A stretch of DNA of 64,000 nucleotides from Pseudomonadota bacterium (GTDB lineage Bacteria; Pseudomonadota; Alphaproteobacteria; Rhodobacterales; Rhodobacteraceae), in contig JAIUPD010000003.1 in assembly GCA_020161615.1 (NCBI GenBank), positions 186,001 through 250,000 of the forward strand, given 5' to 3'. Below the pieces are notes generated by a model. That model did not search any database and had not been told where the DNA came from. It was given only the letters and a program-made list of their open reading frames with translations. Below are positions 1 through 64,000 of this stretch, one piece after another (the first letter of the stretch is position 1; each line of letters starts with the position of its first letter). Both the position numbers and the translations under genes were made by a program.

Positions 1-191
1 AGCAAGGTCTCGGAATCGCTGGCGGAAATGCCCTGGAACGGGACCGAGATGAAGAGGGCGGGCACCTCGATGTCGGGCTCGCCCTCCTTGGGCAGGCCGA
101 CATAGGCCATGAGCCCCGCGGCCAGCGTCAGGACCACGAAGGCCAGAACCATGCGGGCGCGGGCGGCGGCCCAGTCGATCATGCCCGACAT
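1..191 (-). CDS. RND efflux transporter permease, N-terminal fragment
   Basis: The first 63 residues of an inner-membrane RND (AcrB/MexB-like) permease. The remainder lies beyond the left edge. The readable start is MSGMIDWAAARARMVLA, followed by a hydrophobic first membrane helix and the typical GLPKEGEPDIEVP stretch of RND proteins. The ATG lies 4 nt beyond the stop of the adaptor gene, and a GGAGGAA ribosome site overlaps that stop, so the two are translated as one operon. Substrate cannot be inferred from this part. Confidence 0.85.
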   Translation of the reverse strand, partial: MSGMIDWAAARARMVLAFVVLTLAAGLMAYVGLPKEGEPDIEVPALFISVPFQGISASDSETL

Positions 192-195
192 CGCG

Positions 196-1344
196 CTATT
201 CCTCCCCGCGGCGCGTCACCCGCACCTCGATCCCGTCGGTGACATATTCCTGCCCGACGACGATGACATCGGCCTCGGCCGGAAGACCGTCAACCCAGAA
301 GCCCTGCGGCGCATCGCGCAGGACGCGCACCGGCTGGAAGAAGGTCCGGTTCTCGGCATCGACCAGCCTGAGGCCCAGCGCGCCCTCGTCGTTGATCGTC
401 AGGGCCGAGCCCGGCACCAGATGCCCCCGCGTCGCGGTGGCGGCGACCAGCATATCCGCGCTCAGCCCGTCGCGGATGGCGAAATCGGGGTTCGGCACCG
501 TCACCTCGACGCGAAAGGTCCGGGTCGCGGGATCGGCGGCCCGGGCCAGGAAGGTCACCTGCCCCACCACCCGCTCGCCGTTGGGCAGCTGCGCTCCCGC
601 CATCGCCCCCACCGCCAGCCGGTCGATCTGCGCCTCGGCGGCGTAGCCCACGATCAGCAGCGGATCGAGCTGGATCACCGTGGCGCAGAGCCCGCCCGCC
701 TGCATCAGGCTGCCCGTCTCGGCCGGATCGGCCTCGACCAGCCCGGCGAAGGGCGCGGTGATGGTCAGGCGATCAAGCTCGGCCTGTGCCGCCTCCACCC
801 CGGCATGCGCCGCCTCGACCTGGGCGCGGGCGGCCTCGACTGCGGCCTCGGCGCTGGCGGTGGTGTTCTGGGCGCGGAAACCGCCCTCGGCCAGGCGGGT
901 CGCGGTGCTGCGGTTCAATTCGGCCTCGGCCAGCCCCGCCTCGGCGCCCGACAGACGCGCCCGCGCCTCGGCCAGCGAGGCTGCGCGGGTGCCGGGATCG
1001 AGTTCGCAGAGCATATCGCCCTCGGCCACCATCGAGCCCCGCGCCAGCGGCGACGAGATCACCAGACCCGAGGTCTGGGCCCGCACCTCGACCGAGCGCG
1101 AGGCGGCGGTCCGCCCGCGCAGCACGATGGCGCTTTCGAGGTCACGCTCGACCAGATGCTCGACGACCACGGCAAAGGGCAGATCCTCGGCCACAGGCGC
1201 GGCCATCGCCGCCCCCGCGAGCGCCGCAGCCTCAACCGGGGCGGGTTCGACACCGGCCCAGGACAGCAACGTCTCGCGCTCCATCACGAACAGGTACAGG
1301 AACACCAGCACCAGCGTGGCGGTAATCAGCGGGACCACTCGCAT
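196..1344 (-). CDS. RND efflux periplasmic adaptor (membrane fusion protein)
   Basis: Adaptor of about 382 residues that links the RND permease encoded next to it to an outer-membrane channel. It has an N-terminal hydrophobic anchor (RVVPLITATLVLVFLYLF), no lipobox, then the HlyD/AcrA layout: a biotinyl-lipoyl-like half (SVEVRAQTSGLV ... GDMLCELD), a helical hairpin of Ala/Glu-rich heptads, the second lipoyl half and beta-barrel (ITAPFAGLVEADPAETGSLM). The start at 1344 (MRVVPL) is preferred because AAGGA lies at a normal distance. ATG 1356 in the same frame is possible. Overlap-style spacing with the permease indicates one operon; substrate unknown. Confidence 0.88.
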   Translation of the reverse strand: MRVVPLITATLVLVFLYLFVMERETLLSWAGVEPAPVEAAALAGAAMAAPVAEDLPFAVVVEHLVERDLESAIVLRGRTAASRSVEVRAQTSGLVISSPLARGSMVAEGDMLCELDPGTRAASLAEARARLSGAEAGLAEAELNRSTATRLAEGGFRAQNTTASAEAAVEAARAQVEAAHAGVEAAQAELDRLTITAPFAGLVEADPAETGSLMQAGGLCATVIQLDPLLIVGYAAEAQIDRLAVGAMAGAQLPNGERVVGQVTFLARAADPATRTFRVEVTVPNPDFAIRDGLSADMLVAATATRGHLVPGSALTINDEGALGLRLVDAENRTFFQPVRVLRDAPQGFWVDGLPAEADVIVVGQEYVTDGIEVRVTRRGEE

Positions 1345-1723
1345 GTCTACACCCATCCTTGCCCGGACCATGCCCGGATTTCTCGCGCCGACTGAGGGGT
1401 CGCCCGCTCGGCGCAGACCACGGCGCTCCACGTTCCACGCCTTGGGCGCGCGCGTGCCTTATATAGGCAGGCCATCGCGGGTGGATTACTCCCAGCCCTT
1501 GTTTTTTGCAATCGCGGCGCGCGGCTTGCCGCCACGTCACCCGGCCCCGGGGTTCCGGCGGTTGCCCTCGGGGCAGCCCCGGGGGCCGCTGACGCGAAAA
1601 GCGGCAAACCCACGCGGGGGTGATGGCGGCAGGCTTGGCAGCCCGGCCGGTCCGCGCTAAGAGGGGGGCCAAAGCGCCGCGAGCCCGCCTCGTGGCCGGC
1701 CCAGCAGGACCCGGAGGCGAGAC
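1345..1723. other. divergent intergenic region
   Basis: Non-coding DNA between the leftward RND operon and the rightward TPR-bamB-der genes. It should hold both promoters. It contains a short palindrome TGCCT-TATAT-AGGCA (1453-1467), which could overlap the RND promoter. It also contains a strong GC inverted repeat (GGCCCCGGGG 1543-1552 with CCCCGGGGGCC 1577-1587). I see no convincing -35/-10 pair. Confidence 0.4.
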
Positions 1724-2383
1724 GTGAGCAACCCCGACAGCTTCATCGATGAGGTGAACGAGGAACTCAAGCGCGACCGCCTGTTCGCCGCCATGCGCCG
1801 ATACGGCTGGATCGCCATCCTCCTCGTGATCGTGCTGGTGGGGGGCGCCGCCTATAACGAATGGCGCAAGGCCCAGAACCGCGCCGCCGCCGAAGCCTTT
1901 GGCGATCAGGTGGTTGCCGCGCTCGACGTAAGCGATCCCGAGGCGCGCCGCGCCGCGCTGGGCGAGGTGACGGCCGCGGGCGACCGCCAGGGCATCCTGA
2001 ACCTGCTGATCGCCGCGACCGATCTGGCCGAGGGCGACCGCCCCGGCACGCTGACCGCCCTCGCCGCGGTCGAAAATGACGCGACCCTGCCGCTCAGCTA
2101 CCGCCAGATCGCGGCGCTGAAGCGGGTGATGATCGGCGGCGCCGATATTCCCGCCGACGAGCGCCGCGCCACGCTGCAGGGCCTTGCTGCGCCGGGCGGC
2201 ACCTTCCGGCCGCTGGCGCTGGAACAACTGGCGCTTCTGGCGCTGGAACAGGGCGACCGTGCCGCGGCGCTGCAACAGGCGCAGGCGCTGGCCCAGGAAC
2301 CCGAACTGACCGACGGGCTGCGCCGCCGCGTGGCGCAGCTGATCGTCCTGCTCGGCGGCGCCCAGCCGACCGATCTGGGCTGA
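1724..2383 (+). CDS. membrane-anchored tetratricopeptide protein, YfgM-like
   Basis: A 219-residue protein with a short cytoplasmic N-terminus (SFIDEVNEELKRDR), one membrane helix at about residues 27-45 (WIAILLVIVLVGGAAYNEW) and an Ala/Leu-rich helical periplasmic part with TPR-like repeats. This matches the TPR_21/YfgM family, which in E. coli associates with SecYEG and periplasmic chaperones. GTG start with GGAGGCGA in front. It sits 17 nt before the BamB-like gene and ahead of der, the same gene order as yfgM-bamB-der in enterobacteria, which supports the call. Confidence 0.8.
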   Translation: MSNPDSFIDEVNEELKRDRLFAAMRRYGWIAILLVIVLVGGAAYNEWRKAQNRAAAEAFGDQVVAALDVSDPEARRAALGEVTAAGDRQGILNLLIAATDLAEGDRPGTLTALAAVENDATLPLSYRQIAALKRVMIGGADIPADERRATLQGLAAPGGTFRPLALEQLALLALEQGDRAAALQQAQALAQEPELTDGLRRRVAQLIVLLGGAQPTDLG

Positions 2384-2400
2384 GACGAGGGAGAGCGACC

Positions 2401-3723
2401 GTGAGCCTGACCCGCCGACATGCCCTGACCGGCCTTGCCGCCCTGATGGCCACCAGCGCGCTGGCTGCCTGCAACCGCGACCGCCCGCTGGAGGGCGAGC
2501 GCGTCGATCTGCGCGCGCCCTGGGGCGGCGGCGAGGCCGCGCCCCAGAACCGCAGCCTGCCGATCTCGCTGCCGGGGCAAAGCGCCAACGCCAGCTGGAG
2601 CCAGCGACAGGGCACGCCCGGCGGCCGCCCCGGACACCCCGCGCTCTCGGCCAATCCGCAGCTGATCTGGTCCACGGGTATCGGCCAGGGCGACAGCCGC
2701 CGCGCGCGCCTGACCACCGATCCGGTCTATGCCGATGGCCGCGTCTATACGCTCGACGCCCGCGCCCATGTGCAGGCGACCTCGCCCTCGGGCGCGGTGC
2801 TCTGGGGCACGGACCTGACGCCCGCGCGCGATGCGCGGTCCTCGGCCTCGGGCGGCTCGCTCGCCGTGGCGGGGGGTCGGGTCTTCGTGGCCTCGGCCCA
2901 GGCCTATCTGGCGGCGCTCGACGCGGCGACCGGGCAGGAAATCTGGCGCACCGATTTCGCCGCGCCCCTCACCGGCTCGCCCGCCGTGGCCGACAACCGG
3001 GTCTATGTCACCGCCATCGACTCGACCCTCTGGGGCCTCGACGCCGCGACCGGGCGCATCGAATGGACCCTGCCCGGCACGCCCGCGCTGTCGACCATCG
3101 CCCGCGGCTCGGCCCCGGCCATCGCTGGCGAGGCCGTGGTCTTCCCGACCCAGGCCGGGGAATTGACCGCCGTGCGCCGCGCGAACGGCGCACAGCTCTG
3201 GACCACGGTCGCGGCTGGCCGCCGCACCGGCGCCGCGCTGGGCACGATCCCCGCGCTGACCGGCGATCCGGTGGTCGACGGCAACCGCATCTATGCCGCC
3301 AACCAATCCGGCCGCGTCTTCGCGCTGGACGCCCGCACCGGCACGACGATCTGGTCGGTCGAGGAAGGCGCCAACGCCCCGGTCTGGCCGGTCGGCGGCT
3401 CGGTCTTCCTGGTCTCGGACCAGAACCGTCTGCTGAGGCTTGACGCCAGCGACGGCTCGCTGATCTGGGCGCAGGAGCTTCCGCTCTACACGACCTCGCG
3501 CGTGCGCCGCCGTCTGGCGATCTACCCGCAGCACGGGCCGGTCCTGGCCGGCGGGCGGCTCTGGGTCGCGTCAGGCGACGGGGTGCTGCGGGGCTTCGAT
3601 CCGGTTTCCGGCAATACCACGGCCGAAATCGAGATCCCCGGCGGCGCGGCCTCGGCCCCGATCGTTGCGGGCGGGATCATGTACATCCTCAACCGCGACG
3701 GTCAGCTGCTCGCCTACCGCTGA
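2401..3723 (+). CDS. bamB: BamB-like PQQ-repeat outer-membrane assembly lipoprotein
   Basis: A 440-residue lipoprotein with a lipobox LAAC (lipidated Cys24) behind a signal peptide. The signal begins TRRHALTG and might use the Tat route. The mature part has repeated beta-propeller blades of the PQQ/quinoprotein type (for example VYTLDARAHVQA, LAALDAATGQEIWRTDF, LWGLDAATGRIEW, VFALDARTGTTIWSV). In BamB the propeller binds BamA and helps fold outer-membrane proteins. GTG start with GAGGGAGAG in front. Neighbours (YfgM-like upstream, der downstream) fit bamB. A true quinoprotein enzyme is unlikely because no catalytic neighbours or cofactor motifs are seen. Confidence 0.82.
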   Translation: MSLTRRHALTGLAALMATSALAACNRDRPLEGERVDLRAPWGGGEAAPQNRSLPISLPGQSANASWSQRQGTPGGRPGHPALSANPQLIWSTGIGQGDSRRARLTTDPVYADGRVYTLDARAHVQATSPSGAVLWGTDLTPARDARSSASGGSLAVAGGRVFVASAQAYLAALDAATGQEIWRTDFAAPLTGSPAVADNRVYVTAIDSTLWGLDAATGRIEWTLPGTPALSTIARGSAPAIAGEAVVFPTQAGELTAVRRANGAQLWTTVAAGRRTGAALGTIPALTGDPVVDGNRIYAANQSGRVFALDARTGTTIWSVEEGANAPVWPVGGSVFLVSDQNRLLRLDASDGSLIWAQELPLYTTSRVRRRLAIYPQHGPVLAGGRLWVASGDGVLRGFDPVSGNTTAEIEIPGGAASAPIVAGGIMYILNRDGQLLAYR

Positions 3724-3784
3724 GCGCTTTACAAACGCGGCCTTCCCGCGTATCGGGGCAGCTTGCGCTGAACCCGAGTAGATC

Positions 3785-5257
3785 ATGAGCTTCACCCTCG
3801 CCCTCGTGGGCCGCCCGAACGTGGGCAAGTCCACGCTCTTCAACCGCCTCGTCGGCAAGAAGCTGGCCCTGGTCGATGACCAGCCCGGCGTCACGCGCGA
3901 CCTGCGCGAGGGCGAGGCCCGCCTGCACAACCTGCGCTTCACGGTAATCGACACCGCGGGGCTGGAGAATGTGACCGACGACAGCCTGCAGGGCCGCATG
4001 CGCCGCCTGACCGAACGCGCGGTCGAGATGGTCGATGTCTGCCTGTTCATGGTCGATGCCCGCGTCGGCATCACCCCTGCGGATGAGATCTTCGCCGACA
4101 TCCTGCGCCGCCGCGCCCGCCACGTCATCCTCGCCGCCAACAAATCCGAGGGCAACGCGGCCGAGGGCGGCTATCTGGAGGCCTTCTCGCTGGGTCTGGG
4201 CGAGCCCATTCGCCTCTCCGCCGAGCACGGTGCCGGGATGGACGAACTCTATCACGAACTCCTGCCGCTGGCCGCGACCTTCGAGGAACGCGCCGCCGCC
4301 GAGGCGCCGGAGACCGATGTCTCCATCGCCGAGGACAGCGAGGACGACAACACAGAGGGTGAGGAAGCCCCCGTCTGGGCCCCCACCGAAAAGCGTCCGC
4401 TGCAGGTCGCCGTGATCGGCCGCCCCAACGCCGGAAAATCCACGCTGATCAACAAGATCATCGGCGAGGAACGGCTGCTCACCGGACCCGAGGCCGGGAT
4501 CACCCGCGATTCCATCGCGCTGCCCTTCACCTGGAACAGCACCCCCATGCGGCTCTTCGACACCGCGGGGATGCGGCGCCGGGCGCGGGTCACCGACAAG
4601 CTGGAGAAGCTGTCGGTCGCGGACGGCCTCCGCGCCGTGAAATTCGCGGAAGTCGTCGTCGTGCTGCTCGACGCGCAGATCCCGTTCGAGACACAGGACC
4701 TGCGCATCGCCGATCTGGCCGAGACCGAGGGCCGCGCCGTCGTCGTCGCGGTCAACAAATGGGACCTCGAGGACGACAAGCAGGACAAGCTGAAGGCGCT
4801 GCTCGAGATGTTCGAGCGCGCCCTGCCGCAGCTGAAAGGCGCGCCCCTCGTCACCGTTTCCGCCAAAACCGGCCGCGGCCTCGACCGCCTGCATGCCGCC
4901 ATCCTGCGCGCCCATGCGATCTGGAACCGTCGTGTCGGCACCTCGCGCCTCAACCAATGGCTTGGCGCGATGACCGAGGCGCATCCCCCGCCCGCCCCCG
5001 GCGGCCGCCGCATCAAGCTGAAATACATCACCCAGGCGAAAACCCGGCCCCCGGGTTTCGTGGTGAAATGCTCGCACCCCGAGGAACTGCCCGAAGCCTA
5101 TCGCCGCTATCTGGTCAACGGGCTGCGCGAGCGCTTCGACATGCCCGGCACGCCGATTCGGCTGTTCTTCCGCTCGGATGCGAAGAAGAACCCCTACCAG
5201 GGCCGCAAGAACAGCCAGCCCTCGCGGCTGAAGAAACACATCAAGCCGGGTCACTGA
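3785..5257 (+). CDS. der: ribosome biogenesis GTPase Der (EngA)
   Basis: A 490-residue protein with two tandem GTPase domains and a C-terminal KH-like domain. Domain 1 has the P-loop GRPNVGKST near the N-terminus, DTAG and NKSE. An acidic linker ([12 protein letters not shown]) follows. Domain 2 has [13 protein letters not shown] and NKWD. Der is needed for maturation of the 50S ribosomal subunit. Length and motif order are normal. Its last 17 nt overlap the end of the convergent TPR-like gene. Confidence 0.97.
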
Positions 5258-6227
5258 GCCCCGCCAGCAGCGCGGCGGCGGCGCGCGTCGCCGCATCGCT
5301 GTCACCCCATTCCGCCGCCAGCAGCGGCAGAGCCTCGCGCAGGACCTGCCGCGCCTCGGCCTCGGTCCCCGTCGCCACCAGCAGCCGACCCAGCAGGCCG
5401 CCCGCAAGCCCGGCTTGCGCCGGATCCATCGCGGCGCGCGCCTGCACCAGGGCCAGACGGGCCGGGGCCAGCGCGCGCGCGGGCTCCCCGAGGTCCTGCC
5501 AGATCTCGGCCAGCGCCAGCGCCGCATCTCCGGCATCGTCCACCATCCCCCCGCCGAGGTACTGCTCGTAAGCCGCGGCCGCACCCCTGAGATCTCCAAG
5601 CTGCCGGAGCGCCTGAGCCTGCTGGGCGCGGGCTGTGGGACCCTTGTCCTCGGCCGCGATCCTGGCCCAAAGCTCGGCCGCGCCCTGCCAATCGCCGGCG
5701 AGCCCCCGGGCCCGCGCCAGCATCTCGCGCACCGCCACCGGCTGCGGGACCTCCAGCGCCTCGGTCAGGTCCTCCACCGCCACCGCCGCGAAACGGCGTT
5801 CCTGTTCCGGGTCGGCGGCCGAGCTGAAGGCGGCAAATCCCTCTGCCATTCGCAACGAATGGCGCCCGGACAGCACCAGAACATCCGCACGCGCCACCCC
5901 CGTCAGGCCTGCCGCCGCCCGGTGCCGGACCAGCCGCATCGCCCCCTGAACCTGCGCCGGTGCCATCCGGTCGAGCACCGCCGCCAGCGCGGGCAGCACG
6001 TCGGGCAGGTCGATGACCATCGCTGCGCAGACCGCATCCAGCGCCGCCTCGCCGTCGCGGGCCGCCAGCAGCGACCGGGCGAGCGCCACGTTCAGCCGCA
6101 CCCGATCCTCGAGGCCGGGCCCGTCGGCGGCAAGGGCACGGCGCAGCCTCGTTGCGGCCGCATCCGCGCGATGATGAGCGGTCAGCCTGTCTGCTTCGGC
6201 AATCAGCGCAGCGATTGTATCGACCAT
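5241..6227 (-). CDS. TPR-like helical-repeat protein of unknown role
   Basis: A soluble protein of about 328 residues made almost entirely of Ala/Leu/Arg-rich helix pairs, with spacing like tetratricopeptide repeats (for example [29 protein letters not shown] and [24 protein letters not shown], here quoted only in part). No signal peptide or enzymatic motif is visible. I chose the ATG at 6227 because AAAGGAGT precedes it. Longer in-frame starts would run across the FNR box of the divergent gene. Function unknown; probably a scaffold. Confidence 0.65.
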
Positions 6228-6297
6228 GGGGGCACTCCTTTGCGTTGGCACCATTCTGCCTTGCCCGGCCTGCCCGCGCTGTTCCCCCCGGCACAGG

Positions 6298-6346
6298 TTG
6301 ATCTGGATCAAGGTCGCCGCGCCCCCGCCTCCGCATAATTCTTGCC
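6298..6346 (+). promoter_or_regulatory. FNR/FnrL-activated class II promoter
   Basis: TTGATCTGGATCAA at 6298-6311 is a perfect TTGAT-N4-ATCAA FNR box. A -10-like hexamer CATAAT lies at 6334-6339, which puts the transcription start near 6346 and centres the box at -41.5, the classical position for activation. The DUF6455 gene starts at 6373. The TPR-like gene diverges from the other side and could also be affected. Confidence 0.8.
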
Positions 6347-6372
6347 ATTGCAACGGGTTTGAGCGGGACATC

Positions 6373-6630
6373 ATGGGCTTCTTCAAGAAACTGGACCGGG
6401 CCAGCGGCCTCATCGGCAGCATGGCCGAAACCCTTCACGCCGATCTGGGCCAGGGGCTGGCCGAGGGGGCGATCAACGGGCAGGATCTGCGCAACGCGGT
6501 GATGGCCTGCATGGGCTGCGAAGGCTCAGGCGATTGCGCCGATTGGCTGAGCGCGCATGCCGCTGGCGCCGAGGATACGCCCGACTACTGCCGCAACCGG
6601 TCGATGCTGCATCGGCTTCGCGGAGTCTGA
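6373..6630 (+). CDS. DUF6455 family small cysteine protein
   Basis: An 85-residue protein of the DUF6455 family, which is common in Rhodobacterales and has no known function. It carries four cysteines, C46-x2-C49-x5-C55-x17-C73, inside the family signature MACMGCEGSGDCADWL and YCRN, which could bind a metal or form disulfides. No signal peptide or membrane helix. The start MGFFKKLD is chosen over a longer in-frame start because it lies downstream of the FNR-dependent promoter. Placement behind an FNR box suggests a job in low-oxygen growth. Confidence 0.8.
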   Translation: MGFFKKLDRASGLIGSMAETLHADLGQGLAEGAINGQDLRNAVMACMGCEGSGDCADWLSAHAAGAEDTPDYCRNRSMLHRLRGV

Positions 6631-6755
6631 AGCGATTTCCGGGCCAGAATCAGGTGTGTTACGGCCCGCCGATCCCGCCTAAGGTGAATCACATTTGTTT
6701 AGATTGACGGTGCCTCTTTCGTCGGCAAGGTGAGCCGAAAACAGGAGTTTCCGCC

Positions 6756-7232
6756 ATTTCCTCGGGATTCATCATCTATCGCCGCTCTACGGGTGCCGAT
6801 GCCGAAACGGTGTTCGCGCTCACCGCTGCCGCCGTGCGTAAGCTGGCCCCGCTCCCCTATCCGGCCGAGGTGGTCGAGACCTGGATGACCGGCCGTACGC
6901 CCGAGGATTACCGGGCCGATTGCGCCGAGGGCAGGATCTGGATCGCCGAGGCCGATGGCGTGTCGCTGGGCTTCGCGCAGGGCGAGCCGGGCGAGGTAAA
7001 GCGCCTGTTCGTGCGGGCCGATCATGCGGGCCGCGGGCTGGGTCGGGCATTGATGGAGCGTGCGCTGGCCGACGCACTGGCGGCGGGCGACAGGGTGGTC
7101 CGTATCGAGGCCACGCTGAACGCCGTCCCCTTCTACCACCGCTGGGGCTTTGTCGAGGTCGGGCGCGGGGTCTTCCCGGGCCGCGACGGCCTGCCGCAGA
7201 TCGACGTGGTGCATCTGGAAGCGCGGTTCTGA
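6756..7232 (+). CDS. GNAT family acetyltransferase with probable AUU start
   Basis: GCN5-related N-acetyltransferase, about 158 residues. It has the acetyl-CoA loop VRADHAGRGLGRALME and the C-terminal motif NAVPFYHRWGFVEVGRG. The substrate is not predictable. The first standard codon is GTG 6810, which would cut the beta1 strand that GNAT proteins need (ISSGFIIYRRSTGADAETVF). Reading back, AGGAG at 6743-6747 lies 8 nt before an ATT codon at 6756, and no ATG, GTG or TTG is in frame in between. An AUU start is therefore inferred. Confidence 0.75.
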   Translation: MSSGFIIYRRSTGADAETVFALTAAAVRKLAPLPYPAEVVETWMTGRTPEDYRADCAEGRIWIAEADGVSLGFAQGEPGEVKRLFVRADHAGRGLGRALMERALADALAAGDRVVRIEATLNAVPFYHRWGFVEVGRGVFPGRDGLPQIDVVHLEARF

Positions 7233-7278
7233 GCCCCGGCGCCCCGTGGGACTTTCCTAAGATTTCCTGAACGCGGAC

Positions 7279-7329
7279 TGCCAAGCCCTTGGCAACGCTT
7301 GCCCGACCGGGGCGTCCCACGCATGGGAC
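7279..7329. terminator. two hairpins between convergent genes
   Basis: TGCCAAG/CTTGGCA (7279-7294) and GTCCCA-CGCA-TGGGAC (7314-7329) lie between the converging GNAT and mraY genes. They could stop transcription from either side, but neither has a T-run. Confidence 0.3.
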
Positions 7330-7351
7330 ACCCGACGGGGCACCTGCGCCC

Positions 7352-8437
7352 TCAGCGGATCTTCAGCGTCGCCAGGCCGATCAGCGCCAGGACCAGGCTG
7401 ATGATCCAGAAGCGGATCACGATCTGCGGCTCGGCCCAGCCCCGTTTCTCGAAATGATGGTGGATCGGCGCCATCAGGAAGACCCGTTTCCCGGTCCGCT
7501 TGAAATAGACGACCTGGATGATGACCGACATCGCCTCGACCACGAAGAGACCGCCGACGATGGCCAGCACGATCTCGTGCTTGATGGCCACCGCGATGGC
7601 GCCCAGCGCGCCCCCCAGCGCCAGCGAGCCGGTGTCGCCCATGAAGACCGCCGCCGGCGGCGCATTGTACCACAGGAAGCCGAGCCCCCCGCCCGCCAGC
7701 GCCGCGGTGAAGATCAGGAGCTCCCCGGTCCCCGGCACGTAATGCACGTCCAGATACGAGGTGAAGTCGACCCGGCCGACCGCATAGGCGATCACCCCCA
7801 GCGTGCCCGCCGCGATCATCACCGGCATGATCGCCAGCCCATCCAGCCCGTCCGTCAGGTTGACCGCATTGGCCGATCCCACGATCACCAGCATGGCGAA
7901 GGGCACGAAGGCCCAGCCCAGCGGGATGAGCGCGCTCTTGAACACCGGCATGGCCAGTTGGCCGGTCAATTCCGCCGGATGCAGCCACATCGCCACCACC
8001 GAGGCGACCAGCGCGATCACCAGCCCCGCCGCCATGCGGATCCTGCCCGAGACCCCTTTCACGTTGGATTTCGTCACCTTGGCGTAATCGTCGGCGAAAC
8101 CGATCAGGCCGAAGCCCCAGGTTACGCCCATGACCAGCCAGACATAGGGATTGTCGAGCCGCGCCCAGAGCAGGGTCGAGACGGTCAGCGCGCTGAGGAT
8201 CAAGAGCCCGCCCATGGTCGGCGTGCCCTTCTTGGTCAGCAGATGCGATTGCGGCCCATCCTCGCGGATCGGCTGGCCCTTGCCCTGACGCTTCCTGAGG
8301 AAGTTGATCAGCGGCTTGCCGAAGACGAAGCCGAAGATCAGCGCCGTGAAGAAGGCGGCGCCCGCGCGGACAGTGATGTAGCGAAACAGGTTGAAGCCGA
8401 TGAAGGCCTCGGAAAATTCGGCAAGCCAGTAGAGCAT
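7352..8437 (-). CDS. mraY: phospho-N-acetylmuramoyl-pentapeptide transferase
   Basis: MraY, about 361 residues, a polytopic inner-membrane enzyme that moves phospho-MurNAc-pentapeptide from UDP to undecaprenyl phosphate, giving lipid I. Family motifs are visible: the catalytic Asp pair in GFADDYAK, the [13 protein letters not shown] loop and the terminal [13 protein letters not shown]. The start MLYWLAEF at 8437 follows GGGGAATAGG, one nucleotide after the murF stop. It is the last dcw gene before a convergent gene, so this part of the cluster ends here and murD and the rest must lie elsewhere. Confidence 0.97.
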
Positions 8438-8438
8438 C

Positions 8439-9839
8439 CTATTCCCCTGTCGGCTCTTCAGGTAGCGGGTGACCGAGATGGCGCAGCGCATCCACGACGC
8501 GGGACACATAGCTGCCTTTCGACCCCTTCACCAGCACGACATCACCGGGATGGACCAGGTGATGCGCCTTGGCACCCAGATCGTCGGCCTGTGCGACATG
8601 CTTGCCGCGCTTCGATTGCGGCAGCGCCTGCCACAGCGTCTCCATCCGCCGGCCGACCGTGTGCACCAGGTCGGTCCGGGCGATGGCCGGGTGCTCGGCA
8701 ATGGCGCGGTGGAGGGCGATCTCGTCGGGTCCGAGCTCCAGCATGTCGCCCAGGATGGCGATGCGGCGGCCGCCCGGGCCGGGCTGGGTCGCCGCCAGCA
8801 CGTCGAGCGCGGCGGCCAGCGAGGCGGGATTGGCGTTGAAGGCATCGTCGATCAGCGTGGCGCGGGAATCGCTGGCGGGGTCGAGCAGCAGCACCTCGCG
8901 CTTGCCGCGCCCGGCAGGCGGGCGCCAGCGGCCCAGGGCCTGTGCGGCCAGGGCGAGGTCGAGGTCCAGCGCCCGGGCGACGGCGAGGCACCCGAGCCCG
9001 TTCAGCGCGAAATGCGGACCGGCGTCGGCGAGCCGCAGCAGGTAATGACCGCCGTCGATATCGGCCTCGGCCACCGTCGCGGCCGAGGTCTGGCGGATCG
9101 CGGCCAGTTTCGCCCTCCCATCGCGGCCAAAGGACAAGGCCCCCTCGCCCGCCGCGGCGGCCAGGATCGGGCTGGTCGGCAGATCGGCGTTGTAGACACC
9201 GACTCCCCCGGGTTCGAGGCCGAGGAAGATATCGGCCTTTTCCCGGGCGATCCCCTCGATCGAGTCGAAAGCCTCCAGATGCGCGGGGGCGATGGTGGTG
9301 ACCATCGCCACATGCGGCCGGGTCAGCCGCGCCAGCGGCGCGATCTCGCCCGGGTGGTTCATGCCGATCTCGATCACCGCGAAATCGGCATCGACCGGCA
9401 GGCGGGCCAGCGTGATCGGCACGCCCCAATGGTTGTTGAAGCTGGCCTCGGCCGCGTGGACGGTCCCGAAGGCATCGAACATCTCGCGCAACATTTCCTT
9501 GGTCGATGTCTTGCCGACCGAACCGGTCACGGCGATCACCTTGCCCTTCGCCCGCGCCCGTCCGGCCGCGCCCAGCGCGGTCAGCGCGGCCAGCACATCG
9601 GGCACCACCAGGCAGGGGCCGGTCACCCCTTCGGGCACGTGATCGACCAGCGCCGCCGCCGCGCCCGCGGCAAAGGCCTGGGCCACGAAATCATGCCCGT
9701 CCCGCGCGGCCCTCAGGGCGATGAACAGATCGCCGGGCCGCAGGCTGCGGGAGTCGATGGAGAGGCCGCTGACCTCGAAGGATGCAGTCGCCTTGCCGCC
9801 GGTCGCGGCCTCGGCCTCGGCTTGGGTCCAGAGAATCAT
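8439..9839 (-). CDS. murF: UDP-MurNAc-tripeptide:D-Ala-D-Ala ligase
   Basis: MurF, about 466 residues, the ATP-dependent cytoplasmic ligase that adds D-Ala-D-Ala to UDP-MurNAc-tripeptide. Visible motifs: [15 protein letters not shown] (UDP-substrate domain), the P-loop [32 protein letters not shown], and [14 protein letters not shown] in the C-terminal domain. Start MILWTQAE at 9839, directly after the murE stop. Normal length. Confidence 0.96.
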
Positions 9840-9840
9840 G

Positions 9841-11313
9841 TCAGAGGTTCCCGTCGAGCGCGGCAACGGCCACGCTGGCCTGTTCCAGATCGTCGAACGG
9901 ATAGACGACGCCCGCCACCGTCTGCCCCGTCTCATGCCCCTTTCCCGCGATCAGCAGCGCGTCGCCCGGCTCCAGCGCATCGACCGCCCGCAGGATCGCC
10001 TCGGCGCGGTCGCCGACTTCCGTGGCTTCGGGCGCGGCTTTCAATATTTCCGCACGAATGACCGCCGGATCCTCGCTTCGCGGGTTGTCGTCTGTCACAA
10101 AGACAACATCCGCGTTTTCGACCGCAGCCTTGCCCATCAGCGGGCGCTTGCTCTTGTCGCGGTCGCCGCCGGCGCCCAGCACGACAATCAGCCGCCCCAT
10201 GACATGCGGGCGCAGCGCCTTCAGCGCGGTTTCCACCGCCGCCGGGGTATGGGCGTAGTCGACAAAGACCGGGGCGCCGTTCTGCCGCGTGGCGGCCAGT
10301 TGCATCCGGCCGCGGACGCCTTGCAGCGTCGCCATCGCGCGGATCGCCTCGGCCGCGTCGCCGCCGGTGGCCAGCACCAGACCCAGCGCCACCAGCGCAT
10401 TCGCCGCCTGAAAGCCGCCGACCAGCGCCAGATCGACCTGTTGCGCCCGCCCCTTCCAGCGGAAGCGCAGAGTCTGTCCGTGGGCCGTGAAACGCTGGTC
10501 GAGGATGCGCAGGTCGCAATCTTCGTCCTGGCCGACCTTGATCACCGGCTGTTCGACCATCCCCAGCAGGCGCCGGCCATAGGCATCGTCGGTGTTGATC
10601 ACCGCGATCCCTTCCTCGGGCAGCAGGCGGGTGAAGAGCCCGGCCTTGGCCAGGAAATACTCCTCCATCGAGGGATGATAATCGAGGTGATCCTGCGTGA
10701 GATTGGTAAAGGCCGCCGCCGAAAGCCGCACCCCCTCGAGCCGGCGCTGGTCGAGGCCGTGCGAACTCGCCTCCATCGCCGCATGGGTCACACCCGCCGC
10801 CGCGGCCTGGGCCAGCAGGGATTGCAGCGTCACCGCATCGGGCGTGGTATGGGCAAGCGGCATGCCCCAAGCGCCTTCGACCCCGGTTGTGCCGACATTG
10901 ATCGCGGCATGGCCCAGCGCCGTCCAGAGCTGGCGGGTAAAGCTGGCGACCGAGGTCTTGCCGTTGGTCCCCGTCACCGCCGCCATCACCGCCGGTTGCG
11001 CCCCGTGGTACAGCGCCGCCGCCATGGCCAGCGCCGCGCGCGCATCCTCGGCCACGACAAGGGCGGCCTGCGGGTGGCGGGCCAGCGTCTCGGCGGCGAT
11101 CTGGACGCCCTGCCGGTCCGTCAGGATGGCCGAGGCCCCCATGCGCAACGCCGGGTCGATGAATTCGGCCCCATGCACCCGGCTGCCGGGCAGCGCCGCG
11201 AACAGCGTCCCGGGCCGCACCGCGCGGCTATCCAGCGTGATCGCCGTGATCCGCGCCCGGGAATCGCCGCTTTGCGCGGTCAGTCCCAGCTCTCCCAGGG
11301 TCTTGTCGGTCAT
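9841..11313 (-). CDS. murE: UDP-MurNAc-L-Ala-D-Glu:meso-diaminopimelate ligase
   Basis: MurE, about 490 residues, which adds the third peptide residue to the cell-wall precursor. Motifs: ITLDSRAVRPGTLFAAL, the P-loop VTGTNGKTSVASF, and FVTDDNPRSEDP. The DNPR motif marks specificity for meso-diaminopimelate rather than lysine. Start MTDKTLGELG at 11313, 43 nt after the ftsI stop. It reads with murF and mraY as one unit. Confidence 0.96.
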   Translation of the reverse strand: MTDKTLGELGLTAQSGDSRARITAITLDSRAVRPGTLFAALPGSRVHGAEFIDPALRMGASAILTDRQGVQIAAETLARHPQAALVVAEDARAALAMAAALYHGAQPAVMAAVTGTNGKTSVASFTRQLWTALGHAAINVGTTGVEGAWGMPLAHTTPDAVTLQSLLAQAAAAGVTHAAMEASSHGLDQRRLEGVRLSAAAFTNLTQDHLDYHPSMEEYFLAKAGLFTRLLPEEGIAVINTDDAYGRRLLGMVEQPVIKVGQDEDCDLRILDQRFTAHGQTLRFRWKGRAQQVDLALVGGFQAANALVALGLVLATGGDAAEAIRAMATLQGVRGRMQLAATRQNGAPVFVDYAHTPAAVETALKALRPHVMGRLIVVLGAGGDRDKSKRPLMGKAAVENADVVFVTDDNPRSEDPAVIRAEILKAAPEATEVGDRAEAILRAVDALEPGDALLIAGKGHETGQTVAGVVYPFDDLEQASVAVAALDGNL

Positions 11314-11356
11314 CCTGGCCCCCTTGCCCGTCGGCCTTTGCCCGTCTGGGGGATGC

Positions 11357-13132
11357 CTAACGCAGCTGCATGCCCGCTTCAATCTCTGCGGGGGTCTGCG
11401 GGCGCAATCCCAGCATCGGCGCCACCCGGCCGATCATCTGCGCCACCACCGGCACCACCGTCCAGCCCGCCGTCCGCCGGTTCTGACCGGCAGCGAAGAT
11501 CGTCGGCTCATCCATCGTCACGACGAAGACGTAGCGGGGATCGTTCATCGGAAAGGCCCCGGCGAAGGTGGCGACCGTGCGATCCTCGTAATACCCGCCC
11601 TCGGGACGGACCTTGTTGGCGGTCCCGGTCTTGCCCCCCACCGCATAGCCATCGACATCGCCGAACGAGGCCGTCCCCTCGGTCACCACCTCGCGCAGCA
11701 TGCCGCGGATGAGGCGCGAGGTCTCTTCCGAGATGACGCGCGGACCCACCGGCGCGTCGGGACGGCGCAGCAGCGTCGGCTGCACCAGCGTACCGCCGTT
11801 CACCATCGCCGCATAACCCGCTGCCAGATGCAGCGGCGTCATGGTCATGCCGTGGCCATAGCTGATGGTCATGGTCGAGAGTTCGGTCCAGCGCGCCGGA
11901 TATTGCGGGCGCACGCGGCTGGTTTCGCTGAGCTCGAGCGGCATCTGGTCCAGCAGCCCCAGGCTGCGCAGGAAGCTCTGCTGGCGGTCGGCGCCGATCA
12001 TCTGGGCGATCCGGGCAGTGCCGACGTTCGAGCTTTCGATCAGCACATCGGTCACCGACATCGAGGCCGGCATGGAATGCATGTCGCTCAGCCGGAAGCG
12101 GCCGAAACGGATCGGACCGCGCGTGTCGATCATCGTCTCGGGCGTGACCATCTGCATGTCGAGGGCCTGCGCCACGGTGAAGACCTTCATCACCGAGCCC
12201 AGTTCGTAAAGCCCCTGCACCGCCCGGTTGAAGAGGGGCGAATCGGCCGGATCGCCGGTCAGCGCCGGTGCCGGGCGGTCGTTCGGGTCAAAGGTCGGGG
12301 CCGAGGTCATGGCGACGATCTCGCCCGTGTGCGCATCCATCAGGATCGCCGAGCCGCCGTTCGCGTTATACATGGCGATGCCGTCGGTCAGCACCTCCTC
12401 GATGGCGGCCTGCACGCCCAGATCGAGGGACAGGGTGAGCGGCACATCGGCCAGATCGGCGTCGCTGAGGCGCTGGTTCTCGGCATATTCCAGACCCGCG
12501 ACGCCCTGGATCTCGGCCGCGGTCACCCCCTGCTCGCCATAGGTCGTGCCGCCCAGCACATGCGCGGCGAGCGTGCCGTTGGGGTAAAGCCGCATGTCGC
12601 GGGGGCCCAGCAGGAGGCCCGGCTCACCGATGTCATGCGCGGCCTGGGCCTGTTCGGGCGAGACACGGGCGCGGATCCAGTCGAAACGGCGGTTGGGGTC
12701 GGTCAGCCGTGCAGCCAGGCGCTCTTCGTCCAGATCGGGGAAGATGCGGACCAGTTCATGCGCGGCGCGGCGGCCATCGACCATGTAGCGCATCTCGGCA
12801 TAAAGCGAATGCGTCACCAGGTTGGTGGCCAGGATATTGCCGTTGCGGTCCAGCACATCGGCCCGTTCGCCCGAGATGCTCTCGCCGACATAGGGCTCGG
12901 ATTCCACGACCGGCGAGGCCGCCAGCATGCCCATCTTGGCGCCGATCGCCGCATAGCCCGCGAAAAAGGCCGTGGCCAGAAACAGGAGCCGCCATTCCGC
13001 CCGGCGGCGGCCCGCATCGCGCTGCTGCTCGCGGCGCAGGCGCAGGTTTTCCTTCTCGATGGTCAGCGGGTTTACGCCCTGGGCGCGGGCGTCAAGGATA
13101 CGGGCCAGGGGGCGCAGCGGCAGGCGGTTCAC
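11357..13132 (-). CDS. ftsI: septal peptidoglycan transpeptidase FtsI (PBP3)
   Basis: A 591-residue class B penicillin-binding protein that cross-links septal peptidoglycan. One N-terminal membrane helix (about residues 48-66, RLLFLATAFFAGYAAIGA), a dimerisation domain with the RNGNILATN region, then the transpeptidase domain with SVMK (catalytic Ser313), SSN (368-370) and KTGT (502-505). GTG start at 13132 overlaps the ftsL stop (GTGA), so the two are translationally coupled. Confidence 0.97.
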   Translation of the reverse strand: MNRLPLRPLARILDARAQGVNPLTIEKENLRLRREQQRDAGRRRAEWRLLFLATAFFAGYAAIGAKMGMLAASPVVESEPYVGESISGERADVLDRNGNILATNLVTHSLYAEMRYMVDGRRAAHELVRIFPDLDEERLAARLTDPNRRFDWIRARVSPEQAQAAHDIGEPGLLLGPRDMRLYPNGTLAAHVLGGTTYGEQGVTAAEIQGVAGLEYAENQRLSDADLADVPLTLSLDLGVQAAIEEVLTDGIAMYNANGGSAILMDAHTGEIVAMTSAPTFDPNDRPAPALTGDPADSPLFNRAVQGLYELGSVMKVFTVAQALDMQMVTPETMIDTRGPIRFGRFRLSDMHSMPASMSVTDVLIESSNVGTARIAQMIGADRQQSFLRSLGLLDQMPLELSETSRVRPQYPARWTELSTMTISYGHGMTMTPLHLAAGYAAMVNGGTLVQPTLLRRPDAPVGPRVISEETSRLIRGMLREVVTEGTASFGDVDGYAVGGKTGTANKVRPEGGYYEDRTVATFAGAFPMNDPRYVFVVTMDEPTIFAAGQNRRTAGWTVVPVVAQMIGRVAPMLGLRPQTPAEIEAGMQLR

Positions 13133-13455
13133 AGCGTATCCTCCGGGCCGGCGCCGACGGCCGCGCCGATCAGCGGATAGGGGATTTCGTCAACCTGGCC
13201 GAATTGAGCGCCCTGCAGCGGCAAGAGGCCCAGACGTTCAAAGTTCATCTGCGCCAGCGCCCGCAGGCGTTGCGGCCGGTTGAGATAGGCCCATTCGGCA
13301 CGCTGGACGTCGAGCGCCTCGTACAGCGAGCGGATCTCGGCGCGCAGGCCGCGCACGTCGCGGATGGCCACCTGGGTCTTCTGGTTCTGGTCATAGGCCC
13401 AGATCGCCAGCCCGATCACCCCGAAGGCCGTCAGCAGATAGAAGAGCGCGCGCAA
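13129..13455 (-). CDS. ftsL: cell division protein FtsL
   Basis: A 108-residue bitopic protein with one N-terminal membrane helix (LFYLLTAFGVIGLAIWAY) and a periplasmic coiled coil (QVAIRDVRGLRAEIRSLYEAL), ending with RLGLLPLQGAQ. This layout and the position between rsmH and ftsI identify FtsL, which activates FtsWI with FtsB. The start is TTG at 13455, with GGAGA just upstream. The low sequence conservation is normal for this family. Confidence 0.9.
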   Translation of the reverse strand: MRALFYLLTAFGVIGLAIWAYDQNQKTQVAIRDVRGLRAEIRSLYEALDVQRAEWAYLNRPQRLRALAQMNFERLGLLPLQGAQFGQVDEIPYPLIGAAVGAGPEDTL

Positions 13456-13456
13456 C

Positions 13457-14461
13457 TCAGTCTCCTTTCAGGACAAGCGAGGGAAGGCCCAGCGCCGAGC
13501 GGTCGACGGGCCCGGCCGGGGCATCGGTACGCCGGGCGATCCTGAGAAGGGCCGAGCGCGCGCGGGGATTGGCGGCGCATTCGGCCTCGTCGGCGGCGAC
13601 GGCCTTGCGGGTCAGGGTCTCGAAGCGCGGCGCCTCGGCCTCCTGCATCGGGGCGTGGCGGCTGCCCTGCCCGGCCCGGCCCGAGCGCTGTTGCAGAAAG
13701 CGCTTGACGATCCGGTCTTCCAGCGAATGAAAACTGACCACGGCCAGCATGCCGCCCGGCTTCAGCGCCCGTTCGGCGGCTTCCAGCCCGGCGGCGAGTT
13801 GGTGAAACTCGGCGTTCACGGCAATGCGCAGGGCCTGGAAGCTACGGGTCGCCGGGTGGGACTGGCCGGGTTTCGGCCGGGGCAGCTGGCTGCTGACGAT
13901 CTCGGTCAGGCGCAGCGTGGTCTCGATGGGTTCCAGCGCGCGCGCCTTGACGATGGCCCGGGCGATGCGGCGCGAGGCGCGCTCTTCACCGTAGTGATAG
14001 AGGATGTCGGCCAGCGTGCCCTCATCCTCGTGGTTGACCAGATCGGCGGCCGAGGGCCCCTCCTGGCTCATCCGCATGTCGAGGGGGCCGTCCTTGGCGA
14101 AGGAAAAGCCGCGTTCGGGCAGGTCAAGCTGCATGGACGACACGCCGAGGTCGAGGACCACGCCATCGAGCGGCTCGCCCGCCAGCGTGTCGAGGTCGGA
14201 AAACGTGCCCTGCACTACCTTGAGCCGCTCGCCATAGGGCCGACCCCAGTCCCGCGCCATCTGCAGTGCCAGCGGGTCGCGGTCGATGCCGATGACCAGA
14301 TCCGCGCCGGCGGCCAGCAGCCCCCGCGCATAGCCGCCCGCGCCGAGCGTCCCGTCCAGCCACACGCCCGAGACCGCCCCGACCCTGGCCAGAAGCGGGG
14401 TCAGGAGGACGGGGATGTGCGGAGCGTCTTGGCTTTCGGCGGGCATCGTCCTTTCCGTCAC
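13457..14461 (-). CDS. rsmH: 16S rRNA m4C1402 N4-methyltransferase RsmH (MraW)
   Basis: A 329-334 residue SAM-dependent methyltransferase that modifies C1402 of 16S rRNA. Motifs: [10 protein letters not shown] near the start, the SAM site [36 protein letters not shown], and [16 protein letters not shown] near the end. Either GTG 14461, which overlaps the mraZ stop, or ATG 14446, preceded by GAAAGGA, may be the start. The first fits translational coupling and the second has a ribosome site, although a tight one. Confidence 0.96.
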
Positions 14462-14979
14462 GCGGCAGGGGTCGGTTTCGGCGGAAGCTTCGGCAGCAGC
14501 GAGGCCGGATCGAAGCGGGCACCGCCCCGCTCGACGATCAGCGCGTCCGTGCGGCCGGCTTCATGCGCCTTGTAGGTCTCGGGCTTCCACATCTTGAAGT
14601 GGCTGCCGACACCGATGAAATAGATGCGGTCGTCGAGATCGAGCTTTTTGCGCAGGCGCTGCGGCAGGACGATGCGTCCGTCGTCGCCCAGCTGCACATC
14701 CATCGAGGAGCCGAGGAAGAAGGTTTCGGCGATCTCGCGCTCTTCGGTGCCCTCGTCCAGAAGCTCGATGCGCTCTTCGATCTTCTCCATCTCCTGCCGC
14801 GTGTAGCAGCGCAGGTGATTGAGCGAGTCGGTGCCATAGACGATGACAAAGGTCGGCCGGTCGCCCTGGGCCATCAGGTGATCGCCCGCGGCGATGACAG
14901 GACGAAACGCGGCGGGAATGGAGACGCGCCCCTTCCCGTCGATGCCCTGTTCGTCGTCGCTGCGAAATCTGAGCGACAC
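14458..14979 (-). CDS. mraZ: transcriptional regulator MraZ
   Basis: A 173-residue protein with two AbrB-like SpoVT/MraZ half domains: first [13 protein letters not shown], then [19 protein letters not shown]. MraZ is the first gene of the dcw cluster in most bacteria and binds repeated TGGGN motifs upstream of itself. GTG start at 14979 is set by AGGAG at the right distance; longer in-frame starts lack a ribosome site. The many TGGGN-type repeats upstream suggest self-regulation here. Confidence 0.95.
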
Positions 14980-15453
14980 GCCGCATTCTCCTGTTGCTCC
15001 ACGATCCCGGGAGCGCCAAAATTGAAACGGCGGCTCGGGTGCTGCCATACCCGAGCCGCCGCCCTCGTCCCACTGCGGGGTCGCCTGGTCACGTAACCGT
15101 CTTTACTAGGGGGGGGATGAAAGACGTCTGCTCGCTACGCTCCAGATCTTGATGTGAAGTTGCCTGTAGTTACTGCCTTGGTATCGGAGGATCTTTTTTG
15201 TGTCCTTCCATGGTCCTTTGATGCCATGGGATTTCGCGGATATCAACGGGAATTCGAGGGAACGCGCAGGTCCTTCGGGGCTTGAATCCACAAGCCGTTG
15301 GGACACAGGGCGCCGCGACACAAGATATCGTCCGGCCCGTCTGTCACCCCACCAGATAAAGCGCTAACGGGCCCTTCCAAGGCCGCCGTGAGAATCGTCG
15401 GCCAGGGCGCTCTTTGTGGCCGCAGGGACACACGCAATCGTTAAGATTAATTA
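14980..15453. other. non-coding leader side of the mraZ upstream region
   Basis: No supported gene. The part at about 15110-15260 is visibly less GC-rich than its surroundings and contains a run of nine G (15109-15117). Open frames here (for example a 71-codon one on the minus strand) have no recognisable product. No rnpB or tmRNA signature was found on either strand. Probably part of the dcw leader. Confidence 0.4.
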
Positions 15454-15957
15454 TCCCACACTTATCCACACTTAAAATCCCCCTCACCGGCCTGTGATTC
15501 CGATTCGGCGGAGGTTGGCCCATCCGGTTCCCAGCCAATCCCAGGCCCCTTCCCACCCGTTCCCAGCCGGAATCCGGGCGCCGATCTGGGATTTCCTGGG
15601 TTCGGAAGGTTCAGGGCCGGGGTCGGGATGGGATGCGGGGGGTCACGACCGGCCCGAACCCGGTCCGTCGCGGGCCGTTCCCTGGAATTCCCAGCCCGAT
15701 CCCATCGTCCGCCAGGTCCGCGGCCCAAGGGCCTTCCGGTTGCCCACCGGGACAGCGGTTGCGAAGGTCGGTGCTTCGCCGAACACCGAGGGTTCGAAGC
15801 GCACCCCAAGCCATGCAGCCGAGGCCTTCCCCCGCAATCCTCCCGGCAATCCCGAATCCCCGCCGGGCCTGGCCCAGGCTGGCCAAGTCACCTCTCGTCC
15901 CAGCAGCCGGAAAACCGAAAGCCCGGGCATTCGCGCCCGGGCTCCCTGAAAATCCCA
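15454..15957 (-). promoter_or_regulatory. TGGGN repeat arrays upstream of mraZ (putative MraZ boxes)
   Basis: On the plus strand TCCCA (TGGGA on the mraZ strand) occurs in pairs whose starts are 10 bp apart: 15529/15539 and 15551/15561. Looser pairs are 15454/15464 (second copy ATCCA), 15679/15689 (first copy TCCCT, with a further TCCCA at 15700) and 15943/15953 (first copy TCCCT). A pair in the opposite orientation, TGGGA-N5-TGGGT, lies at 15587-15601. E. coli MraZ recognises TGGGN repeats with 5-nt gaps, the same geometry. The exact promoter is not identified. A TTATCCACA sequence at 15462-15470 also matches a DnaA box. Confidence 0.55.
15908..15943 (-). terminator. intrinsic terminator of mrp
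   Basis: Perfect 9-bp stem AGCCCGGGC (15920-15928) / GCCCGGGCT (15935-15943) with a 6-nt loop, 27 nt after the mrp stop. On the minus strand the stem is followed by TTTCGGTTTTCC. Confidence 0.65.
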
Positions 15958-15970
15958 AACCGATGGCGGG

Positions 15971-17053
15971 TCAGACCAGCTGCGCGATCAGAGACCGCGC
16001 CATGCGCCGGTAGGGCTCGCCGGCCGGGCTGTCGCCCGCCGCGACGGGCTGGCCGCCGTCGCCCGACAGCCGCACTTCCAGCAGCAGCGGCAGCGAGCCC
16101 AGCATCGGCAACCCGTGCTTCTCGGCCTCGCGCGCCACGCCGCCGTCGCCGAAGATATGCTCCTCATGACCGCATTGGGGACAGACGAAGGTCGACATAT
16201 TCTCGATCAGCCCCAGCACCGGGGTTTTCAGCGTCTCGAAGGCGTTGAGCGCGCGGCGGGCGTCCAGCAGTGCCACGTCCTGCGGGGTCGAGACAATGAT
16301 CGCGCCGGTCACCGGAAACTTCTGGCAAAGCGTCATCTGCACATCCCCCGTCCCCGGCGGCATGTCGATCACCAGCGCGTCGAGATCGCCCCAGGCGACC
16401 TGCGTCATCAACTGTTGCAGCGCCCCCATCAGCATCGGCCCGCGCCAGATCAGCGCCTGTTCCTCGGGCAGCATCATGCCGATGGAGATGACGCGCACGC
16501 CATAGGCCACCGGCGGGATGATGGTCTTGCCATCGGGCGAGGCGGGCTTTTTGGTCACGCCCATCATGCGCGGCTGGCTGGGGCCGTAGATATCGGCATC
16601 GACCAGACCGACCCGCCAGCCCTCGCGCGCCAGTGCCACGGCGAGGTTGGCCGAGACGGTGGATTTGCCGACCCCGCCCTTGCCCGAGCCCACGGCGATG
16701 ATGCGCTTGACGCCCGGCACCTCGTTGGGGCCGGCGGTCGGGTGGCGCCCGATGGAGAGCGAGGGCGCGGCCCCCTTCCCCGCCGGCGCCTTGGCCGCCG
16801 GGCCATGCGCGGTCAGCGCGACCGAGACCTTGGCCACACCCGGCAGTGCCGCCACCGCCGCCTCCGCCTCGGCGCGGACGGGTTCGAGGGCTTTTGCCTC
16901 CTCGGCCGTGGCGGCCTCGATGACGAAGCGGACGCTGCCCGCATCGACACCCAGCGCGCGAACGAGGTCGCGGCTGACCAGATCGCCCCCGCCCGGCACG
17001 GCGATGCGGGCAAGCGTGGCGAGGATCGCGTCGCGCGACGGGCTGGCGGCCAT
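15971..17053 (-). CDS. apbC: Mrp/ApbC-type iron-sulfur cluster carrier ATPase
   Basis: A 360-residue P-loop ATPase of the Mrp/NBP35 family. An N-terminal DUF59 (MIP18-like) domain (AILATLARIAVPGGGDLV) is joined to the nucleotide-binding domain with the deviant Walker A GSGKGGVGKSTVSANLA, VDADIYGPSQPRMM, and IDMPPGTGD. The C-terminal CPQC motif (FVCPQCGHEEHIF) supplies the cysteines that bridge a [4Fe-4S] cluster in the dimer. It delivers clusters to apo-proteins in the cytoplasm. Start 17053 follows AGGAGTCCCCC. Monocistronic, with its own terminator. Confidence 0.93.
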   Translation of the reverse strand: MAASPSRDAILATLARIAVPGGGDLVSRDLVRALGVDAGSVRFVIEAATAEEAKALEPVRAEAEAAVAALPGVAKVSVALTAHGPAAKAPAGKGAAPSLSIGRHPTAGPNEVPGVKRIIAVGSGKGGVGKSTVSANLAVALAREGWRVGLVDADIYGPSQPRMMGVTKKPASPDGKTIIPPVAYGVRVISIGMMLPEEQALIWRGPMLMGALQQLMTQVAWGDLDALVIDMPPGTGDVQMTLCQKFPVTGAIIVSTPQDVALLDARRALNAFETLKTPVLGLIENMSTFVCPQCGHEEHIFGDGGVAREAEKHGLPMLGSLPLLLEVRLSGDGGQPVAAGDSPAGEPYRRMARSLIAQLV

Positions 17054-17283
17054 GGGGGACTCCTGTTCCTTCAGAATCGGTTTGCCCTAACCTGTCCGGG
17101 AATCGGGCCGAGGCAACCCCCTGCGGCCCCCGCTCGAAAAGGGACATTCTGCCGCAGGCCGAGCGCTTTCGGGGTACGCGCGCCCCCGCCGAAGGCGACC
17201 TTGGTCGTCAAGATACACCCCCAAGACGGGTTTCCCCTACGTCGCCATGCTGTCGCTGCATAGCAGCATTGCCGTGAGGAGGG

Positions 17284-17312
17284 ATTGTGCAAGCGCAGCA
17301 ATTGGGCCATCT
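17284..17312 (+). promoter_or_regulatory. possible sigma-32-type promoter of the DUF1127-CcsR locus
   Basis: ATTGTG (17284-17289) and CCATCT (17307-17312) are loosely like the heat-shock sigma -35 (CTTGAA) and -10 (CCCCATNT) elements at a suitable distance. The counterpart in R. sphaeroides is RpoHI/RpoHII dependent. Nothing better was seen in 17054-17384. A short palindrome GCTGC-ATA-GCAGC is at 17255-17267. Confidence 0.25.
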
Positions 17313-17384
17313 TTGCTTCAACGGCGAAACAAATTCACCAGCCCGGCTGGGAAGATCTCGCCTCGAAACGAAAAGGTAATCACC

Positions 17385-17606
17385 ATGGCTTACGCCTCTG
17401 CACATACGACCCGCGCGACCGGCGTGTTCGGCCAGATCGCCGAAGTCTTCTCGTCGCTGCGGACGGCTTGGGCGCGCTCGCGCGTCTATGTCCAGACCTA
17501 TAACGAGCTGAATGCGCTGACCAGCCGCGAACTGGCCGATCTGGGCATCAGCCGCTCGATGATCTCGCGCCTGGCCTACGAGGCCGCCTACGGCCGCGAC
17601 GCTTAA
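17385..17606 (+). CDS. DUF1127 small basic protein, CcaF1-like
   Basis: A 73-residue protein whose C-terminal half is a DUF1127 domain (YVQTYNELNALTSRELADLG followed by ISRSMISRLAYEAAYGRDA). Start MAYASAHTTRAT at 17385 with AAAGG in front. In R. sphaeroides a DUF1127 protein encoded at the head of the CcsR RNA genes (RSP_6037, CcaF1) acts on processing and stability of those RNAs. The same order here, DUF1127 followed at once by the RNA array, makes this its likely counterpart. A small hairpin GGCCC-TGAG-GGGCC (17615-17628) separates it from the first RNA. Confidence 0.85.
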   Translation: MAYASAHTTRATGVFGQIAEVFSSLRTAWARSRVYVQTYNELNALTSRELADLGISRSMISRLAYEAAYGRDA

Positions 17607-17642
17607 GAATTCCGGGCCCTGAGGGGCCTGTGATCGAAACGA

Positions 17643-17710
17643 CGGCCCCTCCTCCTCCCTGGGCCGATCGTGCAAGGAACCGCCGCTTCCTCCTCCCTGC
17701 GGTACGGTTC
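17643..17710 (+). ncRNA. CcsR/cuckoo-type RNA, unit 1
   Basis: Two hairpins that each show a 12-nt loop containing CCTCCTCCC. Hairpin 1: stem CGGCCC (17643-17648)/GGGCCG (17661-17666), loop CTCCTCCTCCCT. Hairpin 2: stem GAACCG+CCGC (17677-17686)/GCGG-TA-CGGTTC (17699-17710), loop TTCCTCCTCCCT, with a 2-nt bulge on the 3' side. Pairs of such hairpins define the cuckoo RNA family (CcsR1-4 in R. sphaeroides). The loop is complementary to the Shine-Dalgarno core GGAGGAGG. Probably cut from a transcript that starts before DUF1127. Confidence 0.85.
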
Positions 17711-17724
17711 CGACCTGTTGCTGA

Positions 17725-17794
17725 GGCCCCTCCTCCTCCCTGGGCCGAAGGCACTCCGGCGCGGTTCCCCCTCCTCCTCCCTGGGGAACCGCGC
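17725..17794 (+). ncRNA. CcsR/cuckoo-type RNA, unit 2
   Basis: Hairpin 3: GGCCC (17725-17729)/GGGCC (17742-17746). Hairpin 4: GCGCGGTTCCCC (17759-17770)/GGGGAACCGCGC (17783-17794), a perfect 12-bp stem. Both have the loop CTCCTCCTCCCT. The stems differ completely between units while the loops are constant, so the loop is the conserved element. Between this unit and the next lie further GC-rich dyads (17795-17835). Confidence 0.85.
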
Positions 17795-17840
17795 CCCGAA
17801 TTCCGGGGCTCCCCGCCAGGCGGGCCGGTCCCAAAGGTTA

Positions 17841-17913
17841 CGGATGCCCCTCCTCCTCCCTGGGTGTCCGTTCGTGGCGCGGCGATCCTTCCTCCTCCCT
17901 GGATCGCCGCGCC
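17841..17913 (+). ncRNA. CcsR/cuckoo-type RNA, unit 3
   Basis: Hairpin 5: CGGATGCCC (17841-17849)/GGGTGTCCG (17862-17870), closed with two G-U pairs, loop CTCCTCCTCCCT. Hairpin 6: GGCGCGGCGATCC (17876-17888)/GGATCGCCGCGCC (17901-17913), a perfect 13-bp stem, loop TTCCTCCTCCCT. The G-U pairs and fully different stems show compensatory change, which supports real RNA structure. Confidence 0.85.
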
Positions 17914-17955
17914 CCAAACAGGCGGCGGACGGTCCTCCCCCGAACGCCGATGATG

Positions 17956-17999
17956 ACGCGGCTGCCCACCTCCTCCCGGGCAGCCGCGTTTTTTGTTTT
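17956..17999 (+). terminator. terminator of the CcsR array, itself with a CCTCCTCCC loop
   Basis: A 12-bp perfect stem ACGCGGCTGCCC (17956-17967)/GGGCAGCCGCGT (17978-17989) with loop ACCTCCTCCC, followed by TTTTTTGTTTT. It ends the DUF1127-CcsR transcript. Because its loop repeats the anti-Shine-Dalgarno motif, it is a seventh copy of the element and may work as part of a fourth small RNA. Confidence 0.9.
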
Positions 18000-18144
18000 C
18001 GCCCCGCAGTTTCAAGGTGAGTGAGGGATGCCCATTTTCCGGGCAGACCCCCGGATTCTCGCATATTGCGACGACATCCCGCGTTTTTGCTTCACCGGAA
18101 ATAGAATTACAGTCACTTATGGACTGCTTGGTAAAGAACGGGCC

Positions 18145-20541
18145 TCAGAAGGGTACGTCGTCCATCCCGTCCGCCGGCATCAGGAAGCGGGCGACGATAT
18201 GCTTCTCGCCCGCCCGGTCAAAGGCGACGGCGACCTTGTCGCCATCCACCGCCACCACCGAACCCGTGCCGAATTTCTGGTGAAAAACCCGCTCGCCGGG
18301 CGTGAAATGCACCTCGGCCGTGGCGCTGCGCACGGCCATGGGCGGCAGCGGGGCCACGCGGGCGCGTTCCTGCATGCGTTTCCAGCCGGGCGCGTTATAG
18401 ACATCGGCCTTGGCCGCGCGCTGCTCCAGGCTGTCGTCGCGGGCCTCAGGGGCATAGCGACGCTGCGCCGCGCCGCCGATTCCGCCCAGACCGGGCGCGC
18501 TGAGCAATTCGACATGCTCGCGCGGCATCTCGTCGATGAAACGGCTGGGTAGCTGGCTCTGCCACTGGCCATAGACCCGGCGGTTGGCGGCGAAGGAGAC
18601 GAAGCACAGCTCTTCGGCCCGGGTGATGCCGACATAGGCCAGCCGCCGCTCTTCCTCGAGCCCCTTGAGACCCGATTCGTCCATCGAGCGTTGCGAGGGG
18701 AACAGCCCCTCTTCCCAGCCGGTCAGGAAAACCACGGGGAATTCCAGGCCCTTGGCCGCGTGCAGGGTCATGATCGTGACCTTCTCCTGCGTCTCTTCGC
18801 TCTCGTTGTCCATGATCAGCGCGACATGCTCCAGGAAATCCTGCAGCGAGCCGAAGCCCTCCAGCGCCTTGATCAATTCCTTGAGGTTTTCCAGCCGCCC
18901 CTCGGCCTCGGGCGTCTTCTCGGCCTGCCACATGGCGGTATAGCCGCTTTCGTCGAGAATCATCTCGGCCAGCCGGACATGCGAGAGACCCGGCGCGGGG
19001 GCGTCCACATCCTCGACCACCAGCGCATCATCCTCGGCGGGCGCCGCGGGTGCCCGCACCAGATCGTGCCAGCGTGCCATATTCTCGATGAATTCCCGCA
19101 GGTTGCCCGCCGCGCGCCCACCGACGAGCCCATCGCGCAAGACCAGCGCCGCGCCCATCAGCAGCGGCAGATCCGCCTCGCGCGCGACGCGCTGGATGGT
19201 TTGCTGCGCCTTGTCGCCGATGCCGCGCTTGGGGGTGTTGATGATCCGCTCGAAGGCCAGATCGTCGGTCGGCGAGATGGCGAGGCGGAAATAGGCCATC
19301 GCATCGCGGATCTCCATCCGCTCATAGAACCGGGGCCCGCCGATGACGCGATAGGGCAGTCCGATGGACAGGAACCGGTCCTCGAAGGCGCGCATCTGGT
19401 GGCTGGCGCGCACCAGGATGGTCATGCCGTCGGGGCTGACCGGCGCGAGGCCGCGCGAGCCGCGCTCCAGCGCCTCGACCTCTTCGCCGACCCAGCGCGC
19501 CTCGTCCTCGCTTTCCCAATGGCCGATCAGGTGGACCTTCAGCCCCTCGGTTTCCTCGGTCCACAGGGTCTTGCCCAGGCGGCTCTGGTTGGCGGCGATG
19601 ACGCCCGAGGCCGCGGCCAGAATATGCGGCGTCGAGCGGTAGTTCTGTTCCAGCCGGATGACCTTGGCGCCCGGAAAATCCCGCTCGAACCGCAGGATGT
19701 TGCCGACCTCGGCGCCGCGCCAGCCATAGATCGACTGGTCGTCGTCGCCCACGCAGCAGATGTTGGAATGACCCTGCGCCAGCAGCCGCAGCAACAGGTA
19801 TTGGGCGACGTTGGTATCCTGATACTCGTCCACCATGATGTAGCGCAGCCAGCGCTGGTATTGCGCCAGAACGTCCGGGTTCTGCTGGAAGATCGTCACC
19901 ACATGCAGGATCAGGTCACCGAAATCGCAGGCATTCAGCGTCCGCAGACGGTCCTGATAGGCGGCGTAAAGCTCGGTCCCGCGGTTGTTGAAGGCCCCGG
20001 CCTCGGCCCCCGGCACCTGGTCGGGGCGCCAGGCGCGATTCTTCCAGGCGTCGATCAGATTGGCCAGCTGCCGGGCGGGCCAGCGCTTTTCATCCATGTT
20101 CCAGGCCTGAATCAGCTGCTTCAGCAGCCGCAGCTGGTCGTCGGTGTCGAGGATGGTGAAGCTGGGCTTCAGCCCGACCAGTTCGGCATGGCGCCTGAGG
20201 AACCGAACGCCGATCGAGTGGAAGGTGCCGAGCCAGGGCATCCCCTCGACCGCATCGCCCAGCAGGCTGCCCACGCGCATCTTCATCTCGCGCGCGGCCT
20301 TGTTGGTGAAGGTGACGGCCAGGATCTCGTTCGGACGGGCGGTGCCGGTGGCGATCAGATGGGCGATCCGGGCGGTCAGGGCGCGGGTCTTGCCGGTCCC
20401 CGCCCCGGCCAGCATCAGCACCGGGCCGTTCAGGGTTTCCACCGCCTCACGCTGGGGGGGGTTCAGCCCCTCCATGTATTGCGCCGAGCGGCCGGCCGTG
20501 GCGCCGGCCATGGCCAAGGATGACAGGCTGCGTTCGCTCAT
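18145..20541 (-). CDS. uvrD: ATP-dependent DNA helicase UvrD/PcrA
   Basis: A superfamily 1 3'-5' helicase of about 798 residues for nucleotide excision and mismatch repair. Motifs: LNPPQREAVETLNGP (Q motif), Walker A AGAGTGKTRALT, VTFTNKAAREM, GTFHS, the DExx motif VDEYQDTN, GDDDQSIYGWRGA, LEQNYRST, TMHAAKGLEFPVVF-type motif V and the VGITRAEELCFVS motif VI. The C-terminal Tudor-like segment (GERVFHQKFGTGSVVAVDGDK, in part) that binds RNA polymerase is present. Start 20541 (MSERSLSSL) follows GGGGAAC. Confidence 0.95.
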   Translation of the reverse strand: MSERSLSSLAMAGATAGRSAQYMEGLNPPQREAVETLNGPVLMLAGAGTGKTRALTARIAHLIATGTARPNEILAVTFTNKAAREMKMRVGSLLGDAVEGMPWLGTFHSIGVRFLRRHAELVGLKPSFTILDTDDQLRLLKQLIQAWNMDEKRWPARQLANLIDAWKNRAWRPDQVPGAEAGAFNNRGTELYAAYQDRLRTLNACDFGDLILHVVTIFQQNPDVLAQYQRWLRYIMVDEYQDTNVAQYLLLRLLAQGHSNICCVGDDDQSIYGWRGAEVGNILRFERDFPGAKVIRLEQNYRSTPHILAAASGVIAANQSRLGKTLWTEETEGLKVHLIGHWESEDEARWVGEEVEALERGSRGLAPVSPDGMTILVRASHQMRAFEDRFLSIGLPYRVIGGPRFYERMEIRDAMAYFRLAISPTDDLAFERIINTPKRGIGDKAQQTIQRVAREADLPLLMGAALVLRDGLVGGRAAGNLREFIENMARWHDLVRAPAAPAEDDALVVEDVDAPAPGLSHVRLAEMILDESGYTAMWQAEKTPEAEGRLENLKELIKALEGFGSLQDFLEHVALIMDNESEETQEKVTIMTLHAAKGLEFPVVFLTGWEEGLFPSQRSMDESGLKGLEEERRLAYVGITRAEELCFVSFAANRRVYGQWQSQLPSRFIDEMPREHVELLSAPGLGGIGGAAQRRYAPEARDDSLEQRAAKADVYNAPGWKRMQERARVAPLPPMAVRSATAEVHFTPGERVFHQKFGTGSVVAVDGDKVAVAFDRAGEKHIVARFLMPADGMDDVPF

Positions 20542-20598
20542 TGGTCGTTCCCCACTTGTTCCCGTCATGCCCTGTGCAGCCCCGGGGCGCAACCCCCG

Positions 20599-21492
20599 TC
20601 AGCGCCGCCGGGCCAGATAGGCGCGGGAAAACGCCGCATAGCCGGGGGCGGTGACGCGCAAGTGATCCTTAATCCGGGCGTGCAGCGCAGGGAGCTTGTC
20701 GAAGGGCACGGCAGGGTAGACGTGATGCTCGACATGATAGGGCATGTTCCAGGCGAGGAAGCGTATCAGCCGGTTGGTAAAGGTGGTCCGCGTGTTGTCG
20801 AACATATCGGCGACCTGCGGGCAATCGCCATGCTCGGCCAGCAGATAAAGCCGGAGGAAGGGCTGGCCCAGCAGGACCGGCAGCAGCCAGACCCAGAAGA
20901 CCACGGGCGACCAGAGCAGCGACAGCAGCGCCAGCGCGTAGAGGAGGAGCAGCAGCCGCGCCTCGCGTTCGGCCCGGGGCCGCGCGCGGTCGGGCAGATA
21001 GGAGGGACGCTCGGCACCCATCGCCAGCCGGCCCAGCAGCCGCAGCGATCCGATCCACAGCGGGACGCCCGAAACATGCCAGAGCCATTGCGCCCGGGTC
21101 TCGGGCTTCGGGAAAGCCAGTTCCGGGTCGCCCGGCTGATTGGTGAAGCGGTGATGCGCCAGATGGAAATAGCGAAACCATTGAAACGGGTTGAGGATCA
21201 GCGCCCCGCAGACCGTGCCCACGGTATCGCAGAGCCGGTCACTGGCGAAGGGTGTCTTGTGAGTGCATTCATGCTCCAGCGTGAACAGGAAGACGATCAG
21301 CACCCCCTGGACCGGCAGCAGCGCCCACCATCCCGGCACCCCGGCCGCGATCAGCCCGCCCAGCAGCAGGATCGCCCCCCCATGCGCCACCAGATGCCCC
21401 AAGCCGGCCCGGGGAGATCGCGCGGTCAGCGCCGCCCTTGCCTCGGGCGTCAGGGTCTTGAGAAAGGCGGCATGGGTCAGGGGTGTGTTCAT
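20599..21492 (-). CDS. membrane fatty acid desaturase family protein
   Basis: About 297 residues, polytopic, with the three histidine boxes of membrane di-iron desaturases/hydroxylases: HECTH (in LEHECTHKT), HLAHH (in FHLAHHRFT) and HVEHH (in PYHVEHHVYP). Three or four hydrophobic helices surround them. The family places double bonds or hydroxyls in acyl chains or carotenoids, and the substrate cannot be told from the sequence. The start MNTPLTHAAF at 21492 lacks a strong ribosome site. The gene stands between uvrD and the amidotransferase on the same strand. Confidence 0.85.
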   Translation of the reverse strand: MNTPLTHAAFLKTLTPEARAALTARSPRAGLGHLVAHGGAILLLGGLIAAGVPGWWALLPVQGVLIVFLFTLEHECTHKTPFASDRLCDTVGTVCGALILNPFQWFRYFHLAHHRFTNQPGDPELAFPKPETRAQWLWHVSGVPLWIGSLRLLGRLAMGAERPSYLPDRARPRAEREARLLLLLYALALLSLLWSPVVFWVWLLPVLLGQPFLRLYLLAEHGDCPQVADMFDNTRTTFTNRLIRFLAWNMPYHVEHHVYPAVPFDKLPALHARIKDHLRVTAPGYAAFSRAYLARRR

Positions 21493-21523
21493 CGCCCCAT
21501 TCGGACCAGACCGGGGCCGAAGG

Positions 21524-22318
21524 TCAAGCCGCCTCGGCGAGGCCTTCGGGCGCGAAGGGCCGGATCTCGACCTCGGCGCCCCGGAACCGGCAGAACGAGC
21601 CCGGCGGGATCGCCTGCCAGTCGCCCTCGTCCGCCTCCAGCGGTTCCGAAACCACGGCCCGCCCGCCCCGCGTGTCGGACCAGCGGTGCCAGAGGCTCGG
21701 TGCCTTGTCGTCGGTCGCGTAGCGCACGGCATAGAGCGTCTCGCCATCGCTGAAGCAGCAGGTCAGGCGCAGATGCGGCCCGCAGCCCTTGGCCCGGCTC
21801 AGCCCCGCCAGCCGGGCGGCGGCGCGTTCCAGCCCGCCCTGCGGATCGCGGTCCAGCCCCTCGGCCAGCGCGATCAGGAACAGGGCCTCGCTGTCCGTGG
21901 CCCCCTTGCGTTGCGGATACAGGTCGTCGGGGATCATCATGTCGGCATCGCGCCGGAACCCGTCATAGCCACCGACCTGCCCGTTATGCATGAAGCTCCA
22001 GCGCCCGACCACGAAGGGATGGCAATTGTTGCGGCTGGTGGCGGTGCCTGTCGAGGCCCGGACATGCGCCAGGAACAGCGACGAGCGCACCTGCGCGGTG
22101 ATCGAGCGCAGGTTGGGGTCCGACCAGGCCGGCAGAATGTCGCGGTAAAGCCCGGGCTCGGGCCGCTCGCCATACCAGGCGATGCCGAAACCGTCGGCGT
22201 TGATCGCCGTGGTGCTGTGGGTCGCGTTATGGCTCTGGGCGATCAGCGAATGCCCGGGCCGGCAGACGATATCTTCCAGAAAGATCGGCGCTCCGACGTA
22301 AGCGGCCCAGCGACACAT
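21524..22318 (-). CDS. class II glutamine amidotransferase (YafJ/EgtC-like)
   Basis: A 264-residue Ntn-hydrolase-fold glutaminase. Cys2 directly after the initiator Met (MCRWAAYVG) is the expected nucleophile. Family features are NADGFGIAWYG, LAHVRASTG, NCHPFVVGRWSFMHNG and ATDSEALF. Relatives include EgtC (gamma-glutamyl cleavage in ergothioneine synthesis) and YafJ of unknown substrate. No ergothioneine genes are nearby, so a specific role is not assigned. Its ATG directly abuts the stop of the DUF6356 gene (TGAATG), so they are co-translated. Confidence 0.85.
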   Translation of the reverse strand: MCRWAAYVGAPIFLEDIVCRPGHSLIAQSHNATHSTTAINADGFGIAWYGERPEPGLYRDILPAWSDPNLRSITAQVRSSLFLAHVRASTGTATSRNNCHPFVVGRWSFMHNGQVGGYDGFRRDADMMIPDDLYPQRKGATDSEALFLIALAEGLDRDPQGGLERAAARLAGLSRAKGCGPHLRLTCCFSDGETLYAVRYATDDKAPSLWHRWSDTRGGRAVVSEPLEADEGDWQAIPPGSFCRFRGAEVEIRPFAPEGLAEAA

Positions 22319-22531
22319 TCAGCGACTCCGGCTCTCGATCCGTTGGTGCAGGCGGCGCAGGATACCGCTTGCCGTATGTTCGAAGGCAAAGGGTAGCACG
22401 GCGTGAACGGCGGCCGCCAGCCCCGCCAGCACCAGCCAGACGGCAAAGGACCCGGCAAAACGGGCGTGTTCGAGATAGGTCTCGTCGACCGAGGCCGGAT
22501 GGTCGAGGAACAGGCGCTGGATCATGGTCAT
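22319..22531 (-). CDS. DUF6356 family small membrane protein
   Basis: A 70-residue protein with the start MTMIQRLFLDHPASVDETYLEHARFA (quoted in part: LFLDHPASVDETYLEH), one hydrophobic helix (FAVWLVLAGLAAAVHAVLPF) and a basic tail. This matches the DUF6356 family, which has no known function. AAGGGAAGA precedes ATG 22531; the second Met (22525) is also possible. First gene of a two-gene unit with the amidotransferase, opposite an Lrp-type regulator. Confidence 0.75.
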   Translation of the reverse strand: MTMIQRLFLDHPASVDETYLEHARFAGSFAVWLVLAGLAAAVHAVLPFAFEHTASGILRRLHQRIESRSR

Positions 22532-22601
22532 TCTTCCCTTGGGACGCCGAAGATTAGCCGAGCCGGCCTGGGAAAGGGTCGCAAAGATCCGGCGATCTTG
22601 G

Positions 22602-22634
22602 GGGTATGTTGGGACAATATCCCATGATATACCC
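22602..22634. promoter_or_regulatory. nested palindromes between DUF6356 and the Lrp gene
   Basis: GGGTAT (22602-22607)/ATACCC (22629-22634) enclose TGGGA (22610-22614)/TCCCA (22620-22624). It is the only dyad in the divergent gap and a likely operator of the Lrp-type protein, which usually regulates itself and its neighbour. Confidence 0.45.
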
Positions 22635-22641
22635 ATTCATC

Positions 22642-23097
22642 ATGAATATTGACGACACGGATCGCCGCATCCTCGCCATCCTGCAACGCCAGGCCGACCT
22701 TTCGCTCGAGGAAATCGGCGGCCTCGTCCATCTGTCGCGCAACGCCGTCTGGCGGCGCATCAAGCTCATGGAGGAGGCGGGCGTGATCCGCGCCCGCGTC
22801 GCCCTGCTGGACCCCGAGGCGCTGGGGCTGGGGCTGACGGTCTTCCTGATGGTCCGCACCTCGGATCACCGGCCCGACTGGCTGGAACGCTTCGCCAAGG
22901 CGACGCGCGACATGCCCGAGATCCTGGGCGCCTACCGGATGACCGGCGATCTTGATTACCTGATCCGCGCCCGCGTGGCCGATGTGAAGGCCTATGACGC
23001 GCTCTATCAGCGGCTGATCCGGCGGGTGGAGCTGTCCGATGTCTCGGCCAGCTTCGTGATGGAAGAGCTCAAGGATACGACCGCACTGCCCTTGTGA
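22642..23097 (+). CDS. Lrp/AsnC family transcriptional regulator
   Basis: About 151 residues: an N-terminal AsnC HTH (DDTDRRILAILQRQADLSLE, then LSRNAVWRRIKLMEEAGVI) and a C-terminal RAM domain for amino-acid-type effectors (ILGAYRMTGDLDYLIRARV). Such proteins form octamers and sense amino acids. The start at 22642 (MNIDDTDRRIL) matches family length. ATG 22624 in the same frame is possible. The divergent DUF6356-amidotransferase pair is its most likely target, with the dyad in between. Confidence 0.88.
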   Translation: MNIDDTDRRILAILQRQADLSLEEIGGLVHLSRNAVWRRIKLMEEAGVIRARVALLDPEALGLGLTVFLMVRTSDHRPDWLERFAKATRDMPEILGAYRMTGDLDYLIRARVADVKAYDALYQRLIRRVELSDVSASFVMEELKDTTALPL

Positions 23098-23348
23098 CAC
23101 GAAGACGGGGCCTTCTGCCCCCCCTCTCTTGGCGCGACGACGCGCCACGGGCGCCTCGTCCGGGCGGCCCTCCCCCCCAAAGGAGATTTGACGCGCAAAG
23201 ATCAAGGTTAAGTGGGCGTTAAGCCGCCTTCTTTGCGCTTCAAATATCCTCGGGGGTTTCTCAAGGGGGTGGAAAACCCCCTTGAGCGGGGGGTGCGGGG
23301 GGCTGGCCCCCCGCCCTTCACCTATCCCGAGGGCTGGCCCCCCGCTTC
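23098..23348. repeat. dispersed palindromic element, copy 1, in a gene-free gap
   Basis: The core at 23250-23314 has two parts: an 11-bp perfect hairpin CTCAAGGGGGT-GGAAA-ACCCCCTTGAG (23260-23286), then GCGGGGGG-CTGG-CCCCCCGC (23295-23314). It is preceded by AAATATCCTCGGGGG. The same two-part element recurs in the opposite orientation at 42923-42996. A weak hairpin GGGGC/GCCCC (23107-23121) just after the Lrp gene may end its transcript. The rest of the gap shows nothing. Confidence 0.75.
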
Positions 23349-23651
23349 TCACAGGCTCGCGTCGTCCATCAGCTCGACCACCACCAGATCGCGGACCGAA
23401 GCACCCCGGGCGTGGTCCAGGGCCGCCTGGTATTCGGGCGAGTTGTAGCAGGTCTCGGCCGCCTCCAGCGAGGGGAAGACCGCGACCACGTTGCGGGCGC
23501 GGTCCTTGCCTTCCAGCGTCACGTAGCGGGCGCCGCGGGCGATGAACTTCCCGCCATGCAGCGCGATGGCCGGGCCCGCACCCTGGGCATAACGGCCATA
23601 GGCTTCGGCATCGGTCACTTCGACATGGGCGATCCAGAGGGCTTTGGGCAT
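23349..23651 (-). CDS. DUF1330 family protein
   Basis: A 100-residue ferredoxin-like (dimeric alpha-beta barrel) protein of the DUF1330 family: KALWIAHVEVTDAEAYGRYA near the start, the GGKFIARGARYVTLEG strand pair and ERDLVVVELMDD-like end. No biochemical role is established. Its ATG, with AAAGGAAAC in front, lies 2 nt after the alaS stop, so it is co-expressed with alaS. A longer relative is encoded at 51756-52184. Confidence 0.85.
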   Translation of the reverse strand: MPKALWIAHVEVTDAEAYGRYAQGAGPAIALHGGKFIARGARYVTLEGKDRARNVVAVFPSLEAAETCYNSPEYQAALDHARGASVRDLVVVELMDDASL

Positions 23652-23653
23652 GG

Positions 23654-26305
23654 TCAGTTTCCTTTGATGACGGCTTCGGCCGCGGCAATCGCCTTCTCGG
23701 CCCCGGCAATGTCGGCGCCGCCGCCTTGGGCCAGCGCCGGGCGGCCGCCGCCGCCTTTGCCGCCCAGTTCCACGACCGCCGCCTTCAGAAGATCCACGGC
23801 CGAGAGGCGCCCGGTCAAGTCATCCGTGACCCCCGCCGCCACCGCCGGTTTGGCGCCGGTATCGGCGATCAGCAGCACCGCGCCCGAGCCGAGTTTGGCC
23901 TTCAGCGCATCGACCATCGCCGGCAGATCCTTACCCGAGACGCCGTTCAGCACCTGGCCGATGAACTTGACGCCGGCGATCTCCTTGGCCTCGGCCCCAC
24001 CGCCGGCGCTGCCGCCCATGGCGAGGTCGCGCTTCAGCTGCGCCACTTCGTTGGCCAGCGCCCGACGTTCCTCGGCCAGCGCCTTCACGCGCTCGACCAC
24101 ATCCGAGAGCGGGGTTTTCAGGAGTGCGGCGACCTCGGCCAGGCGGGCCTCCTGCTGGCGCAGATGGGCGAGTGCCGCCTCGCCGGTCAGGGCCTCGATC
24201 CGCCGGACGCCTGCCGACGAGGCGGAGTCGCCCAAAAGCACGAAGGCGCCGATGTCGCCGGTGCGCTTCACATGCGTGCCGCCGCAAAGTTCCAGCGAAT
24301 AGGTGTTGCCCTCCGCCCCCTTGCCGGTGTCGAGCAGGGTGCCCATCGACACGACCCGCACCTCGTCGCCGTATTTCTCGCCAAAGAGCGCCTGCGCGCC
24401 CAGCGCCCGGGCGTCGTCGGGGGTCATGATGCGGGTATCCACCGGGGCGTTCTGGCGGATGAAGGCGTTGACCTCGGCCTCGACACCGCTGATCTCGGTC
24501 GCTTCCAGCGCCTTGCCGTGGCTGAAGTCAAACCGCAGCCGGTCGGGCGCGTTGAGCGAGCCGCGCTGCGCAACGTGATCGCCCAGCGCCCGGCGCAGGG
24601 CCTCGTGCAGAAGGTGCGTGGCCGAGTGATTGGCGCGGATCGCGCCGCGGCGCGTGTGGTCCACTTCCAGCTTCACGGCGCCGCCGCGGCGCAGGGCGCC
24701 TTTGGTGACGCTCGCCTGATGGACGAAGACGCCGTTCAGCTTCTTGGTGTCTTTGACCACGGCCTCGCCGCCGTCCCAGCGCAGATAGCCGGAATCGCCC
24801 ACCTGACCGCCGGATTCGGCATAGAACGGGGTCTGGTTGACGACGACCGAGACGTCGCCCTTGGCCTCGTCGACCAGCGTGTCGCCCTCGACCAGCGCCA
24901 GGACCTGGCCCTCGGCGGTTTCGGTGTCATAGCCCAGGAATTCGGTGCCGCCGTGCTTCTCGGCCAGTTCGAACCAGATCGCCTGATTGGCAGCCTCGCC
25001 CGAGCCCGCCCAGCTGGCGCGCGCCTTGGCCTTCTGCTCGGCCATCGCCGCCTCGAAACCCTTGGTATCGACGCCACGGCCCTTTTCGCGCAGCGCGTCC
25101 TGCGTCAGGTCCAGCGGGAAGCCGTAGGTGTCGTAGAGCTTGAAGGCCGCCTCGCCCGGCAGGTCGGTATCGTCGGCGATCTTCTCCAGCTCGGCGTCGA
25201 GCAGCTTCAGACCCCGATCCAGCGTGGTACGGAAACGGGTTTCTTCCAGGCGCAGCGTCTCGTCGATCAGCGCCTCGGCGGTTTTCAGTTCCGTGTAATG
25301 GCCGCCCATGGCACGGACCAGCGCCGGCACCAGCTTGAACATCACCGGGTCCTGCGCGCCCAGCATATGCGCGTGGCGCATGGCGCGGCGCATGATGCGG
25401 CGCAGCACATAGCCGCGGCCTTCGTTCGAGGGCATGACGCCATCGGCGATGAGGAAGGCGGTCGAGCGGAGGTGGTCGGCGATGACCCGGTGATGCGTCT
25501 TGCCGGGGCCATCGGGGGCGCCGTCGGTCACATTGGCCGAGGCCTCGATCAGCCCGCGCATCAGGTCGGTGTCGTAATTGTCGTGCTTGCCTTGCAGCAG
25601 CGCGCCGATCCGTTCCAGCCCCATGCCGGTGTCGATCGACTGGCGCGGCAGGTCGATCAGATCGCCGTTGTCCAGTTGCTCGTTCTGCATGAACACGAGG
25701 TTCCAGATCTCGATGAAGCGGTCACCGTCCTCATCTTTCGAGCCGGGCGGGCCGCCCCAGATATGGTCGCCGTGGTCGTAGAAGATCTCGGTGCAGGGGC
25801 CGCAGGGGCCGGTCGGGCCCATGCGCCAGAAGTTGTCGTCGGTGGCGATCCGGATGATGCGGTCGGCCGGGACGCCGACCTTGCGCCAGATCTCGAAGGC
25901 TTCGTCATCGGTGTGGTAGACCGTGGTCAGCAGCCGCGACTTGTCGATGCCGAAATCCTTGGTCAGGAGTTCCCAGGCAAAGGGGATCGCGTCGGTCTTG
26001 AAGTAATCGCCGAACGAGAAATTCCCCAGCATCTCGAAGAACGTATGGTGACGGGCGGTATAGCCCACGTTGTCGAGGTCGTTGTGCTTGCCGCCGGCGC
26101 GGACGCATTTCTGGGCCGTGGTCGCGCGGTTGTAGGGCCGATGCTCCAGCCCGGTGAAGACGTTCTTGAACTGGACCATGCCCGAGTTCGTGAACATCAG
26201 CGTCGGGTCGTTGCGCGGCACCAGGGGCGAGCTGTCCACCACGGCATGGCCCTGGCGGCGGAAATAATCGAGGAAGGTCGAGCGGATGTCGTTGAGGCTT
26301 GCCAT
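23654..26305 (-). CDS. alaS: alanyl-tRNA synthetase
   Basis: About 883 residues, full length. The class II aminoacylation core begins [17 protein letters not shown] and includes [16 protein letters not shown]. The editing domain has the zinc/catalytic motifs [11 protein letters not shown] and [13 protein letters not shown]. The C-terminal Gly-rich oligomerisation domain (C-Ala) ends with [15 protein letters not shown]. It charges tRNA-Ala and clears mischarged Ser/Gly. Start MASLNDIRS at 26305 is chosen by homology; the ribosome site is weak. Confidence 0.97.
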
Positions 26306-26396
26306 TGGCGGAACGGGCCCTTCGGTCTGCGGGTTTGCGCGCCATTTAGAGGATTTCCTTGCCACGTTCCAAGGGGAATCGCGCGGCCCCCGGGCC

Positions 26397-27053
26397 TCAG
26401 GGTTTCAGCCCCCGGGCCAGAAGCCCTGCCATGACGTCGATTTCCGCCGCATCGTCCCAGTCGCCGGGCGCCACCATGGAGCGCGCGATCCAGTAGCCGA
26501 TCAGCATGGAGGCCAGGATCCTCAGAAACCGCGGCGCCGGGATCGGGCGCAGGCGGCCCTGCGCGATCTCTTCCCCCAGCGCGATGTCGAGGAAGCGCAC
26601 CAGCCCGCCGATCACGCTGTCCTGCAACAGCCCGTGCAATTCGGGGTTCACCGGCAATTCCTGCAGCAGGATCCGTACCAGAGGCGCGTATCGGTCGGCG
26701 AAGGCGAGGCGCGCCTTCATCATGCGGGCGATCTTGGCCTCCAGATTGCCCTCGGTCTCGGCGAAGATCTCCTGTGCCTCGACCAGGCCCGGCTGGATCA
26801 GCCGCGCGGCGACCGGGCGGACCAGGCGCAGCAGCAGATCGGCCTTGGTGCCGAAATGGCGAAAGATCGTGGCCTCGGCCACGCCCGCGCGATGGGCGAT
26901 GCTGCGGGTCGAGGTGGCGGCATAGCCGGTCTCGGCGAAGCACAGCAGCGCGGCCTCGATGACCGCGCGCTTCTTGGGGGCGAGCCGCCCCTCGGCGCCC
27001 TCGACGGCGGCGAGGACGGCGGCGACGGCCTCGGTCAGATCGCCCGGATTCAT
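26397..27053 (-). CDS. TetR/AcrR family repressor
   Basis: A 218-residue regulator with an N-terminal TetR HTH ([40 protein letters not shown]) and a helical ligand/dimer domain. Its ATG overlaps the stop of the upstream membrane-protein gene (ATGA), so repressor and target are one operon, and the 16-bp inverted repeat before that operon is its likely operator. A role as a drug- or solvent-responsive repressor is inferred from the family, not shown. Confidence 0.9.
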
Positions 27054-28144
27054 GCGACGACCGAGGCGGGGCGGCGGACCAGGGCGGCGCGCAGCCAGAT
27101 CATGGCCAATCCCAGCGCCGCGGCGCCCAGCGCCAGCGACCAGGGGAAATCATGGCCCGCCCCCAGGATCAGCGCCCGGAAATAGGCGCCGACCGCATCC
27201 AGATGCAGCGAGGCCAGCCAATGCAGCCACTCGGGCGCGGCGGAAAGCGGCATCTGCCCGCCGCCGATCGCCGGTTGCCAGAAGGCGAGCGGCACCAGCA
27301 CCAGCAGCGCCAGCGGGCCGAAGAGCGCCAGCGCGCCGGCGAAGAACCAGCCGAAGGCCACGCCCAGCCCGGCCATGGCAAGCCAGAGCACCCCGAACGC
27401 CCCCCCGGCGAGGCCCGCGACGATCCCCGCCAACACCAGCCCCGCCAGGGGCAGCGCGACCAGCGGAATGAGGGTGCGCAGCAGGGCACCCCTCCCCCCG
27501 CCCAGCCCTCGGGTGCCGACCCAGCCGAGGATGCCGCCGACCAGTGCCGCCAGCGCCGTCGCGAAACCCGCGACGAAGGGCGCGATGCGCGCCGCCGCGC
27601 TGGCGGGCGGGTTCAACGCCTCGGCTGTCAGGGCAACCGGCGGGGTCATGTCGGGCATCTGGCCGCGCGCCATGGCCAGCCGGATCGACTGAACCGCGGC
27701 CGAGACGCCCGATTCCACCATCCCCGGCAGCGCGCCGGTGAGCTGAGCCTCGGCCATCGTCAGGCTGCCCGAGGTGATCAGCGTCAGCGGCACGGCCTCG
27801 GACCCGGCGACGGCGCGCGAGAAATCCTCAGGGAAGATCAGCACCGCCTGCACCGATTCTGCCTCGAGCGCGGCGCGCGCCGCCTCGTCGCTGTCGAAGG
27901 CTTCCATCTGCATCGGCAGGCGGCTGTCCAGCCCGTCGATCAGGCGGCTTGCCACATTGATGGGCGGAAAGGGCAGGCCTGCGTCGTGGTTGACCGTGGC
28001 GATGGTAACCCCCGCCGCCAACGCCGCCGGGTCGGGCGCCGCGGTGAGGTTGAAGAGCGAAAAGACCAGCGCCGCCACCGAAGGGGCGATCAGCGCCCCC
28101 TTGAGGATGGGACGGTCGCGCAGGGCATCGGCGATGAGGGACAT
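27050..28144 (-). CDS. YhgE/Pip-like ABC-2 type membrane protein
   Basis: About 364 residues. One N-terminal membrane helix (ILKGALIAPSVAALVFSLF) is followed by a large extracytoplasmic domain with the family pattern VTIATVNHDAGLPF and VQAVLIFPEDFSRAVAG. Four or five C-terminal helices follow. The layout matches ABC-2-type/YhgE-Pip and DUF3533 proteins, linked to export or stress resistance. No ATPase is encoded next to it. Start MSLIADALRD at 28144 follows GGAGGTCGCC. Regulated by the co-transcribed TetR protein. Confidence 0.75.
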   Translation of the reverse strand: MSLIADALRDRPILKGALIAPSVAALVFSLFNLTAAPDPAALAAGVTIATVNHDAGLPFPPINVASRLIDGLDSRLPMQMEAFDSDEAARAALEAESVQAVLIFPEDFSRAVAGSEAVPLTLITSGSLTMAEAQLTGALPGMVESGVSAAVQSIRLAMARGQMPDMTPPVALTAEALNPPASAAARIAPFVAGFATALAALVGGILGWVGTRGLGGGRGALLRTLIPLVALPLAGLVLAGIVAGLAGGAFGVLWLAMAGLGVAFGWFFAGALALFGPLALLVLVPLAFWQPAIGGGQMPLSAAPEWLHWLASLHLDAVGAYFRALILGAGHDFPWSLALGAAALGLAMIWLRAALVRRPASVVA

Positions 28145-28166
28145 GGCGACCTCCGGAATCATGATA

Positions 28167-28182
28167 GTGAGTGCTTACTCAC
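28167..28182 (-). promoter_or_regulatory. TetR-type operator
   Basis: Perfect inverted repeat GTGAGT-GCTT-ACTCAC, 22 nt before the start of the YhgE-like gene and so positioned to block its transcription. TGAGT..ACTCA arms are common for TetR-family operators. Confidence 0.6.
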
Positions 28183-28230
28183 AATTTGAGCGCCAATCAA
28201 GCCCCTGCCCCGCCGCTGCCCCTGCGACGG

Positions 28231-31053
28231 TCAGCGTTCGGTCAGTTTCAGTTCGATCCGACGGTTGGCCGCCCGCGCCTCGGGGCTGGACCCCGGCACC
28301 ACCGGGCGGAATTCGCCAAACCCGGTGGCGGCAAGCCGTTCGGGTGGAAAATCCAGCTCGTCGATGAGATAGAGGACGACGGACAGCGCCCGCGCCTGGC
28401 TCAATTCCCAGTTCGAGGCATAGGCGCCGCCGGGCCGGATCTGGGCGTTGTCGGTATGGCCATCGACGCGCAGCACCCAGTCGATATCCTCGGGGATCTC
28501 GCGCGAGGCATCGAGCAACAATTGCCCGATAGACCGGATCTGCGCCTGCCCTTCGGGCGACAGATCGGCCGAACCGGGCGGGAACAGCACCTCGGATTGA
28601 AAGACGAAGCGGTCGCCGACGATCTGCACCCCGTCCCGCCCGCCGATGATGTCGCGCATCCGGCCGAAGAATTCAGAACGATAGCGTTCCAGGTTCGCGG
28701 CCTCCCGTTCCAGCCGGGCCCGTTCGGCGGCTTCCAGTTCGGCGCGGCGGCGTTCCTCGGCAGCGACGCGGGCCAGCGCCGCGTTCAATTCGCTGCCCAG
28801 CGAATCGATCTGCGTTCCGGCCTCGGCCTCGCGCGCGCGGCTTTCACCCAGAAGGTCCTGCAGGCCCGCCACCTGCCGCTGCAATTGCGCCACCTGTTCG
28901 TTCAGCAGCGCAAGGCGCCGCTGATCCTCGGTCGAGGCCGATTGCGCATCGGTCAATTGCTGCTGCGCCAGTTGCAGGAGGGCGGCGCGCGTCTCGGCCT
29001 CGGTCACCTCGCGGCTCAGGCTCTGGCGCGCCTCGTCGCGGGCGGCCTCGGCGGCGGCGAGCAGGGTCAGCGTGTCTTCGGCCCGCTGGCGCTGCGCCTC
29101 GAGCGCCATGGTCATCGCGGTCAGTTCCGCGTCCGAGGCTGCCAGCCGTTCCCGCAGCGCCTCGGCCGCGGCCAGCTGCGCCAGCCGCTCGCGTTCGGCC
29201 TCGCTGAGCGTCGCCTCGGCATCGGCCAGCCGCTGGCGCAGGGCCTCGGCGGCGGCGGCCTCGGCCAGACGGGCGCGTTCGGATTCCTCCAGCGCCGCGC
29301 CGCTGTCCCCCTGCGCCTGCACCAGCTGCGCCACGGCCTGCTGGCGGGCGATCTCGGCATCCGACAGCCGCGCCTCCAGATCGGCGATGCGGGCGCGCGT
29401 GGTTTCGTCCAGCGTCGCCAGTTGCACCAAGGCCTGTTGGCGCGCGAGGTCAGCGTCGGTAAGCTGCTGCTCCAGATCGGCCACCCGCGCCCGTGTCGCC
29501 GCGTCGAGCGTGGCAATATCGGCCAGCGCCTGCTGCCGCGCCAGATCCGAGTCGGACAATTGCGCCTGCAATTCCGCGATCCGCGCCCGCGTGCTGTCAT
29601 CCAGCGCCGCCATCTCGGCCAGCGCCCGCTGCCGCGCGAGGTCGGCCGCGGAAAGCTGCGCCTCCAGCTCGGCCACCCGGACGCGGGTCTGGTCATCCAG
29701 CGCCGCCAGTTGCGCCAGCGCCTGCTGCCGCGCGAGGTCGACGGCGGAAAGCTGCGACTCCAACTCGGCCACCCGGGCGCGGGTCTGATCGTCCATCGCC
29801 GCCAGATCGGCCAGGGCCCGCTGCCGGGCGAGGTCGCTGTCGGAAAGCTGCGCTTCCAGTTCGGCGATCCGGGCGCGGGTCTGGTCGTTGAGCGCCGCCA
29901 GATCGGCCAGCGCCCGCTGGCGCGCGGCCTCCTCGTCGGTCAGTTGCGTTTCCAGTTCGGCGATCCGCGCGCGGGTCTGGTCGTCCATCGTGGCCAGATC
30001 CGCCAGCGCCCGCTGACGCGCCAGATCGGCCTCGGACAACTGCCCCTGCAATTCTGCGATCCGCGCCTGCGTCTGCGTGTCCAGCGCCGCCAGATCGGCC
30101 AGCGCCTGCTGGCGGGCCAGTTCTGCGTCCGAGAGTTGTGCGTCCAGCGCCGCGATGCGGGCCGTCTGCTCCTCGGTCTGGCTGGCCAGCGCCGCCAGCG
30201 CCGCCTCGCGCGCGGCCAGCGTCGCGGCGGTGCGGGCCTGCGTCGCCAGCGCATCGTTGCGGGCGGTTTCGGCCCGGGCGAGTTGGTCCTGCACCTGCGT
30301 CAGCCGGTCGGCGGTCTCGGCCTGGAGGGCGCGGGTCTGGGCCAGCGCCTCTTCGGTGGTGGCCAGCGCCGTCACCGCCGCATCGCGCGCGCCCTGCGTT
30401 TCTGTCAGCCGCGCCAGCATCTCGGCCAGCGAGGCCTCACCGGCCTCGGCCCTTGTCCGCATCTCGGCCAGCGCCGCTTCGATGGCCTCGCGTTCCGCCG
30501 CCGCCAGCCGCGCCGCTTCGGTCTGCGCGTCGATCTCGCCCCGTGCCTGGGCCAGCGCCAGATTCAGCGCTTCGGTCTCGGACATCAGCGCGTCGCGGTT
30601 GGCCTCCGTCTCGGCCAATTGGGTGTTGAGCCGGGTCTGGTCGGCCAGCAGTGCCGCCACCTGCGCCTCGAAAGCGGTGATCTGGGTGCGGGCCTCGGTC
30701 AGATCGGCGGTGCGCGCGGCAAGGTCGGTGCTCAGCGCGGCAATCGTCGCCTCCTGCTGGCGCGAGGTGTCGCGCAGGGCGTCGAGGTCCGAGTTCAGCC
30801 CCGCCACCTGCCCCTCCAACGCGCCGACTCGGCTGCGCGAGAGGCCCAGCGCGTCGGTCAGGCTGGCGACCTGCGCGGTCAGGCCCTCAAGCTCATGGTC
30901 CTGCGTGGTGATCGTCTCGCGCAGCACCGATTGCACGATCATGAAGATCGACAGCACGAACATCAGCACCAGCAACAGCGCCGTCATGGCATCGACGAAG
31001 CCCGGCCAGATCGAGGCCGAGAATCGCTGGTTGCCGCGGCGCGAGAGGCCCAT
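28231..31053 (-). CDS. giant coiled-coil OmpA/MotB-type protein, partner of ExbB-like channel
   Basis: A 940-residue protein. A short cytoplasmic tail leads into one membrane helix (residues about 18-40, PGFVDAMTALLLVLMFVLSIF). It carries an Asp (D21) at the position of the proton-binding Asp of MotB/ExbD. A periplasmic coiled coil of roughly 700 residues follows, and a C-terminal OmpA peptidoglycan-binding domain (LRVDGHTDNAQIRPGG, NWELSQARALSVVLYL, RLAATGFGEFRPV, ANRRIELKL). Residues 307-562 are eight 32-residue repeats, with a ninth partial copy. The ATG overlaps the stop of the channel gene (ATGA). It probably forms a stator that spans the periplasm and converts ion flow into movement or force on the wall. 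Function unproven. Confidence 0.82.
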   Translation of the reverse strand: MGLSRRGNQRFSASIWPGFVDAMTALLLVLMFVLSIFMIVQSVLRETITTQDHELEGLTAQVASLTDALGLSRSRVGALEGQVAGLNSDLDALRDTSRQQEATIAALSTDLAARTADLTEARTQITAFEAQVAALLADQTRLNTQLAETEANRDALMSETEALNLALAQARGEIDAQTEAARLAAAEREAIEAALAEMRTRAEAGEASLAEMLARLTETQGARDAAVTALATTEEALAQTRALQAETADRLTQVQDQLARAETARNDALATQARTAATLAAREAALAALASQTEEQTARIAALDAQLSDAELARQQALADLAALDTQTQARIAELQGQLSEADLARQRALADLATMDDQTRARIAELETQLTDEEAARQRALADLAALNDQTRARIAELEAQLSDSDLARQRALADLAAMDDQTRARVAELESQLSAVDLARQQALAQLAALDDQTRVRVAELEAQLSAADLARQRALAEMAALDDSTRARIAELQAQLSDSDLARQQALADIATLDAATRARVADLEQQLTDADLARQQALVQLATLDETTRARIADLEARLSDAEIARQQAVAQLVQAQGDSGAALEESERARLAEAAAAEALRQRLADAEATLSEAERERLAQLAAAEALRERLAASDAELTAMTMALEAQRQRAEDTLTLLAAAEAARDEARQSLSREVTEAETRAALLQLAQQQLTDAQSASTEDQRRLALLNEQVAQLQRQVAGLQDLLGESRAREAEAGTQIDSLGSELNAALARVAAEERRRAELEAAERARLEREAANLERYRSEFFGRMRDIIGGRDGVQIVGDRFVFQSEVLFPPGSADLSPEGQAQIRSIGQLLLDASREIPEDIDWVLRVDGHTDNAQIRPGGAYASNWELSQARALSVVLYLIDELDFPPERLAATGFGEFRPVVPGSSPEARAANRRIELKLTER
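29368..30135 (-). repeat. eight tandem 96-bp repeats inside the coiled-coil gene
   Basis: Each 96-bp unit encodes 32 residues of the pattern L-S/T-D-x-D-L-A-R-Q-x-A-L-A-x-L-A-x-L-D-x-x-T-R-A-R-I-A-x-L-E-x-Q. A ninth degraded copy continues to about 29320. 32 residues equals three heptads plus one hendecad, so the coiled-coil register is kept from copy to copy. Such DNA may change copy number by recombination. Confidence 0.85.
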
Positions 31054-32276
31054 CAGCACTCGTCCTCGCGGCCCATGCTGGGCGGCGGCTGGCGGTTCAG
31101 CATGCGCACGGCCTGGGTGAGCATGGCGATGTCGCTGCGCAAATCGGCCATGGATTCCTGCCGCCCAGCCGAGAGTTCCTCAAGGATCCGAACCAGTTGC
31201 ACATCCATCGAGCGCAGCCTGAGCCGCGTCTCGGCCTCGATATGCGGTTCGCTCTCGCTGCCCTGCTGGCGCTCGATCAAGGCAATGAGCCGCTCCTGCC
31301 CCGCCGCCACCCGCTCCAGCGCCGAGCGCATCGCGCCCTCGCCCTGCCCGCGCTCGGCCAGCCGGTTCAGGGCCGTGGACACCCCCTCAAGCGCAGTATC
31401 GAGCTGTGCGCGCCCCTCCTCGGCCTGGGCCTGCAGGGCGCGCATGCCCTCCATCTGCTCGGCCAGCGAATCCAGCACCTCGGCCACCGCGCCCAGCCCC
31501 GCGCCGCCGCCGTCGCCCTCGGTCAGGGCCGTGCCGAGGCGGGTGATGGAGCTGAGCCATTCCTCAAGCTCGCGGTAGAAGCGGTTCTGCGCCTGGCTGG
31601 CGAAGAGTTCGAGGATGCCGACGACCAGCGAGCCCGCCAGACCCAGAAGCGAGGACGAGAACGCCGTCCCCATGCCGCCCATCTGAGCCTCTAGCCCGCC
31701 CATCAGCCGCCCGAAGCCCGAGAGCGCGCTTTCGCCCTCCTGCGGGGCGAGCGAGCGGATCGTCTCGACCACCGCAGGAACCGAGGTGGCGAGGCCGTAG
31801 AAGGTGCCCAGAAGGCCAAGGAAAATCAGCAGGTTGACCAGATAGCGCGTGATGTCGCGCTCTTCCTCGATCCGGGTCCCCACGGATTCCAGGATCGAGC
31901 GGGCGGAGGTCGAGGAGATATGACTGCCCTTGCCATGCTGGCGCAGCAAAGCGGCCAGCGGGGCCAGGAGCCGGGGGGCGATGGTGATCTGGTGGCCGGG
32001 CGTGCCGGCGACGAAACCACCGATCCAGCGCACCGAACTGAAGAGCTGCAGCGTCTGCCAGAAGGTCGCCAGCACCCCGATCACGAAGACCAGGGCGATG
32101 AAACCGTTCAGCCAGACATTGGCCAGAAAGATCGGCGAGACGCGGGGAAAGGCCAGCGCCACACCCGCGCCGACCAACCCCAGCGAGATCAGCATGAGCG
32201 TCAGCTGGCGCAGGGGCGGCGTGAACTGGACCCGCCCGATCGGCCCCAGCGCGCCCGCTCGCAATTGTTTCGCCAT
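31053..32276 (-). CDS. MotA/TolQ/ExbB family proton-channel protein
   Basis: About 407 residues. Predicted membrane helices lie at about 24-43, 54-75, 145-165 and 203-225. The last two carry the conserved family region (LVNLLIFLGLLGTFYGLATS and MGTAFSSSLLGLAGSLVVGI). A long cytoplasmic C-terminal helical tail of about 170 residues follows, ending MLNRQPPPSMGREDEC. TolQ/ExbB/MotA proteins form pentameric ion channels around a dimer of the MotB/ExbD-type partner, here encoded immediately downstream with an ATGA overlap. AGGTGGG precedes ATG 32276. The long tail resembles ZorA of Zorya, but no ZorC/D/E genes are near. Confidence 0.85.
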   Translation of the reverse strand: MAKQLRAGALGPIGRVQFTPPLRQLTLMLISLGLVGAGVALAFPRVSPIFLANVWLNGFIALVFVIGVLATFWQTLQLFSSVRWIGGFVAGTPGHQITIAPRLLAPLAALLRQHGKGSHISSTSARSILESVGTRIEEERDITRYLVNLLIFLGLLGTFYGLATSVPAVVETIRSLAPQEGESALSGFGRLMGGLEAQMGGMGTAFSSSLLGLAGSLVVGILELFASQAQNRFYRELEEWLSSITRLGTALTEGDGGGAGLGAVAEVLDSLAEQMEGMRALQAQAEEGRAQLDTALEGVSTALNRLAERGQGEGAMRSALERVAAGQERLIALIERQQGSESEPHIEAETRLRLRSMDVQLVRILEELSAGRQESMADLRSDIAMLTQAVRMLNRQPPPSMGREDEC

Positions 32277-32339
32277 CCGGCCCACCTGTTTCTTTTGCCT
32301 CAAAATCTAGTGGTCAAGCCGGGCTTTGCCAACAAGGAA

Positions 32340-32876
32340 CTAGGCCCCCTGCAACACCTTGACGCGATCCGACAACCATTCGAGTTCCGGATCCGGCAGG
32401 CCCAGCGCCGCCAGATGCGCCGCCGTCTGATGCAGATAATCGCCATTGGGACCCCGCCCGCCGACCGCCCCGGCGATCCGCTGCGCCTGATCCTCCAGCG
32501 TCAGCGCCCCGCAATATTGCTCATGCGCGGGGTCGATGACATAGACCACCGCCTCGACCACCCGGCCATCGGCCAGCGTCAGGGGGTGGATTTCCTCAAG
32601 ATACGCGGCCGAAATCAGCTCGCGCGCGCGCAGGTATTCCAGTGTTTCCTCGGCGATCTGCGGCGCGATCTCGAAGGCGACGCCGTGGCATTCGGCGCCC
32701 TCGGCGGCGTCCAGCGCCAGCACCAGGCCCGGGCGTTCCACGGTGCCGCGATGGTGGATCGACAGCATGCAGAACGACCGCCGGTAGCCCTTCAGCACCG
32801 CCAGATGCCGGGCGCTCCAGGCGAAACCGGGGTTCCAAACCAGCGATCCGTAACCGAATACCCACAGCGGGTGCAT
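32340..32876 (-). CDS. ChaC-type gamma-glutamylcyclotransferase
   Basis: About 178 residues of the ChaC family: the substrate loop FGYGSLVWNPGF at the start, YRRSFCMLSIHHRG, and the segment ISAAYLEEIHPL that holds the catalytic Glu. ChaC enzymes split glutathione to 5-oxoproline and Cys-Gly. The start MHPLWVFGYGSL at 32876 fits family alignments. A 63-nt gap separates it from the ExbB-like gene on the same strand; a functional link is not evident. Confidence 0.88.
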   Translation of the reverse strand: MHPLWVFGYGSLVWNPGFAWSARHLAVLKGYRRSFCMLSIHHRGTVERPGLVLALDAAEGAECHGVAFEIAPQIAEETLEYLRARELISAAYLEEIHPLTLADGRVVEAVVYVIDPAHEQYCGALTLEDQAQRIAGAVGGRGPNGDYLHQTAAHLAALGLPDPELEWLSDRVKVLQGA

Positions 32877-32967
32877 GCCGGGCCTCCCAGACTGGACGCG
32901 GCGGGTCTGGCCCGCCCCGCGCGTGCTGTGTAAACAGCACGGGCAGAAAGAACAACGGGGGCAGCCG

Positions 32968-33957
32968 ATGCGGGCGCTCAAGGCTTTGACGGCGCTGGCC
33001 GTGGTCGCGGCTGTGATCTGGTGCGGCTATTGGTTCGTGGGCGCGCGCGCTCTTGACCGGGCGATCGAACGGGGCCTCGCCCATGTGCCCGAGATCGAGG
33101 TGCAGGGCCATTCGATCCAGGGCTTCCCCAACCGCTTCGACGTGACCTTCGACCAGCCGCGGATCCGTCTGGCCGGGGCCGAATGGCAGGCTCCCTTCGT
33201 GCAGGTCTTCGCGCTCAGCTACCGGCTGAACCATCTGATCGCGGTCTTCGCCCATGACCAGCTTTGGCAGGTGGGTCCGATGTCGGTGGCGGTGCATTCG
33301 CAGGATCTGCGCGCCTCCCTGCAGATGGAGCCGGGGCTGGACCTGCCGCTGCGCGCGGTCACGTTGGTGGGCGAGGATCTGGACCTGGCCCTGCCCGATG
33401 CCACCCATGGGCTGGATCGGCTGCGGCTGGCCAGCCGCCGGATCGGCGAGCGCGAGCATCAGCTTGTCGCGCTGGCCGAGGGGATCTTTCCCGATGCGGC
33501 GCTGATGGACCGTCTGGATCCGCAGCGCCACTGGCCGCGCCGGTTCGAAACGCTGCGCCTCGATGCCGAAGCCGCCTTCGACCGGGCGCTGGACCGTCAC
33601 CTTTTCGATGGGCCCGAGGCGCGGCTCACCCGGCTGACCCTGACCGGCGCCCATGCCACCTGGGAGGGCGTCGATATCGACGTGACCGGGCGGCTCACGC
33701 CGGGGGTGGATGGCGCGCTGTCGGGCGATGCGACGGCGGTGATCCAGGGCTGGCGGCAATTGCTGGTGACGCTGCGGGAGGCGGGCATCATCGCGCCCGA
33801 TCTGGAATCGGGGCTGGAACCGGCGCTGGCGGCCATGGCCGCCGGGGTCGAAGGCGAAACGCTGGAAGTGCCGCTGTCGGTGGTCGAGGGCGAGGTGCGG
33901 CTCGGCCCGCTGTGGCTGGGCACCTTGCCGCGGCTGGCGCCGGGTCTGGGCGGCTAA
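32968..33957 (+). CDS. DUF2125 family membrane-anchored protein
   Basis: A 329-residue protein with an N-terminal anchor or uncleaved signal (ALTALAVVAAVIWCGYWFVG) and a long beta-rich periplasmic part with the family pattern (IEVQGHSIQGFPNRFDVTFD, then WQAPFVQVFALSYRLNHLIA). DUF2125 is widespread in alphaproteobacteria and of unknown role. Its stop overlaps the stop of the convergent VanZ-like gene by 4 nt. Confidence 0.85.
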   Translation: MRALKALTALAVVAAVIWCGYWFVGARALDRAIERGLAHVPEIEVQGHSIQGFPNRFDVTFDQPRIRLAGAEWQAPFVQVFALSYRLNHLIAVFAHDQLWQVGPMSVAVHSQDLRASLQMEPGLDLPLRAVTLVGEDLDLALPDATHGLDRLRLASRRIGEREHQLVALAEGIFPDAALMDRLDPQRHWPRRFETLRLDAEAAFDRALDRHLFDGPEARLTRLTLTGAHATWEGVDIDVTGRLTPGVDGALSGDATAVIQGWRQLLVTLREAGIIAPDLESGLEPALAAMAAGVEGETLEVPLSVVEGEVRLGPLWLGTLPRLAPGLGG

Positions 33958-34589
33958 TGCCGGCGCGGGGCGGGCGCCGGGGGCCCCTCGACCTCGGGCG
34001 GCGCGGGGCTTTCGGCCCGCATCCCGGTCAGTTCCTCGCGCAGCACGACGCGCAATTCATCCATCAATTCGGCGCGCATCGCCTCGACCCTGAGCGCCTC
34101 GGCTTCCAGGTCGGCCTCCGGCAGATCGACGCTCTCCACCGCGAAGAAGCGGTCGCGGATCCGGTCGTGCAGGATTTCGGCAAGCGCGGCGCCGGCCAGC
34201 ACGCCGGTCAGATCCGCGCCGAAATCGAGCCAGTCGCCGGACCGTCCGACGCTGGGCTGGATCAGTTCGATTGCCCCGCCATAGGCCACCGCCAGGGGCA
34301 CGGCCCAGAACCAGCGGCGCGAATCCGTCAGGATCACCGGAAAGATCAAGGCAGCGAAGGCAAGGAAATGGTAAACCTTGTCGAGCCCGTTGGTCATGAT
34401 CCGGGTCGGGGGCAATGGCGTCAGGGTCAGCGAGGCGATGAGCAACGCCAGCATCAGGCCCAAGACCAGCCCGGACCAGCGCCAGAGCCAGGTCTGGCTG
34501 ACGATCAATGTCCCCAACGCCCCGGTCGCACCGGGATTGTCACCGCGGATCGCCTTCAGGCGATCATCAGGAGTGGGGCTTCGTGTCAT
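33954..34589 (-). CDS. VanZ-like family membrane protein
   Basis: A 211-residue protein with four hydrophobic helices and the VanZ-like signature (LDKVYHFLAFAALIF ... AYGGAIELIQPSVGRSGDWLDFGAD, quoted in part). A cytoplasmic helical tail rich in Glu and Pro follows (EALRVEAMRAELMDELR, PAPPEVEGPPAPAPRRH). The family is of unknown biochemical role; VanZ itself lowers teicoplanin sensitivity. The gene follows rpoH on the same strand behind a terminator, so it is probably transcribed alone. Confidence 0.8.
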   Translation of the reverse strand: MTRSPTPDDRLKAIRGDNPGATGALGTLIVSQTWLWRWSGLVLGLMLALLIASLTLTPLPPTRIMTNGLDKVYHFLAFAALIFPVILTDSRRWFWAVPLAVAYGGAIELIQPSVGRSGDWLDFGADLTGVLAGAALAEILHDRIRDRFFAVESVDLPEADLEAEALRVEAMRAELMDELRVVLREELTGMRAESPAPPEVEGPPAPAPRRH

Positions 34590-34683
34590 CGGGGGTCACC
34601 GCCCGTTTGCCTTCGGCAACATGCCATTGGCCCAGTAGACCATGGCAGAAAGATGAAGAAAAGGCGGCGAAACAACGGCATGG

Positions 34684-34712
34684 AAAAACGGCGGCGCCTC
34701 GTCGCCGCCGTT
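34684..34712 (-). terminator. intrinsic terminator of rpoH
   Basis: 10-bp stem AACGGCGGCG (34687-34696)/CGCCGCCGTT (34703-34712) with a 6-nt loop, 3 nt after the rpoH stop, followed on the minus strand by a T-run (34684-34688). Confidence 0.85.
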
Positions 34713-34715
34713 CCC

Positions 34716-35567
34716 TCAATGCACAGGTACGGGCGTGGTCTGCCGCACCAGCACCGTCAGCCGGGCCAGCGCCCGTTCTTCCAGCTGGCGCACCCGCTCC
34801 TTGGAGATGCCCATCTCGGCGCCCAGGTCACTCAGCGTCGCCGGTTCGTCCGACAGGTGGCGGGCCGAGACGATGTGCCGCTCACGGTCGGGCAATTGTT
34901 CGACCGCCGCGTGCAGGGCCGCCCGCCGACGGGCGCCGTCCAGCTTTTCCAGCACCTCCGCTTCGGTGGCGATATCCTCGTCCTCGATCGTGTCGACCCA
35001 CGAGCGTCCGTCCTCATCCGCCCCCTGGGGCGCGTCGAGCGACAGGTCGGGACCGGCCATGCGGCCCATCATCGCCTCGACCTGATCGGCCGGAACCTGC
35101 AATTCGCGCGCCACCCGCAGGCTGAGGGGCTCGTCCGCGCCCTCGTCCCGGGCGTGTTTCTGCATGGCGCGGCGCAGATGGAAGAACAGCTTCTTCTGCG
35201 TGGCATTGGTGCCTGTACGCACCAGGGACCAGTTGCGCATCACGTAATCCTGCATGGACGCACGGATCCACCAAGCGGCATAGGTCGAAAAGCGCGAGCC
35301 ATTTTCGGGGTCGAATTTCTCGGCCGCGCGCATCAGGCCCAGATTGCCCTGCTGGATCAGATCCTCGTAGGGCACGTCATAGCGCTTGAAACGACCCGCG
35401 AAGGACACCGCGAGGCGGGCATAGGCCTGGATCAGGCGGTGAAGCGCGGCCTCGTCGGCGTGGTCGCGCCAGGCGATGGCCAGCTGCGTCTCGGTTTCGG
35501 CGTCGAGGATTTCCTCGGCCATCGAGGCACGCACGTAGCGGCGGATATGCGGATCCTGAAAGCCCAT
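34716..35567 (-). CDS. rpoH: RNA polymerase sigma-32-type factor RpoH
   Basis: About 283 residues with sigma-70-family regions 2 (VSFAGRFKRYDVPYEDLIQQ, GNLGLMRAAEKFDPENGSRFSTYAAWWIRASM in part), the RpoH box (QKKLFFHLRR) and region 4 (TLSDLGAEMGISKERVRQLEERAL). RpoH drives heat-shock genes; many Rhodobacterales have two copies, RpoHI and RpoHII, and the second answers to singlet oxygen. Which one this is cannot be settled by eye. ATG 35567 is preferred since AAGGAT is at a proper distance; ATG 35576 is the alternative. A consensus TTGACA on the minus strand (35653-35648) may be its -35. Confidence 0.9.
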   Translation of the reverse strand: MGFQDPHIRRYVRASMAEEILDAETETQLAIAWRDHADEAALHRLIQAYARLAVSFAGRFKRYDVPYEDLIQQGNLGLMRAAEKFDPENGSRFSTYAAWWIRASMQDYVMRNWSLVRTGTNATQKKLFFHLRRAMQKHARDEGADEPLSLRVARELQVPADQVEAMMGRMAGPDLSLDAPQGADEDGRSWVDTIEDEDIATEAEVLEKLDGARRRAALHAAVEQLPDRERHIVSARHLSDEPATLSDLGAEMGISKERVRQLEERALARLTVLVRQTTPVPVH

Positions 35568-35680
35568 GGCACTCATCCTTGGAGAAGCGCGAATAATAGC
35601 GCATCGAACTCATATTGTTTCGTGACGCTACTATCTGCCCTCCCCCTTGTCAAGTTCACCGAACCGCTTATTTCCCGGCC

Positions 35681-36304
35681 ATGAGCGAACCCGCACCGAT
35701 GATGTCGCCCACTTCCCAGCCGGAGCCCGCGCAGGACGCAGGCCCGATTCCCTGTCATTCGGCCGAACTTCTGGTTCACCTCGCGCGTCTGGTGCACAGC
35801 GCCGCCGCCGATGTCAGCCTGACGCCGGCGCAATGGACGGCGCTGCGCTATTTCGCCTCGGCCAACCGGATGTCGCGAACCCCGTCCGCCTTCTCGGAAT
35901 TCAACGCCACCACCCGGGGCACTGCCTCGCAGACGGTGAAGTCGCTGATCGCGCTGGGCCTTCTGGAAAAGCGGGCGCATGAAAGCGACGGGCGCTCCTT
36001 CCTGATCGAACTGACCGAGGCCGGGCGCGAGAAGCTGGCCGACGACCCGCTCGACGATCTGATCCATTGCATCAAGGATCTTTCGCCCGCCCGCCGCGCC
36101 GCCTTCACCGAAACGCTCGCCCATCTGGGCGAGGCGCTGGCCCGTCTGCGGGCGGCGCCGACCTTTGGCAAATGCGGCGATTGCGGTCATTGCGATACCT
36201 CGCGTTCGGGCGAGGTCTTTTGCCGCTGCAGCCAGTCCCTGCTGAACAGCGCCGACATGCGCGCGCTCTGCATCGATTTCGCGCCGGGCAATCTGCGGCG
36301 CTGA
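35681..36304 (+). CDS. MarR family regulator with C-terminal cysteine cluster
   Basis: About 207 residues. The N-terminal two thirds is a MarR winged helix (LTPAQWTALRYFASANRM, TTRGTASQTVKSLIALGLLEK, DGRSFLIELTEAGRE). The C-terminal extension carries six cysteines in the pattern C165-x2-C168-x2-C171-x9-C181-x-C183-x13-C197 (within KCGDCGHCDTS, VFCRCS and LCIDF). This is unlike ordinary MarR proteins and suggests an Fe-S cluster, a zinc site or a redox switch. No clear ribosome site before ATG 35681. It diverges from rpoH, whose promoter shares the gap. Confidence 0.8.
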   Translation: MSEPAPMMSPTSQPEPAQDAGPIPCHSAELLVHLARLVHSAAADVSLTPAQWTALRYFASANRMSRTPSAFSEFNATTRGTASQTVKSLIALGLLEKRAHESDGRSFLIELTEAGREKLADDPLDDLIHCIKDLSPARRAAFTETLAHLGEALARLRAAPTFGKCGDCGHCDTSRSGEVFCRCSQSLLNSADMRALCIDFAPGNLRR

Positions 36305-36587
36305 CGGGCACTTTTTCCACAATCCTGTGCTCTGCGCGCGCTTCGCCCTGTACGGGCGCGCCGGCCGTCGCGGCCTCGGCGCCAGCAGGCTGACGGAACA
36401 CGGCCCGGCAAGACCTTGAAATCCTGTCGTCACGAAATGTCTGTCCTTGGAAGGTCAGGCCAGGAAGGCGGGATCGTCCCTTTCGACATCGGCCTGGATC
36501 CGTTCGGGACGACTATTCATTTTCCGACAATCGCGCCATGCTGGATGGGTTCACCCATCCTGCCCCGCCGCGTTGAAGGAGAGTCCC
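36305..36587. promoter_or_regulatory. gap with an 18-bp palindrome before the ornithine-cyclodeaminase family gene
   Basis: GGATGGGT-TC-ACCCATCC at 36543-36560 is a perfect 8+2+8 palindrome that ends 27 nt before the start codon and 16 nt before the ribosome site (AAGGAGAG). It is a likely operator. The rest of the gap has no gene or clear promoter. Confidence 0.5.
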
Positions 36588-37517
36588 ATGATCCCCGTCC
36601 TGACCCTGGAAGCGGTGGAGCCGCTGCTCGACTGGCTCGCCCTCTCCGATGCCCTGCTTGACGGTCACCGAAACGCCCCGCCGCAGATCGAGGATGTGCT
36701 GCTGTCGCGCCAGGACGACCGGCTGCTCTCGCGCAGTGCCTGGATCGACGGCATGGGGTTGGGGGTGAAATCGGTTTCGGTCTTCCCCGGCAATGCGGCG
36801 CAAGGCCGGCCCAGCGTGCAGGGCGCCATGCTGGTGTTCGACGACCGGACCGGTGCCATCGAGGCGGTGATCGACAACGCCTTGATCACCAAGTGGAAAA
36901 CCGCAGCCGACTCGCTGCTGGGGGCCCGCCTGCTGGCCCGCCCCGATGCCGCGAGCCTGCTGATCGTCGGTGCAGGCACCGTGGCCGGCACGCTGATCGA
37001 GGCCTATCGCGCCTGGAAACCGGGCATCGCCATCACCCTCTGGGCCCGCCGGACCGAGGCGGCAGAGGCCCTCGCCGCCCGCTATCCCGGTGTCGGCGTG
37101 GCACGCGACCTGCAGGCGGCGGTCGCCGGGGCCGATATCGTCAGCACCTGCACCATGGCCAAGGCGCCGGTGGTCCAAGGTGCCTGGCTGCGCCCGGGTC
37201 AGCATCTGGACCTGATCGGCGCCTATACGCCCGAGATGCGCGAGGTCGACGACGCCGCGCTCGGCCGGGGCCGGATCTTCGTTGACAGCCGCGCCACGAC
37301 CCTTCCCCATATCGGCGAGCTCATGATCCCGCTGGCCAATGGCACGATCACGGAGGCCGATATCCTGGGCGATCTGCGCGACTTCGCCGCCGGACGGGTG
37401 GCCCCGCGCGGGCCGGGGGACATCACGATTTTCAAGAACGGTGGCGGGGCGCATCTGGACCTGATGACGGCGCGCTATATCATGGAGAGATGGCACGCCT
37501 CACGCCCGCAGCGCTGA
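36588..37517 (+). CDS. ornithine cyclodeaminase / mu-crystallin family protein
   Basis: A 309-residue NAD(P)-binding protein: GLGVKSVSVFPGN (substrate loop), LLGARLLARPDAASLLIVGAG with the Rossmann GAGTVAG, and AGADIVSTCTMAKAPV. Members include ornithine cyclodeaminase, alanine dehydrogenase and ketimine or delta-1-pyrroline-2-carboxylate reductases, which cannot be separated by eye. AAGGAGAG precedes ATG 36588. Stands alone on the strand, with a palindromic operator upstream. Confidence 0.85.
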   Translation: MIPVLTLEAVEPLLDWLALSDALLDGHRNAPPQIEDVLLSRQDDRLLSRSAWIDGMGLGVKSVSVFPGNAAQGRPSVQGAMLVFDDRTGAIEAVIDNALITKWKTAADSLLGARLLARPDAASLLIVGAGTVAGTLIEAYRAWKPGIAITLWARRTEAAEALAARYPGVGVARDLQAAVAGADIVSTCTMAKAPVVQGAWLRPGQHLDLIGAYTPEMREVDDAALGRGRIFVDSRATTLPHIGELMIPLANGTITEADILGDLRDFAAGRVAPRGPGDITIFKNGGGAHLDLMTARYIMERWHASRPQR

Positions 37518-37609
37518 GGCCCATGAATACCCCGAGTCCGGGGCGTTGGAGCGCAAAATATGCGGCGTAACCGCCTTGAAATTCGCCGGAACAACGGTAT
37601 TCAGGGACC

Positions 37610-38488
37610 ATGACCGAAAATAATGGTAAACGCGCAGAGAAATCTGGAGCCGGCACCTGGCGCGACTGGGTCCATTCCGCGCTTCGTGAAGTGCAGGACA
37701 CGCTGCGGCGGCCCCTTTATTGGGCGATTGTTGCCACCGCCGTGACCCTGACGGTGGTTGCCGGTCCCTTCGGCACGCTGGACGGCATGACCATGCCCGT
37801 TCGGGCGTTCTTCTGGGGCGTCGGGATCCCGGTCACCGGCCTGGTGATGACGGTTCTGATCGTCGGCTCGCGCCATTTCAACGCCGATCGCCGCTATCCC
37901 TGGACTCTGGTATCCATCGCGGCGGCGCTGATCGGCGTGCCGCCGACCTTTGCCCTGTTCTACGGGTTGGTAAGCGCCGTTTCGCCCTATGGTCCGCCGC
38001 GCTATCCGCTGCGCCTGCTGACGGAATTAACCACGATTCTGGTGCTGATCAGCATTGTCGGCAATGCCCGGATCTACCTGCGCCGTACTCCGGCCGCCAC
38101 CGCCGCAGAGCCCGCGCCAGCCCCGGCCCCTATGCCCGTCGATGCCGGCCCCGCGCTGCCCCTGTTGCTGGAGAAGCTGCCCGACGAGCTGGGGCAGGAA
38201 CTCGTCTGCCTGCGCGCGCAGGACCATTATGTCGAGGCCGTCACGCCCCTGGGCCGCGCCACGATCCTCATGCGCCTCTCGGATGCCGAGCGCGATCTGG
38301 CGGGGTTCGACGGGCTGCGGGTGCATCGGTCGTGGTGGGTCAACCTCGACCATGTGGTGAGCCTGGCCCGAACCGAGGCCGGGGGGATGGAGTTGACCAC
38401 CTCGACCGGGATCACGATTCCCGTGGCGCGAGGGCAGCGCGCCACGGTCAAGGCGGCGCTCGACCAGCGCCGGGAAGCGGCGGAATAG
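37610..38488 (+). CDS. membrane-bound LytTR DNA-binding protein
   Basis: A 292-residue protein with four membrane helices (about residues 37-52, 66-86, 98-121, 137-152), a Pro/Ala linker, then a C-terminal LytTR domain (ELVCLRAQDHYVEAVTPLGR, MRLSDAERDLAGFDGLRVHRSWWVN, in part). LytTR domains bind DNA through beta strands, so this is a one-component sensor-regulator held in the membrane. No partner kinase is adjacent. AGGGA before ATG. Its stop abuts the stop of the convergent dehydrogenase gene. Confidence 0.88.
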   Translation: MTENNGKRAEKSGAGTWRDWVHSALREVQDTLRRPLYWAIVATAVTLTVVAGPFGTLDGMTMPVRAFFWGVGIPVTGLVMTVLIVGSRHFNADRRYPWTLVSIAAALIGVPPTFALFYGLVSAVSPYGPPRYPLRLLTELTTILVLISIVGNARIYLRRTPAATAAEPAPAPAPMPVDAGPALPLLLEKLPDELGQELVCLRAQDHYVEAVTPLGRATILMRLSDAERDLAGFDGLRVHRSWWVNLDHVVSLARTEAGGMELTTSTGITIPVARGQRATVKAALDQRREAAE

Positions 38489-39388
38489 CTATTCCAGCCG
38501 CGCCGGGAAGCCCTCGGCCCTGAGATCGGTGCCCAGAAGATCCTCCAGCAGCTTGACGATCTGCGTCGATTGCGCCGCTCCGCCAAAGGCCGCGCGGCCC
38601 TTGAGGAAGGTCTGTTCGGTCATCGAGGCCAGATCCAGCGGCACCCCGAATTCGCGCCCGAAGCGCATGGCAAAGCCCAGATCCTTGAGCGCAAGGTCCA
38701 TGGTGAAGGCGATGTCGTAGCTGCCGTTGAGGATCAGCTGGCCCTCGGTTTCGTGCACGAAGGAACTGCCCGAGGAGGCGGCGATCGCCTCCCAGGCCGT
38801 CTTCAGGTCCAGGCCGCCGCGCTTGGCCAGCATCAGCGCCTCGCCATCGGCGACGAGGTGGATGAAGGCCAGCATGTTGGTGATGACCTTGATCAGCGCG
38901 GCCGAGCCCAGCGGCCCCATGTGAAAGATCCGCCCGCCCATCGCCTCGAGCGCGGGGCGGTGACGCTCGACCAGCGCCGCCTCGCCCCCGGCCAGCACGG
39001 TGATCTTGCCCTGCGCCGCCAGATGCACGCCGCCGGTGACCGGACATTCCAGGACGCCCACGCCCTGCGCCTCGGCCGTCGCGGCGAGGCGCAGCATCTC
39101 GGCCCGGCCCAGCGTCGACATCTCGATCCAGTCGGCGCCGGGCTTCATCACCGGCAGGATCTGGGCCAGCACCGCCTCGCTGACCGCAGGGGAAGGCAGG
39201 CAGGTGACGACCGCATCGGCCTCGGCCGCGGCTTCGGCGGCGACATCGGCCCAATCGGCCCCCAGCGCGTCGAACCGGGGTCTCAGCCCCGGGTCGCGGT
39301 CATGCACGACCAGCGGAAACCCCGCCTTGGCCAGCGACGCCGCCAGATGTCCGCCGAGATTTCCCAATCCGATATAGGCATAGCGCAT
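38489..39388 (-). CDS. 3-hydroxyisobutyrate dehydrogenase-type NAD(P) oxidoreductase
   Basis: About 299 residues of the beta-hydroxyacid dehydrogenase family: N-terminal Rossmann [18 protein letters not shown], substrate loop [13 protein letters not shown], and the catalytic Lys region [15 protein letters not shown]. Likely oxidises or reduces a small 3-hydroxyacid or an aldehyde such as tartronate semialdehyde; the substrate is not resolvable. ATG 39388 is favoured because GGAGG lies at a normal distance; GTG 39391 is one codon upstream. Confidence 0.85.
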
Positions 39389-39486
39389 CACGGCCCTCCC
39401 CTGCCCTGTCCGGTCCCCAGCCTGTCACGCGCGGTGCGCCGACAGCGCGTCCGAAACCGACCTCTCAGGTCGCAGGCCAGCCAGGC

Positions 39487-39930
39487 TCAGGGCGCGCGGT
39501 TGCGGTCCTCGCCGACCAGGGCACGGGCTTGCAGCGGCTGGGTGGGCGCCATGAGGCAATCGCCATAGACCCCGGCCCAATCGCTGGGGAAATCCGGGCT
39601 GACGAAGGTCACCAGCGCGCTGCCCCAATAGGGCGTCTTGCTGCCGTCCAGCGGATCGAGCATCTCGGTGGCACAAGGCGTCTCGCCCTCGCTCGAGAGC
39701 CAGATCGCCTGATAGCTGCCGCGCCCGCCCAGCATGTCGCGGCCGAGGCCCGGCACGATCAACCGGGTCACTGGCCCCCCTTCCCCCTCGCCCTGGTAGA
39801 GGCGCAGCACCGCATCGGGGCCGCGGGTTTCCTCCCAGGTGGCGTAGCCAAGGTTCGTCTCCCAGGCCTCGTCGGCCAGGACGGGGGTCGGGCTGAGCAT
39901 CAGGGCCAGCGGCAGGGCAAAGCATCGCAT
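39487..39930 (-). CDS. secreted protein of unknown function
   Basis: A 147-residue protein with a clear signal peptide ([19 protein letters not shown], cut after VLA) and a mature domain with two Cys (ETPCATEML and GDCLMAP) that could form a disulfide. No family is recognised. GGAGGATCC precedes the ATG. It diverges from surE across a 162-bp gap in which I see no obvious regulatory motif. Confidence 0.65.
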
Positions 39931-40092
39931 CGGATCCTCCCGGTTCTTCGGGACGCGAGTGTGGCACGCAATCCCCGCCCCCGGGCCGCAAATGCGCGTG
40001 ACAGCAGGCAGAAAGGCCGTGAAGACGCCCCCCGCGCTTGCCGCCCGTGCGCCGCTGGACTAAGCAGAGGCGACAGACAGGAAAGGCCCGAC

Positions 40093-40881
40093 ATGCGCAT
40101 TCTCGTGACCAATGACGACGGTATCAACGCGCCGGGCTTGAAGGTGATCGAAGCCATCGCCGCCGAGATTGCCGGACCCGAGGGCGAGGTCTGGGTCGTG
40201 GCCCCGGCCTTCGAGCAATCGGGCGTCGGCCACAAGATCAGCTACACCCATCCGATGATGATCATGGAACTGGCGCCGCGCCGCTTCGCCACCGAAGGCA
40301 GCCCCGCGGATTGCGTGCTGGCCGGGCTTTACGAGGTGCTGGACGGGGCGCGGCCGGATCTGGTGCTCTCGGGTGTGAACCGGGGCAACAATTCGGCCGA
40401 GAACACGCTCTATTCTGGCACCATCGGCGGGGCGATGGAAGCCGCCCTGCAGGGGATGAAGGCGATTGCCCTCTCGCAATACATCGGCCCCCGCAGCGCC
40501 GACATGGAGGGCGGGCTGTTCGAACCCGCCGTCCTGCACGGCACGAAGGTGGTGCGCGACCTGCTGGAACGCGGCCTTTGGGACGAACAGGATTACCGCC
40601 TGTTCTACAACGTGAATTTCCCGGCCGTCCCCGCCGATGAGGTCAAGGGCGTCAAGGTCGCGGCGCAGGGTTTCCGCCGCCACACCTCGTTCGGGGTCGA
40701 GCCGCATATCTCCCCCTCGGGGCGCAAGTTCCTGTGGATCAAGGGCGGCCCGCAGGGCGTGCCGACGCTGCCCGGCACCGATGCGGCGGCCAACCTCGAC
40801 GGCTGGATCTCGGTCACGCCGATGCGCTGCGACCTGACCGCGCACGAAAGCCTCGCCACGCTGCGCGAGCGGCTCGAATGA
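40093..40881 (+). CDS. surE: 5'/3'-nucleotidase SurE
   Basis: A 262-residue metal-dependent nucleoside monophosphate phosphatase. The N-terminal [14 protein letters not shown] holds the metal-binding Asp pair; [35 protein letters not shown] (in part) and NVNFP follow. ACAGGAAAGG precedes ATG 40093. Its stop overlaps the pcm start (ATGA). With pcm and the LytM factor it forms the conserved surE-pcm-nlpD group, linked to repair and stationary-phase survival in other proteobacteria. Confidence 0.96.
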
Positions 40882-41525
40882 CCGACGCCGAGCGCGCCCA
40901 GAACGTGATGCGCCTGATCCTGACCCTGCGTTCGCGCGGGGTCACCGATCCGGCCATCCTGCGCGCTTTCGAGACCATCGACCGCGGCCTTTTCGTCACC
41001 GGCATCTTCGCCGACCGGGCCTATGAGGACACGCCGCTGCCCATCGGCTGCGGCCAGACCATCAGCCAGCCCTCGGTCGTGGCGCTGATGACCGAGGCGC
41101 TGGAGGTCACGCCCCGCGACAAGGTGCTGGAGGTCGGCACCGGCTCGGGCTATCAGGCCGCGATCCTGAGCCGGCTGGCGCGGCGGGTCTATACCGTGGA
41201 ACGCCACCGCCCGCTGATCGCCGAGGCCCGGGCGCTGTTCGCCCGGCTCGACCTGCACAACATCACCGCCATCGCCACGGATGGCAGTTTCGGCCTGCCC
41301 GATCAGGCGCCCTTCGACCGCATCATCGTGACGGCCGCGGCCGAGGACCCCCCCGGCCCCCTGCTGGCGCAGCTGCGCCCGGGCGGGATCATGGTCGTGC
41401 CCGTGGGCCAGACCGACACGGTGCAGAGCCTCATCAAGGTGCGCAAGACCGAGCAGGGCTACGATTACGAAGAGCTGCGGCCGGTGCGATTCGTGCCGCT
41501 GCTCGAAGGGATGGCGCGGGATTGA
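40878..41525 (+). CDS. pcm: protein-L-isoaspartate O-methyltransferase
   Basis: A 215-residue SAM enzyme that starts repair of L-isoaspartyl residues in aged proteins. Motifs: [20 protein letters not shown] (substrate site), [15 protein letters not shown] (SAM motif I), [10 protein letters not shown] and [12 protein letters not shown]. Translationally coupled to surE by the ATGA overlap. Normal length. Confidence 0.96.
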
Positions 41526-41557
41526 CGGGCTGGACCTCGCGTCCGATGCGCGGAAAT

Positions 41558-41600
41558 CCACAACACGTTGTGGTGATGGGGTGTATTACCCCTTGTTTTT
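41558..41600 (+). terminator. two small hairpins and a T-run after pcm
   Basis: CCACAAC/GTTGTGG (41558-41573), then GGGGT-GTATT-ACCCC (41578-41592) followed by TTGTTTTTC. A weak intrinsic terminator or attenuator before the nlpD-like gene. Confidence 0.45.
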
Positions 41601-41674
41601 CGGTATAGATGTCACAAGGCCCGCGCGGTGCCGGTTCACCGGCCAATGACGGGCTATGAACGGGCGGAAATGGC

Positions 41675-42871
41675 GTGGACGGAATGAGCAGACAGCATTT
41701 GGCGATACGGGAAACCAACCGCGGCTTGCGGCTGACGACACTGGCGGTCCTGGCGGGGCTGAGCGTCGCGGGCTGCAGCAACGTGAACGATCTGGACTGG
41801 GACCTGCGGCCGTCCGAGCGCTTCTCGACCACGGATGCGGCGCGCAACACCACCGGCTCGCGCCCGGCGCCCGATGCGCGCGGTGTCATCTCGTACCCCG
41901 GCTATCAGGTCGTGGTCGCCCAGCGGGGCGAGCGGGTCGCGGATATCGCCGCGCGCCTCGGCCTCGACGCCACGGCGCTGGCCAACCACAACGCCATCGC
42001 CCCCGACACGACGCTGCGCGGCGGCGAGTTGCTGGTGCTGCCCTCGCGGGTGGGCGACGGCTCGGTCAGCACGCCGATCACCGCCACGCCGCTCGGCCCG
42101 GCAACGCCCGGGGTGGCCGAGCCGCTGCGCCATACCGTCGAACGGGGTGAGACTGCCTTCACCATCGCCCGGCTTTACAACGTCTCGCCGCGCTCCATCG
42201 CCGAATGGAACGGGCTCCCGGCCGACATGAGCGTGCGCGAGGGCCAGATCCTGGTGATTCCGGTGCCGCAATCGATCACTGCCGCGGCCGCGGGCGACCC
42301 GCTGAACGCGACCGGGCTTGCGGCGCCCACGGTGCCGGTGCCCGCCGCGCTGCCCGCCGCCGAGACGACGACCGCCACCACCCAGCCCGGCCAGGGTTCG
42401 CCCACGCCGGTGCCGCCCTCCGCCTCGACACCGCTGCCGCAGAGCAACCCGGCCCCCGCCGGGCAGGGCGCGACCCAACCCGCGGCGCCGGTGGCGGACA
42501 TGGCCAGCCAGCGCACCCAGGGCCCGCGTCTGGGCATGCCGGTGCAGGGGCGCATCATCCGCGCCTATGCCCAGGGCCGCAACGATGGCGTCGGCATCGG
42601 CGCCCCGGCGGGGACCGAGGTCCATGCCGCCGCCGCGGGGACGGTCGCGGCGATCACCCAGGACACCGACCAGGTGCCGATCATGGTGATCCGCCACGAG
42701 AACAACCTGCTGACGGTCTATGCCAATATCGACGGAATCCGCGTCGCCCGCGGCGACCGGGTGACGCGCGGACAGGCCATCGCCACGGTGCGCTCGGGCG
42801 ATCCGTCCTTCCTGCATTTCGAGGTCCGCGAGGGCTTTGAGAGCGTGGATCCGATGCCCTACCTGCAGTAA
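41675..42871 (+). CDS. nlpD: NlpD-like LysM/LytM lipoprotein
   Basis: About 395-398 residues: a signal with lipobox (LSVAGC), two LysM peptidoglycan-binding motifs (YQVVVAQRGERVADIAARLG and HTVERGETAFTIARLYNVSP), a Pro/Ala/Thr linker of about 100 residues and a C-terminal LytM/M23 domain. The M23 domain is degenerate: the usual H-x-G-x-D is replaced by GRNDGVGIGAP and YAH by YAN, while LHFEV keeps its His. A loss of hydrolase activity fits NlpD/EnvC factors that activate amidases during cell separation. GTG 41675 or ATG 41684 may be the start. Downstream of surE-pcm. Confidence 0.88.
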   Translation: MDGMSRQHLAIRETNRGLRLTTLAVLAGLSVAGCSNVNDLDWDLRPSERFSTTDAARNTTGSRPAPDARGVISYPGYQVVVAQRGERVADIAARLGLDATALANHNAIAPDTTLRGGELLVLPSRVGDGSVSTPITATPLGPATPGVAEPLRHTVERGETAFTIARLYNVSPRSIAEWNGLPADMSVREGQILVIPVPQSITAAAAGDPLNATGLAAPTVPVPAALPAAETTTATTQPGQGSPTPVPPSASTPLPQSNPAPAGQGATQPAAPVADMASQRTQGPRLGMPVQGRIIRAYAQGRNDGVGIGAPAGTEVHAAAAGTVAAITQDTDQVPIMVIRHENNLLTVYANIDGIRVARGDRVTRGQAIATVRSGDPSFLHFEVREGFESVDPMPYLQ

Positions 42872-42922
42872 GCGGAAGGGATTGTGGTTTCGCCCTGGGA
42901 CCTGGGCCTGCGGGCCACCGAG

Positions 42923-42996
42923 GCGGGGGGCCAGCCCCCCGCCCCCCCCAGCCAAAGGGGGTTTTCCACCCCCTTTGGAAACCCCTTGGAAACCCC
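42923..42996 (-). repeat. dispersed palindromic element, copy 2
   Basis: Reverse orientation of the element at 23250-23314: GCGGGGGG-CCAG-CCCCCCGC (42923-42942), then an 11-bp hairpin CCAAAGGGGGT-TTTCC-ACCCCCTTTGG (42952-42978), then AAACCCC repeats. It lies just after the nlpD-like stop. Confidence 0.75.
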
Positions 42997-43306
42997 AGGG
43001 ACAACTCCAGAACAAAGAGTCGGGTGGTGCCTGCGTGTATGAGGTGCGGATCTTCGCGGGGGCGCTGGTTGATTCGGCCGTCGGGATCTGGCCACCCTCG
43101 GGGGAAACGAAGGCGTGTATCGAGCGACCAAGGACGTATCGAGCCTCGCGTAACTCTGGGGCGGGTGGCGGGGCGACCGCCCGCGCCGCCAGGCAGGACT
43201 GGCGTCCTGCCAGGTGGCACCGACACTCGAGGGCGCCACATTGGACACAAACGCGCCAAGCCCCCTCGCGCACGAGGCGATGCCGTCGCACGGCCGTCGG
43301 CAAGCG
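42997..43306. other. gene-free flank of the decayed insertion sequence
   Basis: No supported gene. It contains a hairpin GGCAGGAC-TGGC-GTCCTGCC (43192-43211). No clear terminal inverted repeat of an insertion sequence was found here. Confidence 0.4.
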
Positions 43307-44045
43307 TTACCTCCGGGCAGCGGCCTTGCGAAGTCGCGGTAACAGTCGTGCTGATGCCAGAAACACTGCTGCCGGATAAAAGCGGACCGTCTGTTCCAAG
43401 GTGTCGCAACCTTTGCCAGTATTCAGGCCTATTGACGAAGCGCTCGACAAGAATGCGCTGGCGATAGAGCGCGGCATCTTCCGGACGCAAAACCTCGCGG
43501 GTCGAGGTGAAGCTGCGCCCTGCGCCACAATCGCGTCGATGATGGCCCCTGCATTCTGGGCTCGATCCGTGACTTCCGCCACGGATACCGGACGGGTAGC
43601 CAGAAAATCGGCTGTCGCCGCCTCGCCAGAGACCTGTTCCACGTCTGGGTACTCGCCGACCCGAGGCCGCGGTATTCGATCATGGCGTCGAACCTGGGAC
43701 TTGATCTAGCCGCGAGCGACCGACGACATGATCATCGCCCGTTTTCGTCCCCAAGCGGTGTGCCCGGTGGTGCGGGTGACCGACCTCTCGACAAGCCGCA
43801 GCCCGTCCGACAATCACTCAGAAACGGTCTCATTCACTGACTGCTAGATGTCGATCCTAAGTCACGCTGAAGCGCCCGCAGATCGACAGGCGGCGGGTCC
43901 AGTTCCCGGGCAGATCAACCTCAGGCAAACCGTGTTCGGCAACCGAAGCGATCCTGTTGGGCGCCGGCCGGTCGTCCATTCGGGCCATCCGGCGCGGCTC
44001 GTCGGGCAGCAGCAACCGGATCAGATCCTCTTCGACTTCGCGTCG
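43307..44045 (-). pseudogene. decayed IS5-type transposase
   Basis: Fragments of one transposase in the right order but in different frames on the minus strand. The N-terminal part (about 44038-43870) reads VEEDLIRLLLPDEPRRMARM-DDRP then VDLPGNWTRR, like the IS5 family start (IEPLLPxKPRG.PRVDDRRVLNGI, PWRDLPE). The middle (about 43580-43530) reads VTDRAQNAGAIIDAIVAQGA. Near the end come ALYRQRILVERFVN and YWQRL, and after a frame change TLEQTVRFYPAAVFLASARLL. Stops and frameshifts rule out a working enzyme. Terminal repeats and target duplication were not identified. Confidence 0.75.
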
Positions 44046-44225
44046 TCGAAGCGCACCCTGCTGCCTTCCATCCAGGGAAGCGGCGCACCGATTTTCGGGC
44101 CAGAACCCGCGTCGCGAGCGCAGAACGCAGGCCTAGTCGCTTTCCGTCCGGCGTCGGTCGCCCTGCCCTCTTCCCCCTGCCGTCCCACCGGCTATGGTGC
44201 GCGGGACTAGGGACAGGACGGTACC
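44046..44225. other. gap between the transposase remnant and the RACo-like gene
   Basis: No gene supported. It should carry the promoter of the next gene; GGACAGGACGG near 44213-44223 may serve as its ribosome site. Confidence 0.35.
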
Positions 44226-46259
44226 ATGGCAGGCGACGCGCTGGTGATCTTTACGCCCTCGGGCAAGCGGGGGCGTTTTGCGCCGGGCACGCCGGTGCTG
44301 ACGGCGGCGCGGCAATTGGGGGTGGACCTCGATTCGGTCTGCGGCGGGCGGGGCATCTGTTCGAAATGTCAGGTCAGTCCCGGCGTCGGCGCCTTCCCCA
44401 AACATGGCGTGACCGTGGCGCCCGAGGCGCTGTCCGAATGGAACGCGGTCGAGCAGCGCTACAAGGACAAGCGTGGCATGATCGACGGGCGGCGGCTGGG
44501 CTGCCAGGCCAAGATCATGGGCGATGTGGTGATCGACGTGCCGCCCGAAAGCCAGCTGCACCGGCAGGTGGTCCGCAAGGCCGCGAGCGCGCGGGCTGTC
44601 GCCATGGACCCGGCGACGCGGCTGTTCTACGTCGAGGTGGCCGAGCCCGACATGCACGAGCCCTCGGGCGATCTGGAGCGGCTGGCGCAGGCTTTGGCCG
44701 AGCAATGGCAGATCGCCGGGGTCGAGGCCGGACCGGCCGTCCTGCGCAAGCTGCAGGGCGTGCTGCGCAAGGGCAATTGGGGGGTCACGGCGGCGGTCTT
44801 CCGCGACCATCACGGCGGGGCGCCGCGGCTGCTCGACGTGTTCCCCGGGCTCTATGAAGGGGCGCTGGCGGGGCTGGCCATCGACCTCGGCTCGACCACC
44901 ATCGCCGCGCATCTGTGCGACCTGAGGACCGGCGAGGTTCTGGCCTCGGGCGGGATCATGAACCCGCAGATCCGCTTCGGCGAGGATCTGATGAGCCGCG
45001 TCTCCTATGCGATGATGAACCCGGGCGGCGATGTCGAGATGACCAGCGCGGTGCGCGAGGCGCTGGATGCGCTGGCGAAATCGGTGGCGGGCGAGGCGGG
45101 GATCGAGCCCTCGGCGATCATGGAGACGGTGGTCGTCTGCAACCCGGTCATGCATCACCTCTTCCTCGGCATCGACCCGGTGGAACTGGGACAGGCGCCC
45201 TTCGCGCTGGCGACCTCCTCGTCCCTGTCCTTGCCCGCCCGCGATCTGGGCCTGAAGGCGCTGAACGCCGAGGCCCGGCTCTATACCCTGCCCTGCATCG
45301 CCGGCCATGTCGGCGCCGATGCGGCGGCGGTCGCGCTGTCCGAGGCGCCGCAGGAAAAGGACGATTTGGTGCTGATCGTCGATGTGGGCACCAATGCCGA
45401 GATCCTGCTGGGCAACAGAACCCGGGTGCTGGCCTGTTCCTCGCCCACCGGCCCCGCTTTCGAGGGGGCGCAGATTTCCTCCGGCCAGCGGGCGGCGCCC
45501 GGGGCCATCGAGCGGATCGAGATCGACCCAGTGACGAAAGAGCCGCGCTTCCGGGTGATCGGCTCGGACCTCTGGTCGGACGATCCGGGCTTTGCAGAAG
45601 CCACCGCGCAGACCGGCGTGACCGGCATCTGCGGCTCGGGGATCATCGAGGCGGTGGCCGAAATGCGGATGGCGGGGATCGTCGATGCGGCGGGGCTGAT
45701 CGGCTCGCCCGAACAGACCGGCACCGCACGGTGTGAGGCCGAGGGGCGGACCCATGCCTATCTGATCCACGACGGCAGCGCCCAGAACGGGCCGCGCATC
45801 ACCGTGACGCAGGGCGACATCCGGGCGATTCAGCTGGCGAAATCGGCGCTTTACGCCGGCGCGCGCCTGCTCATGGATGAAATGGGCGTGGACCATGTGG
45901 ACCATGTGACGCTGGCGGGGGCCTTTGGCGCTCATATCAGTGCCAAGCATGCGATGGTCCTCGGCATGATCCCCGATTGCCCGCTGGAGAATGTGACCAG
46001 CGCCGGCAACGCGGCGGGCACGGGGGCGCGGATCGCGCTGTGCAACATCGCGGCGCGGGCGGCGATCGAGGCGCAGGTCAAGCGCATCCACAAGGTGGAA
46101 ACCGCCATCGAGCCGCGGTTTCAGGAGCATTTCGTCAATGCCTCGGCCCTGCCCCATGCGGTCGATCCCTTCCCGCATCTGGCCCAGATCGTGACCTTGC
46201 CGCAGGTCGTGCACAACACCGGCGGCGGGGGTGAGGGCGGGCGGCGCCGGCGGCGCTGA
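44226..46259 (+). CDS. RACo-like ASKHA ferredoxin protein (corrinoid reductive activator)
   Basis: A 677-residue protein. The N-terminal [2Fe-2S] ferredoxin domain has cysteines C39, C45, C48 (SVCGGRGICSKCQV) and C93 (LGCQAK). A linker domain and a C-terminal ASKHA ATPase (DUF4445) follow, with LAIDLGSTTIAAHL, VVCNPVMHHLFLGI, IVDVGTNAEI and GAFGAHI. Such proteins use ATP to re-reduce cob(II)alamin in corrinoid proteins of methyl-transfer systems (for example glycine betaine or methylamine demethylation). No methyltransferase or corrinoid protein is in the window, so the partner lies elsewhere or was lost. The C-terminus is Gly/Arg rich. Confidence 0.85.
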   Translation: MAGDALVIFTPSGKRGRFAPGTPVLTAARQLGVDLDSVCGGRGICSKCQVSPGVGAFPKHGVTVAPEALSEWNAVEQRYKDKRGMIDGRRLGCQAKIMGDVVIDVPPESQLHRQVVRKAASARAVAMDPATRLFYVEVAEPDMHEPSGDLERLAQALAEQWQIAGVEAGPAVLRKLQGVLRKGNWGVTAAVFRDHHGGAPRLLDVFPGLYEGALAGLAIDLGSTTIAAHLCDLRTGEVLASGGIMNPQIRFGEDLMSRVSYAMMNPGGDVEMTSAVREALDALAKSVAGEAGIEPSAIMETVVVCNPVMHHLFLGIDPVELGQAPFALATSSSLSLPARDLGLKALNAEARLYTLPCIAGHVGADAAAVALSEAPQEKDDLVLIVDVGTNAEILLGNRTRVLACSSPTGPAFEGAQISSGQRAAPGAIERIEIDPVTKEPRFRVIGSDLWSDDPGFAEATAQTGVTGICGSGIIEAVAEMRMAGIVDAAGLIGSPEQTGTARCEAEGRTHAYLIHDGSAQNGPRITVTQGDIRAIQLAKSALYAGARLLMDEMGVDHVDHVTLAGAFGAHISAKHAMVLGMIPDCPLENVTSAGNAAGTGARIALCNIAARAAIEAQVKRIHKVETAIEPRFQEHFVNASALPHAVDPFPHLAQIVTLPQVVHNTGGGGEGGRRRRR

Positions 46260-46262
46260 GGG

Positions 46263-47081
46263 TCACATCCCCTCGGGCGACCAGAGGCCGAAACGCCTCT
46301 GGTGATCCTCGATACAGCCGAGGTCCAGTGCCTTGCGGTCGCGCCCCTCGACTTCGGTCATAGCCAGCGCCGCGCTGCCTCCGGCCCGGCGGCGGGTCGG
46401 CGGCAGGATCGAGGCCTCGACCCAGATGGGCGTGCCGGCCAGTTCCAGCATGGCCGAGAGCCAGACGTCATCGACCGGCCACCATTCGCCCGGCCCGTCG
46501 CGCAGTTCCGGCGGGAAGAAACCCGCGCGCACCATGACGCCGCACCAGCCGCCCAGAAGGTCGGCATAGCCGCTGGCCTCGACCAGAGGCACGGGTTCTG
46601 CCCAGCGGCGGGGGCTGTCGAGGATCGGCTTGGTCAGCGCCCGCGGCAGGCGGCGCATGCGGGGCATCCGCTCAGGCTTCCGCTCAACGTGCCCCCAGCC
46701 CGGCAGATGACGGCCCAGTGCCGCCAGCGCCTCACTCGGCCGGGCGGCGCGCAGTTCCTTGAAACGACGATGGAAATCCGGGGCATAGAGGCTGTCGTCA
46801 TCGCAAAAGAGGATGTCGGTTTCCCGGTCGCCGGCGGCCAGGCATTCCAGCAGCGCGGGCACCACCTTGGTCGCCGGTCCCCAATCCAGCGGGCAGCGCC
46901 GGATGGTCACGCCGGGCGGAACCTCGGGCAAGGTGCCGTCCCAATCGGGGAAGCGGCGATAGGTTTCGGGGATCCATAACTCGACCGGGGCGCGCAGATC
47001 TTGCCGGACGAGCGAGCGCAAGGTCTGCCCGAGAAAGGCGAAACGGGGCGGGATCGACGACAGGGAAATGCGCGTCGTCAT
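46263..47081 (-). CDS. glycosyltransferase, GT-A-like
   Basis: A 272-residue cytoplasmic protein. It opens with TRISLSSIPPRFAFLGQTL and has the acidic metal site FCDDDSLYAPDF, typical of sugar-nucleotide glycosyltransferases of the GT-A fold, followed by GWCGVMVRAGFF and WPVDDVWLSAML. Substrate and product are unknown. It converges with the RACo-like gene with 3 nt between stops and lies 27 nt downstream of phaR on the same strand, with no evident link to PHB. Confidence 0.75.
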   Translation of the reverse strand: MTTRISLSSIPPRFAFLGQTLRSLVRQDLRAPVELWIPETYRRFPDWDGTLPEVPPGVTIRRCPLDWGPATKVVPALLECLAAGDRETDILFCDDDSLYAPDFHRRFKELRAARPSEALAALGRHLPGWGHVERKPERMPRMRRLPRALTKPILDSPRRWAEPVPLVEASGYADLLGGWCGVMVRAGFFPPELRDGPGEWWPVDDVWLSAMLELAGTPIWVEASILPPTRRRAGGSAALAMTEVEGRDRKALDLGCIEDHQRRFGLWSPEGM

Positions 47082-47108
47082 CGGAACCGCCCCTTCAGAT
47101 CCGGCGCC

Positions 47109-47681
47109 TCAGCGGCCCATCTTGCTGAGCTTGGCTTCCAGCGCGGCCAGTTGGCGGCGGATCGCGGTCAGATCCTCGGCATCGTCGCTGCCGCCCTCGG
47201 CCGCGGTCTCGCCCGGTTGCAGGCCGGGCATGTTCTTCCAGCCGGCCATCATGCTTTCCATGAAGGCGGCCTGCTGGCGCTGCATCTCGGCAAAGCCGGG
47301 CATCTTCGCCATCTGCGCCATCATCGGGTTCATGGCGCTCATCTGCTCGGCCAGTTTCGGCCCTTCCTTCAGCATTTCGAAGGACATGGCCAGGAATTGC
47401 GGCACCACGCTCTGCGCCTGCGCGGTATAGCTGCGCACCAGATCGGTCAGCACATCCAGCGGCAGGACATTCTCGCCCCGGCTTTCGTGTTCGGCGACGA
47501 TCTGCAACAGATATTGCCGCGTCAGATCATCGCCCGTCTTCAGGTCGACGATCTGCACCTCGCGGCCCGCGCGGATGAAACCGGCGATATCCTCGAGCGT
47601 GACGTAATCGCTGCTTTCCGTGTTGTAGAGCCGTCGAGAGGCGTAGCGCTTGATCAGAAGCGGCTTGTCGGACTCGGCCAC
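47109..47681 (-). CDS. phaR: polyhydroxyalkanoate synthesis regulator PhaR
   Basis: About 190 residues. The N-terminal PHB/PHA accumulation DNA-binding domain (LLIKRYASRRLYNTESSDYV, TLEDIAGFIRAGREVQIVD) is followed by a PHB-binding region (GENVLPLDVLTDLVRSY) and a Met-rich helix. PhaR represses phaP and itself until it is drawn off by PHB granules. GTG 47681 is preferred because GGGGAG stands 7-8 nt before it; ATG 47702 is the longer choice and overlaps the putative operator region. Confidence 0.92.
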   Translation of the reverse strand: MAESDKPLLIKRYASRRLYNTESSDYVTLEDIAGFIRAGREVQIVDLKTGDDLTRQYLLQIVAEHESRGENVLPLDVLTDLVRSYTAQAQSVVPQFLAMSFEMLKEGPKLAEQMSAMNPMMAQMAKMPGFAEMQRQQAAFMESMMAGWKNMPGLQPGETAAEGGSDDAEDLTAIRRQLAALEAKLSKMGR

Positions 47682-47704
47682 GTCGGTTGCTCCCCGTATC
47701 ATTT

Positions 47705-47715
47705 TTGCATTGCAG
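47705..47715 (-). promoter_or_regulatory. PhaR box at phaR
   Basis: CTGCAATGCAA on the minus strand, one mismatch from CTGC-N3-GCAG, directly before phaR. Suits autoregulation. Confidence 0.5.
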
Positions 47716-47824
47716 CGAGACTAGACCGCGATTTCGCTGCGGGAAACAGGATTCTTTGCGCGGATTAGACCAAGCGCTCAAAAACCGGGCAGCCTGCGGG
47801 CGTCAGATCCCGGCGAAACGCAAA

Positions 47825-47846
47825 GGGGCGGGCTTTCGCCCGCCCC
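47825..47846 (-). terminator. terminator of phaP
   Basis: Perfect 9-bp stem GGGGCGGGC-TTTC-GCCCGCCCC between phaP and phaR, followed on the minus strand by only three T (TTTGCG). The rest of 47716-47916 shows nothing else. Confidence 0.55.
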
Positions 47847-47916
47847 CGACGCCCGGGTGGGAGGAACCCCGGCGTCCGCCTTCAGCGAGGCAGGGCCCGG
47901 TGGCCCCGCCGCGCGA

Positions 47917-48396
47917 TCACTTCGCTGCAGCGCCGGCTTTCTTGGCGGCAGCGGTCACTTCGTCGGTCGCTTTCTTGGCGGCAGCGGTCATGTCGGCGGT
48001 CGCCTTCTGCACCGCAGCGGTGGCCTCGGCCGACATGTCCTTGCCGGCGGCGAGCATCAGCTCGACGGTGTCCATCTGCACGCGCTTGGCGATCTCGGCG
48101 AAAGCGGCCATGTGCTCGGCAGCCATCTCGGCCGAGGCCGAGGCGAAATCGGTATAGGCCTTGGCGTATTCAGCGGGCTCTTCCTTGACGGTCGAGACTT
48201 CGCCGATCTTGGCCAGGGTCGATTTGGTCCATTTGGACGAAACTTCGGCCGATTTCTCGGCGGCTTCCAGCACGACCTTGCTCATTTTCTCGCCCAGGGC
48301 AGCCTGGGTCTTGAACACGTCCTGCATCGCCTTGGTGTCGACCGGGAAGGCGCCCATCATGTCCTGCATGACTTTGGTGAAATCGTTCTTCGCCAT
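47917..48396 (-). CDS. phaP: phasin PhaP
   Basis: A 159-residue all-helical amphipathic protein (Phasin_2-type: MMGAFPVDTKAMQDVFKTQA, SEVSSKWTKSTLAKIGEVS-like middle) with an Ala/Lys-rich tail (AAKKATDEVTAAAKKAGAAAK, in part). Phasins coat PHB granules and set their size and number. AAGGAGAGAG precedes ATG 48396. Its promoter carries two PhaR boxes in an 18-bp inverted repeat. Codon choice suggests strong expression. Confidence 0.93.
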   Translation of the reverse strand: MAKNDFTKVMQDMMGAFPVDTKAMQDVFKTQAALGEKMSKVVLEAAEKSAEVSSKWTKSTLAKIGEVSTVKEEPAEYAKAYTDFASASAEMAAEHMAAFAEIAKRVQMDTVELMLAAGKDMSAEATAAVQKATADMTAAAKKATDEVTAAAKKAGAAAK

Positions 48397-48448
48397 TTTC
48401 TCTCTCCTTGCTTGGATCCCGCCATCCAGGACCCTGCGTCATGAGGAG

Positions 48449-48501
48449 AATATGGATGCTGCAGTGCAGAAAATCAAGGTGGTTTTTCTGCACTGCAGCA
48501 T
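48449..48501 (-). promoter_or_regulatory. phaP promoter with double PhaR operator
   Basis: An 18-bp perfect inverted repeat: ATGCTGCAGTGCAGAAAA (48456-48473) and its exact reverse complement (48484-48501), 10 nt apart. Each arm holds CTGC-N3-GCAG, the PhaR box. On the minus strand -35 TTGATT (48477-48472) and -10 CATATT (48454-48449) are 17 nt apart, and the proximal box sits between them, so bound PhaR would block polymerase. Confidence 0.8.
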
Positions 48502-48518
48502 TTTCTCTAACCCGTTGA

Positions 48519-50306
48519 TCAACCGTTCGGATTGGCCAGAACATAGGTCCCGGGTGCAGGCGCCAGCGCCGAATCACCCACGGCCCGGGCAGAAATCAGC
48601 TTGCCCGAACGCGCCTTCAGCCATTCCTCCCAGCGCGGCCACCACGAGCCGGGATGATATTCGGCCTCGGCCTTCCAGCCCTCGGCATCGCCGTCGAGCG
48701 GATGGTCCGAGGTGTAATGGCCGTATTTCTTCTTGCTGGGCGGATTGACGATCCCGGCGATATGACCGCTTTCCGACAGGATGAAGGTCTTGTTGGTCGA
48801 TCCCATCTTCGAGACACCGCGGAAGCTCGATCGCCAGGCGGCGATATGATCCGTCTCGCAGGCGATGGCGCAGACCGGCACCTTCACGCCCGAGATATGC
48901 AGCTTTTCGCCCAGCATCTCGAACCCGTCGGAGCAGAGCCTGTCCTGCTGGCAGAGCCCCCGCAGATATTCCACCACCATCCGACCCGGCAGGTTGGTGC
49001 CATCGCCGTTCCAGTAGAGCAGATCGAAGGCGGGCGGTGCCTCGCCCAGCATGTAGCTGCGGATCGCCGGGCCATAGATCAGGTCGTTCGAGCGCAGATA
49101 GCTGAAGGTCTTGGTCATGTAATAGGAATGCAGATAGCCCTTGGCCTCGGCCTCGGCTTCGATCCCGTCCACGAAATCGTCCTCTAGGAAGACGCCCACC
49201 TCGCCCTGGTCCGAGAAATCGGTCAGCGTGGTGAAGAAGGTGGCGGATTTGACCGACTTGTCCTTGCGCTTGTCCAGCAGCGCCAGCGTCAGGCTCAGCG
49301 TCGTCCCGGCGATGCAATAGCCGATGACATTGACCTGTTTGACCGCGCAGAGGTCCTTCACCTTGGCGATGGCCTCCAGATACCCTTCCTCGACATAGGT
49401 ATCCATGCCAACGTCGGCATAGCGGGCGTCAGGGTTCACCCATGAGACGACGAAGAGCGTATAGCCCTGATCGACGATCCATTTGATCAGACTGTTCTGC
49501 GGCTTCAGGTCCAGGATGTAGAACTTGTTGATCCAGGGCGGGAAGATCAGTAGCGGCGTCTCGTGCACCTGCTCGGTGGTCGGCTTGTACTGGATCAGTT
49601 CGAACATGCGGTTGCGGAACACGACCGACCCCTCGGAGGTGCCGATATTGCCGCCGACCTTGAAGGCCTCGCGGTCCGACAGGGTGACCAGAAGCTCGCC
49701 GTTGTTGGCCTCGATGTCGCGGACCAGGTTTTCCAGCCCCTTCACTAGGCTCTCGCCCTCGGTCTCGACCGCCTTCATCAGCGCGTCGGGGTTGGTGCCC
49801 AGAAAATTGGTCGGCGCCATCATGTCGATGATCTGCCGGCCGAAGAATTCCAGCCGGCTGCGCTCGCGCGGATCGAGCGTATCGAGGTTCTCGATCGCTT
49901 TCTCGATGGCCTCGGAGGACAGCAGATATTGCTGCTTGATATAGTTGAAATAAGGATGGGTCCGCCACAACGGGTTGGAAAACCGCTTGTCGTCCGGGGT
50001 GTTGTCCTCGGGCGCGACCAGGGGATGTTCGCGCAGGGCTTCCTGGGCCTCGACGAAATGCTTCAGCGTCTTGCCCCAGTAGCCGACCTGCTGTTCCAGC
50101 ACCTTCGAGGGGTTCTGCACCATCTCCTGCCAATAGGCCGAGGCAGCGCGCAGATAGAGCGAGGGATCGGGGGCCTGCAGTTCGTTGCGCTGCGGCTGCT
50201 TTTTCGCGAACGCAGCAATCAGACGTTGCGTCAGCGTCTCGATCCTCGCCAGATTGGCGTTCAGGACCTCGAGATTGGCGGATTCTTCGTACTCGGAAGT
50301 TGCCAT
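48519..50306 (-). CDS. phaC: class I poly(3-hydroxybutyrate) synthase
   Basis: A 595-residue class I PHA synthase that polymerises 3-hydroxybutyryl-CoA on the granule surface. The lipase-like box GYCIAG gives catalytic Cys331; Asp486 (CETDHIAAW) and His515 (ESGHIAGIVNPP) complete the triad. Other family marks: PPWINKFYILDL, WNGDGTNLPG and HPGSWWPRWEEWL. The length is normal. It diverges from phaZ with a PhaR box between them. phaA and phaB are not in the window. Confidence 0.97.
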   Translation of the reverse strand: MATSEYEESANLEVLNANLARIETLTQRLIAAFAKKQPQRNELQAPDPSLYLRAASAYWQEMVQNPSKVLEQQVGYWGKTLKHFVEAQEALREHPLVAPEDNTPDDKRFSNPLWRTHPYFNYIKQQYLLSSEAIEKAIENLDTLDPRERSRLEFFGRQIIDMMAPTNFLGTNPDALMKAVETEGESLVKGLENLVRDIEANNGELLVTLSDREAFKVGGNIGTSEGSVVFRNRMFELIQYKPTTEQVHETPLLIFPPWINKFYILDLKPQNSLIKWIVDQGYTLFVVSWVNPDARYADVGMDTYVEEGYLEAIAKVKDLCAVKQVNVIGYCIAGTTLSLTLALLDKRKDKSVKSATFFTTLTDFSDQGEVGVFLEDDFVDGIEAEAEAKGYLHSYYMTKTFSYLRSNDLIYGPAIRSYMLGEAPPAFDLLYWNGDGTNLPGRMVVEYLRGLCQQDRLCSDGFEMLGEKLHISGVKVPVCAIACETDHIAAWRSSFRGVSKMGSTNKTFILSESGHIAGIVNPPSKKKYGHYTSDHPLDGDAEGWKAEAEYHPGSWWPRWEEWLKARSGKLISARAVGDSALAPAPGTYVLANPNG

Positions 50307-50329
50307 TTAAACTTGTCCCCCCTAAACTC

Positions 50330-50340
50330 CTGCGGTGCAG
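50330..50340. promoter_or_regulatory. PhaR box between phaC and phaZ
   Basis: CTGCGGTGCAG matches CTGC-N3-GCAG exactly. It is the only such site in the 104-bp divergent gap, so PhaR may act on both genes. Confidence 0.6.
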
Positions 50341-50410
50341 CATAGACCCGCGCCCCCCCCGTGGAAAGGCCGGATCCTTGTACCACAGCCGTGTCCTCTC
50401 GGAGACCCCC

Positions 50411-51697
50411 ATGAAGCAGATGGCCACCTACGACTTGATGGAAGCCGTGCGCAACACCAACGAATGGTTGGGCGCATCGGCCCGGGCGATGGCCTCGTAC
50501 CCGATCTGGGGCATGGTCCCGCATCCCATGTTCAAGGTGATGTCGGCCTGGGGCCGGGTGACCGAACGCAGCTTCGCGCGCATGGTGATCAAGCCCGCCT
50601 GGGGCATCCGCACCGTGGTGGGCGAGGATGGGCGCGACCATCTGGTCGATCCGCAGATCGAACTGGCCCGTCCCTTCGGCGATCTGGTGCGCTTCCGAGT
50701 CGCCTCGCGCCCGGAAAAGGCCCGCCGCATCCTGCTCTGCGCGCCGATGTCGGGCCATTACGCCACGCTCCTGCGCTCGACCGTGGCCTCGCTTCTGCCC
50801 GACGCCGAGGTCTGGATCACCGATTGGCACAATGCCCGTGACATCCCCGTCTCCGAAGGCAAGTTCGATATCGAGGATTACACCCAGTACCTCGTCGATT
50901 TCATGAAACACCTCGGCCCCGACACCCATGTCGTCGCCGTCTGCCAGCCCGCGCCCCTGGCGCTGGCCGCCACCGCCCTGCTGGCCGAGGAGGCGCCCGG
51001 CGCGCAGCCGCTGACCCTGACCCTGATCGGCGGGCCGATCGACCCCGACGCCGCCGCGACCGAGGTCACGGACTTTGGCCGCCGGGTGACGATGGGACAG
51101 CTCGAACATCTGGCGATCCAGCGCGTCGGCTTCAAATACGCGGGCGTCGGGCGGCAGGTCTATCCGGGCCTTCTGCAACTCGCGGGGTTCATCTCGATGA
51201 ACCTCGACCGTCACGCGCAGGCCTTCAGCGACAAGATCGTCGCCGCCGCCCAGGGCGAGGACAGCGAGCGCGACCAGCACAACCGCTTCTACGACGAATA
51301 CCTGGCGGTCATGGACATGACGGCGGAATTCTACCTCTCGACCGTCGAGCGCATCTTCAAGGAGCGCGAGATCGCCCGCAATGTCTTCGAGGTGAACGGC
51401 AAGCGGGTCGATATCAGCAAGGTCACCGATGTGGCGACGATGATCGTCGAGGGCGCGAATGACGACATTTCCGCCCCGGGCCAATGCCTTGCCGCGCTGG
51501 ATCTGCTGACCGGCCTGCCTGAGTCGATGAAGGCCCAGCACCTGGAGCCCGGCGCGGGCCATTACGGCATCTTCGCGGGGTCCAGCTGGCGCAACAACAT
51601 CCGCCCGTTGGTGTTCAGTTTCATGGACGACAACAGCAAGCGCGGGAACCGCAAGGCCAAGAAGCCGGCGGTCACGCTGGCCGCCTCGAATAGCTGA
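50411..51697 (+). CDS. phaZ: intracellular PHB depolymerase
   Basis: A 428-residue alpha/beta hydrolase of the intracellular depolymerase family (PhaZ1-like). It has LLCAPMSGHYATLLRSTV, TDWHNARDIPVS and VVAVCQPAPLAL, whose Cys is the expected nucleophile in place of Ser. TLIGGPIDPD and EPGAGHYGIFAGSSWRNNI (in part) follow near the end. It mobilises PHB from amorphous granules. CGGAGACCCCC precedes ATG 50411. Divergent to phaC, as in Paracoccus. Confidence 0.95.
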   Translation: MKQMATYDLMEAVRNTNEWLGASARAMASYPIWGMVPHPMFKVMSAWGRVTERSFARMVIKPAWGIRTVVGEDGRDHLVDPQIELARPFGDLVRFRVASRPEKARRILLCAPMSGHYATLLRSTVASLLPDAEVWITDWHNARDIPVSEGKFDIEDYTQYLVDFMKHLGPDTHVVAVCQPAPLALAATALLAEEAPGAQPLTLTLIGGPIDPDAAATEVTDFGRRVTMGQLEHLAIQRVGFKYAGVGRQVYPGLLQLAGFISMNLDRHAQAFSDKIVAAAQGEDSERDQHNRFYDEYLAVMDMTAEFYLSTVERIFKEREIARNVFEVNGKRVDISKVTDVATMIVEGANDDISAPGQCLAALDLLTGLPESMKAQHLEPGAGHYGIFAGSSWRNNIRPLVFSFMDDNSKRGNRKAKKPAVTLAASNS

Positions 51698-51721
51698 GCG
51701 CTGGGGTCCTGCCCCATCGAC

Positions 51722-51752
51722 AGCCCCGCCCCTGACCCGGGCGGGGCTTTGT
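51722..51752 (+). terminator. intrinsic terminator of phaZ
   Basis: 10-bp stem AGCCCCGCCC (51722-51731)/GGGCGGGGCT (51739-51748) with a 7-nt loop, followed by TTTG, 24 nt after the phaZ stop. Confidence 0.75.
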
Positions 51753-51755
51753 CAT

Positions 51756-52184
51756 TCAGGCGAAACCCGCCCCGGGCTTGCCTGGTGCCATGCGGATCAG
51801 CCGCGAATCCGCCACCGCGGCGGTGCGGTGCTGCGCCGCGCGCTGATAGTCGGCGTCCCGGATCATTTCGATGAAGGCCTGCCCGCTGGGATAGGCGGCG
51901 AGAAAGGCAATGTCCCAGCGCTCGGCCTCGGGACCGATGAGCATGAGCTCGGGCCGCCCGCTCCACAGGATCGACCCGCCGAGGCGCCGGAAGATCGGCC
52001 CGCTGTCGCGCCCATAGGCGGCATAGGCCTCGGCCCCGGTCGCCGTGCGGCCGTCCTGATAACGCGCCTGCTCGCGCAGGCGGACCAGGTTGAGCATGTG
52101 GACCGGCCGATCGCGCGGCAGATCCTTGAAGCGGGCGAAGCGCGCGCGGTCCGGGTTGACCGAGGCCTCCTCGGGCGCGCTCAC
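51756..52184 (-). CDS. DUF1330-like protein
   Basis: A 142-residue alpha/beta protein with the DUF1330 pattern VHMLNLVRLREQARYQDGR, AEAYAAYGRDSGPIFRRLGG (the two are separate) and WDIAFLAAYPSGQAFIEMI. No catalytic assignment. GTG start overlaps the stop of the aldolase gene (GTGA), so both are made together; a role in the same breakdown route is likely but unproven. Second relative in this window after 23349-23651. Confidence 0.75.
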   Translation of the reverse strand: MSAPEEASVNPDRARFARFKDLPRDRPVHMLNLVRLREQARYQDGRTATGAEAYAAYGRDSGPIFRRLGGSILWSGRPELMLIGPEAERWDIAFLAAYPSGQAFIEMIRDADYQRAAQHRTAAVADSRLIRMAPGKPGAGFA

Positions 52185-52927
52185 GGCTTCAACCCGTTGC
52201 GCAGGACCAGCAGGTCGATGGCCTTCGAGACAAAGATCGCCCCGGCCTCCAACGCCGCATCGTAAAGGACCGGATCCATGGTCAGGATCCCCGGCGGCTT
52301 GCCCGCGGCGCGGATGCGGCGGATACCGTCGAGGATCGCCTTCGTGACATCGGGATGGGCGGGATTGCCCGGATGCCCCAGGCTCGCCGCCAGATCGGCG
52401 GGGCCGATGAAGATCCCGTCCACGCCCTCGACCGCGGCGATGGCCTCGATCTGGTCGAGGGCCTGCGCGGTCTCGACCTGAACCAGCAGGCAGGTCTCCT
52501 CATGCGCGCGCTGGTGATAGCCCGCGATGCGGCCGAAGCCCGCGGCCCTGGTCGCCCCAGCGACGCCCCGAATGCCCCGGGGCGGGTAGCGGGTGGCGGC
52601 GACGGCCAGCGCCGCCTCTTCCGCGTTCTGGATCATCGGCACCAGGATGGTCTGGGCGCCATGGTCCAGGATCTTCTTGATCAGCGCCACATCCAGCACC
52701 CGGGGCCGCACGATGGCCGAGACCGGGAAAGGCGCGACCGCTTGCAACAGCGGCAGGACCGAAGGCACCTCCAGCGGCGCGTGTTCGGTGTCGAAGAGCA
52801 TCCAGTCAAAGCCCGCCCCGGCCGCCATCTCGGCCACCAGGGGATCGGTGATCTGGCACCACAGGCCCCGCTGCACCTGCATGGCGGCGAGTTGCGCCTT
52901 GAAACGGTTTCTGGGTAGGTCGGTCAT
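52181..52927 (-). CDS. HpcH/HpaI family aldolase
   Basis: A 248-residue class II pyruvate aldolase. Motifs: GLWCQITDPLVAEMAAGAGF, MLFDTEHAPLEV, LVQVETAQALDQIE (Glu ligand of the metal) and GVDGIFIGPADLAASLG (Asp ligand). Relatives cleave 4-hydroxy-2-ketoacids such as 2-keto-3-deoxy sugars or HKHD to pyruvate and an aldehyde. CGGAGGAGCG precedes ATG 52927. It diverges from the sugar regulator and may serve the same sugar route. Confidence 0.88.
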   Translation of the reverse strand: MTDLPRNRFKAQLAAMQVQRGLWCQITDPLVAEMAAGAGFDWMLFDTEHAPLEVPSVLPLLQAVAPFPVSAIVRPRVLDVALIKKILDHGAQTILVPMIQNAEEAALAVAATRYPPRGIRGVAGATRAAGFGRIAGYHQRAHEETCLLVQVETAQALDQIEAIAAVEGVDGIFIGPADLAASLGHPGNPAHPDVTKAILDGIRRIRAAGKPPGILTMDPVLYDAALEAGAIFVSKAIDLLVLRNGLKP

Positions 52928-53095
52928 CGCGCTCCTCCGGCTGCCGAGGCCCCAACGAACACCCTCGCGCCGCCGCTGTCCATGGGGTTGCGCCAGACCG
53001 GCGGCGGGCGTCGCACCCGCTGCCCGGCCATCAGGCCGGAAATTGAACAGCGGACAGCCCGAAAGCGCCCCGCAATCCCCATCCGAAATTGCATT

Positions 53096-53108
53096 TCTGA
53101 TCGTCAGA
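53096..53108. promoter_or_regulatory. possible operator between aldolase and smoC
   Basis: TCTGA-TCG-TCAGA palindrome near the middle of a 261-bp divergent gap that otherwise shows no gene. It may serve either side. Confidence 0.3.
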
Positions 53109-53188
53109 CATCTGCGGGACCCTTGATCCGCGCTCCCTTGCCAAATGCCCACGGCATGCCCACGATGGATTGCAACACGGGAGTCTCC

Positions 53189-54130
53189 ATGAGTTCGGCG
53201 GAACGCAAGCATGACGACGCGGCGCGGGCCGCATGGCTCGCCTATATCGGCGGCTGCAAGCAGGACGAGATCGCGCAGATCATGGGCATCTCGCGCCAGT
53301 CGGCGCAGCGGTTGGTGTCGCAGGCCCTGGCGGCGGGGCTGGTCAAGGTCCGCATCGACCACCCGATTGCGCGCTGCATGGAACTGGCCCGTGACCTCAG
53401 GACCCGCTACGGGCTCTCGCTTTGCGAGGTAGTGCCGTCCCTCGACACGCCCGCCTCCTCCGGCCTCGCCGTGTCGCAGGCAACGGGCGACCTGATCGAG
53501 CGTTTCCTGACCCAGCCCGAGCCGCTGGTCATCGGCCTCGGCACCGGACGGACGCTGCGCGCGGCGGTCGAACACCTGCCGCATCTCGATTGCGCGCAGC
53601 ACCGGATCGTGTCGCTGACCGGCACCATCTCGCCCGATGGCTCCACGGCCTATTACAACGTCCTCTTCACCATCGCCGACAAGGTGAGCGCCACGACCTA
53701 CCCTCTACCCTTGCCGGTCATCACCGCCTCGGCCGAGGAACGCGCGGCGCTGCTGGGCCAGAAGACACTGGAAACCGCGCGCGGCCTCTCGGCCCGGACC
53801 GATGTGCGCTTCGTCGGCGTCGGCACCATGGCGCCCGACGCGCCCCTGGTGATCGACGGGTTCCTGACGCCCGAGGACCAGCAGCGCCTGACCGCCAAGG
53901 GCGCAGTGGGCGAGATCATCGGCTATGTCTACGACCGCGACGGCCGCCTGCTGGACGACGAGGTGAACCAGCGCGTCAGTTCCGCACTGCTGAGCCCCGC
54001 CCCCGACGGGCCGACCATCGCTGCCGCCAACGGCCCCGCCAAGGTGCCCGCGATTCGAGCCGCGCTGACCGGCGGGCTGGTCACCGGCCTGGTGACGGAC
54101 GAGGATACGGCGTTGGCGCTAACAGCCTGA
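53189..54130 (+). CDS. smoC: SorC/DeoR-type sugar-binding regulator of polyol operon
   Basis: A 313-residue regulator: N-terminal HTH (AYIGGCKQDEIAQIMGISRQ, SAQRLVSQALAAGLVKVRI) and a C-terminal sugar-binding domain of the SorC family (VIGLGTGRTLRAAVEHL, GVGTMAPDAPLVIDGFL, GEIIGYVYDRDGRLLDDEVN). It stands directly before the polyol operon on the same strand, so it should respond to a polyol or its phosphate. CGGGAG precedes ATG 53189. The name follows gene order in R. sphaeroides. Confidence 0.85.
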   Translation: MSSAERKHDDAARAAWLAYIGGCKQDEIAQIMGISRQSAQRLVSQALAAGLVKVRIDHPIARCMELARDLRTRYGLSLCEVVPSLDTPASSGLAVSQATGDLIERFLTQPEPLVIGLGTGRTLRAAVEHLPHLDCAQHRIVSLTGTISPDGSTAYYNVLFTIADKVSATTYPLPLPVITASAEERAALLGQKTLETARGLSARTDVRFVGVGTMAPDAPLVIDGFLTPEDQQRLTAKGAVGEIIGYVYDRDGRLLDDEVNQRVSSALLSPAPDGPTIAAANGPAKVPAIRAALTGGLVTGLVTDEDTALALTA

Positions 54131-54208
54131 CCTCGCCACTCCGCGCTGAATTTTCCGAACGATCCCAAGGACCTGCCCCCGCTCCTCGGTCTCGGGGCCA
54201 GAAACCAG

Positions 54209-54236
54209 TTGACCTTTCACGCGATCGTGTGAGAAT
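54209..54236 (+). promoter_or_regulatory. polyol operon promoter with embedded palindrome
   Basis: -35 TTGACC (54209-54214) and a -10-like GAGAAT (54231-54236) are 16 nt apart. TCAC-GCGATCGT-GTGA (54217-54232), a near-perfect palindrome, fills the spacer. A regulator bound there would govern smoE directly. Confidence 0.5.
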
Positions 54237-54277
54237 TTGCCCAAGAGCTTAGCATTTGCTCATCTTGGGAGGATACC

Positions 54278-55585
54278 ATGACCGATACCCTGCGCGCCCT
54301 GATGGGTGCGACGGCGCTGACGGCTGTCGCGCTCGCAGCCCAGGCCGAGACGATCACCATCGCCACCGTGAACAACGGCGACATGATCCGCATGCAAGGG
54401 CTGACCAGCCATTTCACCGACATGCACCCCGACATCACCGTCGAATGGGTGACGCTGGAAGAGAACGTCCTGCGCCAGAACGTGACGACCGATATCGCCA
54501 CTGGCGGCGGGCAGTATGACGTGATCACCATCGGCACCTACGAGGTTCCGATCTGGGGCGCGAATGGCTGGCTGGTGCCGCTGGACGATCTGGGTGCGGA
54601 TTACAACATCGACGACCTGCTGCCTGCCGTGCGCGGCGGGCTGACGGTGGACGGCCATCTCTATGCCTCGCCCTTCTACGGCGAAAGCTCGATGGTCATG
54701 TACCGCACCGACCTGATGGAAGCGGCCGGGCTGGAAATGCCGGAAGCGCCCACCTGGGAGTTCATCCGCGAGGCCGCCGCCGCCATGACCGACCGCGACA
54801 ACGAGGTCTATGGCATCTGCCTGCGCGGCAAGGCCGGCTGGGGCGAGAACATGGCCTTCCTCAGCGCCATGGCCAATTCCTTTGGCGCGCGCTGGTTCGA
54901 CATGGACTGGCGGCCGCAGTTCGACACCGAAGCCTGGTCGAACACGCTGACCTTCTATCTGGACCTGATGACCAATTATGGCCCGCCCGGCGCCTCGAAC
55001 AACGGGTTCAACGAGAACCTTGCCCTGTTCCAGACCGGCAAATGCGGCATGTGGATCGACGCGACGGTCGCGGCCTCGTTCGTGACCAACCCCACGGACA
55101 GCCAGGTGGCCGAGAACGTGGGCTTCGCGCTGGCGCCTGACAACGGGCTCGGCCGTCGCGGCAACTGGCTCTGGGCCTGGTCGCTGGGCATCCCGGCCTC
55201 GTCCGACGCGCAGGAAGCGGCGAAGACCTTCATCGCCTGGGCTACCTCCTCGGCCTATACGGAACTGGTCGCCGCGGAAGAGGGTTGGGCCAACGTGCCG
55301 CCCGGCACCCGCACCTCGCTCTATCAGAACGAGGAATATCTGGCCGCCGCGCCCTTCGCGGAAATGACCCTGCGGTCGATGGAATCCGCCGATCCCACCA
55401 GCCCCTCGGTCGATCCGGTCCCCTATACGGGCGTGCAATTCGTCGCCATCCCGGAATTCGCGGGTCTGGCCACGGAAGTGGGCCAGCTCTTCTCGGCCGC
55501 GCTCGCCGGGCAGATGTCGGCCGAAGACGCCCTGTCGCAGGCCCAGGAGCTTGCGACCGAAGAAATGGAAGCCGCGGGCTACTGA
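54278..55585 (+). CDS. smoE: polyol (sorbitol/mannitol) ABC transporter substrate-binding protein
   Basis: A 435-residue periplasmic binding protein of ABC family 1. The signal peptide is cut after AAQA (ALTAVALAAQA-ETITIATV). It has the family features ITIATVNNGDMIRMQGLT, GQYDVITIGTYEVPIWGANG and KCGMWIDATVAASFV. GGGAGG precedes the ATG. Lead gene of smoEFGK; strong hairpins follow it, which usually keep binding-protein mRNA more abundant than permease mRNA. Confidence 0.92.
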   Translation: MTDTLRALMGATALTAVALAAQAETITIATVNNGDMIRMQGLTSHFTDMHPDITVEWVTLEENVLRQNVTTDIATGGGQYDVITIGTYEVPIWGANGWLVPLDDLGADYNIDDLLPAVRGGLTVDGHLYASPFYGESSMVMYRTDLMEAAGLEMPEAPTWEFIREAAAAMTDRDNEVYGICLRGKAGWGENMAFLSAMANSFGARWFDMDWRPQFDTEAWSNTLTFYLDLMTNYGPPGASNNGFNENLALFQTGKCGMWIDATVAASFVTNPTDSQVAENVGFALAPDNGLGRRGNWLWAWSLGIPASSDAQEAAKTFIAWATSSAYTELVAAEEGWANVPPGTRTSLYQNEEYLAAAPFAEMTLRSMESADPTSPSVDPVPYTGVQFVAIPEFAGLATEVGQLFSAALAGQMSAEDALSQAQELATEEMEAAGY

Positions 55586-55605
55586 GCCCGGGGCGACCAT
55601 CCGAC

Positions 55606-55679
55606 CCGGACCGGTTCCCAACCGCCGGTCCGGGGCTCCTCCTCCGTTGACCGGGCGCGCAGCCCAAGGGCTGCGCGCC
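55606..55679 (+). other. two hairpins with CUCCUCC segments between smoE and smoF
   Basis: CCGGACCGG/CCGGTCCGG (55606-55633, 10-nt loop) and GGCGCGCAGCCC/GGGCTGCGCGCC (55654-55679). No T-run follows, so this is likely a stabiliser or processing point, not a full terminator. A CTCCTCCTCC stretch (55636-55645) lies between them and CCCTCCTCC (55681-55689) after them. Confidence 0.6.
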
Positions 55680-55709
55680 GCCCTCCTCCGCCCCAGCCCG
55701 AGGGTTCCG

Positions 55710-56576
55710 ATGGCCACCCAGCATTCCCGATCCGCGGCCCGCGCCATGATGGCCCCGGCGGTCTTCCTGCTTCTCGTCTGGATGCTGGTGCCGCTGATCC
55801 TGACCTTGTGGTTCTCGACCCTCGATTACCGGCCCCTGCGCGGCACCTTCGACTGTTGCGAGGGGCTGGGGAACTACGTGCGCTTCGTCAGTTCCTCGGC
55901 CTTCTGGGACAGCATCCTGACCACGCTGCAACTCTTGGGCGGGGTGCTGCTGATCACCGTGGTCGGCGGGATCGGGCTGGCAATCCTGCTGGATCAGCCG
56001 ATCTGGGGTCAGGGGATCGTGCGCATCCTGGTTATCGCACCCTTCTTCGTCATGCCCACCGTCTCGGCGCTGGTGTGGAAGAATATGTTCATGAACCCGG
56101 TCAACGGTCTCTTCGCGCATGCGTTCAAGGCCGTGGGGCTGGAACCCGTGGACTGGCTCAGCCAGTTCCCGCTGTTTTCGATCATCCTGATCGTGTCCTG
56201 GCAATGGCTGCCCTTCGCCACGCTGATCCTGCTGACCGCGATCCAGTCGCTGGACAGCGAGCAGTTCGAGGCGGCCGAGATGGACGGCGCCGGGCCCTTC
56301 GCGCGCTTTGGCTATATCACCCTGCCGCATCTGGCCCGTTCGATCACCGTGGTCGTGCTGATCCAGACCATTTTCCTGCTGTCGATCTTCGCCGAGATCT
56401 TCGTGACCACCGGCGGCGCCTTCGGCACCCGCACGCTCACCTACCTGGTCTATCAGCGCGTGATCGAAAGCCAGAACGTGGGGCTTGGCTCTGCCGGTGG
56501 CATCATCGCCGTGATCCTCGCCAATATCGTCGCCGCGATCCTGATGCGCGTCGTCGGCAAGAACCTCGACGCGTAA
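55710..56576 (+). CDS. smoF: polyol ABC transporter permease 1
   Basis: A 288-residue inner-membrane permease with six helices (the first AVFLLLVWMLVPLILTLWFS) and the EAA loop EQFEAAEMDGAGPFARFGYI that contacts the ATPase. MalF-type permease. AGGG precedes ATG 55710. Pairs with SmoG to form the channel. Confidence 0.93.
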   Translation: MATQHSRSAARAMMAPAVFLLLVWMLVPLILTLWFSTLDYRPLRGTFDCCEGLGNYVRFVSSSAFWDSILTTLQLLGGVLLITVVGGIGLAILLDQPIWGQGIVRILVIAPFFVMPTVSALVWKNMFMNPVNGLFAHAFKAVGLEPVDWLSQFPLFSIILIVSWQWLPFATLILLTAIQSLDSEQFEAAEMDGAGPFARFGYITLPHLARSITVVVLIQTIFLLSIFAEIFVTTGGAFGTRTLTYLVYQRVIESQNVGLGSAGGIIAVILANIVAAILMRVVGKNLDA

Positions 56577-56586
56577 GGAGCGGATC

Positions 56587-57417
56587 ATGGCCCGTGCCGT
56601 CACCACGCAACGCAAGATCGTCTTCACCGCCCTCGCCTGGGGCATCGGGCTGATGATCTTCTTCCCGATCCTGTGGACCATCCTGACCAGCTTCAAGACC
56701 GAAGCCACGGCCATCGCCGACCCGCCGGTGTTCTTCAACTTCGACTGGACGCTGGAAAATTACCAGGTCGTGCAGGAGCGGTCGGATTACATGCGCTACC
56801 TGTGGAATTCGGTGGCGCTGGCGCTGGGGTCCACCTTCCTGGGCATTCTGATCGCCGTCCCCGCCGCCTGGTCCATGGCCTTCGTGCCCACCCGGCGCAC
56901 CAAGAATGTGCTGCTGTGGATGCTCTCGACCAAGATGCTGCCTGCGGTGGGCGTGCTCTATCCGATCCGGCTGATCCTGATCCAGCTGGGGCTTCTGGAC
57001 AGCAAGATCGCGCTCATCTTCATCCTGATGCTCATCAACCTGCCGATCATCATCTGGATGCTCTACACCTATTTCCGCGAGATCCCGGGCGAGATCCTGG
57101 AAGCCGCGCGGATGGACGGGGCGACGCTGAAGGACGAGATCCTCTATGTGCTCACGCCGATGGCCATTCCCGGCATCGCCTCGACCGTCCTGCTGAACAT
57201 CATCCTGGCGTGGAACGAGGCGTTCTGGACGCTGACCCTGACCACGGTCAACGCGGCACCACTGACGGCCTTCATCGCCAGCTATTCCAGCCCCGAAGGT
57301 CTGTTCTACGCCAAGCTCAGCGCCGCCTCGACCATGGCCATCGCGCCGATCCTCATCATGGGCTGGTTCAGCCAGAAGCAACTCGTGCGCGGCCTCACCT
57401 TCGGCGCCGTCAAGTAA
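56587..57417 (+). CDS. smoG: polyol ABC transporter permease 2
   Basis: A 276-residue MalG-type permease with six helices and the EAA loop GEILEAARMDGATLKDEILY, and the typical C-terminal end QLVRGLTFGAVK. AAGGAGCGG before ATG. 10 nt after smoF and 12 nt before smoK. Confidence 0.94.
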   Translation: MARAVTTQRKIVFTALAWGIGLMIFFPILWTILTSFKTEATAIADPPVFFNFDWTLENYQVVQERSDYMRYLWNSVALALGSTFLGILIAVPAAWSMAFVPTRRTKNVLLWMLSTKMLPAVGVLYPIRLILIQLGLLDSKIALIFILMLINLPIIIWMLYTYFREIPGEILEAARMDGATLKDEILYVLTPMAIPGIASTVLLNIILAWNEAFWTLTLTTVNAAPLTAFIASYSSPEGLFYAKLSAASTMAIAPILIMGWFSQKQLVRGLTFGAVK

Positions 57418-57429
57418 GGGACAAGAAGA

Positions 57430-58430
<1,001 letters not shown>

Positions 58431-58434
<4 letters not shown>

Positions 58435-59198
58435 AACGGCTCGACGGCAAACGCGCGCTGATCACCGGCGCCGCCCGGGGGATCGGGCTGGCCTTCGCGC
58501 GGGCCTATCGGGCGGAAGGCGCCGAGGTGACGATTGCCGACATCGACCTGCCAAGGGCCAAGGCCGCCGCGCGCGAGATCGGCGCGCGGGCGGTCCAGAT
58601 GGATATCACCCGGCAGGACAGCATCGACGCCGCCGTGGCCGAAGCCGTGGCCGGCATGGGCGGCATCGACATTCTGGTGAACAACGCCGCCCTCTTCACC
58701 GCCGCGCCTTTGGTCGAGATCACGCGGGCGGATTTCGACCGGGTGTTTGCGGTCAACGTGGCCGGGGTGCTGTTCACCATGCAGGCCGCCGCCCGGCAGA
58801 TGATCGCCCAAGGCACGGGCGGCAAGATCATCAACATGGCCTCGCAGGCGGGGCGGCGGGGCGAGGCGCTGGTCGCGGTCTATTGCGCGTCAAAAGCCGC
58901 GGTCATCAGCCTGACGCAATCGGCCGGGCTGAACCTGATCGCCCACGGCATCAACGTCAACGCCATCGCCCCCGGCGTGGTCGAGGGCGAGCATTGGGAC
59001 GGGGTCGATGCCTTCTTCGCCAAATACGAAGGCAAGGCGCCCGGCCAGAAGAAGGCCGAGGTGGGCGCCGCTGTCCCCTTCGGCCGCATGGGCCGCGCCG
59101 AGGATCTGACCGGCATGGCCATTTTCCTCGCCTCGGCCGAGGCCGATTACATCGTCGCCCAGACCTATAACGTCGACGGCGGGAACTGGATGAGCTGA
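58431..59198 (+). CDS. smoS: sorbitol dehydrogenase (L-iditol 2-dehydrogenase), SDR type
   Basis: A 255-residue short-chain dehydrogenase. TGAARGIG gives the NAD site, NNAALF the structural Asn motif, and Y-x-x-x-K (YCASKAA) the catalytic pair, with Ser in NMASQAG. In R. sphaeroides SmoS oxidises D-glucitol to D-fructose and L-iditol to sorbose. The assignment here rests on operon context. Translationally coupled with smoK. Confidence 0.92.
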
Positions 59199-59199
59199 C

Positions 59200-60672
59200 A
59201 TGGCCACGCCCCTCTCCCTTGCAACCCTCGCCTCCCTGCCCGCGAGTGTGGCGAAACCCGGCTACGCGCGGGACAGCCTCTCGGCCGGGATCCTGCATTT
59301 CGGCGTCGGCAATTTCCACCGCGCGCATCAGGCGATGTATCTGGACCGGCTGTTCAGCCGGGGCCAATCGCTGGACTGGGCGCTGGTCGGTGCCGGCGTC
59401 TTCGAGGGCGAGGCGAAAGGCCGTGACCTGCTGCAGGCGCAGGACTGGCTGACCACGCTGGTCGAGCAGGAGGCCGATCATTCCGAGGCCCGCGTGCTGG
59501 GTTCGATGATCGACTACCTCCCCCCCGCCGATGCCCCCGCGATCATCGCCCGGATGAGCCAGCCCGATATCCGCATCGTCTCGCTCACCATCACCGAAGG
59601 GGGCTATTTCCTCGACGCCAAGGATCGTTTCGACCCGACGCATCCGGCGATCCGCGCCGATGCCGCAACCCCCGAGGCGCCGAAAACCGCCTTCGGCATG
59701 ATGCTGCGGGCGCTGAAGGCCCGGCGCGACGCGGGGCTCGCGCCCTTCACCATCATGTGCTGCGACAACATCCCCCATAACGGCGCCGTGACCCGCAACG
59801 CGCTCTGCGGCCTCGCCCGGCTGACCGACCCCGACTTCGCCGAGTGGATCGCGGGGAACGTGGCCTTCCCCAATGCCATGGTGGACCGCATCACCCCGGC
59901 CACGACCGACCGCGAACGCGCCATTCTGGCGCAGGATTTCGGTGTGGCGGATGGCTGGCCGGTGTTCTGCGAGGGCTATACGCAATGGGTGCTGGAGGAC
60001 CATTTCCCCCTCGGCCGCCCGGCCCTTGACGCGGTGGGCGCGCAATTCGTGGCCGATGTCGCGCCCTTCGAGCTGATGAAACTGCGGATCCTGAACGGCG
60101 GCCACGCGGTCATCGCCTATCCGGCGGGGCTGATGGACATCCATTTCGTGCATGAGGCGATGGCGCATCCGCTGGTGCGCGGTTTCCTGCGGAAGATCGA
60201 GGAGACCGAGATCCTGCCGCAGGTCCCCCCGGTCCCCGATACCGACCTGCCCGGCTATCTGGACCTGATCGAGCGGCGCTTTTCCAACCCCAAGATCGGC
60301 GACACGATCCGGCGGCTCTGCCTCGACGGCTCGAACCGGCAGCCGAAATTTATCATCCCGACGCTGCGCGATGCGCTGGCCGGGGGCGGCGGCTACAACG
60401 GTCTGGCGCTGGAAAGCGCGCTCTGGGCGCGGTATTGTGCCGGGGTGACGGACAGCGGCCAGATCATCGCCCCCAATGACCCGAACTGGGACCGGCTGGT
60501 CCCGGTGGCCGACCAGGCGCGCCGCCGCCCGCAGGCCTGGCTGGAGCAGGAGGCGATCTATGGCGACCTGGCCGAGCATCCCGGCTTCGCGGCCCGCTTT
60601 GCCCATTGGCTGAACGCGCTCTGGCGCGACGGTACGGCCGCCACGCTCACCCGCTATCTGGAGACCCCCTGA
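59200..60672 (+). CDS. mtlK: mannitol 2-dehydrogenase
   Basis: A 490-residue long-chain polyol dehydrogenase: GVGNFHRAHQAMYLD (NAD fold), EGGYFLDAKDRF, CCDNIPHNG, and KLRILNGGHAVIAY with the catalytic Lys. It oxidises D-mannitol (and often arabitol or sorbitol) to D-fructose. The start lies 1 nt after the smoS stop, so it is one operon. Confidence 0.95.
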   Translation: MATPLSLATLASLPASVAKPGYARDSLSAGILHFGVGNFHRAHQAMYLDRLFSRGQSLDWALVGAGVFEGEAKGRDLLQAQDWLTTLVEQEADHSEARVLGSMIDYLPPADAPAIIARMSQPDIRIVSLTITEGGYFLDAKDRFDPTHPAIRADAATPEAPKTAFGMMLRALKARRDAGLAPFTIMCCDNIPHNGAVTRNALCGLARLTDPDFAEWIAGNVAFPNAMVDRITPATTDRERAILAQDFGVADGWPVFCEGYTQWVLEDHFPLGRPALDAVGAQFVADVAPFELMKLRILNGGHAVIAYPAGLMDIHFVHEAMAHPLVRGFLRKIEETEILPQVPPVPDTDLPGYLDLIERRFSNPKIGDTIRRLCLDGSNRQPKFIIPTLRDALAGGGGYNGLALESALWARYCAGVTDSGQIIAPNDPNWDRLVPVADQARRRPQAWLEQEAIYGDLAEHPGFAARFAHWLNALWRDGTAATLTRYLETP

Positions 60673-60675
60673 GGC

Positions 60676-61353
60676 ATGCAGACACGGCCCCACCCCGCCC
60701 TCGTGATCTTCGATTGCGACGGTGTGCTGGTCGACAGCGAGACGATCTCGCTGGAGGTCATGCTGGGGCTGCTGACCGAGGCCGGCTGCCCCCTGACACC
60801 CGCCGAGGGATACGCGCATTTCCTCGGCAAGTCGCTGGGCAGTGTGCGGGACTGGCTGGCGCGGGAACGGGGCGTGACGCTGACCGACAGCCTTCTGGCC
60901 GAGATGCGCCGCCGCCTGCTGGCAAGGTTCGAGGCCGAGTTGCAGCCGGTCCCGGGCGTGGCCGAGGCGGTCGGGGCGCTGGACCTGCCGGTCTGCGTCG
61001 CCTCCTCCAGCCAGCCCGACCGGATCCGGCTGTCCCTGGGCGTGACCGGGCTGCTGCCGCTGTTCGAGCCGCATCTCTTCAGCGCGACGATGGTGACGCA
61101 TGGCAAGCCCGCGCCCGACCTCTTCCTGCTGGCGGCGCGGGCCATGGGCGCCGATCCCGCCGCCTGCCTGGTGGTCGAGGACAGCCCGGCCGGGCTGCAA
61201 GCCGCGCAGGCAGCGGGGATGCGGGCCATCGCCTTTACCGGCGGGTCGCATGCCGGCCCGGCCTCGCTGCGCGCGGCGGTTGAAAATCTCGCGCCGATGG
61301 CCATCATCGCGGACATGGCGGAATTGCCCGGGTTGATCCGGGGTGCTGCCTGA
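60676..61353 (+). CDS. HAD superfamily sugar-phosphate phosphatase-like protein
   Basis: A 225-residue HAD subfamily IA protein: motif 1 FDCDGVLVDSE with nucleophile Asp, VASSSQPDRI (motif 2), GKPAPDLFLLAA (Lys) and VVEDSPAGLQAA (motif 4). Close to beta-phosphoglucomutase and sugar-phosphate phosphatases such as YqaB. Its place in the polyol operon suggests dephosphorylation of a polyol or sugar phosphate by-product. It is 4 nt after mtlK. Confidence 0.88.
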   Translation: MQTRPHPALVIFDCDGVLVDSETISLEVMLGLLTEAGCPLTPAEGYAHFLGKSLGSVRDWLARERGVTLTDSLLAEMRRRLLARFEAELQPVPGVAEAVGALDLPVCVASSSQPDRIRLSLGVTGLLPLFEPHLFSATMVTHGKPAPDLFLLAARAMGADPAACLVVEDSPAGLQAAQAAGMRAIAFTGGSHAGPASLRAAVENLAPMAIIADMAELPGLIRGAA

Positions 61354-61364
61354 AAGTGGAGGTC

Positions 61365-62930
61365 ATGCCGGCGTATCTGGTGGCGGTCGATGTCGGGACG
61401 CGGAGTGCGCGCGCGGGGGTTTTCGACGCCTCGGGCGCGATGCTGGCGCGTGCCGTGGTGCCGCTGGCGCTGGTGGACGGGCCGGGCGCGCGGGCCGAAT
61501 ATGCCTCGGACCAGATCTGGGCGGCAGTCTGCAGCGCCGTCCAGGCGGCTGTCGCGGGTTCGGGCGTGGCGCCGGGGGCCATCGCCGGGCTGGGGTTCGA
61601 CGCAACCTGCTCGCTGGTCCTGCGCGACCGCGAGGGCGCGCCGCTCGACTTGGGCGGCGGTCGCGACACCATCGCCTGGTACGACCACCGGGCCGAGGCC
61701 GAGGCCCGCGCCTGCACCGAGACCGGCCACCGGCTGATCGACCATCTGGGCGGCACCATGTCGCCCGAGATGCAGACGCCGAAGCTGATGTGGCTGAAGG
61801 CGCGGCGCCCGGCGCTCTGGTCGCGGCTGGGCTATGCCCGCGATCTGGCGGACGACCTGACAGCGCGGGCCACGGGCCAAGCCGCGGCTTCGGCCTGCGC
61901 GCTGGCGGCGAAATGGCCCTATCTGCCCGATCACGGCGGCTGGCAGCGGGATTTCCTTGCAGGGCTGGGCATGGACGACCTGCCCGACCGCGCGGCCCTG
62001 CCCGAGACGGCGGCACCCGTCGACCGTCCCATCGGCACGCTCACGCCCGGCGCGGCGGCCGAGCTGGGGCTTGCCCCCGGTCTGCCCGTCGCCGCCGGGC
62101 TGATCGACGCCTATGCGGGCGCGCTGGGCACGGTCGGCCTGCATCCCGCCGCCACGTCCGGGGAATGCCTGACGCTGATCGCCGGAACCTCGAACTGCAT
62201 CATGGCGATCACGCCGCGGCCCCTGTTCGCCCCGGGCCTCTGGGGGCCCTCGCGCGACACGGTGCTGCCGGGCTTCTGGACCTCGGAGGGCGGGCAATCG
62301 GCGGCCGGGGCGGCGCTGGAATACGTTCTCGACCTCTGGCCCGCGACCGGGCTCGCCGCGCGGCCCGATCATGCGACGGTGCTCGCCATCATTGCCGAGG
62401 CTCTGGCCACCCAGGGCCCGGGCTTCGGCGCCGGGCTCGACGTGCTGCCCGATTTCAACGGCAACCGCTCGCCCCTTTCGGATGCCGCGGCGCGCGGGGT
62501 GGTCAGCGGCCTGTCGCTCGACCGAAGCACCGAGGGGTTGGCCGCGCTCTATTGGCGGACTGCCGTGGCGCTGGCCCTGGGGGTGCGGCAGATCGTCGAG
62601 CATCTGCACCGGGCGGGCAGTCGCGCGGACAGCCTGGCCATCGCCGGGGGGTTGGCCCGCACGCCCCTGCTGCAACAGCTTTTCGCCGATGTGACCGGCC
62701 TGAAGGTCCTGCGGTCCGAAGCCGAGGATGTCGTCCTTCTGGGGACCGCGATCGCCGCCGCCACCGCCGCAGGCCTGCACCCCGACCTGCCGCGTGCCGC
62801 AAGGGCGATGGCGCGGCTGGCCAGCGTCATCATCCCCGACCCCGCCCGCGGCAAAGCCTATGACCGCGATTACCGGGTGATGCTGCGGATGCAGGAGCAC
62901 CGCGCCGAACTGGCGGCTCTCAAGGAGTGA
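61365..62930 (+). CDS. FGGY family pentulose/ketose kinase
   Basis: About 521 residues. N-terminal YLVAVDVGTRSARAGVFD (phosphate 1 loop), GLGFDATCSLV, the catalytic region LPVAAGLIDAYAGALGTVG, and C-terminal LAIAGGLARTPLLQQLFAD (FGGY signature 2). The CTRL pattern is closest to the ribulokinase/YDR109c-type branch rather than classical XylB. It would phosphorylate a ketose produced by the polyol dehydrogenases. GGAGG supports ATG 61365; GTG 61356 is possible. Confidence 0.85.
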   Translation: MPAYLVAVDVGTRSARAGVFDASGAMLARAVVPLALVDGPGARAEYASDQIWAAVCSAVQAAVAGSGVAPGAIAGLGFDATCSLVLRDREGAPLDLGGGRDTIAWYDHRAEAEARACTETGHRLIDHLGGTMSPEMQTPKLMWLKARRPALWSRLGYARDLADDLTARATGQAAASACALAAKWPYLPDHGGWQRDFLAGLGMDDLPDRAALPETAAPVDRPIGTLTPGAAAELGLAPGLPVAAGLIDAYAGALGTVGLHPAATSGECLTLIAGTSNCIMAITPRPLFAPGLWGPSRDTVLPGFWTSEGGQSAAGAALEYVLDLWPATGLAARPDHATVLAIIAEALATQGPGFGAGLDVLPDFNGNRSPLSDAAARGVVSGLSLDRSTEGLAALYWRTAVALALGVRQIVEHLHRAGSRADSLAIAGGLARTPLLQQLFADVTGLKVLRSEAEDVVLLGTAIAAATAAGLHPDLPRAARAMARLASVIIPDPARGKAYDRDYRVMLRMQEHRAELAALKE

Positions 62931-62934
62931 GGGC

Positions 62935-64000
62935 TCAGGGGGTAAGCCCCGGCCCCGCCAGCCAGTCCGCCACGCGCGCCGCCGCGCCGCCCCGCGGCAG
63001 GGGCCGCAAGCGCGTCAGCCGCAACCCGCGCGGGACCGGCACCGCCGGGCCCAGCGGCGCGACCAGCCGTCCGTCGGCCAGCGCCCCCGCCAGCAGTGCG
63101 GTATGGCCCATCAGCACGCCCGCCCCCGCCACCGCCTCGGCCACCGCCAGCGCGTAAAGCGAATGATCCACCCCGCGCGGCACCGGTCGGCCGGGCATGA
63201 CGACGCTGGCCCAGTGCCGCCAATCCCCCGACCAGGTGGAATCGCCCAGGCATGGCAGGCGGGCCAGATCCGCCGGGCTGCGCAGGGCCGTGGCCAAAGC
63301 GGGGGCGCAGACCGGGATGAGCGCATCCTCGGCCAGCAGCCTGCCGCCGGTTTCGGCGAAAAACAGCGCCAGATCATAGGGTGCGCGCTTGGCCTCGGGC
63401 GGGCGTTCCAGCGCGGTGACCGAGACGGCGACGCCCGGCAGCGCGGCCCGCAGCGCCGGCAGGCGCGGCATGAGCCAGAGCTGCGCCACAGCGGGCAAAG
63501 TGGCGATGCGCACCGTCGTCGCGCCGATGGCCAGCGCGTCGAAGCGTGACAGCGCCCGCGACAGGCCCGGCAGCACCGCCAGCGGCTCGGCCAACGGGGT
63601 CACGCCCCGGGCATGGCGGGTGAAAAGCGGACGGCCCGCCCAATCCTCGACCCGCCGCACCTGCGCCGCCACCGCCCCGGGGCTGAGGCCCAGCCCATCG
63701 CCCGCCGTGGCGAAACCGCCCGATCTCAGCGCCGCCTCGAAGACGCGGAGCGCGCCCAGCGGCAGGGGCGGTTCCCCCAGCGGCGCCAGCGCGCGGACCA
63801 GTGCGGCGAGGCCCCGCGCCACGCCCTCGGCCAGATCTCGCGCTTCGGCCGTGGGCGTCACCCCCTGCGGCAGGGGCCGGAACAGGGTCACGCCCAACGC
63901 CCCCTCCAGCGCCCGGACCTTGACCCGCACCGCCCCCGGCGTGACCCCCATCTCGCCCGCCGCCGCCGCAAAGCCGCCCAGCCGCACCGCAGCCTCGAAG
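62935..64000 (-). CDS. LysR-type regulator with two HTH domains, 5' end cut
   Basis: At least 355 residues; the frame is open to the window edge, where FEAAVRLGG precedes the visible part, so the true start lies outside. The protein has two LysR HTH domains in series: first GGFAAAAGEMGVTPGAVRVK with LFRPLPQGVTPT, then FEAALRSGGFATAGDGLGLS with LFTRHARGVTPL. One substrate-binding domain of the LysR fold follows (TVRIATLPAVAQLWLMPRLP, GDWRHWASVV). A normal LysR protein has one HTH and about 300 residues. It converges on the polyol operon with 4 nt between stops. Confidence 0.85.
   Translation of the reverse strand, partial: FEAAVRLGGFAAAAGEMGVTPGAVRVKVRALEGALGVTLFRPLPQGVTPTAEARDLAEGVARGLAALVRALAPLGEPPLPLGALRVFEAALRSGGFATAGDGLGLSPGAVAAQVRRVEDWAGRPLFTRHARGVTPLAEPLAVLPGLSRALSRFDALAIGATTVRIATLPAVAQLWLMPRLPALRAALPGVAVSVTALERPPEAKRAPYDLALFFAETGGRLLAEDALIPVCAPALATALRSPADLARLPCLGDSTWSGDWRHWASVVMPGRPVPRGVDHSLYALAVAEAVAGAGVLMGHTALLAGALADGRLVAPLGPAVPVPRGLRLTRLRPLPRGGAAARVADWLAGPGLTP

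Follow-up and report, generated by a model that had tools for sequence, protein, structure and literature searches.

The closest described counterpart of the locus reported here is the ccaF1-CcsR1-4 operon of Rhodobacter (Cereibacter) sphaeroides, in which four RNAs, each built of two hairpins whose loops carry CCUCCUCCC, come after a DUF1127 gene. The published description of this locus covers its RpoHI/HII promoter and the roles of RNase E and of the DUF1127 protein, CcaF1 (PMC10253847). SmelA075 and SmelA099, cuckoo RNAs from Rhizobiales, likewise show CCUCCUCCC in the loops of hairpins that are arranged in tandem and vary in their stems; the same source describes SmelA075 as stress-induced and the cuckoo loop as an anti-Shine-Dalgarno sequence (PMC3927594).

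We analysed a window of 64,000 nucleotides, part of a 4.87-Mb genome in 26 contigs, in which a short DUF1127 gene lies directly upstream of a series of hairpins, as in other ccaF1-CcsR (CIN1) loci. Synteny, hairpin layout and sub-threshold Rfam matches (CcsR1 and ar14) together identify it as the Pararhodobacter orthologue of the ccaF1-CcsR1-4 operon (the CIN1 locus, or 'cuckoo RNAs'), with a probability that we put at roughly 0.9. This agrees with the original prediction of a CcsR/cuckoo locus with a CcaF1-type protein. The genus proposed at that stage, Paracoccus, was rejected: the same-genus genome G010, whose DUF1127 protein is 96% identical, is Pararhodobacter aggregans, and the next named orthologues of this protein are mostly from Pararhodobacter. 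A literature search of limited coverage found no report of a CcsR locus in Pararhodobacter. The locus is thus real and of a kind already described, in a genus without an earlier report in the literature searched. New here are the family-wide conserved promoter signature and a possible link to the regulator PhaR.

The DUF1127 gene and its hairpin array

The motif CCTCCTCCC occurs 43 times in the 4.87-Mb genome (26 forward and 17 reverse copies), and seven of these copies are packed within 327 bp at the locus, with plus-strand starts at 17651, 17689, 17732, 17773, 17852, 17891 and 17969. Each of the seven lies downstream of the DUF1127 gene in the loop of a hairpin (Table 1). The minimum-energy fold of 17607-18000 (394 nt) includes all seven hairpins, and none of 100 shuffled sequences was as stable (z -5.73). 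When folded singly, six of the seven gave z values of -3.53 to -8.09 relative to shuffles. The third hairpin, H3, was no better than its shuffles (z -0.22) and is therefore recognised through its context and conservation only. Copy positions and fold agree with what had been read from the letters of the window: seven motif-bearing hairpins after a DUF1127 gene, six loops of 12 nt and a terminator loop of 10 nt, perfect stems of up to 13 bp (H4, H6 and H7), and pairing maintained through G-U pairs, of which H5 has two. The claim that the stems differ fully was too strong, as a CCC/GGG collar next to the loop is common to H1, H3, H4, H5 and H7, and H1 and H3 have GGCCC/GGGCC in common. H7 is absent from the output of a terminator scan, which allows loops of 3-8 nt only.

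Judged by the distances between motifs, the hairpins form the pairs H1-H2, H3-H4, H5-H6 and degenerate-H7. The tandem CCUCCUCCC-loop hairpins typical of CIN1 loci are thus present as seven full copies and one degenerate copy. Counting this eighth hairpin, which precedes the terminator, the array comprises four two-hairpin units, three of them complete, as in Cereibacter johrii; the earlier count of three units plus a terminator is replaced accordingly. The position of the degenerate hairpin is occupied by a full CCTCCTCCC in one relative (L006, genome G017) and by CCTCCCCC in L002, L003, L005 and L007.

Table 1 Features of the DUF1127 locus and of the phaR region in the window
Feature	Position	Strand	Remarks
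Site A, PhaR-type palindrome CTGCATAGCAG	17256-17266		promoter region; 94-row footprint
Site B, ATTGTGCAAGCGCAGCA	17284-17300	+	includes presumed -35 TTGTGC, 17285-17290
Presumed -10, CCATCT	17307-17312	+	predicted from footprint logo
DUF1127 (ccaF1-type) gene	17385-17606	+	73 aa; PF06568, E 8e-12; orthologues; synteny
Hairpin H1 (unit 1)	17643-17666	+	loop CTCCTCCTCCCT
Hairpin H2 (unit 1)	17676-17711	+	loop TTCCTCCTCCCT; stem interrupted by bulge
Hairpin H3 (unit 2)	17725-17746	+	5-bp stem
Hairpin H4 (unit 2)	17758-17795	+	13-bp stem; three compensated pairs in relatives
Hairpin H5 (unit 3)	17840-17871	+	10 bp, including two G-U
Hairpin H6 (unit 3)	17876-17913	+	13-bp stem
Degenerate first hairpin (unit 4)	17923-17949	+	loop TCCTCCCCC; weak alone, z -1.50
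Terminator hairpin H7 (unit 4)	17955-17998	+	ACCTCCTCCC loop; 13-bp stem; T tract
phaR (possible regulator acting at sites A and B)	47109-47702	-	TIGR01848, 147.5 bits (cut-off 109.45)
Two PhaR-type palindromes, phaP promoter	48459-48498		centres 29 bp apart

In the covariance search suggested with the original prediction, no Rfam model matched at its gathering score, the best CcsR1 (RF02791) match reaching 32.6 bits against a gathering score of 65.3, and the best ar14 (RF02344) match 49.2 bits against 58.8. Below these cut-offs, CcsR1 aligned to each of the three complete units (unit 1, 17636-17716, 23.7 bits; unit 2, 17717-17800, E 5.9e-6; unit 3, 17836-17918, E 8.9e-6) and to a 47-nt stretch of the fourth (17952-17998, E 0.037), and ar14 matched twice, end to end (17633-17756 and 17872-17993, E 8.2e-8). 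The same run returned seven further weak sub-threshold matches (ar7, 6C, Xoo2, sX13 and DUF1874). A CcsR1 match at gathering score is not taken here as a defining feature of a CIN1 locus.

The sequence GAATTCCGGG was observed twice, immediately after the stop codon (17607-17616) and after unit 2 (17798-17807). Within the second copy, CGAATTC is identical in 7/7 aligned members of the genus; the copy after the stop codon varies. This element is possibly a processing or start-of-unit signal.

Conservation of stems and gene order

We compared the window with a first round of DUF1127 loci (n = 110), composed of 30 loci, the window's own included, and 80 named loci. An exact CCTCCTCCC occurs at least once in the 1000 nt that follow the gene in all 110, although the loci were sought through the DUF1127 protein and the count is therefore uninformative on hairpins lacking that gene. 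The number of exact copies ranges from 1 (L024) to 16 (L094), so that RNA dose and redundancy become comparable across species. In two loci, L016 and L021 (14 and 13 motif copies), one two-hairpin unit is present as tandem near-identical copies, which is evidence of recent expansion of the array.

In a permissive search of the 30 loci, 203 of 209 CCTCCYCC copies were flanked by a stem of at least 4 pairs. As a control that keeps composition, arms were exchanged between hairpins within one locus (750 motif copies, 95 loci). At positions 4, 5 and 6 from the loop the true arms pair with frequencies of 0.80, 0.79 and 0.71, compared with 0.44, 0.49 and 0.48 for the swapped arms; nearer the loop, at positions 1-3, the collar common to the hairpins gives pairing of 0.73-0.81 even between swapped arms. 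Furthermore, H4, located in 8 of the 30 loci via its linker and loop motif and not via pairing, shows replacements on both sides of the stem at three pairs (C-G to T-A, G-C to A-T and C-G to G-C). The stems are thus under structural selection, as originally proposed, and the comparison of stem substitutions in relatives that had been put forward as a check shows that they covary.

The surroundings of the locus are conserved as well. A tblastn search of the 80 named loci with four window proteins found mrp in 78, mraZ in 68, rsmH in 52 and uvrD in 50; the flanks span 3 kb, some less, and some neighbour genes are absent from these counts because the locus sequence ends first. In some named loci, other sequence precedes uvrD. 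The genes mraZ, rsmH, mrp and uvrD surround the C. johrii gene (L049) as they do the window's, placing both at the same genomic position. The dcw genes lie on the strand opposite to the DUF1127 locus. The nearby dcw cluster that had been pointed out is therefore real, but the retention of mrp and mraZ across the named loci marks it as inherited gene order.

It had also been suggested that the loops bind an UpsM-type leader upstream of the dcw genes. Such leaders are reported as a Rhodobacteraceae feature (PMC5089854). However, no GGAGG to which the loops could bind was found on the mRNA strand in 14940-15400, which covers the start of mraZ and the sequence before it, and the R. sphaeroides sRNA that PMC8307010 reports to pair with or act on UpsM is StsR. 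Pairing of the CcsR loops with a GGAGG in an UpsM-type leader therefore found no support.

A conserved promoter footprint and a possible role for PhaR

The 110 loci reduce to 95 with distinct upstream sequence. An anchor pattern, TTG[TC]G[CT][AG]NNNGCAG, is found upstream in 94 of these (the exception is L027), and the 94 rows were aligned on it without gaps. This reveals a conserved block of approximately 60 bp, consisting of CCATGC, CTGCATRGCAGCATTG (site A), ATTGTGCANNNGCAGCAT (site B), CCATnTT and CAAC. Conservation follows from the construction for the anchor columns, but not for those of site A, CCATnTT and CAAC. The footprint thus combines a PhaR-type palindrome, CTGCATRGCAG, with ATTGTGCANNNGCAGCA over the presumed -35 element. 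The TTG of the latter fits RpoH, and CCATCT, the presumed -10, is conserved; for the RpoH promoter of another DUF1127 gene, the -10 is given as TAT (PMC10673084). A scan for sigma-70 promoters found nothing. The conserved CAAC (17319-17322), about 8 nt after the -10, is likely the start point of transcription.

The site B core ATTGTGCANNNGCAGCA has a single exact copy in the window's genome. Among 90 relatives, 37 contain 42 exact copies and none contains the reversed control pattern; 39 of the copies fall within Rhodobacteraceae, and 35 of those adjoin a DUF1127 match. We also examined a second set of 40 DUF1127 loci whose central 120 bases are shared with no first-round locus. The anchor was present in 21/21 loci with at least two CCTCCTCC copies, as opposed to 4/19 with fewer, a comparison whose Fisher value suffers from selection, ten of the loci having been taken on purpose from genomes without exact site B. 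None of these ten has two or more motif copies, and one (from G077) has a variant site B. When the ten are left out, the association holds with 21/21 against 3/9 (30 loci, p 1.4e-4). Site B occurs in four hairpin-poor loci, and in two of these, L233 and L252, there are hairpins with shorter CCTCCC-type loops. L233, the G077 locus with the variant site B, has loops with a shortened motif (TTTCCTCCCT and similar) in place of CCTCCTCCC.

PhaR, a polyhydroxybutyrate sensor, is reported to bind CTGCNNNGCAG in R. sphaeroides (PMC12542648). An operator of this type coincides with site A, and 58 of the 94 rows have its exact form close to the footprint. In the window, phaR is not adjacent to the DUF1127 locus; it lies in a row with phaP (phasin) and phaC on the minus strand (47109-50340). 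A further PhaR-type palindrome is seen between phaC and a divergent gene (50330-50340). In relatives, the 3' flanks of phaC contain CTGCN3GCAG in 39 of 40 cases. We tentatively predict that PhaR controls the cuckoo-RNA operon of Rhodobacteraceae, a hypothesis that can be tested and that we rate somewhat below even odds.

A matrix was trained on 75 phaP operators, 74 of which score at least 8. Of the 95 regions preceding DUF1127 genes, 81 reach the same score, compared with 8 of 1113 control windows; the corresponding Fisher value is overstated, as these 95 regions are related by descent. PhaR is present in 290 of the 296 family genomes that are at least 95% complete. Five of the six genomes without it have a DUF1127 match and two (G020 and G205) have a multi-hairpin locus; both of these loci lack site B and an exact site A. 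Among the cuckoo loci whose genomes belong to these 296, site B was found in 35/35 from PhaR-containing genomes (14 first-round and 21 second-set) and in 0/2 from PhaR-less genomes (p 0.0015), a comparison of small numbers and related loci. Exact TTGTGCANNNGCAGCA occurs anywhere in the genome in 234/290 genomes with PhaR and 2/6 without (p 0.017), a noisy count because the reversed control pattern also matches in some genomes. The window's genome has a second exact TTGTGCANNNGCAGCA about 40 nt before a BktB-type beta-ketothiolase gene (L111:957-972; G000:C1:454456-454471). As a link to polyhydroxybutyrate this is a single case that lacks the leading A and CCATnTT, and it was kept as a lead only.

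Several observations fit better with another regulator occupying sites A and B, or with the footprint being merely an extended RpoH-type promoter, and we consider the chances of this explanation to be even. The window's site A has ATA at its centre, which does not match the phaP-type centre (RNY), and the third centre base is A or G in 45 of the 58 exact palindromes near the footprint, compared with 0 of 75 phaP operators. Of the 94 rows, 36 have no exact CTGCN3GCAG close to the footprint. The Cereibacter/Luteovulum loci L044, L047, L049 and L059 carry CCGCATGGCAG and score 4.2, 4.9, 4.2 and 11.5 with the matrix, even though R. sphaeroides is where the operon has been studied. Overlapping site A there is a second dyad, C[CT]ATGC-N7-GCAT[AG]G, and the PhaR-less G020 and G205 both retain it. 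Constant phasing of the two sites was rejected, as their spacing falls into two classes (31.5 or 30.5 bp in 45 rows; 22.5-23.5 bp in 13 rows with a shifted palindrome). The enrichment of matrix matches upstream of DUF1127 genes and the loss of site B and the exact palindrome from both PhaR-less cuckoo loci argue against a regulator other than PhaR. It is the mismatched centre, the missing palindromes, the low Cereibacter scores, the second dyad and the variable spacing that keep the PhaR assignment tentative. Among the matches listed in a literature search of limited coverage, none reports PhaR control of the ccaF1/CcsR locus.

If PhaR does act here, it would leave the DNA as polymer accumulates, which would free the cuckoo operon. 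The carbon-storage state, as well as RpoH stress, would then set the level of a translation-dampening RNA family for which effects on C1 metabolism and pyruvate dehydrogenase are reported, and a single promoter would link carbon storage to the control of translation during stress.

Proposed function and relation to known systems

By analogy with R. sphaeroides, one stress-type promoter would drive a transcript that encodes the DUF1127 RNA-binding protein and, in its 3' UTR, carries the four RNA units, of which the fourth ends in the terminator. RNase E, aided by the DUF1127 protein, would cut this 3' UTR into RNAs of about 80 nt. The CCUCCUCCC loops are copies of the 16S anti-Shine-Dalgarno sequence, in line with the complementarity to Shine-Dalgarno sequences noted in the original prediction; they may pair with the G-rich ribosome-binding sites of mRNAs and thereby lower translation or stability of the targets. 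We infer transcription, processing, binding by Hfq and the protein, and the targets from R. sphaeroides. CcaF1 is reported to complement an Agrobacterium mutant with a phenotype that depends on PhoR contacts (PMC12501420), a reason for caution, as DUF1127 proteins may act via protein contacts.

Alternatively, the main role of the hairpins might be in cis: as a structured 3' UTR they would stabilise the DUF1127 mRNA or hold a store of the protein, and the loops would be where the protein binds and not antisense seeds. In the loci examined the array comes after a DUF1127 gene, partly by construction because the loci were found via that gene, and CcaF1 is described as binding CcsR1 (PMC10371769) and affecting processing (PMC10253847). 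However, the conserved loop is the anti-Shine-Dalgarno sequence itself, recognition of the stems alone would need no fixed pyrimidine loop, and flhR mRNA is described as a target of the CcsR RNAs in R. sphaeroides (PMC8307010). A mainly cis function is therefore improbable. It is far less plausible still that the CT-rich repeats form an array of simple sequence or of mobile hairpins devoid of regulatory function. In its favour, some relatives (such as L016, with its 14 motif copies) have a two-hairpin unit duplicated in tandem almost exactly, but the stems covary and pair beyond swapped arms, the neighbour mrp is the same in 78 of 80 loci, and 7 of the 43 motif copies in the genome sit at this one place. 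An orthologue of the ccaF1-CcsR1-4 operon, acting through its loops on other mRNAs, thus remains the preferred reading.

Cereibacter johrii is a close relative of R. sphaeroides. The genomic place of the R. sphaeroides operon, next to mrp and dcw, was compared through this species, R. sphaeroides itself not being among the loci. C. johrii has eight motif copies in four pairs, whereas the window has seven full motifs: the first hairpin of its unit 4 has decayed to TCCTCCCCC, and the second is the terminator hairpin itself. The two also differ at site A, for which the PhaR-matrix score is 13.8 in the window and 4.2 in C. johrii. SmelA075 and SmelA099, with three and four hairpins respectively, differ in number from the array described here. 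By description only, the promoter can be likened to that of MmgR, an sRNA of Sinorhizobium meliloti that also has a PhaR-type site and is reported to be repressed by PhaR (PMC12542648). Taken across the family, the locus is a collection of anti-Shine-Dalgarno hairpins that keeps the same syntenic position next to the cell-division cluster.
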